Shown: piece after piece, positions 1 through 44,412 of the stretch | Layout: each line of letters starts with the position of its first letter | How positions within the stretch are numbered: position 1 is the stretch's first letter | Assembly (NCBI GenBank): GCA_913047395.1 | Contig: CAJWUF010000003.1 | Coordinates: 1 to 44,412 of the forward strand | Length of the DNA: 44,412 bases | From: an uncultured cyanobacterium | Lineage (GTDB): Bacteria > Cyanobacteriota > Cyanobacteriia > PCC-6307 > Cyanobiaceae | Reading direction: 5' to 3' | Notes under the pieces: model-generated | The model's database searches: none | Told to the model about the DNA's origin: nothing | What the model saw: only the letters and a program-made list of their open reading frames with translations | Translations under genes and position numbers: made by a program

Positions 1-2
1 CT

Positions 3-121
3 TTTTTATCAGCAGCAGCTTTCTTCTCTAGTGCTGCTTTTTGCTCAGCGGCAGCTTTTTTATCAGCAGCGGCCTTTCGCTCAGCTGCTGCCTTTTGATT
101 TGCTGCCTTCTGCTCTGCCAC
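3..121 (-). CDS. Partial Ala/Lys-rich repeat ORF running off the left edge (reads V-AEQKAANQKAAAERKAAADKKAAAEQKAALEKKAAADKK); possible GTG start at 121..119
   Basis: Minus-strand frame open from about position 140 to the window edge; repeating KAAAxxK heptad-like units; an in-frame TGA lies just upstream and there is no ATG. Confidence 0.35.
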   Translation of the reverse strand, partial: MAEQKAANQKAAAERKAAADKKAAAEQKAALEKKAAADK

Positions 122-593
122 TGCTAAACCTGGGATGAATCAACGCATTCAAGCACCAAGGAAGAGTTTGTTTTTTGCGGCATAGAGACCAAATATTCTT
201 TTTTGAGAGTTGCTGCCTTGATTGTCTTGATTGCCACATTGAAGTGGTTCGTTCCCTGATTGGAAACCGTGGGAATTGATCAAGTACGGAAGCTCTTTAC
301 AGATTTTTGGGAAATTTCATGAGATTTCTCAGTGGTTTTTAGGAGGGCAGGAATCTTCCAGAAGCTGCATTGAAACGCAGAGGGCGTCCTTCGGATTTAA
401 CTGAAAAGCACTGCGCTGAATACCTCTGAGTTCCTTCCTTCTTGAAACTCGGCGAAACATACCAACAAAACACCAACATTTTAGATTGTTTTGATACTTT
501 CCAGCGACGTCTACTGAGACAGCTAAATCCCTAAGACCTATTGGGCCGTCATGGATCTGATTGGTCCCAAGAATTCCTGAGACAGGTTTTGAA

Positions 594-682
594 CGGAGAG
601 GGAGGGATTCGAACCCTCGACAGAAGTTGCCTCCTGTAACTCCTTAGCAGGGAGCCGCCTTCAACCACTCGGCCACCTCTCC
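594..682 (-). tRNA. tRNA-Ser (anticodon GCU)
   Basis: Minus strand ggagaggtggccgagtggttgaaggcggctccctGCTaaggag...ggttcgaatccctccctctcc: 7-bp acceptor stem, long variable arm, T-loop GGTTCGAATCC. Confidence 0.95.
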
Positions 683-757
683 AGAGGCATGCACACCTTA
701 CCAACAGCCTTATCTCCTCACTAGTTAGCTTTGGCCACGAGGGGGGTGGTTTTAGGC

Positions 758-1954
758 TTAGATCACTATTCTTGGCAGCCGGTGCTTGAAGCTGCAAAGC
801 ACTTCCCAGGGAATCGACCCGCTGACATCGGTCCATTGCTGTGGTGTGATGCAAGCGTCACCGTCTTGACCCAGCAGGGTCACAATGCTGCCTACTTCAA
901 TCTCAGGATGATCTGTGGCATCAAGTATTAGTTGATCCATGGTGATAGCCCCAACTTGGGGGAGAAGCTGGCCATCTGCTATCGCAAAGATTCGACCTGA
1001 TAAAGATCGACTGACGCCGTCGGCATAGCCGATCCCCACGATCGCTAGGCGAGTCGGACGTTGTGTAGTAAAGCGATGGCCATAGCTCACCCCCGTACCA
1101 GCTGGCACATCACGTATGAGAGTTACCCTTGCTTTTACGCTTAGGGCTGGCTTTAGATCTACTTTCCCCTGCAGGTGTTTATTGGGGCTATGGCCATATA
1201 GAGCCAGTCCAACGCGCACCATGTCGTAGTGGAGTCCATGATCTCTAAGGGTGCCGGCGGAGTTCGCAAGGTGTTTGCATAATTGATTGCCTTGCGTTGG
1301 CAGAGACCTCAGGACTGTTTCAAAGGCCTGCTGCTGCTGGCCTGTTATTAGTGCTGCCTCACCTTGTAGGGCCCCATCTGCTAGGGCTAAGTGGCTATAG
1401 ACACCCTTTAGGTCGAGTTGATTGAGGTGAGCGATGGCATCCACCAACCTGGGAGCCTCTTTTAGTTCACAGCCCAGGCGGCTCATCCCGGTATCGATTT
1501 TGAGCTGAACGCTGAATTCCCGCCCGCTCCCGTCTGCAAGGTTCTGGCACAGCAGGGCTTCTCGCATGCTGCTGAGGGTTGGCATTAGTTGCCAATTAAG
1601 GCAGGCCCGCAGATCTTCTGCATGGGTGAGATTGCCCAGTACCAATACCGGAGCAGTTAGGCCTGCTTGACGCAGTTCGATTCCTTCTAGAAGTGTTGCT
1701 ACTCCAAGACTTTTTGCGCCTCCTTGTAGGGCGGCTTTGGCTACAGCTACAGCGCCATGGCCATAGCCATCAGCTTTGACTACCGCCATCAGATCACAAC
1801 CTTTGCAAAGGTATCTACGCAGGCTGTGGCAATTGGCCTCTACGGCGAATGGATTGACTTCTATCCAGGCACGCTGACGTGGATCGGCCTTCGCGAGCTC
1901 CTCAGGGTTTTTGCTCCTGGGTAGATCACCGGGATTGGCGATCAGATCTTGCAT
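758..1954 (-). CDS. alr: Alanine racemase
   Basis: 398-aa ORF with PLP-lysine motif AVVKADGYGHGA and C-terminal ALYGHSP / VGIGYADGVSR / TMDQLILD motifs. Confidence 0.96.
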   Translation of the reverse strand: MQDLIANPGDLPRSKNPEELAKADPRQRAWIEVNPFAVEANCHSLRRYLCKGCDLMAVVKADGYGHGAVAVAKAALQGGAKSLGVATLLEGIELRQAGLTAPVLVLGNLTHAEDLRACLNWQLMPTLSSMREALLCQNLADGSGREFSVQLKIDTGMSRLGCELKEAPRLVDAIAHLNQLDLKGVYSHLALADGALQGEAALITGQQQQAFETVLRSLPTQGNQLCKHLANSAGTLRDHGLHYDMVRVGLALYGHSPNKHLQGKVDLKPALSVKARVTLIRDVPAGTGVSYGHRFTTQRPTRLAIVGIGYADGVSRSLSGRIFAIADGQLLPQVGAITMDQLILDATDHPEIEVGSIVTLLGQDGDACITPQQWTDVSGSIPWEVLCSFKHRLPRIVI

Positions 1955-2027
1955 GGGAGCAGGGTAAATAAGGACATTCCGTCAGCCTTGTTCTCTCGGT
2001 AGCATGCCGCTTAATAAGGGAGCTGGC

Positions 2028-2525
2028 ATGGGCCGGGTTCTCGTTCTCAATGCGTCCTATGAGCCCTTGAATATCACTACTTGGCGTAGAGCCATGGTGA
2101 TGATGTTCAAGGGCAAAGCAGAGAGCCTGGAACAGGATTCCAGGCGCATGATTCGCCATGACACCATGCTCCCCACGGTGATTAGGTTGCGGCAGTTTGT
2201 TCGGGTGCCTTTCCGGCAGCTGCCTTTGACCCGTCGCAATGTGCTTCACCGTGATGGCCATTGCTGTCAGTATTGCGGCTATCAAGGAGAGAAACTCTCG
2301 ATAGATCACGTAATCCCTCGCAGCCGAGGCGGTGGCGATACCTGGGAAAACGTCACCACGGCTTGCTTGATTTGCAATGTACGCAAGGGCAGCCGAACTC
2401 CTCAGGAGGCTGACATGCCTTTACATCGTCTGCCCTGGCGGCCGCTCAGTAGTCTCAGTTTTGAGGCAAACCGACAGATTCGTTCGGGCCGCCACAGTGA
2501 GTGGCGAAAGTATGTGATTGGTTGA
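2028..2525 (+). CDS. HNH endonuclease family protein
   Basis: VLNASYEPLNITTWRRAM ... CQYCG...LSIDHVIPRSRGGGDTWENVTTACLICNVRKGSRTP: HNH core with two CxxC motifs. Start chosen at internal Met. Confidence 0.93.
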   Translation: MGRVLVLNASYEPLNITTWRRAMVMMFKGKAESLEQDSRRMIRHDTMLPTVIRLRQFVRVPFRQLPLTRRNVLHRDGHCCQYCGYQGEKLSIDHVIPRSRGGGDTWENVTTACLICNVRKGSRTPQEADMPLHRLPWRPLSSLSFEANRQIRSGRHSEWRKYVIG

Positions 2526-2557
2526 GACTTTGGTGAATATCAGAATCAGGGTTGTCT

Positions 2558-3649
2558 CTACTCCTGATTACTGAGTTCTTCTATTTGACGGCGTTGCTCA
2601 TCGCCAATGCAGGCGCCAATTAATTCTTCTAGTTGGCCTGTTAGTACTGTCTCTAGGGTGAAATTGCGCCCTAGTCGGTGGTCGGTGGTGCGATTTTCCT
2701 TGAAGTTGTAGGTGCGGATCTTTTCGCTTCGGTCGCCGGTTCCTACTTGAGCTCGTCGCGTTGAGCTTTCGCGCGCGTTGGCTTCTGCAATTTGTCTCTC
2801 TAGTAATTTTGCTCGCAGGATTTCCATGGCACGCTCACGGTTCTGCAATTGGGAGCGTTCCTGGGTGCAGAACACCCTGATGCCAGTGGGCTTGTGATGT
2901 AGGTCGACAGCAGTTTCTACTTTGTTCACATTTTGTCCGCCGGCTCCGCCAGAGCGTGCAGTGCTGATCTCGAGTTCGCTGGGATCGATCTGTACTTCAA
3001 CTGGATCAGCTTCTGGCATCACGGCCACTGTTGCAGTGGATGTATGTACCCGGCCTTGAGATTCAGTGGTTGGCACTCGTTGAACTCGATGCACGCCGGC
3101 CTCGAATTTCAGCTGGCTGAATACGGCATCTCCTTTGACCGAGAGGATTAGTTCACGGAAGCCACCTAGATCAGCCTCTGTTGCACTAACTGGTTTTACT
3201 GACCAGCCAATTCGCTGACCGTAGCGCTCATACATGCGCGCTAGATCACCAGCCCAAAGGCAGGCTTCGTCACCGCCTGCACCGGCACGGATCTCCAACA
3301 TGACGCTGCGTTGATCTCGCGGGTCGCTGGGGAGTAGGGCCAGGGTGAGGCGTTTGATCAGTTCTTCTTTGCGGGCCTCGAGTTGCTGCAACTCTTCTTG
3401 CGCTAAAGCCTCCATTGCTTCATCACCTCTACTCTCGCGTAGTAGATGACGGGTTTCTTGCCACTCCTGCTCTACATGCTGGAGCGTTTCATAATCAACT
3501 ACCAGTGGTTCGAGTCGGGCTCGTTCTCGGGCAATATTTTCAAGAAGTTTGGGATCAACCGCTACATCGGGGTCAGCGAGCTGTCTCTCCAGGCTTTGAA
3601 AACTGGTCTTGGCTGTTTCCAGCTGAGTGATAAGGGTTGAAGAGTCCAT
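2558..3649 (-). CDS. prfA: Peptide chain release factor 1
   Basis: RF family GGQ motif ([17 protein letters not shown]) and [18 protein letters not shown]. Confidence 0.97.
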
Positions 3650-3709
3650 GCCCATCAACTCCGGATGTTATTGGTATTGGCACCAAGTGTGGCTTTTGAG
3701 AACAGCAGC

Positions 3710-3991
3710 TCAGGCTTCTTTTGAGCTGCTGTCTTCATTGCTTTTTTTGTCGTCTGCTTTCTTTTCATCTGCAGCAGTATCGCCACTGGCCATGCCGTAT
3801 TTGCGCATGAAGCGATCTACACGCCCTTCAGTATCGAGGATTTTTTGGGTACCGGTAAAGAAGGGGTGATTGCCACTCCATACATCAACATGGAGTTCTG
3901 GCTGGGTGGAACCGGTGGTCATAACCACTTCTCCATTGCAGATCACCTTGGCATCGGGATACCAAGTTGGATGAATATCAGGCTTGGGCAT
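3710..3991 (-). CDS. rpmE: 50S ribosomal protein L31
   Basis: PDIHPTWYPDAKVICNGEVV...HPFFTGTQKILDTEGRVDRFMRKYG, with a charged C-terminal tail. Confidence 0.95.
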   Translation of the reverse strand: MPKPDIHPTWYPDAKVICNGEVVMTTGSTQPELHVDVWSGNHPFFTGTQKILDTEGRVDRFMRKYGMASGDTAADEKKADDKKSNEDSSSKEA

Positions 3992-4033
3992 GTCAGGTGT
4001 AATTGGAGAGGTAAAAGCAGTATGGGAAGCGGA

Positions 4034-4441
4034 TTAGCGCTTGGAGAATTGAGGAGCTTTGCGGGCTTTCTTTAGACCGTACTTGCGACGTTCTTTGGCG
4101 CGGGGATCTCTGCTGAGATGGCCTTCGGTTTTTAGTGGCTTGCGGTTATCTGCTGACAACTCACATAGGGCTCGTGCTGCACCTTGCTTAATGGCGTCGG
4201 CTTGACCGGTAAGGCCACCACCATGAACATTGACTAAAATGTCGTATGCCTCGTTTAGGCCAAGAGTTTGTAAGGGTGCCTTCACAGCCGCTAGGTAAGC
4301 GGGATTGAAGTTCAGATAGTGGTCGCCGGGACGTCCATTGATAGTGATTGTGCCGTTACCAGGTACAAGGCGTACGCGGGCGACTGAGGTCTTCCGGCGG
4401 CCAGTACCCCAGTAGACAACGCTGTTATTTGTGCTGCTCAT
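4034..4441 (-). CDS. rpsI: 30S ribosomal protein S9
   Basis: [14 protein letters not shown] ... [25 protein letters not shown]. Confidence 0.98.
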
Positions 4442-4893
4442 TGGGCTTTAGCGGCGGGGTTGAGCTGGAAGGCTTTAGGACTCTGGGCGGCATGGGGGTG
4501 CTCTGGGCCACGGTAGACCTTAAGTTTGCGGAACAACTGCCTACCAAGGGCATTGTGAGGCAGCATCCCTTTGATGGCTTTTTCTACGATCCGCTCAGGT
4601 AGGCGATCCTGTAAACGCTGGAAGGTTTCAACCTTCATCCCTCCGGGGCGACCTGAGTGACGGCGGTAGAGCTTTTGAGTCGCTTTGTTGCCGCTGACTC
4701 TGATTTTCTCCGCATTCACCACAACAACAAAATCACCAGTATCGAGGTGAGGAGTGAAGTTGGGCTTGTTCTTGCCGCGCAGCACAGAGGCCACTTCAGT
4801 GGCAAGTCTGCCGAGGGTTTGATTCTCTGCATCCACCAGAAACCACTGGCGGTCGATCGAATCTATTGAGGGAACTGAGGTCTTGTTCATCAC
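4438..4893 (-). CDS. rplM: 50S ribosomal protein L13
   Basis: [48 protein letters not shown]; 4-nt overlap with rpsI. Confidence 0.98.
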
Positions 4894-5088
4894 GCCGGCA
4901 GGCCGGTTCGAAGATGCACTATCGCAAGGGATAGGGCTGGGCAGTGAGCATCGGGCACATTAGATCTGAGCCTGATCAAGCTCGACTGTTAACTCTAGCC
5001 TTTCGAGGGAGAGAATTCCCCGAAAAGGTTATTTAGGCAATGGTCGCTGGGGTCCATTTGCTATATCGAGCAGCTTCAGAGGTGGTAT

Positions 5089-5976
5089 TCAGCTTGACCC
5101 TGAAGTAAATGGAGGTTCTAAAGGAGGATCAGTTGTCCCTAGGTAATACCGTGGCTGGCAGTCATACCAGCCACCTTGAGAGAATATGACTTCTTCATAT
5201 CCTGCACGCAGCAGGCAAAGTCCCTTGGCTGGTGCTGATTCTTTTACTTCCTGACGTCGTTTTTCCTTCCAGCGTTGCTCAAATGTCTGAAGGTTGAGTC
5301 GGTGTTCACCTAAGGCCACCAATTGCCCCATCAACAGTCGCACCATGCCGTAGAGGAAGCCGCTTGCCTGGATTTCAACCACTAATAAATCTCCCTGCCG
5401 CTCAACCTGCACCTCTTGAACTGTGGTGCGAGCATGGGCTCTTCGACTGCCTGTTCGTTGAAAGGCGCTGAGGTCGTGTAGCCCTAGGAGCCCATTTAGG
5501 GCCAGCTTCATGATGGTTTCATCAAGACGCACGTGATAGCGGTGCCAGCTCCAGGGGGCGAGGAACAGGTTGGGACGACGACCGTTGTAAATCGTGTAGC
5601 GATACCTTCGGTAGGTAGCTGAATGACATGCGTGCCAAGTAGAGGGGCGCTCTACTGCTTCACGTACACGAATTGTTTTAGGCAGTCTTCCATTTAGGGC
5701 TGCTGGCCAACGTTCTGCTGGTATTGGGCCGCAGCAGTCGAAGTGCACGACTTGTCCGGCGGCATGTACGCCAGCATCTGTGCGCCCGGCTGCAACTGCA
5801 TGAATGGGTCTGAGCGGATCGAGCTGGGAGATTGCTTCTTCTAGTTCACCTTGAACGCTCACCCCATGTGGCTGACGCTGCCAACCACAAAAACCTGAAC
5901 CTTCATATTGCAGACTGAGGGCAATTCGTCGGACTGGTGCTGCTTCTGGCACTTCGCTCGTGGGTTTTGGTGACAT
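5089..5976 (-). CDS. truA: tRNA pseudouridine(38-40) synthase
   Basis: [49 protein letters not shown]. Confidence 0.97.
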
Positions 5977-6016
5977 TGCTGATCAGCACAGCATGTCGGA
6001 GCAAATCCCTGGATTC

Positions 6017-6367
6017 TCAGACCAGTTCGATGATTGCCATTTCAGCGTTGTCGCCGCGGCGAGGCACAGTACGAATGATGCGGGTGTAACCACCTTGACG
6101 ATCGCCATAACGGTCTTGGGCTTTGTCAAAAAGCGCATGGACCAGTTGCTTGTCGTAGATGTATCCGATCGCGCGTCGCCTTGAAGACAGGCTGCCATCT
6201 TTGGCCAAAGTAATCATCCGTTCAGCTTCGTCGCGCAGGGCTTTAGCTCTGGCTTTGGTTGTGGTAACACGACCTTCACGGATTAGCTGAGTGGTCAGCC
6301 CGCGAAGCATGGCTTTGCGTTGATCAGTTGGGCGCCCCAGCTTGGGGACTCGACATTGGTGACGCAT
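6017..6367 (-). CDS. rplQ: 50S ribosomal protein L17
   Basis: [37 protein letters not shown]; start placed at internal Met because the longer track ORF overlaps rpoA. Confidence 0.97.
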
Positions 6368-6404
6368 TGTTCTCGGGTGGGGCTGGGGCGGGTAAGGGAA
6401 AAAG

Positions 6405-7343
6405 TCAGGCGCTAGTGCGGCTCTGAGGGATTGAGATGCCGATGCGTTCGAGGGCTTCAATGACCTCGTCTGCAGATTTGGACCCGAAGTTTTTGATCTC
6501 TAGCAGATCCTCATAGCTGAACCCCATGAGGTCAGAGACTGAGTTCACCTGGGCACGCTTGAGGCAGTTATAAGCCCTTACAGAGAGGTTTAGTTCTTCA
6601 AGAGGTATCTGTGATTCGGCTGAAGGTTCTGGTTCCAAGCCAGGCTCCTCCACCATGGTGACGGTAGCTAGGGGCTGGAATAGTTCGATCAGTTGGTTGG
6701 CTGATTCTGCAAGGGCGTCATCTGGGGTGGTTGAACCATCGGTGACGATCTCTATGCGGAGTCTTTCACGGGTGGAACCTCCTTCTGCAACAGCGGTCTC
6801 GTCGATGGTGAAGTTCACCCGACGCACGGGCATAAAGACAGCATCGATCTGCAGTAAATCAATGGCACTGATGTCTTCGTTGTGGCGATCAACGGGGCGA
6901 TAGCCGATTCCTCGCTCTACATGAACCTCTAATTCAAGGCTGTGACCTTCGTGCACGGTGGCAATTGGGCGGTCACCATCAATTACCTGTACCTGTGATG
7001 AAAATTGCAGGTCCTTGGCTTTCACTTGTGCGGGTCCAGCAACTACCAGTCGCCCGATCTCTTGTTCATTGGTTCGACTGTTGACTGAAAGTTGCTTACA
7101 GTTCAACAGGATGTCGAGCACATCCTCTCGGACTCCAGGAATAGTCGCGTATTCATGGTTGACACCGGCAATGCGAACGGCAGTGATTGCACTGCCCTCG
7201 AGGCCGCCCATCAGCACCCTGCGTAGGGAATTCCCCAGCGTGGTCGCTTGTCCGCGCTCTAGAGGGCCGATGAGGAACACGCCTGTTTGGGCGCGATCAT
7301 CAGCAACTTGATGCTCGATACGGTCGATCTGGTATTGCAGCAC
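6405..7343 (-). CDS. rpoA: DNA-directed RNA polymerase subunit alpha
   Basis: [19 protein letters not shown]...; alpha-[27 protein letters not shown]. Confidence 0.98.
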
Positions 7344-7401
7344 GGTCTGAAGCGGGGGGAGGGGTGAGGGGCCAGAGGCCAGGGAGTGAAGCGCAGTTGA
7401 T

Positions 7402-7794
7402 TTACACGCGTCGGCGCTTGGCCCGACGGCATCCGTTATGCGGTAGAGGTGTGACGTCTCTGATCAGGGTGATCTCGAGGCCGGCTACCTGCAAGGCGCG
7501 GATGGCGGTCTCCCGACCTGAGCCGGGACCACGCACAAGCACCTCGATTTGACGCATCCCTTGTTCGAGGGCTCTACGAGCAGCAGCCTCAGCTGCTGTT
7601 TGAGCAGCAAAGGGGGTACCTTTCCTAGCGCCTTTGAAGCCACTGGCTCCGGCAGATGACCAGGAGATGACTTCTCCAGCGCTATCGGTAATCGAAACGA
7701 TGGTGTTGTTGAAGGTGCTCTGAATATGTGCAACGCCGTTGGGAACGTTGCGCTTGGTCTTTTTGGAACCTGTCTTCTTGGTGGGTTTGGCCAT
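7402..7794 (-). CDS. rpsK: 30S ribosomal protein S11
   Basis: [37 protein letters not shown]... Confidence 0.98.
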
Positions 7795-7859
7795 GGGCTC
7801 GGGCCTGGTAGATACGGGTTTGCGAGGGTCTGCCTAGGCAGGTTGGGAAGTGGTGAGGA

Positions 7860-8225
7860 TTATTTCTTCTTGCCAGCCACGGTTTTGCGGGCCCCTCGAC
7901 GAGTGCGGGCATTGGTTCGAGTTCGCTGACCGCGAACTGGGAGGCTCATGCGGTGGCGACGCCCCCGTAGGCAACCGATATCTTGCAGTCGCTTGAGGGC
8001 CATGCCCTCCTGACGCCGAAGGTCTCCTTCAATAGTGAAGGCTTCAGTGGCAGTACGTAGTTTCTGAACATCTCCGTCTTCTAGATCCTTCACTCGGATG
8101 TCAGGATTTACGCCGGCTTTTGCCAGGATGGTTTTAGCGCGGGTTAGACCAATCCCATAGATGTAGGTGAGTGCAAATTCAACCCGCTTATCGCGAGGTA
8201 TGTCGACACCAGCAATCCTTGCCAC
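7860..8225 (-). CDS. rpsM: 30S ribosomal protein S13
   Basis: [26 protein letters not shown]...[14 protein letters not shown]. Confidence 0.98.
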
Positions 8226-8332
8226 TGAGAAATTAATTCGAGGGGGAAAAGGTACCGCCGTTGGCGGCGGGAAAGGGTGATGATGATTGAGCGGCCAAAA
8301 TAATGCTGTTCAATCACCTAGGGGCCAGAGTT

Positions 8333-8446
8333 TTAGCCTTGACGCTGCTTGTGCTTGGGGGTGGGGCAGATCACCATTACCCTGCCGTGGCGACGGATCA
8401 CCCGGCATTTCTCACACATTTTCTTGACCGAGGCACGCACCTTCAT
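8333..8446 (-). CDS. rpmJ: 50S ribosomal protein L36 (37 aa; not in the supplied ORF track)
   Basis: Manual translation: [37 protein letters not shown], with the CxxC...CxxxxH L36 signature. Confidence 0.97.
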
Positions 8447-8492
8447 TGGGTGTGGCTCTCCATATTTCCAAACGGCAATACTACCATGTTGG

Positions 8493-9053
8493 TCAACTTA
8501 AAACTGCTTCGATACTCGATGTGATTGCTTCGATGCTGCCGTGGGCTTCTACTGTTTCAAGTAATCCTTGATGGCGGTAGTGGTCTATAAGGGGAGCGGT
8601 TTTTTCGCGATAGACCTCTAGTCGATGTCGAATTACGGTTTCGTTGTCATCAGCCCTTCCGCGTGAAAGTAGGCGTTCGATTAAAACGGCATCGTTGAGT
8701 TCTAGTAGTACAACAGCCTGAATTGGTTGCTTGAGTTGTTCAAGCAGTTGTTCGAGTGCTTCGGCTTGGATGACGGTGCGCGGAAATCCATCCAAGAGCC
8801 AACCACCACTTTGTGTGTTTAGCTGTTTTTCGACGATGGCCAGCACTAGATCATCGCTGACTAGTTCGCCACGGTTCATCACAGCAGCAGCCTCTTGACC
8901 TAGAGGGCTGCTGGCGGCGACTTCGGCTCGTAGTAGGTCGCCTGTAGATAGGTGCATCAATCCATGGGAAGCGCAGAGGCGTTCTGCTTGGGTCCCTTTG
9001 CCAGCACCGGGGGGACCTAAGAAGAGGAGGCGTTGCTTCATGGATTTCATCAA
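8493..9053 (-). CDS. adk: Adenylate kinase
   Basis: [46 protein letters not shown]. Confidence 0.97.
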
Positions 9054-9080
9054 TGGATTGAAAGTAAAAGGGTGCTTCGT

Positions 9081-10400
9081 TTATTGGCGTACAAGGCCTT
9101 CGTAGCGTTGAGAGATCACATAGGTCTGCACTTGTTTTGCGGTGTCAATCGCCACACCTACAAGGATCAGTAGGGACGTAGCCCCGAGGCCTCGAAAGGT
9201 TGTGACGTTGGTAGCGCGTTCCACCGCAGCGGGAACGATTGCAACGGCACCTAGGAATAATCCGCCTAATAGGGTTAGTCGGTTTTGAACTCCCGAGAGG
9301 TAGTTCGCCGTGGCACTGCCTGGCCTAATCCCTGGAATTGCTACACCTCCTCGTTTGAGGTTTGTGGCGATGTCAATCGGATTGATCGTCAGTGAGGCGT
9401 AGAAGTAAGAAAAACCGACGATTAGCGCAAAAAACACCAAGGCATAGGGCCATGGATTGGGTGCACCTGGGCTCAGGGCACTTGCAGCTTCTATTAGCAA
9501 ACTATTTTTAGTGAAGTTCGCAATTGTCATTGGCAAAAAGATCAGTGCAGAAGCGAAGATGATTGGCATCACACCACCGGCATTGAGCTTCAAGGGCAGA
9601 TAGCTCTGGCGGTTTGGTAGCAAATTGGCACCGCCTATTTGACGTTTTGCGCTCACAATTGGCAGGCGCCGTGATCCCTCCTGCACGAAGATGATCCCTA
9701 CGATTGTTACTAGGAAAACCATTACTAGTACTGCGATGCCGATTACATCGCCGCGATCACCAGTTTGGGCTTTCTCAATTGTTGAAGCGAGTGCTTTTGG
9801 CAGGGTGGCAACGATGTTGAGGAAGATCACCAGGGACGCGCCTTGACCGATGCCTCGGTCGGTGATGATTTCGCTCAACCACATCACGATCATCGAGCCC
9901 GTAACTAGTGCCAGTGCTGTCTGCACAATGGGGGTGAGCCCTTCTACGGCGTAGAGGTTGTTTTGGTGAAGGACTAGGGCGAAAACCACACTTTGTACGA
10001 GTCCCCAACCAAGGGCTACATAGCGAGTGATCTGGGCAATTTTGCGGCGTCCGGCTTCCCCTTCGTTTTTTTGGAGGTCTTCGAGTTGAGGCAGGGCTGC
10101 AGTGAGTAACTGCAGAATGATTGAGGCGTTGATGAATGGCAGTATCCCCAGGGCGAATATCCCCAAGGTGGAGATTCCTCCGCCAGTAAAAATATCGAGG
10201 AATCCTATAAGTGAGCCTCCCTTTTGGAGGAATGCTTGTAAGTTCTCTGGATTAATATTTGGTAGTGGGATGTAGATCCCGAGACGAATAAAAAGCAGTA
10301 ATCCCAGGGTGGTGAGCACTCGGCCACGCAGTTCTGGGTTGAGCACCAGCTGGCTTATTACTTCAGCGGCACTGGGGTTGCGACCCCGACTGACGAGCAT
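9081..10400 (-). CDS. secY: Preprotein translocase subunit SecY
   Basis: Multi-TM; LGIYIPLPNI, GIFALGILPFINASIILQLL, LPNRQSYLPLKLNAGGVMPIIFASAL. Confidence 0.98.
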   Translation of the reverse strand: MLVSRGRNPSAAEVISQLVLNPELRGRVLTTLGLLLFIRLGIYIPLPNINPENLQAFLQKGGSLIGFLDIFTGGGISTLGIFALGILPFINASIILQLLTAALPQLEDLQKNEGEAGRRKIAQITRYVALGWGLVQSVVFALVLHQNNLYAVEGLTPIVQTALALVTGSMIVMWLSEIITDRGIGQGASLVIFLNIVATLPKALASTIEKAQTGDRGDVIGIAVLVMVFLVTIVGIIFVQEGSRRLPIVSAKRQIGGANLLPNRQSYLPLKLNAGGVMPIIFASALIFLPMTIANFTKNSLLIEAASALSPGAPNPWPYALVFFALIVGFSYFYASLTINPIDIATNLKRGGVAIPGIRPGSATANYLSGVQNRLTLLGGLFLGAVAIVPAAVERATNVTTFRGLGATSLLILVGVAIDTAKQVQTYVISQRYEGLVRQ

Positions 10401-10508
10401 GTACGGAAGGGATTTGGGTGGGTTTGAAGCAACAAAGCCGTCCGCAGATCGAAGAATTGCTGGACGGCTCAGATATTAGAACTGCAGGAGCATTCCCTTG
10501 GCAGAGCT

Positions 10509-10964
10509 TTAGTCAAGGATTTCGCAGCTGCCTCCAGCGGCTTCAATCTTGCTGCGTGCTGTGGCAGTGAATGCAGAAGCCTGAACAGTCAGCTTGACCT
10601 TGAGATCTCCATGCCCAAGCACCTTTAAAGGGTGTTTAGGACTGGTGACGACACCTTGCTTGACAAGGGTATCGAGGTTGATGGTGCTGCCTGCCTTGAG
10701 TTCATTGAGGGCCGCTACGTTCACCACAGTGAACTCCTTCGAGTTCACTATGGTGAAGTGCTTGAGCTTGGGTACGCGCCTGTAAAGGGGCATTTGACCG
10801 CCTTCAAAGCCCGGGCGGGTAGGACGACCAGAGCGGGATTTTTGCCCACGCATGCCGAAACCACAGCTTGCACCTTGGCCAGCGGCAATACCACGACCTT
10901 TGCGCAGCTTGCGGCGCCGAGCCCCAGTGTTGGCCTTTAGAGAGTCGAGTCGAAGAGTAGTCAT
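10509..10964 (-). CDS. rplO: 50S ribosomal protein L15
   Basis: [46 protein letters not shown]. Confidence 0.97.
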
Positions 10965-10970
10965 GGGGAA

Positions 10971-11630
10971 TCAGGAGTAGATCTGCTCGAGGGAGATCCC
11001 CCGTTCCTTTGCGGTTTCCTTGTGGGTGCGGAGACCGGCTAGGGCCAACATGGCAGCCCTAGCATTGTTTAGAGGTGTTTTGCTGCCGAGGCGTTTGGCT
11101 AGCACGTTTTTGATGCCGGCTAGTTCAAGAACTGTGCGGATCGAACCACCTGCAATCACGCCTGTGCCTGGAGCGGCGGGACGGATTAGTACGTTGGCAG
11201 CTCCATCACGTCCATTGGACAGGGTGGGGATGGAGTTGTGACGCGTGAGCGGAACTTTTACTAGGTGTTTTTTGCCATCGGCGACACCTTTGCGTACAGC
11301 CCCGATCACATCGCCTGCCTTGCCTACACCAACTCCCACTTGGCCACGTTCGTTGCCGACAACGACGATGGCCCTGAAACTCATCTTTTTGCCACCTTTT
11401 ACTGTTTTAGAAACGCGACGAATCTGAACGACTCGTTCTTGCCATTCGGAATCGCGCTCCTGGCCACGGCGGTCGCCACGACGGCCACCTCTGCGCTCAC
11501 GGTCGCCTCCGCGGCCACCACCGCCACGGCGTTGCTGTTGTTGTTGCTCCTTTTGCCCTTCCGCTGCTGCGGGGACATCAGCGGCTGAGGGGATGTCGTT
11601 GGGAGTGGTCTTGGTGTTGGGTTCGGTCAT
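10971..11630 (-). CDS. rpsE: 30S ribosomal protein S5 with low-complexity Gln/RGG-rich N-terminal extension
   Basis: [46 protein letters not shown] preceded by about 60 aa including [29 protein letters not shown]. Confidence 0.97.
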
Positions 11631-11644
11631 GATGAGAGCAGGTA

Positions 11645-12013
11645 TCAGAATTGAAGGCCCGCTTCCCGGGCGGCATCGGCGAGGGCTTTCACTCTGCCGT
11701 GGTACAGGTTGCCGCCGCGATCGAAGACCACCTGTTGGATGCCCTTGGCGAGGGCGCGTTTAGCTACCAATTCTCCGACGGCGATGGAGGCGTCACAGCT
11801 ACTGCCGTCAGCCTTAAGGTTGCTGCGCAAGTCTTTGTCAATGGTTGAGGCTGCACAAAGAGTGTTTTTAGCCTCATCATCGATGACCTGAGCATAGATG
11901 TGGTTGTTGGAGCGGAATACAGCCAGGCGTGGACGCTCTGCGGTGCCATTGAGATGACGACGCAGGCGACGATGGCGCTTCTGGGTCTGCTGCTTTCGGG
12001 AGAGGATCGACAT
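11645..12013 (-). CDS. rplR: 50S ribosomal protein L18
   Basis: [29 protein letters not shown] ... [26 protein letters not shown]. Confidence 0.97.
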
Positions 12014-12046
12014 GGTGGGGTGTGCGGGTGGAAGTCAGGCAGACCT

Positions 12047-12586
12047 CTATTTCTTGCCGGATTTGCCGGCTTTGCGCAGGATCCGTTCGCCCGCGTACTT
12101 AATGCCCTTGCCCTTGTAGGGCTCGGGGGGGCGAATGGCTCGGATCTTGGCGGCTTCATTGCCTACTAGTTCTTTATCTGCCCCAGAGACGGTGACGTTG
12201 GTGTTGTTCTCTACTGCGAAGGTGATTCCCGCGGGAGGGTCCATTTCAACCGGGTGGCTGAAACCAGCACTCACTACAAGTTTTTTGCCTTTGACTTGTG
12301 CACGGGAGCCCACTCCGACGAGCTCTAGCTTGCGTGTATAGCCTTCGCTTACGCCTTGAACCATGTTGGCGACAAGCGAGCGACAAAGACCGTGACGCTC
12401 ACGCGATTTGCGTTTCTCACTGGTGGGTGTAATCACAAGTGTGTTTTCAACTTGAGAGACGCTTACGCCCTCTGGGAGTGTGCGGTTGAGTTCTCCCTTG
12501 GGACCCTTAACGCTGACCGCAAGCCCATTAAGGGTTACGACCACCTTGTCGGGGATGGGAATGGGATTTTTACCAATACGAGACAT
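12047..12586 (-). CDS. rplF: 50S ribosomal protein L6
   Basis: [33 protein letters not shown] ... [17 protein letters not shown]; start at internal Met. Confidence 0.97.
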
Positions 12587-12602
12587 GGTTTCAGGTTCCG
12601 GG

Positions 12603-13004
12603 TCAGTACACGTAGCAGAGCACTTCTCCGCCAACGCCCTGTTTTCGGGCATCGCGGTCGCTCATTACGCCTTTGGAAGTGGAGATGATCGCCATCCCTA
12701 GGCCACCAAGGACCTTGGGTAGGCCACGCGTGTTCTTGTAGATGCGCAGACCTGGCTTACTTACCCGCTGCATTGAGCGGATGGTGGGCTGGCGGTGCTT
12801 GCCGCTGTATTTCAATTCGAGGACTAGATGTGTGCGTACACCTTCACCTTCTTCGCTGATTTCAGAGATGAAGCCCTCTTGTTGCAGCACCTTGGCAATG
12901 CTGCGTGACATGCGGGAGGCAGGAACGCGGGTGGTCTGGTGACGTTTTTCACTCGCATTGCGAATGCGGGTGAGCATGTCTGAGATTGGATCGTGGTTGG
13001 CCAT
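12603..13004 (-). CDS. rpsH: 30S ribosomal protein S8
   Basis: [32 protein letters not shown] ... [34 protein letters not shown]. Confidence 0.97.
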
Positions 13005-13029
13005 AGTTTCAGTCGTCTCCGAAGAGGGG

Positions 13030-13569
13030 TTAGTTGCTGCGGAACGGCATTCCCATCTCGCGGAGGAGGGATTGGCCCTCTTCATCCGTACGGGCGCTGG
13101 TCACGATGGTGATGTCCATGCCCCTGATGGCTTCAATTTTGTCGAAGGAAATCTCAGGAAAGATGAGTTGCTCTTTGACTCCAAGTGTGTAGTTGCCACG
13201 GCCGTCAAAGCTCTTGGGGCTTACACCCCTGAAATCTCGGATCCTGGGCAGGGCAAGATTGATCAGGCGCTCCAGGAAGGCGTACATGCGCTCCCCACGA
13301 AGGGTTACAGCACAACCGATTGCCATCCCCTGTCGGATCTTGAAGCCAGCAATGGCCTTCTTCGCCTTAGTCACGACAACTTTCTGGCCAGTGATGGTGG
13401 CCAGTTCGTTAACGGATGCCTCTAACGACTTTGCGTTCTGGGCGGCCTCACCAAGTCCCCGGTTGACGGTGATTTTTAGCACCTTGGGGACTTCGTGAAT
13501 ATTGGAGAGACTTAGGTCTTTCAGCAGTTTGGGCTGAATTGTCTCCCGATAGCGCTGTTTGAGTGACAT
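13030..13569 (-). CDS. rplE: 50S ribosomal protein L5
   Basis: [20 protein letters not shown] ... [28 protein letters not shown]. Confidence 0.98.
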
Positions 13570-13679
13570 GGCTGGAGGGAAGAGTGCTTCTGGACTTGGT
13601 CAGAAGATCGGAGAAAGGAAGGGAAGGCGGTGGCTGGGGAATTTCTGATTGGGATGTTCCCTGGCTCTGGAGTTGTTAA

Positions 13680-14042
13680 TTAGTCGATCAATTCTCCAGT
13701 TTTCTTGAGTCGGCGCTTTTTGCTGCCATCTTTTTCGACAACCAGCTCGACACGACTAGCGACCTTTTTTTTGCTCGAATAGAGCATCACGTTGGAGGCA
13801 TGAACGGAAGCTTCTTCGCTGACAATCCTCCCGCTCTCTCCCTCTTGTGTGGGTTTGACGTGACGGGTGCGAATGTTTACTCCCTGCACAATGATGCGGT
13901 TTTCAATCGGCAAAGTGCGGAGTACTTCGCCTGTTTTGCCTTTGTCCTTGCCTGTGATGACTTGGACGGTGTCGCCTTTACGTATGCGCATCTTGATGCG
14001 CTCAGTGGGCTTGGCTTTGTTTTTTTGGCTTGTGGTGGTCAT
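13680..14042 (-). CDS. rplX: 50S ribosomal protein L24
   Basis: [39 protein letters not shown] (KOW motif). Confidence 0.96.
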
Positions 14043-14043
14043 T

Positions 14044-14409
14044 TCAGATCACCTCCGGAGCTAGGGATACGATTTTGGTGAAATTACGCTCGCGAAGCTC
14101 CCTCGCTACTGGCCCAAAAACACGAGTGCCACGAGGGTTTTTGTCGTCGTTAATAAGCACGGCAGCGTTGTCGTCGAAGCGAATTGCGTTGCCGGTATCT
14201 CGTCGCAGTGTTGCCTTAGTGCGAACCACTACGGCTTTGACCACTTCGGACTTTTTGACGCTCATGTTGGGCATCGCATCTTTTACGGCTGCCACGATCA
14301 CGTCGCCTACATGTGCGTAGCGGCGGTTTGAGCCCAGCACACGGATGCACTGGATGCGTTTGGCACCACTGTTGTCGGCAACAGTAAGGAAGGATTCCTG
14401 TTGAATCAT
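14044..14409 (-). CDS. rplN: 50S ribosomal protein L14
   Basis: [26 protein letters not shown]... Confidence 0.98.
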
Positions 14410-14672
14410 TTGGATACCTCCTGAGCTTTGGGGCTATTGCTGAGGACTTCAGCAACCGCCCAACGCTTTGATCGACTGAGAGGGCGTGTCTCAGTTATTC
14501 GTACGCGATCACCGACGCGGCAGGTGTTGTCAGCGTCGTGAGCTTTGTAACGGGTGGTGCGGCTGACCGTCTTCTGGTAGATGGGATGAGGAAAGCGGTT
14601 TTCTACCGCTACCACTATCGTTTTATCCATCTTGTCGCTGACGACGGTGCCGATCCTTTCCTTAAGTGCCAT
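14406..14672 (-). CDS. rpsQ: 30S ribosomal protein S17
   Basis: [49 protein letters not shown]. Confidence 0.97.
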
Positions 14673-14689
14673 GGGTTCTAAGAGGGGGA

Positions 14690-14902
14690 TCAGGAGGCGG
14701 CGTTGGAGCGGAGGCGCTCCTTCTGCACCGTCAACATCTGGGCCAGCTTGATGCGGGCCTCTTTGAAACGGTGCGTGTTGCTCAGCTGCCGGGTGGCTTG
14801 CTGAAAGCGAAGATCGAACAGTTCGCGGCGGATGCCATCAATTTGTTCGGTTAGGTCTGCGTCGGTGAGCTTGCGCACCTCGGCGGTGTCGGGACGTGCC
14901 AT
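14690..14902 (-). CDS. rpmC: 50S ribosomal protein L29
   Basis: [43 protein letters not shown]. Confidence 0.96.
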
Positions 14903-14904
14903 CG

Positions 14905-15381
14905 TCAGGAATCCACGGTGAGAGCGGGCTGATTGGCAGGTTTGGAGCTGCCAGCAGGCTGTTGTTGATCGTCCAGGCTCAGGAACTTTGTCTTTATGGG
15001 CAGCTTGTATTGCGCAAGACGCATCGCTTCGCGAGCAATGGCTTCGGTGATTTCCTCACCGCCCATCTCAAACAGAATTCGACCTGGCTTGATCACAGCT
15101 ACCCAGAATTCTGGGTTGCCCTTGCCTGAACCCATGCGGGTTTCGGCTGGACGCATTGTGACTGGCTTGTCAGGGAAGATCCTGATCCAGATATTCCCGC
15201 CTCGTTTTACGTAGCGGGTCATGGCCCGGCGGCTGGCCTCGATTTGACGCGAGGTGATCCAGCCACATTCTTGGGCTTGCAACGCAAACTGACCAAAGGC
15301 AATGGTGTTGCCCCTGGTAGCAACGCCACGCATGCGGCCTCGTTGCTGTTTGCGGAATTTGACGCGTTTTGGACTCAGCAT
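14905..15381 (-). CDS. rplP: 50S ribosomal protein L16
   Basis: [56 protein letters not shown]. Confidence 0.98.
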
Positions 15382-15398
15382 GATTTAGGGCCTCCTGA

Positions 15399-16127
15399 TC
15401 AACTCTCGTTTGAGCGATCTTCGAATTGTTGGGGCCGCCGGTTGGCCCTACGCCGTGGGCTTGCGCCCACCGGCAGTGGCTGGGCTTCATCGCCCAGTAC
15501 TTCTCCTTTGAAGATCCAGACTTTGATGCCAAGAACTCCGTAGGTGGTGCTGGCTACTTTGGTGGCGTAGTCGATTTCGGCGCGAAGGGTGTGCAGAGGC
15601 ACACGGCCTTCACGGGTCCATTCGGTGCGAGCGATCTCAGCGCCGTTGAGACGACCACCTACTTGGATTTTCAAGCCGAGCACTCCAGCACGCTGTGCCC
15701 GTTGCACAGCCATGCGGATGGTGCGGCGAAAAGCGACTCGCTTTTCAAGCTGCTGGGCGATGTATTCGGCCAGCAGGAAAGCATCGGCATCGACTCGCTC
15801 TACTTCGACCACGTTGATTCGAACCTGTCGGCTGTTATCCCCGATGGTCTTTTGGATCCCGGCGCGCAATTCTTCGATGCCACTGCCCTGGCGGCCGACC
15901 AACACACCTGGGCGTGCAGTCTTCAGTTCCACTTCGAGTTGGTCTGCTTTGCGGGCAATCAACACATCGCTGATGCCTGCGGCGCCGTACTTCTTATGAA
16001 TGAAACGACGAATCCTGTCGTCCTCTTGAAGGAGGATCGGGTAGGTCTTGTTGGTCGCATACCAGCGTGATCGGTGTTCCTGGGTGATCCCCAGGCGTAA
16101 GCCGGTTGGATGGATTTTGTTTCCCAT
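15399..16127 (-). CDS. rpsC: 30S ribosomal protein S3
   Basis: [24 protein letters not shown] ... [13 protein letters not shown]; start at internal Met. Confidence 0.98.
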
Positions 16128-16146
16128 CGGTCGGTGTCCTCGGGGT

Positions 16147-16512
16147 TCAGGAGTCGGTCTTGGCCGCCACAGCAATGCTGATGTGGCAGGTTTGTTTTTT
16201 GATCGCGAAGGCGCGACCCTGGGCTCGGGGTCTATAGCGCTTCATGGCGGGTCCCATATCGGCGCTTGCCTGGGATATCACCAGCGAGGCTGGATCTAGA
16301 CCAAGGTTGTGCTCTGCGTTTGCTACAGCAGACCTCAGCACTTTTGTGATGGGGCCAGTGGAGCGGTAGGGCATGAATTCGAGCATGATCAGTGCATCGC
16401 GATAGCTGCGACCACGGATTTGATCGAGGACCCGCCGCACTTTTGATACAGATCCGCGGATAAAGCGACCGTGGGCCTTGGCGATAGTTTCCGTTGGGGA
16501 TGACGTCGTCAT
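16147..16512 (-). CDS. rplV: 50S ribosomal protein L22
   Basis: [39 protein letters not shown]...[26 protein letters not shown]. Confidence 0.97.
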
Positions 16513-16516
16513 GGTT

Positions 16517-16792
16517 TCAGCGGCCTCCTTTTTTGTCTTTGATGTGGCCTTTAAAGGTGCGGGTGGGAGCGAACTCACCCAGCTTGTGACCAACCATCTG
16601 CTCGGTGATGAACACCGGCACATGGCTTCTACCGTTGTGTACGGCAATGGTGTGGCCGATCATCATCGGCAGGATGGTGGATGCTCGAGACCACGTCTTG
16701 ATCACTGACTTGTCGTCGTCAGCGTTTTGCTTTTCAAGCTTGCGGAGCAGGCTGTCAGCAATGAAAGGGCCTTTTTTTAGTGAACGTCCCAT
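16517..16792 (-). CDS. rpsS: 30S ribosomal protein S19
   Basis: [20 protein letters not shown]...[15 protein letters not shown]. Confidence 0.98.
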
Positions 16793-16827
16793 GGCGGATT
16801 AAGTGAACGGCAGAACGGTTAGTGACA

Positions 16828-17691
16828 TCAGGAATCGCGTCCTCCACGGCTCCGTTTGGAGGTGCGGCGACGTTTGCGGAGAATGAATCGGTTGCTGGGC
16901 TTGTTCCGCTTGCGTGTTTTTAGACCGAGGGCGGGTTTGCCCCAAGGTGTCACCGGGCCTGAACGGCCAATTGGTGCACGGCCTTCACCACCACCGTGAG
17001 GGTGGTCACAGGGGTTCATAACACTGCCGCGAACTTGAGGGCGACGCCCTAGCCAACGGCGACGACCAGCCTTGCCAAGGCTGGTGTTGCGCACTTCTGA
17101 GTTGCCCACTTCGCCGAGAGTGGCGTAGCACTCATGGCGAATAAGGCGGACCTCGGTGGAGGGCAGCTTGAGGGCAACGTAGTCACCCTCTTTGGCCATT
17201 ACTTGTGCACTAGAACCGGCTGTACGTGCCATCTGTCCACCACGACCGGCATAAAGCTCAACGTTGTGAACGCTTGAGCCGAGAGGGATGGCTGAAAGGG
17301 GTAGAGCATTCCCTGTCTCGATAGGAGATTCAGGGCCAGAAATGACTTGCTGCCCGATGCTGATCCCAGCCGGAGCAAGGATGTAACGCTTCTCGCCATC
17401 GGCGTAGAAAAGTAGCGCTAGGCGAGCCTTGCGATGGGGGTCGTAGTGAATTGCCGCGACTTTGGCGGGAATACCGTGCTTGTTGCGACGGAAATCGACC
17501 ATTCGGTAGAGGCGCTTATGGCCACCACCACGATGGCGGCAGGTGATTACACCTCTGTTGTTGCGACCCTTGCGGCGATGCTTGGCCACCACAAGAGAAC
17601 GTTCGGGTTTGCGGCCGGTGACCTCACTGAAGTCTGTGACCACCCTGGTGCGGGTTCCTGGGGTGTAAGGGCGGAAGGTACGGATTGCCAT
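16828..17691 (-). CDS. rplB: 50S ribosomal protein L2
   Basis: [22 protein letters not shown] ... [23 protein letters not shown]. Confidence 0.98.
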
Positions 17692-17706
17692 GATGTTTCA
17701 GACCCC

Positions 17707-18009
17707 TCAGGACTCAGGGAAGAGTTGGATCGTGTTGCCTTCGGCAAGTCGCACCACGGCTTTCTTTACCTGGGCTCTTTTGCCGGTAAAGCGACCTACT
17801 CGACGGCTGCGCCGCGGTGGATTCATGGTGCTGATGCCGACCACACGGACGTCGAAGAGTTGTTCTACGGCCGCTTTGATATCGGGCTTGGCAGCGCGAT
17901 GGTCAACCTCAAATGTGTACTGGTTCTTTTCCAGAGCACTGGTAGCTTTTTCGGTGATTAACGGACGACGGATCACATCCGCCAGCCGTCCGGTGAAACG
18001 TTCAGTCAT
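17707..18009 (-). CDS. rplW: 50S ribosomal protein L23
   Basis: [45 protein letters not shown]. Confidence 0.97.
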
Positions 18010-18637
18010 CTCCGTAAACCTCCTGAATCTTGGCGAGTGCCTCCTCGCTGAGCACCAGAGAATTGGCGTGGAGCAAATCGAAGACGTTTAGTTGATCGGC
18101 GGCGATCAGCTTCACCTTCTCGAGATTGCGCACGGAGCGACGAATGATCTCGGAGGGAGAAGAAAGCACCACCAAAACTTTGGCATCGGCGGCTATGCCT
18201 AGTCGGACCAGTGCATCTGAGATTTCACGGGTTTTAGGAGCCTTAAGGCTGTCGCCGAAGTCTTTTACTACCACTACATCCTCTACACGGGCCATTAGCG
18301 CAGTGCGTAGGGCCAGGCGACGTTCCTTTCGGTTCATCGTCAGGTTGTAGGTGCGTGGCTTTGGCCCAAAGATGATTCCACCGCCTGGACGTAAGGGGGT
18401 GCGAATCGATCCCTGACGGGCCCGTCCGGTGCCCTTTTGCTTATAGGGCTTGCGACCACCACCGCGAACTTCAGCCCGGGTGAGGGTGCTTGCAGTCCCC
18501 TGGCGGCTATGGGCCTGCTGTCTGAGCACTGCACGGTGCATCAGATCAACGGCAGTGGTCTCTTTGGCCACTTTGAGCTCAAGGCTTGTCTTGCCTGTTT
18601 CTTTGCCCTGCCAGTCGCGAATAACACATTCAGCCAT
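18002..18637 (-). CDS. rplD: 50S ribosomal protein L4
   Basis: [51 protein letters not shown]. Confidence 0.97.
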
Positions 18638-19299
18638 CACTTACCTCCTTGTCCTTGAGCAGGCTTGTTGCCTACACGCTTGGCGGGTTGGATGTTGAGC
18701 AGAGCACCGGGCTTGCCTGGTACCGAGCCTTTGATCACCAGGAGATTGCGGTCGCTGTCCACTTTGATGATGGTTAGTCCGCGAGTGGTGCGCTGCTTGC
18801 CGCCGTAGCGACCAGCCATTCGCTTTCCTGGATAAATCCGACCTGGTGTGGTTCCAGCACCGGTGGAGCCTGGCTCTCTATGGTTTTTGGAACCGTGGGT
18901 CATCGGACCACGGCTGAAGCCGTGGCGCTTTTGATAACCAGAGAAGCCTCGACCCATAGTGTCGCCACTGACATCAACCTTTTGGCCAGCTTCAAAGCTG
19001 CCGACGGTGATCGTTGCGCCCAGTTCTAATCCGTCAAAACCCTCGACGCGATATTCGCGCAGGTGCTTCAAGAGCGCCTCACCAGACTTGGCGAGGTGCC
19101 CCTTGGCGGGCTTGTTGATCAGCTTTTCGCGTGTATCACCAAAACCGATCTGCACGGCGGCATAGCCGTCGGTGTCAGAGGTCTTTAGTTGGGTGATGCG
19201 GCAGGGACCTGCCTCGATCAGGGTGACCGGGACGGCTCTGCCTTGTTCGTCGAAGAACTGGGACATGCCCAGTTTCTTCCCAAGGATGCCGATTGACAT
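18637..19299 (-). CDS. rplC: 50S ribosomal protein L3
   Basis: [33 protein letters not shown] ... [30 protein letters not shown]. Confidence 0.98.
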
Positions 19300-19698
19300 G
19301 GAAGGTAAAAGCGCCAGCGTGAATAACCTCCGCCTGTAGATCCAGTCGGGGGTTTGTAATTAGCGCTGATTAGGGGTAACGCAGTCGTCGCCGAAAAACC
19401 TGAGACCGTCAGAAACGGTGGATGAGGCAATTTCGGATAGGGCTAGCGAGCGAATCAGCTGGCTGGGACTTGGCCGACCTTTTGAGTTGGTTAGTTTCCC
19501 GGCAGTCAGGGGGATTAATCCCTTTGCTGCTCTGGCCTATGGATCCGGCGCAATCGTCGGACCTGCTTCACCTTCTGGAGGCCCGGCTAGCGGACGGGCA
19601 CAGATTTGTGAAGCAAACAAATACTTTACATCACTAGACACTCACAGAGAATGTTCTCCAAGTCAGCTGCCAGACTCATTGCCTCTTGAGTTGTCGTC

Positions 19699-20160
19699 AT
19701 GCCTCTAGTGCTTTCTGGTCGGGGGTTTCGCCGTGACCTGGAGGCATGCGGGTGTCTGGCCATGTTTGTTCCTCTTGAAGGTGGCACCGAAACCCGTTTG
19801 CTTCGCCGACTTAGGGCCGCTGGATACCGTACCCAGCTCAGTTCAGCTCGTGGGCTTGGGGATCCGGAGGTTTTTCTGTTTCAGATTCACGGTATTCGGC
19901 CTCCCCATCTCGGGCATCAGAGCGTTGGGCGCAATGGAGCTGTAGGTGAGGTTCAGCAGGTCATGCCTCAGTTGGGCGAATTATTTGTAGGTAGTGCTCC
20001 TGTGGTGCTTTGGCTTTTGGAGGGGCAGGTGCTCTCGAGATCCGAGCTCCTGGCACTTTGTGATATCTGTAAGCGTGAGCCGCGTTTGCGGGTAGTTGTT
20101 GAGATGGGTGGTGCTCGCAGTCTCCACTGGCAGCCGATGAATACTTTGCTTGAGGCCTGA
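19699..20160 (+). CDS. ndhN: NAD(P)H-quinone oxidoreductase subunit N
   Basis: 153-aa cyanobacterial protein: ALERE-like core [39 protein letters not shown]. Confidence 0.88.
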
Positions 20161-20180
20161 ACGCTATTCCTGTTGGTTCT

Positions 20181-21212
20181 TTGCAGCAGAGCGCTTTAAG
20201 CAGTGAGCTTGCCTTGACCAGTGGGTCTTGGGTGAAATTGATCTGTGGTGCTAGTAATCAAGATCTGCTTGCCATAACTGACCTTTGTGCGGTTTTTGCA
20301 GCTGCAGGTGTTCACTGTGTTGATGTAGCGGCAGATGCTGCCGTGGTCAGAGCAGCTCGTAAGGGGCTTGACTGGGCGCAATCGCGGGGTGGAATTAGGC
20401 CATCGCTGATGGTGAGCATCAGCGATGGCAAGGATGCCCATTTCCGCAAGGCTTGGTTTGATCCTGCGTGTTGTCCAATTGATTGTTTGCGCCCTTGTCG
20501 GCATGTCTGTCCAGCTGAGGCTATTGGTGAGCAAGGGGGGATTCAGCTAAGTCGTTGTTATGGCTGTGGAAGATGTTTGCCGACTTGTCCTCTAGGCCTT
20601 ATTGATGAACATGATCAGCGTCTTGAATTAAAAGACCTTGGTCATCTATTGGTCTCTGTCCGTCCAGACGCTGTGGAGATTCATACTGCTCCTGGGCGGG
20701 CCGAGGCTTTTGAATCCACTGTTGCGGCGGTGATTGCGGCTCAGGTGCCTTTGCAATGGATGGGAGTGAGTTGCGGCCTTGAAGGGCATGGCCTCACGGT
20801 TGAGGCTTTGGCGAGTGAGTTGTGGCAGCGGCACGGTTGCCTAAGGCGTTTTGGGCAGCGACCCCTCTGGCAGCTTGATGGCCGCCCCATGAGCGGCGAT
20901 GTGGGTCCAGGCACGGCTCGGGTCGCTGTGGCGCTTTGGCGGGAGCTTTTGCCATGGGCTCCGCCTGGTCCGCTACAACTGGCGGGAGGTACAAATTCCC
21001 ATACGATTAGATATCTATCAGGCGATAATGGCCCGGCAGGGATTGCCTTCGGAGGCATCGCTCGCAAGCTCTTGCAGCCCTGGTTGCTCGAGGCACAGGC
21101 CCGGCATGTGAGTTTGAGGGAATGGCCAGAGGGTTGGCACGCTGCTCTTGCTCAGGCTAAGAAGTTGGTTGGTCCATGGCTATTGCGTCAGCCTGGGTCT
21201 CAATCCTGCTAG
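20181..21212 (+). CDS. ldpA: LdpA-like iron-sulfur protein (light-dependent period)
   Basis: CCPIDCLRPCRHVCPAEAI...CYGCGRCLPTCPLGLI [4Fe-4S] motifs in a cyanobacterial LdpA-like context downstream of ndhN. Confidence 0.85.
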   Translation: MQQSALSSELALTSGSWVKLICGASNQDLLAITDLCAVFAAAGVHCVDVAADAAVVRAARKGLDWAQSRGGIRPSLMVSISDGKDAHFRKAWFDPACCPIDCLRPCRHVCPAEAIGEQGGIQLSRCYGCGRCLPTCPLGLIDEHDQRLELKDLGHLLVSVRPDAVEIHTAPGRAEAFESTVAAVIAAQVPLQWMGVSCGLEGHGLTVEALASELWQRHGCLRRFGQRPLWQLDGRPMSGDVGPGTARVAVALWRELLPWAPPGPLQLAGGTNSHTIRYLSGDNGPAGIAFGGIARKLLQPWLLEAQARHVSLREWPEGWHAALAQAKKLVGPWLLRQPGSQSC

Positions 21213-21222
21213 ATAGGCGGGT

Positions 21223-22896
21223 ATGGCTACCACCTCTGCATGGTGGTGGCTGAAGGCCATGAAGCCAAAACGTATTACCGATGATCTAGATCGCTTGCTG
21301 GAGTTGTTGCCTCCTGCGGTTCAGCAGGCTTTGGCTACAACTGAGAGCCGAGAGCAGTTGCTTGAGGTGGTGTTGGATCTCGGCAGAGTGCCAGAAGCTC
21401 GTTATCCGGGGCGAGCGCTGGCTTTAGGAGATCAGTGTCTTACTCGACACGACTTGCAAGCCACCGTTGATCGGTTGGGGCAGTTCGGTGCTGATAACCG
21501 CGCTGGTATTGAACGAACCCTGCATCGAATCAGTGCTATTCGCAATCGCCAGCGAGATGTAGTGGGTCTCACCTGCCGTGTGGGAAGGGCCGTTTTTGGC
21601 ACAGTGGAGATGGTGAGGGATTTACTTGATAGTGGTCAATCGCTGTTGCTGATGGGGCGACCTGGAGTGGGTAAGACCACGGCGCTGCGTGAGATTGCCA
21701 GGGTTCTTGCTGATGACCTGCAGCGAAGGGTTGTGGTGATTGACACCAGTAACGAGATTGCTGGGGATGGGGATATTCCCCATCCCGCTATTGGACGGGC
21801 TAGGCGCATGCAGGTTGCCCTGCCTGAGCATCAACATCAGGTCATGATTGAGGCGGTGGAAAACCACATGCCGGAAGTCATCGTGATTGATGAGATCGGC
21901 ACGGAATTAGAGGCCTTGGCTGCGCGCACTATCGCCGAAAGGGGGGTGCAGCTTGTGGCTACTGCCCATGGCAATGCTTTGGCTAATTTGATTAAGAATC
22001 CAACCCTCAGTGACCTTGTTGGCGGGATTCAGTCCGTCACTCTCGGAGATGACGAAGCACGGCGGCGACGCACGCAGAAAACTGTGCTTGAGAGAGCTGC
22101 GGAGCCGACATTTCCAGTGGCAGTTGAAATGAATTCGCGCCATCGCTGGTCGATTCATGCCGATGTAGCTGCCACTGTTGATCTATTGCTGCGCGGACAG
22201 TCGCCTCGCCCTCAGTTGCGTGAGCTGGGTTCAGATGGATCGGTGCGGCTGGTGGATGCCGAGCCGAGTTGCGCTCTTTCACCTCGTACTCGTCCTGCTC
22301 TGGCGGCTATCCCTCTACCTGATCCCAAGGCACCTTCTGCTCGTGTTGCTTCACCTGCTCAAAAATCTGCTGCCCCAGTTGAGCGATCTGATCAAGGAGG
22401 TTTGCAGGTGCTCTGTTGTGGGATCACTCCCCAGCTTGTGGATGAAGCCATTCGTCGTCATGGCTGGCCCGCTCGTTGGGTAGATGATCTAAATGATGCA
22501 GATGTTGTGCTCAGTATCCGTCAGGGACTTGGTCAGCAGCCGGCTTTGAGGCGTCAGGCTCGTGACTCTCGTGTGCCGATCCTTGTTATTAAGTCCGATA
22601 CCTTGCCGCAGGTAGAGCGTGCCTTGGAGCGATTACTGGCACGCCGCTCTGGCTCGCAGGATCCGCCTCTCCCTTCAGGTTCTAAGGCGGGCGATCGGGA
22701 GGATGCTCTGGCTGCACTTGAGGAGTGCCGGTTAGCAGTGGAAAAGGTAGTGCTGCCCCTTGGAAGGCCGGTCGAGCTATTGCCTCGCAGTGAGCAGGTA
22801 CGTCAGATGCAAGTTGATTTGGTGACGCGTTATCGCCTGCGCAGTGATGTTTTTGGCCAGGCAGATCAACAGCGATTGCGGGTTTATCCCCCTTGA
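21223..22896 (+). CDS. R3H domain-containing AAA ATPase (Ycf45-like)
   Basis: Walker [58 protein letters not shown]-terminal domain. Confidence 0.88.
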
Positions 22897-23000
22897 ATTC
22901 GACTCGCTTTATCAGCATGCATTGACGAAGGACACTCTGCTGTGAGTAACTATTTGGATTCCAGTGAAGTCAACTCTTTGAGGCTGATGAACTGGATCAA

Positions 23001-23072
23001 TGGGCCGTGGCCAAGTGGTAAGGCAGCGGGTTTTGGTCTCGCTATTCCTAGGTTCGAATCCTAGCGGCCCAG
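23001..23072 (+). tRNA. tRNA-Gln (anticodon UUG)
   Basis: tgggccgtggccaagtggtaaggcagcgggttTTGgtctcgctattcctaggttcgaatcctagcggcccag: complete cloverleaf. Confidence 0.96.
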
Positions 23073-23084
23073 TTTTTCAAGACT

Positions 23085-23864
23085 TTGGTGAATTCTCGCC
23101 CTTTGTTGGTTTTCGATTTCGATGGGGTCATCATCGATGGGATGGGCGAGTACTGGTGGAGTGCGCGCCAAGCTTGTATGGAGCTAGTGGGTGGAGACTT
23201 TGGTCCTGAACCGTTGCCTGAGTTGGTTCCTGAAGCTTTTCGCTTGCTTAGGCCCTGGATCCATCAAGGTTGGGAGATGGTGCTGCTAGCTGCAGAACTG
23301 TTGCGCTCTGATGGGCCCTTGCTGCAGCGGGGAGTCAAGGCTTTCTCGGCGGATTACCCCTTGCGATCTCAGCAGGCTTTGGAGGTCTGGGGGTGGCGAC
23401 CAGCTCAGTTGCAGGAAGCCTTGGAGCATGTGCGGCGTAGGGCGGTGGCTTCCGATCGGTTGGTTTGGTTGGCGCTCCACCGCCCTTTCCCTGGTGTGGT
23501 TGAGCGCCTGGGTCGCCTTCAAGATGAAGGGGTCGACTGGGCGGTTCTCACGACTAAGGGGGCCGAGTTCACGGCTGAGCTGTTGAATTGCTTTCAACTC
23601 ATGCCAAAAGGGCTATATGGCCATGAGTCTGGTAGCAAGCCTGAGGTGCTGTTGCGATTAGTCGCGGAGCGACCTCTTCGCGGTTTCGTGGAGGACCGTC
23701 GCGCCACCCTCGAGACGGTCCTCTCTACGCCCGGACTGTCCTCTTTGCCTTGTTATTTGGCGAGCTGGGGTTATCTCAAGCCAGAGGATTGTTTTGCTCT
23801 GCCCATGGGCATTCGCTTGCTGGAGCCAGAAGCCTTGGCGGCACCCTTGGCGAGCTGGCCTTGA
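23085..23864 (+). CDS. HAD superfamily hydrolase
   Basis: PLLVFDFDGVIIDG motif I; AVLTTKG motif II; GFVEDRRATLE motif IV. Starts about 12 nt after tRNA-Gln (TTG/GTG start). Confidence 0.85.
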   Translation: MVNSRPLLVFDFDGVIIDGMGEYWWSARQACMELVGGDFGPEPLPELVPEAFRLLRPWIHQGWEMVLLAAELLRSDGPLLQRGVKAFSADYPLRSQQALEVWGWRPAQLQEALEHVRRRAVASDRLVWLALHRPFPGVVERLGRLQDEGVDWAVLTTKGAEFTAELLNCFQLMPKGLYGHESGSKPEVLLRLVAERPLRGFVEDRRATLETVLSTPGLSSLPCYLASWGYLKPEDCFALPMGIRLLEPEALAAPLASWP

Positions 23865-24017
23865 TCCGCTAGCGTACGCTTGTACTACCTGGGACGGTTT
23901 GTGGTTGTGGTGGCATTGGACCTTTTGGTTGGTGTCCGTCAGCTCTGCCGCAGTGCTTTTTGCTCCGTCTAGGCCAGCAGTCGCCGTTACCCGTGTTCTC
24001 CTTTATTCACCATTGCC

Positions 24018-25157
24018 ATGTCAGTTGACGTGAAAGTAGTCCAATCCTCTAGCCCTGGCTCCCGTCAGACTGAGCAACCTTCGGGAGAGCGTGATAAGGC
24101 TCTTAATTTGGTGCTTGGCCAGATCGAGCGTAATTTTGGCAAGGGTTCAATTATGCGTCTGGGGGATGCCTCTCGGATGCGGGTTGAGACCATCTCGACA
24201 GGAGCGCTAACCCTTGATCTTGCCCTTGGTGGCGGTTACCCGAAAGGTCGAGTTGTAGAGGTGTATGGACCGGAGAGTTCTGGTAAAACGACCCTCACTC
24301 TGCATGCCATCGCTGAGGTGCAGCGCCGTGGCGGCGTAGCGGCTTTTGTAGATGCCGAGCATGCGCTTGATCCGCTCTACGCAGCCTCTTTAGGAGTCGA
24401 TATAGAGAACCTACTGGTATCGCAGCCGGATACGGGGGAGATGGCTTTAGAGATTGTTGATCAGCTTGTTCGCTCAGCTGCTGTTGACATCGTCGTTGTG
24501 GATTCAGTTGCTGCGCTCACTCCCCGGGCTGAGATCGAAGGGGAGATGGGCGATTTGGCTGTAGGTAGCCAGGCTCGTCTGATGAGTCAGGCGATGCGCA
24601 AGATCACTGGCAATATCGGTAAATCAGGCTGCACCGTCATTTTCCTCAACCAGTTGCGCCTCAAGATTGGAGTCACATACGGCAATCCGGAGACCACTAC
24701 TGGTGGTAATGCTCTTAAGTTTTATGCCTCTGTACGGCTCGATATTCGTCGTATTCAGACGCTTAAGCGCGGCACAGAGGAATATGGCATCCGAGCCAAG
24801 GTGAAGGTGGCCAAGAACAAGGTTGCTCCTCCGTTCCGTATCGCTGAATTCGACATCCTTTTTGGTCGTGGAATTAGCACTCTGGGTTGTTTGCTTGATT
24901 TAGCGGAAGAAACCGGTGTCGTTACGCGCAAAGGCGCCTGGTATAGCTACGAGGGTGACAACATCGGTCAGGGACGTGATAACACGATTACTTGGCTTGA
25001 GCAGAATTCAGAAGCCAAGGAGCAGATTGAAGTTCTGGTACGCCAGAAACTCACTGAGGGGACTGAGGTGACTGCTAATTCCATGCGCCCTTTGGCGGCT
25101 GCAGCGCGCACCGCGTCTGCAAAGCCTGCTGTGAGTTCGGCGTCTGAAGCTGCCTAG
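24018..25157 (+). CDS. recA: Recombinase RecA
   Basis: [54 protein letters not shown]. Confidence 0.99.
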
Positions 25158-25176
25158 TTACGTTCCCCAAAATGAC

Positions 25177-25207
25177 AACCCAAGAAGCTCAAAGTAGTTC
25201 TTGGGTT
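25177..25207 (+). terminator. Hairpin downstream of recA
   Basis: AACCCAAGAA-N11-TTCTTGGGTT, perfect 10-bp stem 20 nt after the recA stop. Confidence 0.7.
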
Positions 25208-25265
25208 TGTTGGTGAAGGCAGCGGCGGGGGATGGTTGTCGTGATCTTCTTTGAACCAGGTTTTG

Positions 25266-25505
25266 TTACCTGACATCAGAGGGGCCCCACCACCCTGCCG
25301 CTGGGCCCACAAAGCGTCCCACGATCCAATAAACCACCATCAATCCCATACCAATCCAGGCTCCACGGGTAGTGATTGCATAAAACTGATCTTTTTGCTT
25401 ATGGGTGATGGGAAGCCAGGCAAAGATCCTGGGGGAGTCATCTTTTTGGGATTTTGTTTGGCGTGGTGCCAGGCCCTGATCGGATCTACGTCGGGCTTCA
25501 CCCAT
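25266..25505 (-). CDS. DUF2839-type small membrane protein
   Basis: 79-aa cyanobacterial small protein: MGEARRRSDQGLAPRQ...TTRGAWIGMGLMVVYWIVGRFVGPAAGWW. Confidence 0.75.
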   Translation of the reverse strand: MGEARRRSDQGLAPRQTKSQKDDSPRIFAWLPITHKQKDQFYAITTRGAWIGMGLMVVYWIVGRFVGPAAGWWGPSDVR

Positions 25506-25546
25506 GGCCGTCCTCGTTGGTGTTGGCTTGTTAAAGAGTAGTTCGC

Positions 25547-26992
25547 TTAATCCGGTAATAGGCGTTGCAGGGGTGTCCAGGGTTCGAGCGCACGTAGTAC
25601 GTGTTTACCCCAGCTTCGTCCCCTTATACGTCCATCGAGGATTGCAAGTCGTCCTTGACTTTTTCGGAGTGGATCTACCGCTGGAGCTAGCAGGCTTAGG
25701 GCTTCTGGTAAGAGAAGGTCGCGGAACCAGTCGCGACCCTGATGCTTCAGACATTCCACTCGTGCTGCAGTTAGAGGTGATTCCACGCTGGCTAGGGGCA
25801 GTAGAGCCACGATTATTTGTTCTGGCAGTGGCAGTTGTTCGTGGTGCTCAAGCCACCAGGCCCAGCGGCAACAGATGACCCCATTGGATTCCGGAGCGGT
25901 GGTTTCATGAACGACCCTTCGGCCAAATTCAGCTGCCAACTCACTGGTGAGTTGATGGCGGAGTTGTTGATCGTTCAGTAACACCACACTGATGTTTTTA
26001 CGCCCCAAGATCAGTCGTCGGCATTGATCAAGCAGATGCTCTGCATAGATTTCCGTATTTGGTAGTGGTTGTCGACGTGGCGCAAAAAGGGGTATTGGTT
26101 CTTGCAGGTTGGGTTCGCTCAATGTGGCCACAACTGTGGCGGGAAATTCTGCAGCGTCTAATTCAGCTCTAACGAGATCTTTGGGTTTTGATCCCGTCAG
26201 CAGGACAGTTGGTTGGTCTCGTAGTAAGCCAGGAAGATTTTGGAGAGGTTCGAGTGGTTCTAAATGCCATCTCCACTGCAGCAGTTTGTGATCGAGTTCG
26301 GCCCAGCTTGCCCAGAAACGGCTATCGGTTTTTAGTAGTGCAGGCCATGGTGATGGTGAGGGGCCTAGAAGTCTCATCAGGTCTTTGAGGGCCATGATTT
26401 CACTGCCATCTAGTCGCACCTGAGCATCAATGCGGGTGGCATGTGTAAATAAGCTGCGGCTTATTCGTTCGTGCAGCTGCATCAGAGAAGCGTCTGCAGA
26501 AGGGTGTGCTCGTCGTAATTGCTCCCAGTCGTGAGGTGTGATCGATAAGGCCATCGCAGCCCTAAGTCGAGTACTTAGGTGTTCAGCTTCTGGAATGATT
26601 AATTGCCTGGATTTGAGGTGCCCCTGCTGGTGCGCTTCAATCAGCTCAATCGGGTTCATCAGCCAGAGTTGATTCCCAGAAGGAGGAACGGCTCCTTCCC
26701 AGCAAGCGAGCTGGAAGCCTTCTGATTGCAGCAGTGGCAGCTCTACCTTCAACAGTCTCCGCCGCTGCTGCTCGGAAAGAATCAGCACTGCCTTATTTGT
26801 CTCTAGGCAGAGAGGAACAAGTAGAGCAAGCCACCAGAGGTCTTTGCTGCTTGGCTCGAGTTGGATCAGGGTGTGATCCTGGCGTCTCAGACTGCGGGCA
26901 ACGAGGCGGCTCAGTGTGAGGTGATGGGGCCAGGGTGAGGAGTGCCGCAGCAGTAGGTGCTTGAGCTGCTTATGAGTGCGGGCTTCCAGCAT
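25547..26992 (-). CDS. DinG/XPD-like helicase-related protein with degenerate ATPase motifs
   Basis: C-terminal DinG-like motif GRLAILDGRIRGRSWGKHVLRALEPW; overall SF2-like layout but no recognisable GxGKT or DEAH. Confidence 0.6.
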   Translation of the reverse strand: MLEARTHKQLKHLLLRHSSPWPHHLTLSRLVARSLRRQDHTLIQLEPSSKDLWWLALLVPLCLETNKAVLILSEQQRRRLLKVELPLLQSEGFQLACWEGAVPPSGNQLWLMNPIELIEAHQQGHLKSRQLIIPEAEHLSTRLRAAMALSITPHDWEQLRRAHPSADASLMQLHERISRSLFTHATRIDAQVRLDGSEIMALKDLMRLLGPSPSPWPALLKTDSRFWASWAELDHKLLQWRWHLEPLEPLQNLPGLLRDQPTVLLTGSKPKDLVRAELDAAEFPATVVATLSEPNLQEPIPLFAPRRQPLPNTEIYAEHLLDQCRRLILGRKNISVVLLNDQQLRHQLTSELAAEFGRRVVHETTAPESNGVICCRWAWWLEHHEQLPLPEQIIVALLPLASVESPLTAARVECLKHQGRDWFRDLLLPEALSLLAPAVDPLRKSQGRLAILDGRIRGRSWGKHVLRALEPWTPLQRLLPD

Positions 26993-27032
26993 TGGCAGAG
27001 CTTAGGAAGTCGTTAAGTAAGAGAACGATCAA

Positions 27033-27052
27033 TGTTGATCGACCGATCAACA
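27033..27052. promoter_or_regulatory. Perfect inverted repeat in the helicase/tyrA divergent intergenic region
   Basis: TGTTGATC-GACC-GATCAACA. Confidence 0.45.
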
Positions 27053-27079
27053 TGGAATGCAGGTGTGAGATCAGTAGGG

Positions 27080-27997
27080 ATGGAGCAGAACAAAAAGCCG
27101 TCAGCTTGCGTCGGAATCGTAGGGCTGGGTTTGATCGGTGGCTCCCTTGGGTTGGACCTACAGGCGCTTGGTTGGCAGGTGCACGGTCTGGTGCATCGCT
27201 CTAGTACTGCCGATCGAGCTCGTGCAAGGGGCCTGGCGCAGCAGGTGAGTACCGATATGGGAATCCTTGCGGATTGTGATCTGGTGATCTTGGCGCTGCC
27301 TTTGGCCCAGTTGCTTGATCCTGATCCGACTCTTCTTCAGTCCTTGCCTGCTGCTGCTGTAGTGACTGATGTGGGTTCAGTGAAGATGCCTGTTTTAGAA
27401 GTTTGGCGTGATCTTCATCCGCGATTTGTTGCTAGCCATCCGATGGCAGGTACCGCTGAAGCAGGTGTGGAAGCTGGGTTGAGAGGTTTGTTTGAGCATC
27501 GCCCTTGGGTGGCGACACCTGATAAGCAAACTGATCCTGAGGCGCTTGAGATAGTGCGTCGATTGGCAGTGTCTTTAGGCAGTCATTGGCTTACGGCGGA
27601 TGCGGCGAATCATGATCAGGCGGTGGCATTGATTTCCCATCTCCCAGTGCTGGTTAGTGCTGCGTTGTTGCGGACAGTAGGGGAAGAGCATGACCCTGCT
27701 GTGGCTGAACTGGCTCGGCTGCTTTCTTCTAGTGGCTTTGCTGATACCACCAGGGTTGGAGGGGGTAATCCTCAGTTAGGGACAGCTATGGCTGCGACTA
27801 ACACTGAGGCGATACTGCGTGGATTGGCTGCCTATCGCTGGAGCTTGGAGCAGCTTGAGGCGGCTGTGATGGAGGGAAGTTGGTCTCAATTACAGGTTGA
27901 ACTGGAACGTACCCAGGCACTACGGCGTAGTTTTTTGATTGATCCCGGTGACGACTTCAAGCCGCCACACGCAGCTGATTCCCCCGCTGAGCCATGA
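27080..27997 (+). CDS. tyrA: Prephenate/arogenate dehydrogenase
   Basis: VGIVGLGLIGGSLGLDL, TDVGSVK, FVASHPMAGTAEAGVEAG. Confidence 0.93.
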   Translation: MEQNKKPSACVGIVGLGLIGGSLGLDLQALGWQVHGLVHRSSTADRARARGLAQQVSTDMGILADCDLVILALPLAQLLDPDPTLLQSLPAAAVVTDVGSVKMPVLEVWRDLHPRFVASHPMAGTAEAGVEAGLRGLFEHRPWVATPDKQTDPEALEIVRRLAVSLGSHWLTADAANHDQAVALISHLPVLVSAALLRTVGEEHDPAVAELARLLSSSGFADTTRVGGGNPQLGTAMAATNTEAILRGLAAYRWSLEQLEAAVMEGSWSQLQVELERTQALRRSFLIDPGDDFKPPHAADSPAEP

Positions 27998-29471
27998 GCT
28001 GGCGACATGCCATTAGCGCCGAAAGACTCACCCCTGCGGTGCCTTCACCAGGGTGAATTGAATCACCACAGAGCCAGAGTCCTTGGATTGGAGTACGGCT
28101 TGCCAGTCCGAATGGTCCGAATTGTGATGGATGCTGCCCGAGGCCACCAACAATTCCCATAGGGCGACCGGTCCAGTTTGCAAAGCTCTTTGGGGTTGCC
28201 AGTTCTTGATGCTGCCAATCTTCTGGAGTCAGATCTAGCCATTGTTCAAGTATTTGGCGGATCTCTAGCAGGGCATGTTGTTTGCGTTCTTGATAGACAT
28301 GCTCAGGCAATTCACACCAATCAGCCGTGGCGGTAAACACACTGGCGATCAGTGTGGCTTGACCTGCGGGAGCACGGCCATCTCCCTCGCGGCTGATTGA
28401 TAGGAACAGAGATCCGGGCCGATTGGCGGCCCTTTGAAGATGTACAGGACAGTCGTCAGGCAGGGCGCTCCGACAGATGGCTCCGTAGAAAACCAGCGCT
28501 CCACTTGGTTTAGGCAGTTGCATCAGCCTTTGGCGGTAGGCATTGGGCATGCCTGTTCCTGATGGCATCAGCCAGTTCAGGCATTGAGGTGGCAGGCTGC
28601 AAACCACATCCGATGCATTGAGTTCTAAGTCCTTGCCATTGGGGCACTTGATGCCCACTTGCCAACACCTGTCCTTTGTTAGGACTTTCAGGCCAACCAC
28701 TCGATGACGTAACAATATTTGGGCGCCATTTTTTTTCAGAGCAGCGGTTAGATCAACACTTAGTTTTTGTATTGATCCCTGCAGATGCCAGAGCCCAAGT
28801 GGTGCTTGTGCCATGTGCAGCACAGTGGCTCCATAGAGTGCCGCAGTGCGATTGAGCGGCTCTTGCGAATAGAGCCTTAGCTGAAGGTCTAGGAATTGTC
28901 GAAGGCGCTGATCATGTGCACAGCCGCATAGCTTCAACAGATCTGCCACTGTCAGGCTGCTCATCAGTAGCCCTGAGGTCAGTGTGGCCGGACGCAGCGC
29001 CTGAAGCGTTTGGGCTAGGTCCCAAGAGTTGCGTGGTGGTAGTACCGGATCACGACCGGCAAAGGCCCAGTTGCTTTGGTGTAGATAGGCAGTTAGGGCC
29101 CAAAATGATTCACTGCCTGGGAATTGATATCGCCATTCCTGTTCCCAGCGCTTGGGATCATGCCAGAGCTGAATAGGAGTGGACCCGTCGGCCAGATCGA
29201 CTACGCAAGCTGGATCAAGGAGCTTGGCGGCTGGTAAGGGCAGTTCTAGATGCCTGTAAATGCGTTCATGGCTACCGCCGGGTTCAAGTCCTGCAACTTG
29301 GGTAGCACCAACTTCAAAGGTATAAGGACCGCGCTTGAAGGTGCCTGCGCATCCCCCAGGTTGATGGTGGGCTTCCACCAAGGTGACGGGTAGTCCTTCT
29401 TTCGCTAATAGGGCTGCTGCCGTTAGCCCGGCAATGCCTCCCCCGATCACGATCACCGAGTCTTCTGCCAT
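27957..29471 (-). CDS. Carotenoid desaturase/isomerase family FAD protein (CrtD/CrtISO-like)
   Basis: VIVIGGGIAGLTAAALLAKEGLPVTLVEAHHQPGGCAGTF; C-terminal LWLCGDSIHPGEGTAGVSLSALM. Confidence 0.85.
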   Translation of the reverse strand: MAEDSVIVIGGGIAGLTAAALLAKEGLPVTLVEAHHQPGGCAGTFKRGPYTFEVGATQVAGLEPGGSHERIYRHLELPLPAAKLLDPACVVDLADGSTPIQLWHDPKRWEQEWRYQFPGSESFWALTAYLHQSNWAFAGRDPVLPPRNSWDLAQTLQALRPATLTSGLLMSSLTVADLLKLCGCAHDQRLRQFLDLQLRLYSQEPLNRTAALYGATVLHMAQAPLGLWHLQGSIQKLSVDLTAALKKNGAQILLRHRVVGLKVLTKDRCWQVGIKCPNGKDLELNASDVVCSLPPQCLNWLMPSGTGMPNAYRQRLMQLPKPSGALVFYGAICRSALPDDCPVHLQRAANRPGSLFLSISREGDGRAPAGQATLIASVFTATADWCELPEHVYQERKQHALLEIRQILEQWLDLTPEDWQHQELATPKSFANWTGRPMGIVGGLGQHPSQFGPFGLASRTPIQGLWLCGDSIHPGEGTAGVSLSALMACRQLMAQRGNQLRVAA

Positions 29472-29504
29472 CGGATCATGCTGGCAAGACCTGGAGAGAT
29501 ATGT

Positions 29505-30398
29505 ATGAACGAGCTTTTGCGGCGGGGCTTGGTGGCAGCTCAAGGACCACTAGCAGGCGCTGTACTAGTTGAAGTTGATTGCGTGGCAGGTGGATGCATT
29601 CATCAGGCCTGGCGTTTGCAGTTGGCGGATGGTCAGCAACTGTTTGCCAAAACCGGGGGGCCAGACGCTCTTTCTATGTTCAAAATCGAAGCTGAGGGGC
29701 TAAAGGCTTTAAAGGCCTGGGCCGATCCGATGTTGTTGGAGGTGCCTGAACCCTTGAGCGTTGATGAAGTCTGCGGCGAAGCGGTATTGCTGTTGCCTTG
29801 GTTGGATTTTCGAGCTGGAAATCAGGACTCCCTGGGTAGTGGATTAGCCCTTCTACATCAAGCCTCTGCCGCGGCAAATCCTGGAAGCTTTGGTTGGCAG
29901 ATGGATGGGTTTATTGGTGCCGGTTCTCAGCCGGGGGGGTGGCGTGAAAGCTGGGGTGAGTGTTTCGTGACGCTGCGTTTGCGTCCACAGCTAATAGAGG
30001 CAGCTCGATGGGGCCTAAATCTGGCCGATGTGGAGCCAATTCTCTACGCGTTAATCCCCTGGTTAGACCGCCACCAACCAAGCCCAAGTCTTGTGCATGG
30101 TGATCTTTGGAGTGGCAATGCCAACGTTCTAGTCGATGGTCGAGGTGTTTTGCTAGATCCTGCTACGTGGTGGGCTGATCGGGAAGTTGATTTAGCGATG
30201 ACAAAATTATTCGGCGGCTTTAGGGAAGACTTCTATTCCGCTTATGCAGATGTATTGCCATTGTCGTCAGGAGCCAGTTCTAGGGTTGAGATCTACAACC
30301 TTTATCACTTGCTTAATCACGCCAACTTATTTGGTGGAGGATATAAACAGCAATGCATTTCAATCTTGAAAAGATTGGCATTTATGGATATGTCCTGA
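29505..30398 (+). CDS. Fructosamine kinase family protein
   Basis: FAKTGG...MFKIEAEGLKAL, LVHGDLWSGNANVLVDGRGVLLDPATWWADREVDLAMTKLFGGF. Confidence 0.9.
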   Translation: MNELLRRGLVAAQGPLAGAVLVEVDCVAGGCIHQAWRLQLADGQQLFAKTGGPDALSMFKIEAEGLKALKAWADPMLLEVPEPLSVDEVCGEAVLLLPWLDFRAGNQDSLGSGLALLHQASAAANPGSFGWQMDGFIGAGSQPGGWRESWGECFVTLRLRPQLIEAARWGLNLADVEPILYALIPWLDRHQPSPSLVHGDLWSGNANVLVDGRGVLLDPATWWADREVDLAMTKLFGGFREDFYSAYADVLPLSSGASSRVEIYNLYHLLNHANLFGGGYKQQCISILKRLAFMDMS

Positions 30399-30442
30399 CA
30401 GCTTCAAAGAAGAAGTTAGGAATTAAATTTCTAGCTCAGTAA

Positions 30443-30874
30443 TTATTCCTTCGTGGTGGCAGAAGCCTTTCCAGTTGTAGAACCTAGATATTCTTTACGG
30501 AGACTATCAATCCTCTCCCCCAGAGCAGTGCGCTTCTCGCTAGTGGTGAGGTTCTGCCAGCTCCACTGACCCACCATCACAACGCCTAGCAATTCAAGTA
30601 ATCCAGGTACTACCGGTAGCAAGTTGATCGTGTCCATTACCCCCTTGATCAGTACCTGGGCAATGATCACAGCTGCGAAAATACCCAGAACTTTGCCAAT
30701 ACGGCCCATCTGGCTCCAATCGAGCTTGTTTAGGGTCTCATTGACTTTGCTAACTGCATCGCTGTAGCGCTCAGAGAAATTGATCTCTTCAGTTGCGTTT
30801 TCAACGCTGTTCACGGGGGTCTTGTCAGTGTTGGATTGTTCGTTTGTCACGGTGTTGATGTCGCTCATGTACAC
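30443..30874 (-). CDS. CAAD-domain (CURT1-like) membrane protein
   Basis: Two hydrophobic helices (VLGIFAAVIIAQVLIKGVMDTI; VPGLLELLGVVMVGQWSW) with flanking amphipathic segments and YLGSTT tail. Confidence 0.75.
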   Translation of the reverse strand: MYMSDINTVTNEQSNTDKTPVNSVENATEEINFSERYSDAVSKVNETLNKLDWSQMGRIGKVLGIFAAVIIAQVLIKGVMDTINLLPVVPGLLELLGVVMVGQWSWQNLTTSEKRTALGERIDSLRKEYLGSTTGKASATTKE

Positions 30875-30921
30875 GAAACCGATGGCAAATCTGCGTTGAG
30901 CGTATCGAAAGGACCTTTGTT

Positions 30922-31422
30922 ATGCCAGGCCTGTTGCAGTTTGATCCTAATTGCCTAATGGTTCTTCGTCGCAGTTTGTTGACAGTTGCACCATTGGAAG
31001 GTTGTGCTCTTTTATTGGGTGATCAACAGGATTCCCATACTTATCAAGGTGGCAACATCTGGTGTGTTCGGCTGATATGGCCCTGTTGCAATACGTGGGT
31101 GGCAGGGATGTCATCTTTTCCTGAAGTTTCAGGAGATCCGGATCTTTTCGATAGCTCTTTGCTGTCACGGAAGCATCGCTTTGCTTTAGATCCCCGTGAA
31201 CAGTTGCAGGCTCAACGCTTTGCTAGAGAGCGAAGTTGGCGGGTGTTGGGCAGCGCTCATTCTCATCCTGGCGGGGAAGCAGTTCCTTCGCCTGCGGACC
31301 ATCGCTGGGCTGTCTTTCCTGCATTAATGGTGATCGTTGCCGGCTCTGGCAACGTGCGCGCTTGGTGGCTAACAGGTGTTCAGTCTGATCAGCAGCATGA
31401 GGTGGCTTGTTTGGGACAGTAG
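30922..31422 (+). CDS. JAMM/MPN-domain metallopeptidase (Mec/CysO-peptidase-like)
   Basis: VLGSAHSHPGGEAVPSPADHRWA = HxHP-x6-SxxD JAMM motif; EGCALLLG N-terminal glutamate. Confidence 0.87.
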   Translation: MPGLLQFDPNCLMVLRRSLLTVAPLEGCALLLGDQQDSHTYQGGNIWCVRLIWPCCNTWVAGMSSFPEVSGDPDLFDSSLLSRKHRFALDPREQLQAQRFARERSWRVLGSAHSHPGGEAVPSPADHRWAVFPALMVIVAGSGNVRAWWLTGVQSDQQHEVACLGQ

Positions 31423-31438
31423 GTAAGGCGATGACTTA

Positions 31439-32626
31439 ATGCGCCCTCCTGCCATGGGTCTTGACGACACCCGAGATGTTGATCTGAATCCCGATGAGGT
31501 GGCGCGTTTTTCAAGGCACCTCATCCTGCCCGAGGTGGGCATAACGGGCCAAAAGCGACTCAAGAAGGCTTCTGTTTTGTGCGTAGGTAGTGGCGGGCTC
31601 GGATCGCCGCTATTGCTTTATATGGCTGCTGCTGGTGTGGGTCATATCGGAATTATTGATTTCGATGTTGTTGAGCTCTCCAATCTTCAGCGGCAGGTGA
31701 TTCATGGCACTAGCTGGGTGGGGCAACTGAAAACGGGCTCAGCTAGGGCGCGCATCCTCGAAATCAATCCCAATTGCCAAGTGGATGTTTATGAGAAGGC
31801 GCTCACCTCAGACAACGCCCTCGAGATTATTCAGCCGTACGACATTGTTTGTGACTGCACGGATAATTTCCCTAGCCGTTACTTAGTGAATGACGCTTGT
31901 GTGCTTTTAGGTAAGCCAAATATTTACGGATCGATTCATCGTTTTGAAGGCCAGGCAACCGTGTTCAACCTTGATGCGCAGAGCCCTAATTATCGCGATC
32001 TGGTGCCTGAGCCGCCGCCAGCTGGCTTGGTTCCTTCTTGCGTTGAAGGTGGCGTGATGGGTGTACTTCCTGGATTGATCGGTTTAATTCAAGCAACGGA
32101 GGTGATAAAAATCATTACTGGTATCGGCACTACCTTGAGCGGTCGCCTGTTGATTGTTGATGCCCTGGCGATGAATTTTCGGGAGATGAAGCTGTGTTGT
32201 AGTCAACCAAGAGTTGTAATTAGCGAGCTAATTGACTACCAAGATTTTTGTGGCCTTGGTGGCCATGCATCAACTAAAGGGAAGGACTTTGCCGTGGAGA
32301 GTATTTCAGTTCAGGGTTTGAAGTCTTTGCTCGATAGTAGTGCCGAGGATTTTGTGCTGCTGGATGTGCGCAATCCCCATGAGGCTGAGATTGCCTTTAT
32401 TGATGGTGCGGAATTGATCCCGCTCAATAAGATTGAAAGTGGTGAGGCAATAGAGCAGGTTCGAGAGTTGACCTCTGGTCGCCGACTATTTGTTTATTGC
32501 AAGTTGGGTGGTCGTGCGCAGCAAGCTCTTGTCACTCTCAAGAGCCATGGCATCGAAGGCATCAATGTGACTGGTGGCATTGATGCTTGGGCTCAGCAGG
32601 TTGATAGCTCATTACCTCGCTATTGA
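31439..32626 (+). CDS. MoeZ-type E1-like adenylyltransferase with C-terminal rhodanese domain
   Basis: VLCVGSGGLGSPLLLYMAAAGVGHIGIIDFDVVELSNLQRQ, VPSCVEGGVMGVLPG, rhodanese VYCKLGGRAQQA. Confidence 0.92.
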   Translation: MRPPAMGLDDTRDVDLNPDEVARFSRHLILPEVGITGQKRLKKASVLCVGSGGLGSPLLLYMAAAGVGHIGIIDFDVVELSNLQRQVIHGTSWVGQLKTGSARARILEINPNCQVDVYEKALTSDNALEIIQPYDIVCDCTDNFPSRYLVNDACVLLGKPNIYGSIHRFEGQATVFNLDAQSPNYRDLVPEPPPAGLVPSCVEGGVMGVLPGLIGLIQATEVIKIITGIGTTLSGRLLIVDALAMNFREMKLCCSQPRVVISELIDYQDFCGLGGHASTKGKDFAVESISVQGLKSLLDSSAEDFVLLDVRNPHEAEIAFIDGAELIPLNKIESGEAIEQVRELTSGRRLFVYCKLGGRAQQALVTLKSHGIEGINVTGGIDAWAQQVDSSLPRY

Positions 32627-32752
32627 GTGGGCTAGTGAGCTGCTGTAGGAGCGATAGTCATGCCACTAGATCAACCATTGCTTTGAGATGTTCGCCTTTC
32701 TTTATAGGTGTTGATTTCAGTGGGTTTGAACATTTTGCGTTTAAGCAGTTGT

Positions 32753-33961
32753 TCAGTAATCAACGCCTCGCTTTAGGTCTACGCCCTGCTCTGCATAGTG
32801 CTTGTGGCACACCATTTCTGAGTGAACGCCTGCTAGGTCGAAGTAGGCAGGTTGGTTTTTGCATCTACCAGTAATGATCACTTCGGTTTCAGCTGGCTTG
32901 CGGAGCAGGGTCTGAACAATGGGCTCTACAGGTAATAGCTCGAGATCCACGCTTGGATTGAGTTCATCGAGGATGACAGTTTTATAAAGCCCACTTGCGA
33001 TGGCGGCCCTGGCGATTTCCCAAGCTCGTTCTGCTTCCACATAATCGATCGGTTGCTGTTGCCCTCGCCAGACGATGGCATCACGACCAGAGCGAAGATG
33101 ATCCACTAGGTGGGGGTAACTTTCACGTAGGGCTGCAATGGCGGCATCCTCGGTGTAGCCACTGCCTCCTTTAAGCCATTGCAGGATCAACACCCGATGG
33201 CTTTTGTCTTGGCTGATTCCGCGACCAATGGCCTGTAGGGCTTTGCCTAGGGCACTGGTGGATTTGCCTTTGCCTTCACCTGTGTAGATCTCAATGCCTC
33301 CGGTGGACTTGAAGGGAATGACACTGCCATCCTCAGGTTTAGGACGACGATGTGCGCGCATTTCGGAATGCAAATCTGCCACCTGCACCAGAGCTCGTGG
33401 GGCAGCCCGACCGGTGACGATGATCTCCATGCCATCAGGTCGGTTGCTGAGTGTGTGCACCACATCTTCAACAGCTAGTAGGCCCAGATCCAGCACGGGA
33501 TTGAGTTCATCAAGCACTACTACTGAATAGAGTGCGCTGGCAATAGCTCCTTTGGCTATATCCCAGCCTCGTTGTGCTTCTTGGCGATCAAATGGGGTAG
33601 CTTCCTCGGCGATGAAAAATTCACCACGGCCTGTGCGCACTTGATCGATCAGATGTGGGAAGCCTTGTTGCAGTGCCTCGATCGCAGCGTCTTCGTCGTA
33701 GGCGCGGCCAGGGCCTTTTAGAAACCGCAGCAGCAGCACCCTGGTTCGTCGTTGCTCGCAGATGCCAAGACCGATAGTGCGCAGTACAACGCCAAGTGCG
33801 GCTTGGCTTTTGCCTTTCCCTTCTCCGTCATAGACATGTAGTTGACCATGGCTGCGTTCATTGCTTTCGGCGGCGGTGGCGATGCCAATCCCACGACCTT
33901 TGCTGCTCTTTGCTGCCTTTTTATCTTTGGATTTTTCAGATGCTGCCGCCTGCGAAGCCAT
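32753..33961 (-). CDS. cobO: Tandem-domain cob(I)yrinic acid a,c-diamide adenosyltransferase (two CobO/BtuR P-loop domains)
   Basis: Two P-loops GEGKGKSQAALG and GEGKGKSTSALG, each followed by VVLDELNPVLDLGLL / VILDELNPSVDLELL and IIVTGR / VIITGR. Confidence 0.88.
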   Translation of the reverse strand: MASQAAASEKSKDKKAAKSSKGRGIGIATAAESNERSHGQLHVYDGEGKGKSQAALGVVLRTIGLGICEQRRTRVLLLRFLKGPGRAYDEDAAIEALQQGFPHLIDQVRTGRGEFFIAEEATPFDRQEAQRGWDIAKGAIASALYSVVVLDELNPVLDLGLLAVEDVVHTLSNRPDGMEIIVTGRAAPRALVQVADLHSEMRAHRRPKPEDGSVIPFKSTGGIEIYTGEGKGKSTSALGKALQAIGRGISQDKSHRVLILQWLKGGSGYTEDAAIAALRESYPHLVDHLRSGRDAIVWRGQQQPIDYVEAERAWEIARAAIASGLYKTVILDELNPSVDLELLPVEPIVQTLLRKPAETEVIITGRCKNQPAYFDLAGVHSEMVCHKHYAEQGVDLKRGVDY

Positions 33962-34016
33962 GGACGGTTCCTCTAGGGTTTGAGCTTAACGAGGTCGATA
34001 GGCTGAGTAGGTATTT

Positions 34017-34892
34017 GTGGGGACGGCTGGAGTAGCGGTGTTTCGTCAGTTGGAACCTTTGCCAGAGCGGGAGCAGACCCAGCTGCAGTTGTTGCGGGAG
34101 TGTCTTGCCAGTCTGGCTCGTGTTTGTGTGGCCTACTCCGGTGGAGTTGATAGTGCGCTAGTGGCGGCGATTGCACGTGAACAACTTGGTTTTAACGCTT
34201 TTGCTGTGACAGGAGTTTCTCCTGCGCTTGCTCCTTATCTTTTAGAAGAAGCCCGCCAACAGGCGGCCTGGATTGATATTCGCCACCATGAATGTGTAAC
34301 CAGTGAATTGGAAGATCCGGCTTACAGAAAAAATCCCGTAGATCGCTGTTTTGCTTGTAAGCGGGAATTACATCGGCATCTAGGAGTGATTGCAAAAGCG
34401 GCAGGTGGAGTACAGGTGGTGGACGGGGTGAATCGCGACGACCTTGATGAGCATCGACCAGGGATTGACGCGGCCCGTCAGGTAGGTGTGCGATCTCCTC
34501 TTGTTGAGCTTGAGATTGACAAAGCAGCTGTGCGCCAGATTTCACGGGCTCTTGGCTTCCCTTGGTGGGATAAGCCAGCTCAGCCCTGTCTGGCCTCACG
34601 TTTTCCCTATGGCAACAGCATCAGCGCTCAACGTTTGCAACAGGTTGGCTTAGCAGAAGCCTGGTTAAGAACAAATGGTTTCCCTGAGGTGCGGGTGCGA
34701 TGCCATGGCCTGGCGGCTCGGATCGAAGTGCCGGCTGATCGGATTGAGGAGTTACTGCTTGATCTTGATCGTATGGAAGTTGTAGGTCATTTTCTTGCCC
34801 TTGGTTTTACCTCGGTAAGCCTCGACTTAGAAGGGTTAGTTAGCGGCAAGCTCAATCGAAGTATTCAAGCTGATAGTGGCGCTGGTAAATGA
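34017..34892 (+). CDS. larE: LarE-like ATP-dependent sacrificial sulfur transferase (ExsB/PP-loop family)
   Basis: VAYSGGVDSALVAAIA, NPVDRCFACKRELH, VVDGVNRDDLDEHRPG, PCLASRFPYG. GTG start. Confidence 0.87.
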   Translation: MGTAGVAVFRQLEPLPEREQTQLQLLRECLASLARVCVAYSGGVDSALVAAIAREQLGFNAFAVTGVSPALAPYLLEEARQQAAWIDIRHHECVTSELEDPAYRKNPVDRCFACKRELHRHLGVIAKAAGGVQVVDGVNRDDLDEHRPGIDAARQVGVRSPLVELEIDKAAVRQISRALGFPWWDKPAQPCLASRFPYGNSISAQRLQQVGLAEAWLRTNGFPEVRVRCHGLAARIEVPADRIEELLLDLDRMEVVGHFLALGFTSVSLDLEGLVSGKLNRSIQADSGAGK

Positions 34893-35023
34893 ATGCCGGC
34901 ATAGAAAGTTTCTTGACCCCCTTCTTGTAAAGCATTTTTTGCTCATAGCGTTGAAATGAATGCGTTAGCGGAGTTGATTCCTAGCAGCGCCAAGAGTCGA
35001 GTGGTTCTAGTTTTTTGAGCCAG

Positions 35024-35041
35024 ATCACAGAAAGCTGTGAT
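35024..35041. promoter_or_regulatory. Inverted repeat ATCACAG-AAAG-CTGTGAT (everted CRP-like half-sites)
   Basis: Perfect 7-bp arms, 4-nt spacer, upstream of the double-glycine peptide gene. Confidence 0.35.
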
Positions 35042-35138
35042 GCCAATCATGCTATTTGCATTAGAGCTGAGTGAGAGTTGGTGAGAAGTTGGTTAGGGCC
35101 CTGATTTATTTTGTGGCTATTACTTTGATCTCAGCAGA

Positions 35139-35154
35139 TGTGAGCTAGCTCACA
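35139..35154. promoter_or_regulatory. CRP/FNR-superfamily-type operator TGTGAGCTAGCTCACA
   Basis: Perfect 16-bp palindrome matching TGTGA-N6-TCACA, about 108 nt upstream of the ATG at 35262. Confidence 0.6.
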
Positions 35155-35261
35155 GATATGTTTGCTCTAGATCAACGCCATTTCGGCTGAGAAAAAGCGA
35201 TGGTATGTGCATCGGAGGCAGTTAAGTCTTCGGTATTACACACACTATCAACTTCAAAATC

Positions 35262-35432
35262 ATGACTACTTTTAATAGCACACAACCCAATAGTGAACTC
35301 ATTGATGAGGAACTTGCATTGACAAGCTTGAATGGAATAGCAGGTGGAATTGACTTTGACGAGCCCGATACGCCTGAGGAGGAGAAAGAGCAAGATGAAT
35401 TGCTTATGCGCTGGGTAAGAGGTGAATTCTAA
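35262..35432 (+). CDS. Double-glycine leader peptide, bacteriocin/microcin-like precursor (56 aa; not in ORF track)
   Basis: Manual translation: MTTFNSTQPNSELIDEELALTSLNGIAGG|IDFDEPDTPEEEKEQDELLMRWVRGEF*; leader has EL...L.GIAGG double-glycine motif. Confidence 0.7.
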   Translation: MTTFNSTQPNSELIDEELALTSLNGIAGGIDFDEPDTPEEEKEQDELLMRWVRGEF

Positions 35433-35571
35433 TCGCAATTAGATTAGAAGAAGCCTTGAGCAATCTGAGGCAAGAGACCCATCCTCATCGCAACAGCCTT
35501 ATCAGTGAACTGCTTCACCAAGAGTTTAATTTTTTACATACCTACTAAAGACACCTATTGTCTTCAAACCC

Positions 35572-35748
35572 ATGACTACTTTTAATGACGACGGCAACAA
35601 TGCACTGTTCGAACAAGAGCTCTCATGAAAAGTTCTATCGGGTGCAGTCGGTGGCCTTGTTTCAGTATTTAGGAAATCAGTTGAGCAACGATCTGGCACT
35701 ATGCTTGGCAAAATTCCGTGGCATCCCCACTCTTTCCCCAGGCCTTGA
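35572..35748 (+). pseudogene. Second double-glycine leader peptide gene interrupted by one in-frame TGA (35626..35628)
   Basis: One frame: MTTFNDDGNNALFEQELS*KVLSGAVGG|LVSVFRKSVEQRSGTMLGKIPWHPHSFPRP*; same MTTFN start as the upstream gene, GG motif intact after the stop. Confidence 0.65.
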
Positions 35749-35753
35749 CTAAG

Positions 35754-35783
35754 GAAAATCCCCTGTCATTAAAGGGGATTTTC
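35754..35783 (+). terminator. Rho-independent terminator after the double-glycine peptide genes
   Basis: GAAAATCCCCT-gtcattaa-AGGGGATTTTC followed by TTTT. Confidence 0.85.
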
Positions 35784-36008
35784 TTTTGCCTACTCGCATG
35801 CTTGAACTGCTTTATATTATCCGATTCCTAGCATCTTTGTGGCGTCCAAATGCTCATTTATATGTGCTATTGGTTAATAACTAAGCCGACATAAATTGAT
35901 CTGCATTGCAGAGCCAACTATCAATTTCTTGGTATTAATTAATGCATCTATTCCTTAAGTTCGAGTGCCAAAACTGCACGTCAACATCCTTTGTTTCATC
36001 TGCCCTGT

Positions 36009-36030
36009 GGAACTTCAGTGCAACTTGATG
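36009..36030. repeat. Short dispersed repeat copy 1 (GGAACTTCAGTGCAACTTGATG)
   Basis: Near-copy at 36804-36825 (GGAACTTCATTGCAAGTTAGTG). Confidence 0.4.
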
Positions 36031-36060
36031 CCGCCTCATGCTTAGAAGCATGAGGCGGCA
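36029..36060. repeat. Perfect inverted repeat / hairpin, 15-bp arms
   Basis: TGCCGCCTCATGCTT-AG-AAGCATGAGGCGGCA; no U-tract on either side. Confidence 0.8.
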
Positions 36061-36099
36061 ATGTTTGTAGGCAGTCTGCCAGGCATTAACCTTGGCAAA

Positions 36100-36672
36100 C
36101 TAATTGATTGAGATGGCCTTGACATCACCTATGTACTCAACTCCGTTGACCGAGTTGGCTACGTTTTCGGAGGCTGTGAGTACTTTTATATGGTAGAGCT
36201 TGCCGTCCTTGTCGTATCCTTTTACAGGCGAAATGGAATCGTCGGCATGTATTGCCTTGACGTTATGAATTAAGGAATTGTTCGCGAGCAAACCCTTCAC
36301 GTCGATCTTGTTCCCATTGTTGTCAATTCCTTTTACATCAACTATTTCCCCAAGCTCTGTTATTGCTTTAATTGATAGCCTGCCTCCACCTTCATTTTTG
36401 ATTGCCTTAATAGGCGTCTCCTTCCCGTCTATATATGCCCTGACTGAATGCAAACAGATATTAGAATTGCTGTCACAGTTTTCATCAACAATTATTTTGA
36501 CGTCATATAGTGAACCATCCTTGACGGCTTTGACGTCATAAAGATCCTCAAGATCATAATTAAATATCTTTACATGTGCCTTCTCAGGCGAAGCTTGAGC
36601 TTGAGAAGGCATGGCGAGTAGAGGCGCTAGCGATCCTAGTCCCATTAAGGACAGGGCGAGTATTCGTTTCAT
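36100..36672 (-). CDS. Secreted VKA/VKG-repeat protein of unknown function
   Basis: Sec signal MKRILALSLMGLGSLAPLLAMPSQAQA then about ten units of roughly 12 aa such as DVKGIDNNGNKI-DVKGLLANNSLIH-NVKAIHADDSIS-PVKGYDKDGKLY. Confidence 0.8.
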   Translation of the reverse strand: MKRILALSLMGLGSLAPLLAMPSQAQASPEKAHVKIFNYDLEDLYDVKAVKDGSLYDVKIIVDENCDSNSNICLHSVRAYIDGKETPIKAIKNEGGGRLSIKAITELGEIVDVKGIDNNGNKIDVKGLLANNSLIHNVKAIHADDSISPVKGYDKDGKLYHIKVLTASENVANSVNGVEYIGDVKAISIN

Positions 36673-36735
36673 TTTAGAGTGAATGATATTCCATGAAAAG
36701 CCTACCCTCTTTCATGAACTATCATTCACTCTAAA
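36673..36735 (-). promoter_or_regulatory. Long hairpin forming the 5' leader of the VKA-repeat gene
   Basis: TTTAGAGTGAATGATA / TATCATTCACTCTAAA perfect 16-bp arms with an additional internal stem (CATGAAAG/CTTTTCATG); 3' arm abuts the ATG. Confidence 0.75.
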
Positions 36736-36736
36736 T

Positions 36737-36742
36737 ATTATA
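36737..36742 (-). promoter_or_regulatory. Putative -10 box TATAAT for the VKA-repeat gene
   Basis: Exact TATAAT on the minus strand immediately upstream of the hairpin; -35 weak. Confidence 0.5.
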
Positions 36743-36803
36743 TTGTGACACTCATAAGTTTAGCTAAATATCACTGTCTCGAATGCCGTTAGCCCTACGG
36801 AAC

Positions 36804-36825
36804 GGAACTTCATTGCAAGTTAGTG
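36804..36825. repeat. Short dispersed repeat copy 2 (GGAACTTCATTGCAAGTTAGTG)
   Basis: Near-copy of 36009-36030. Confidence 0.4.
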
Positions 36826-36925
36826 AATAACGAACAGCTGATCATCAGAACTACAACCCCTGACTATCTCCTCCCCACAAACCTCTAACGAGTCAGTTGA
36901 GTGGATTCAGCAGGTGGCTAGTCAG

Positions 36926-37402
36926 TTAATTCTTTGGATTTCGTGATGCGCTAGCTAGAGCTGCAGGTGTTTCCCGTTGGAAGCTCTTTAGGGCATGGCT
37001 TTTGGCGCCAAGTTCCTGGCGCAGTAGCTCGCAAGCTTGTTCTGGCATCGTTTGATCACCGCAGGTGAATACATCAACAGCCGCATAGCCGTTTTCAGGC
37101 CAGGTGTGTATGGAGATATGAGATTCAGCTAGAAGGGCAAGCCCAGTGACCCCCTGAGGTTCGAATCGGTGGGTGATCAGATTGAGAAGCGTGGCACCAG
37201 CACGTTTTGCTGCAGTTGTGATCGTGGTTCTTACAAAGGCTTCGTCATTGAGCTTGGTTTGATCGCAGTCGTAAAGCTCAAGAATGCAGTGCTTGCCCAC
37301 CATGTCGGTGGCGCTGTGATTGACGGAGCTTGTTGGTTCTTGGTGGCTGATGTCATCCCATCCTGGGTTGGGATGCAGGCACGACAGGTTTCGCTCTATC
37401 AA
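36926..37402 (-). CDS. speD: S-adenosylmethionine decarboxylase proenzyme
   Basis: [12 protein letters not shown] ... [34 protein letters not shown]: ESHxSxHTWPE pyruvoyl cleavage motif. Confidence 0.95.
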
Positions 37403-37427
37403 GGCAATAAAAAATTAGCCCGCTACC

Positions 37428-38546
37428 TTAACCGACGACATCTGATGGTCTTAAAGATCCCACTTCGATAATTTGTGATTGCGCCTGCCATTCACCCTGG
37501 AAGCCATCTAGATGGGTTGCGCTAACAAGGCATTGGTGCTTTTGGCCTACAGCCTCGAGTAGCAGCAATTGTCTAACGGGATCCAATTCCGCAAGAACGT
37601 CATCAAGTAACAGCAGAGGGGGTTCACCGCAGAGTTCTCCTACGAGTTCTAGTTCGGCAAGTTTTAGTGCCAGCACTACTGTTCGTTGCTGACCAGCTGA
37701 GCCGAAGCGGCGCGCTTCTGAATCGTTGAGCAGTAATTTCACCTCGTCGCGATGAGGTCCCACGCGGCAGCTTCCTAATCGTTCTTCCTCGGCGCGCTGG
37801 TTTAGGAGCTGCGCTTCGATTGCTAATCGCCAGGGTTCTTCTGCTTCCTCTCCTTCTAGTTGGCTGCCAGGCTGGTAGGCGAGTCGCAGCTTCTCGTTGT
37901 TCTTACTGAGGCTCTCTTGCCATCGGGTTGCTAGTGGCTGAAGGCGCGCTAGAGCTCGATTGCGACGTCGATGAATGCGTGTGCTTACTAAAGCCATCTG
38001 CACATCGAAGGCATCTAGCAGTGAATTGCGCTCTTCAATGGAGCCATGACGCCATTGGCGCCATAACTGGCTGCGCTGACGCAGCAGTTTGTTGTAACGA
38101 CTGATCAGTTCGGCATAGATCGGCTCCAGTTGCTGCACCACTCGATCAAGCCACTGACGCCGCAGGGCAGGTTCTCCTCGAACCAGATCAAGATCAAGAG
38201 CACTGAAGCCCACGCAACGGAGTGGACCGATTAGATCCATTTGGCGTGTAAGCAATTTGCCGTTGCGGCGTGCTTGACGGCCGCCTTGTCGTCGCAATTC
38301 CAGTTCTAGTTTTTCACTTTCATCAGCGGTGGCACGTAACAGCGCACGGGACTCTCCCCAGTAGATCAGGTCTTGATCGCTGCTGGCGCGATGCGAGCGC
38401 AGGCTGCCGAGCAGCTCCACAGCTTCAAGAAGGTTTGATTTGCCGATACCGTTTGCTCCGATGACCAGCAGTCGATTGTCCGTCAATTCCAGCTCAAGTC
38501 GGCTGTAATTGCGGTAACACTGGAGTTCGAGCTGGTGAAGCCGAAT
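37428..38546 (-). CDS. recF: DNA replication/repair protein RecF; start codon uncertain (ATT at 38546 proposed)
   Basis: Extended frame [48 protein letters not shown]...[16 protein letters not shown]; no ATG/GTG/TTG before the in-frame TAA at 38568-38570 upstream of the conserved N-terminal strand. Confidence 0.85.
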
Positions 38547-38633
38547 CGTTTTTGGAGCGGCTTGTGGTTAAGGTACCTTGATTGAGAGGGCTCGAGAGTT
38601 GCTCTCATACAGCGGCATCAAGCCGACATCTGT

Positions 38634-38707
38634 GGGCATGTAGCTCAGTTGGATAGAGCATCAGATTCCGGTTCTGAGGGTCGGGGGTTCGAGTCCCTCC
38701 ATGCTCG
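38634..38707 (+). tRNA. tRNA-Arg (anticodon CCG)
   Basis: gggcatgtagctcagttggatagagcatcagattCCGgttctgagggtcgggggttcgagtccctccatgctcg. Confidence 0.96.
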
Positions 38708-38729
38708 TATTTCTATTAGGTTCCACCGG

Positions 38730-39185
38730 TTAGCGGAGCCTATAAGTCATGGCTCGGATTCCATCAGGGTCAATGATGAATCCTTGAGCCTTCAATGTTT
38801 TGAGGGTTATGGCCGGAGCCAGTACTGAGATGCTGCAACCGGGCAGGGTTCGGCACAGAGTATCAATAGCTTGATCTACCAGGACTGCAAGCAAATGTTC
38901 TTGCAGTTCGCCTGGTTGCGCAACGAGATCCCAGAGGTTGGCATTTAGGCCGTGGTCGCTTGTGGCGCGTACGAAGCCAGCAAGGTTTCCAGTTGCTTGC
39001 TCAAAAATGCTTAGATGCCAAACACTGCGCTCAAAGGCCAGGACCCATTGCTTTGGAGTGTGAGTGGCTTCTCGGCAGCGAGAGAGCAGTTTGTTGAGGT
39101 CAGCAGGATTGGGAGTTTGTTGACTTTCCAGCATGAAGCCGGAAGGGAGTTGGGGCGGACCATGCTGTTGTCTAAAGGCGAGCAA
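38730..39185 (-). CDS. GNAT-like N-acetyltransferase family protein
   Basis: VWHLSIFEQATGNLAGFVRATSDHGLNANLWDLVAQPGELQEHLLAVLVDQAIDTL layout typical of GNAT. Confidence 0.6.
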   Translation of the reverse strand: MLAFRQQHGPPQLPSGFMLESQQTPNPADLNKLLSRCREATHTPKQWVLAFERSVWHLSIFEQATGNLAGFVRATSDHGLNANLWDLVAQPGELQEHLLAVLVDQAIDTLCRTLPGCSISVLAPAITLKTLKAQGFIIDPDGIRAMTYRLR

Positions 39186-39192
39186 GGTATTT

Positions 39193-42100
39193 TCAGCCGG
39201 TATTGCGCATGCCTGCGGCTATGCCATTGATGGTGAGTAATGCACCGCGTAGCAGCTCGCTGCGGCTGTAGGTGCGACCATCGCCTTCGGTTAGTGGAGC
39301 CTCGCTCATTGGCGGTTGTCGATTCTGATCACGTAGTCGGCGCAGCAGTGCTACTTGAAGGAAACCTAGTGGCACGATCGTGCGATTGCGAAGATCTACT
39401 GATTGCTGCAGTGCAGGATCGGCCCCAAGCAATCTTGAATGTCCGGTGATATCTAATACCAACCGTCTAGTGAGGTTGTATTCCGCTGAGATGGTCTCGA
39501 AGATGAGATCAAAAGCATCACGGTAATCTTTGCTGCCAAGACTGATCATGTAGTGATGGGCTAGCTCTAGGTCCACTTTCGAAAGGGTCATCTCTACCTT
39601 GGAGATCAACATCCGAAAGAAAGGCCACCGCTGATGCAGTCTGCGCAGAAGGTCGAGCTGATCAGCATCTGATTCAACTTCTGCGGCTAAGGCTGTGCCT
39701 ACGCCAAACCAGCTCGGCAGCAGGAAGCGACTCTGCGTCCAGCCGAATACCCAGGGGATAGCCCTAAGGCTAGAGAGGTCTTTGGCGCCACTTTTGCGTC
39801 TAGCAGGACGGCTGGAGATTTGCAATTTGCTGATTTCTTCTATCGGCGTGACCTGTTGGAAAAAGGCCACTAGATCTGGGTTGTCGTGGACGAGGGCTCG
39901 ATAGTGCTCACGCGAGCGGCCGGCCAATCTGGTCATTAGTTGGTTCCAGCTTGGTGTGGCATCGAGCTGATTTGTTACCAGGCTGTTTTGCAGTACCGCT
40001 GTAGTGAAAGTTTCTAGGTTGTAAAGCGCTAGTTCCGGCAGGCTGTATTTAGATGCCAGGACTTCTCCTTGCTCGGTGATCTTGATGCGGCCGCGCAGGG
40101 TGCCGCTTGGTTGGGCCAGGATTGCTTGGTAGGCCGGGCCACCTCCTCTGCCGACCGAGCCACCGCGGCCATGGAATAGACGTAGGGCTACACCATGACG
40201 GCTAGCTAGGTCTTGCAAGGCAATCTGGGCTTGATGAATCTCCCAATTGCTGGAGAGAAAACCAGAGTCTTTATTGCTATCTGAATAGCCGAGCATTAAC
40301 TCCTGCAGAGGTTGGACCTGCTCGCCAACACGGGGGAGCAAATTGCGGTAGATAGGCGCCTGGAATACTTCCTCCATTACTGCTGGAGCTCGTTGCAGAT
40401 CTTCTACGGTCTCGAATAGGGGGACTACAAGCAGGTCCGCCTGTTTAGATGTGGGATCAACGAGGCCAGCTTCCTTGGCGAGCAGTAGTACCTCCAGTAG
40501 ATCGGAGGCGGTGTGACTCATTGAGATCACATAAGTACGGCAGATTCGACTGCCGAATTCTTCTTGCAGTCGGTGCAGCATGCGAAACACCGCCACCGTT
40601 TCTGATGTACTGGGTGACCAGACCACTGCAGAGGGGATAAGTGGTCGGCGGGTTTGTAGTTCTTCTATTAACCACTGCATCCGTTCTTGCTCGTTCATGT
40701 CGCCATAGGCCTTGGGAAGGTTCAGATAGCGGGTTAATTCGTCGAGGGCATCGCTATGGCGATTGCTTTCCTGGCGGATGTCGAGGCTGGCTAATGAGAA
40801 AGCAAAAATATGTACCTGCGTTAGCAGGGTGTCTAGAGGTTCACAGCTCAGATCTGTGCTGACCAGACTGTTGCGAATCAGTTCAAGGTCGCTTTTGAAT
40901 TCTGCAACTGATCTGTAGTGGAGAGCTTCTCCTGGGTTGGTTGCGTTGCTGCTGGTATTTAGTCCTTCTGGCGGGGTCTGCCAGCCTGCTTCTGCTAGTT
41001 GCTGATTTCGTTGCTGAGTGAGCTTTAACCGCTCAAGGGTATAGCTGAGTTTCAAGCGATAAGGTTCGAGGCGATAGCGGGCTGCCCGTTCCTCGTAAAC
41101 CTCGGGGAAGCGAAGCCGGTCCATCTCCAGCGACTCCAACAGTGGAGTACTTACCTGACTCCATTGCATGGAGATGCTTAGTTGATCTCTGAGGTCTTGA
41201 ACGGCACTGACATAGCGCTCAAGCATCAGTTGACGTTGATAACAGGCGGTGCGCCAGGTGATCTCTGGTGTAACGGAAGGATTGCCGTCTCGGTCGGAGC
41301 CAACCCAAGATCCAAAGGTGCAGAAGGCGGCCTGGGGAATATGTATGTCCGGGTAACTGGCTGCCATTGCTGTTATTAGGCGTCTCCGTAGCTGGGGCAT
41401 GGCATCGAAAAGCACCTGCTGGAAATAGTGGAGGGCGTAATCAACTTCATCCAGCACTGAGGGCTTGAATTGATGAAGTTCATCGGTACGCCACCAGAGC
41501 CGAATCTCCTCTTCAAGTTGCAGTCTCAGGCTTTCCTTTTCAGGCGCAGATTTTGTCGAATCTGATTGCAACTGTTGCAACAGGCTTGCCACTCTGCGCT
41601 GCTTGTGGCGCACGGTATGACGGACGATTTCGGTGGGATGAGCGGTAAAAACTAGGCGGATATCCATCTCCTGTAACAGGGTCTCCAGCTGAGCTGGTGG
41701 CACGTTGAGACTGCGCAGACGTTCGAATAATTCTCTGAATGTGGCAGGGTCTGTCTGACTGGCGAGCGGCGGGGCAAAGGGGTCAAATATTTTGTCTTGA
41801 TCTTTGCTCTCTCGATGATTAGACATGCTGGCGAGATAGCTGTCTTCCTCTATTCGTTGCTCGAGGATGTTTACTAGCTGGAAATAGAGGGAGAAGGCAC
41901 GTGCTGCAGCAATGGCTTCTGCTAGATCCATTTCTCGGATCAACAGCACGATCGCTGTGCTTGTGCTGTTCCCATCAGCTTCTTCAATGGCTAAAGGCTC
42001 ACTAAGTTGCTTCAGGCGCAGCAGTCGTTCTGTTTGCTCCGGTGGACATTCGCTGCGTAGCACCGTTTGCCAAAGGTCTTCCACCAGTTCAAGGCGTTGC

Positions 42101-42210
42101 TGCAGTAGGCGACCTGCACCCTGTTCCCCCATTATTTGCTCGCAATCAGTTGCTTGGCCGGGGGACTGCTGCATCGACGTACTTGTGGACTCAGGTTTGG
42201 CCATGATCAT
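39193..42210 (-). CDS. ppc: Phosphoenolpyruvate carboxylase
   Basis: [66 protein letters not shown]-terminal [10 protein letters not shown]. Confidence 0.99.
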
Positions 42211-43358
42211 CCCAAAATGGCCTCGGTTTTAGTTGTGGCGATTTCTTCTACGTTCATTTCGGCAATGCTGTGTTGAATAACAGCTTCCACAGGTTGGCCA
42301 TTGGCATGGGCCTGTAGCCAATGCATTGCTTGATTGCCCTTGCTTAGTACTGAATGCAGCGGGTCAAGTTGCTTTGCCAGATTTAGATCTTTGCTTAAAG
42401 GGGCTACTTCTTCGAGCATTTGTTCGATCCAGGAACGGCAAAGGATGGAGTTGCCATCACGCCAGTGGTGCAGGGGAGCGTTCAAGCTCATTTGAGCGGC
42501 GGCAGAATCGTTTGCATCACAAAGATCGGCCAGTTCTTTCGGGGTTAGTCGACTCACTTCAAGAGGATCTAGCTGGTTTGGCTTCTCAAGCAGGCTGAGT
42601 ACGCGCAATTCCAGCAGAGTAGTCACTGCTAGGAGAACAGAAGGATCAGTAATTAGATCGCAGATACGTAGTTCTAGACGGTTGAGCTCATAAGGGCGGT
42701 GAGGTCCGTTCGGTCGAACCGAAGTCCACAGATGACGCTCGTTTCGCATGCTGCCAATGGCTAGTTGCTCTTCAACCCAACCGACATAGTGAGGATGACT
42801 TAGGAAGAGGGGCACCCGTTCTGGAGTGAGTGGGAATTGCAGCCATCGCTGAGAGTGGCTTCCTGTTGGCAGGCCATCGAGGAATGGCGAGCTTGCGCTC
42901 AGGGCAAGGAAGAGTGCGGCTTCACAACGAACTAAGCGCAGTGCAGCAAACAACAGCGGTAGATCTTCCACCCCTAGGTTGATGTGGACGCTGGTGGTTA
43001 CAACCTTGGTGCCGTAGGTGGTCTCGATAAGATCGTGATAGGGGTTGAGCGGATCAGAGCGCTCAAAGCGATGGCTGTCACCAAGACTGAGGGTGCTGCC
43101 CGGCAAAATGGTGAGTTGCCGTGGTTCTAACCATTTACGCAGTCTTCGCCTTGGAGCTAGAAGTGCCTCCGTCAATGGAGCGTAGTTGGATTCTGGAGCT
43201 GTTATGTATTCAAGGTTGCGCTGGTCTGGTTCAGTTACGAAATCTGGGAGATCCCTCTTTACAGCTGCCGCTACGCCTACGTGCTCACCGCTGAAGCGTC
43301 CTGTGAATAACTCCACCTCAAAGCCTTTAAGCAGTAGCTGGTTGCTCATGGTTTGCAC
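42207..43358 (-). CDS. gshA: Glutamate-cysteine ligase, cyanobacterial type
   Basis: [22 protein letters not shown] ... [47 protein letters not shown]. Confidence 0.9.
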
Positions 43359-44412
43359 GGCTCCAGGCAGGCTAGGGCTGTGAGCATCCCTCTTGCCTTA
43401 TTGAGGGTCTCTTCGTATTCGGTGGTGGGTACGGAATCGGCAACTACGCCTGCGCCTGCTTGAACCTTTACCTGCCAGCCACCCTCAGGATGGGGCCGCA
43501 CAATCATGGTGCGAATGGTGATGGCCGTATTAAGAGCACCATTTAGATCAACGGACCCATACACACCCGAATAGGGACCTCGTGCATCGGGTTCGAGTTC
43601 ATTGATGAGCTGCATAGCCCTGATTTTTGGGGCGCCACTAACCGTGCCTGCTGGGAATGAGGCCATTAATAGATCCCATACATCCTTACCTTCAGCAAGG
43701 AGCCCTTCTACTGCGCTCACGATATGCATCACGTGAGAGTATTTCTCGATCACCATTAGCTCCTTCACCGTCACACTGCCTGGTTTGCAGACGCGTCCTA
43801 GGTCATTGCGGCCAAGATCAACCAGCATTACGTGTTCGGCGCACTCCTTGGGATCTGCCATCAACTCTGCTTCTAGATTTTGATCCTCCAGTTCGTTGCT
43901 GCCGCGTGGGCGCGTGCCGGCGATAGGCCGAAGACTGGCCTTGATGCCATCGTCAACTGGCTCAGCCTTGACCATGACCTCTGGGCTTGAGCCAATTAGT
44001 TGCCAGTCACCGAAATCAAAGAAAGCCATATATGGGGAAGGATTCACCATTCGCAGGCTTCGGTAGAGCTCAAGTGGCTGTTGAGAAACTTTGGTTTCTA
44101 GTCTTTGACTAATTACAAGCTGGAACACATCACCTGCGGCGATGTGTTCCTTGGCAGTTTGAACGGCATCTTCAAAACCTGGTTGGCTGTAGTTACTGAT
44201 GGTGGGAGGTGGGGATTGTCCTTTTTGTTGCCAACGCAGTGGTGATGTCGGCGTAAGTGGAGCGGCCATGCGCTCTTCCAAGTCTTGAATGCGCCTTTTT
44301 GCTTTTAGCCATGCGTCCTCGGCAGTTTGTCCTCCGCTTAGGTCTCCGTAGGCCACTGCAGTGATCAGGCGTTTTACTTGATCAATGATCAAGATGCTGT
44401 CCATCAGCATCC
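43346..44412 (-). CDS. trpE: Anthranilate synthase component I (5' truncated by window edge)
   Basis: IAGTRPRGSNELEDQNLEAELMADPKECAEHVMLVDLGRNDLGRVCKPGSV ... FPAGTVSGAPKIRAMQLINELE. Confidence 0.92.
   Translation of the reverse strand, partial: MLMDSILIIDQVKRLITAVAYGDLSGGQTAEDAWLKAKRRIQDLEERMAAPLTPTSPLRWQQKGQSPPPTISNYSQPGFEDAVQTAKEHIAAGDVFQLVISQRLETKVSQQPLELYRSLRMVNPSPYMAFFDFGDWQLIGSSPEVMVKAEPVDDGIKASLRPIAGTRPRGSNELEDQNLEAELMADPKECAEHVMLVDLGRNDLGRVCKPGSVTVKELMVIEKYSHVMHIVSAVEGLLAEGKDVWDLLMASFPAGTVSGAPKIRAMQLINELEPDARGPYSGVYGSVDLNGALNTAITIRTMIVRPHPEGGWQVKVQAGAGVVADSVPTTEYEETLNKARGMLTALACLEPCKP

Follow-up and report, generated by a model that had tools for sequence, protein, structure and literature searches.

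Identification of a double-glycine precursor ORF

The locus described here raises the question of whether a 56-aa ORF, with no export or modification gene beside it, is a genuine secreted-peptide precursor and, if so, what would control it and carry its product out of the cell. The window, by which we mean the whole stretch of 44,412 nucleotides analysed, is contig C3 of assembly G000 (1.76 Mb, 86% complete). The ORF runs on the + strand from an ATG at 35262 to a stop codon ending at 35432, and its letters match those quoted in the initial annotation, which had assigned it a double-glycine leader. Its parts are as follows.

35262..35432, + strand: 56-aa double-glycine precursor ORF (leader profile E = 3.6e-15; 96% identical copy in ETNP18_MAG_14)
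35262..35348, + strand: 29-aa leader MTTFNSTQPNSELIDEELALTSLNGIAGG, with L-12, L-7, I-4, G-2 and G-1 at the C39 contact positions given in PMC6363468
35349..35429, + strand: 27-aa predicted core IDFDEPDTPEEEKEQDELLMRWVRGEF, Cys-free, with 11 acidic residues against 3 basic ones, as counted from the sequence

The leader was tested for hydrophobic residues at positions -4, -7 and -12 together with GG, GA or GS at -2 and -1, and Ile, Leu and Leu were found at the first three and Gly at both of the others. In the crystal structure of LahT150, a C39 protease, contacts are made to leader positions -1, -2, -4, -7 and -12 (PMC6363468). The coordinates, the sequence and this contact pattern all agree with the original assignment.

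By Pfam, the neighbours of the ORF are a two-domain CobO/BtuR-type adenosyltransferase, a LarE-like ATP-binding protein and a DUF7486 protein, which bears out the earlier statement that no modification or export gene lies alongside. Beyond the DUF7486 protein are genes that we take, from their ORF sequences, to be speD, recF and ppc. The peptide island sits between larE and speD, and no double-glycine gene was found between these two genes in G270, G029, G071 or G098, as far as these relatives were read; larE directly adjoins speD in G270, and over the part read the gap holds other sequence in G029, G071 and G098. The DUF7486 protein (Pfam PF24307, E = 2.7e-19; 36100-36672, - strand), which adjoins the peptide genes, looks exported and carries repeated DVKAI-like motifs.

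Pfam and NCBIfam searches with the window protein returned no match. In a protein scan of a public species-level collection, the only match outside G000 was a 96% identical copy in 'Prochlorococcaceae cyanobacterium ETNP18_MAG_14', which is the same locus as contig C47 of G120, referred to below as the sister genome.

A leader family with unrelated cores

A leader profile (A3) was built from 12 leaders, using the leaders alone. Besides matching the window ORF in its own genome, this profile gave five more hits in G000, four of them better than 1e-3 and the fifth weak. The sister genome had four matches, G029 twenty and G270 seventeen, with a few more elsewhere in the 398 genomes of the family that were scanned; among 400 genomes of the order, matches at E <= 0.001 were confined to four genera. 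A protein search of relatives gave 20 weak matches in G029, a complete genome of the same genus, nearly all of them to the leader. The G029 paralogs begin with sequences such as MTTFNTDYNNTELLDQELTTAELSEVSGG, after which come unrelated cores, and their leaders are ~40-55% identical to that of the window ORF. When paralogs were compared with one another, the leaders were near-constant and the cores had no obvious similarity, so the precursors carry a conserved leader in front of hypervariable cores.

The search of relatives with the leader, which had been suggested as a check, therefore recovered paralogs: at least four more copies or remnants in G000 and ~20 each in G029 and G270, the leaders being near-identical among the members of the latter two genomes. 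Because several dispersed paralogs are present in G000 and ~20 in each relative, the ORF is not a lone orphan. Besides the ORF itself, the G000 copies lie on C29 (MTTSNNDYISELLDQELSSADLVGLSGA...), on C111 (two), on C22 (with a degenerate end) and at 35572-35748 of the window; C44 carries another degenerate family member. In the copies on C22 and C44 the GG motifs are damaged. The copy within the window, and the element that follows it, can be described thus.

35572..35748, + strand: degenerate second family copy, reading MTTFNDDGNNALFEQELS, a stop and then KVLSGAVGG...; the TGA at 35626-35628 breaks the frame, and the same TGA is present in the sister genome
35754..35783, + strand: hairpin and TTTT downstream of the second copy, a likely terminator of the peptide unit, read from the sequence

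The second copy retains its start and its GG, the TGA being codon 19. The hairpin after it, which has a 10-base loop, is missing from the terminator scan's list for that strand. At C11:1-3217 of G029, five precursors stand in tandem, their leaders near-identical and their cores unrelated; there, promoter and leader seem to have been duplicated as a cassette with the core replaced.

That the ORF is a chance reading frame with an accidental GG could be entertained from its short length and from the lack of any Pfam or NCBIfam match for its product, but the leader profile E value of 3.6e-15 and a promoter architecture common to paralogs both speak against this. The existence of the leader family contradicts such an origin, to which we give next to no weight; judged from its sequence, the ORF is real.

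Comparison with the sister locus

The ORF, its start, its leader and its operator (see below) are intact in both the window and the sister genome. Two of the three substitutions that separate the two copies of the ORF are non-synonymous and lie in the core. The non-coding flanks differ from the sister by 1 change in 369 positions upstream (34893-35261) and 3 in 667 downstream (35433-36099), compared with 20 in 876 for larE. Since the downstream stretch, with its broken copy, is nearly as conserved as the upstream one, and larE is less so, upstream conservation was not used as evidence of constraint or selection. The pattern suggests instead that the peptide island was recently homogenised, transferred or gene-converted as a block. 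At 36029-36060, the window contains a near-perfect 14-bp hairpin, the loop of which differs from that of the sister as if inverted (CTTAGAAG versus CTTCTAAG).

A CRP-type operator ahead of some precursors

The upstream region of the ORF is common to other family members. It contains the following elements.

35139..35154, no strand assigned: CRP-type palindrome TGTGAGCTAGCTCACA, a perfect TGTGA-N6-TCACA, 123 bp upstream of the ATG
35014..35029, no strand assigned: degenerate second CRP-type site TTTGAGCCAGATCACA, with 1 mismatch, the counterpart of a perfect distal site of the paralog on G000:C29
35199..35209, + strand: conserved block GATGGTATGTG, common to paralog promoters by promoter alignment and a possible extended -10

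In five aligned promoters, both half-sites of the palindrome are invariant and most of the central bases vary. A sigma-70 scan gave no promoter above chance.

The operator is associated with peptides of this kind. In the whole of G000, TGTGA-N6-TCACA occurs 7 times, against 1 occurrence of a reversed-pattern control. Five of these perfect sites lie ahead of family members or remnants (C3, C22, C29 twice, C44); another, on C95, sits upstream of an exporter operon, 36 bp from its first gene; the last, on C1, precedes an apparent disrupted counterpart of a 253-aa protein that the sister has intact at the corresponding position. For 22 of 46 perfect sites from five genomes, the site is followed at 89-124 bp by the start of an ORF with the C39 consensus, most of the distances being 106-108 or 119-124 bp, compared with 1.2% for random positions in the same loci; this fraction is indicative and not a census, because the 46 sites are those in fetched loci and include 8 of the 17 in G071, several of these 8 taken from stretches picked for CCRG-2 peptides. 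The name CCRG is said to stand for co-culture responsive genes and to come from Aharonovich and Sher in 2016. In G071, CCRG-2-type peptides have the same palindrome 89-108 bp ahead. The window promoter thus has TGTGA-N6-TCACA at a spacing common to other targets, and from this we infer CRP binding at TGTGAGCTAGCTCACA. Not every family member has the operator: most of the canonical members of G029 and G270, with MTTFNTDYNN leaders, lack a perfect CRP site and share another upstream block.

Perfect CRP-type sites were also seen 105-112 bp before longer proteins, namely two identical 285-aa RTX-like starts (G270:C1:791000-799900, sites 2974 and 4648) and the 253-aa protein in the sister genome (L128 site 3036). 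G056 and G189, which belong to two other genera and give weak leader-profile matches, have 22 and 10 perfect TGTGAN6TCACA sites, respectively; at two of those in G189, a double-glycine ORF follows 108 bp downstream.

Candidate exporter operon and regulator

A complete exporter operon is present in G029 and G071, and consists of genes for a two-domain cyclic-nucleotide-fold (CAP_ED) protein, an ABC protein, an HlyD protein and a C39-ABC protein. In G000, the operon is cut off by the end of contig C95, which holds its first gene (79% identical) and the beginning of its second (70%), and no Peptidase_C39 domain (PF03412) was found in this 86%-complete assembly. The search for a C39-ABC exporter that had been proposed as a check was therefore answered in part: the operon is intact in two relatives, and G000 itself yields only its first two genes. 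The C39-ABC gene of the sister genome (G120:C85:38500-46083) is 87% identical to that of G029 and has two in-frame TGAs, opposite an Arg and a Cys of the G029 protein. The operator ahead of the operon is perfect in G000 and has one mismatch in G029; none was found within ~300 bp upstream of the G071 exporter.

A CRP-family protein with the recognition helix SRETASR, which we take to resemble that of E. coli CRP, is encoded ~4 kb from the exporter in the sister genome and is also present in G029 and G071. At a contig edge in G000 (C30), there is an N-terminal fragment of a CRP-family protein, 90% identical over 164 residues.

From these sequences, export of the window peptide in trans is plausible. 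The initial annotation had described an orphan precursor served in trans, and the second half of that description may hold; no exporter lies alongside. The first half does not, in that the ORF is one of several G000 paralogs; moreover, its tie to the exporter is a common CRP-type operator and not gene order.

The same data bear on an alternative, in which this low-light lineage is losing the peptide system and the ORF is a relic, intact so far but without export or function. The pathway is possibly decaying: two nonsense codons interrupt the C39-ABC gene of the sister, a TGA breaks the adjacent copy in both genomes, and the C22 and C44 copies of G000 have degenerate GG motifs. The few copies in G000 against ~20 in G029 point the same way, as do the two core-altering substitutions of the three that distinguish the sister copy. 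On the other hand, ORF, start, leader and operator all survive in both genomes, the start of the exporter operon is retained in G000 with its operator, and G000 is only 86% complete; the sister stops, too, could be errors in a low-coverage MAG. We regard this relic reading, the main alternative, as unlikely; decay and CRP-controlled export can both be partly true.

The acidic core

A recount of the core IDFDEPDTPEEEKEQDELLMRWVRGEF gave 4 D and 7 E against 2 R and 1 K, with no Cys, in line with the approximate figures first given. It is the most acidic among 47 family cores examined, of which 19 are net acidic and 36 have no Cys; some resemble hydrophobic class II bacteriocins. With 11 acidic and 3 basic residues, the peptide is not a typical cationic bacteriocin, and with no Cys it is not a lanthipeptide, both as originally argued. 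A prochlorosin was likewise rejected on the missing Cys, and the window protein has no Nif11 match in Pfam or NCBIfam. Three acidic cores of G270 and G276 with a DEP(E/R) stretch weakly resemble the window core (shuffle fraction 0.012 to 0.11, uncorrected, in ~45 comparisons); homology to them was dropped as a candidate, the similarity being weak even before correction for some 45 comparisons.

Double-glycine leaders are often found with RiPP enzymes, and ProcM provides a precedent for a dispersed enzyme acting in trans, on prochlorosins. The core could by this analogy be modified by a non-lanthionine enzyme to give a modified RiPP, but no modification gene lies nearby, the cores have no common residue pattern for an enzyme to act on, and the window core offers no Cys, no Ser and one Thr. 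We consider such a product very improbable.

Proposed pathway

The ORF probably encodes the precursor of a peptide that is exported in trans under CRP control and belongs with the CCRG-2-like double-glycine peptides of picocyanobacteria. A CRP-family activator bound at TGTGAGCTAGCTCACA would turn transcription on, and the 29-aa leader would then be bound by the C39 peptidase domain of an exporter encoded elsewhere in the genome and made up of the cyclic-nucleotide-fold protein, the ABC protein, HlyD and C39-ABC. Cleavage after GG would release the 27-aa acidic core, free of lanthionine rings, to the outside, where the peptide may act in interaction with other microbes. By way of the common leader, one exporter could serve many unrelated cores.

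We propose more tentatively, as a possibility not yet to be preferred, that low-light Prochlorococcus and related Synechococcus have a secreted-peptide regulon under the control of CRP (cAMP). Its members, linked by a single operator at a constant distance, would be dispersed double-glycine precursors that combine a constant leader with cores unrelated to one another (CCRG-2 among them), some of the RTX-like exoproteins and, in certain genomes, the operon for the C39 exporter; other exoproteins may be included in this putative regulon. For the most abundant marine phototroph, double-glycine peptides are possible messengers or weapons, and their orphan genes have been difficult to connect with exporters or signals. 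A common CRP-type operator set at a fixed distance provides a connection of this kind, and opens the regulon, and the way it reacts to cAMP or neighbours, to direct testing in strains such as MIT9313.

Comparison with known systems

Multi-copy double-glycine peptides, CCRG-2 and CRP sites in MIT9313 and MIT9303 are each already known separately (PMC3140520, PMC8120280, PMC2633013). A limited literature search, which took PMC2633013 by its main text and CCRG-2 by PMC8120280 rather than by the 2016 paper, turned up no published link between a CRP-type operator and double-glycine peptides or the exporter for them. Predicted cyanobacterial CRP regulons have the consensus TGTGAN6TCACA, with sites predicted for MIT9313 and MIT9303 (PMC2633013), and the window operator has the same consensus; the main text of that report, as distinct from its supplementary tables, does not use the word bacteriocin and makes no tie of CRP sites to double-glycine peptides that we could find. 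The exporter operon of G029 and G071 (CAP_ED, ABC, HlyD, C39-ABC), of which G000 has the first two genes, is like the group V cyanobacterial bacteriocin export clusters described by Wang et al. 2011 (PMC3140520), but the window precursor lies outside the cluster and is tied to it by operator, not adjacency.

CCRG-2 peptides, the nearest named relatives of the window ORF, are described in PMC8120280, which cites Aharonovich and Sher 2016, as small secreted peptides of Prochlorococcus and Synechococcus with a 13-aa motif ending in GG. The window ORF shares with CCRG-2 (NCBIfam NF033456) the short, dispersed, multi-copy precursors of low-light Prochlorococcus, the conserved leader end with GG and the variable cores, but differs in its longer, 29-aa leader starting MTTFN and its strongly acidic core. 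Because the window protein has no match to NF033456 at the cut-off of 24 bits, while paralogs with the same leader pass (25.2 bits; G270 members also), it is a divergent CCRG-2 relative and not a formal member. Prochlorosins (ProcA, with a Nif11-type leader, modified by ProcM) are similar in occurring in the same organisms as many precursors with a constant leader, a hypervariable core and GG cleavage, from dispersed genes served in trans; the window leader, however, is unrelated and much shorter, and its core, having no Cys, can form no lanthionine. Should the regulon reading be true, these peptides would add a second combinatorial repertoire to that of the prochlorosins, with a cellular signal as its switch.
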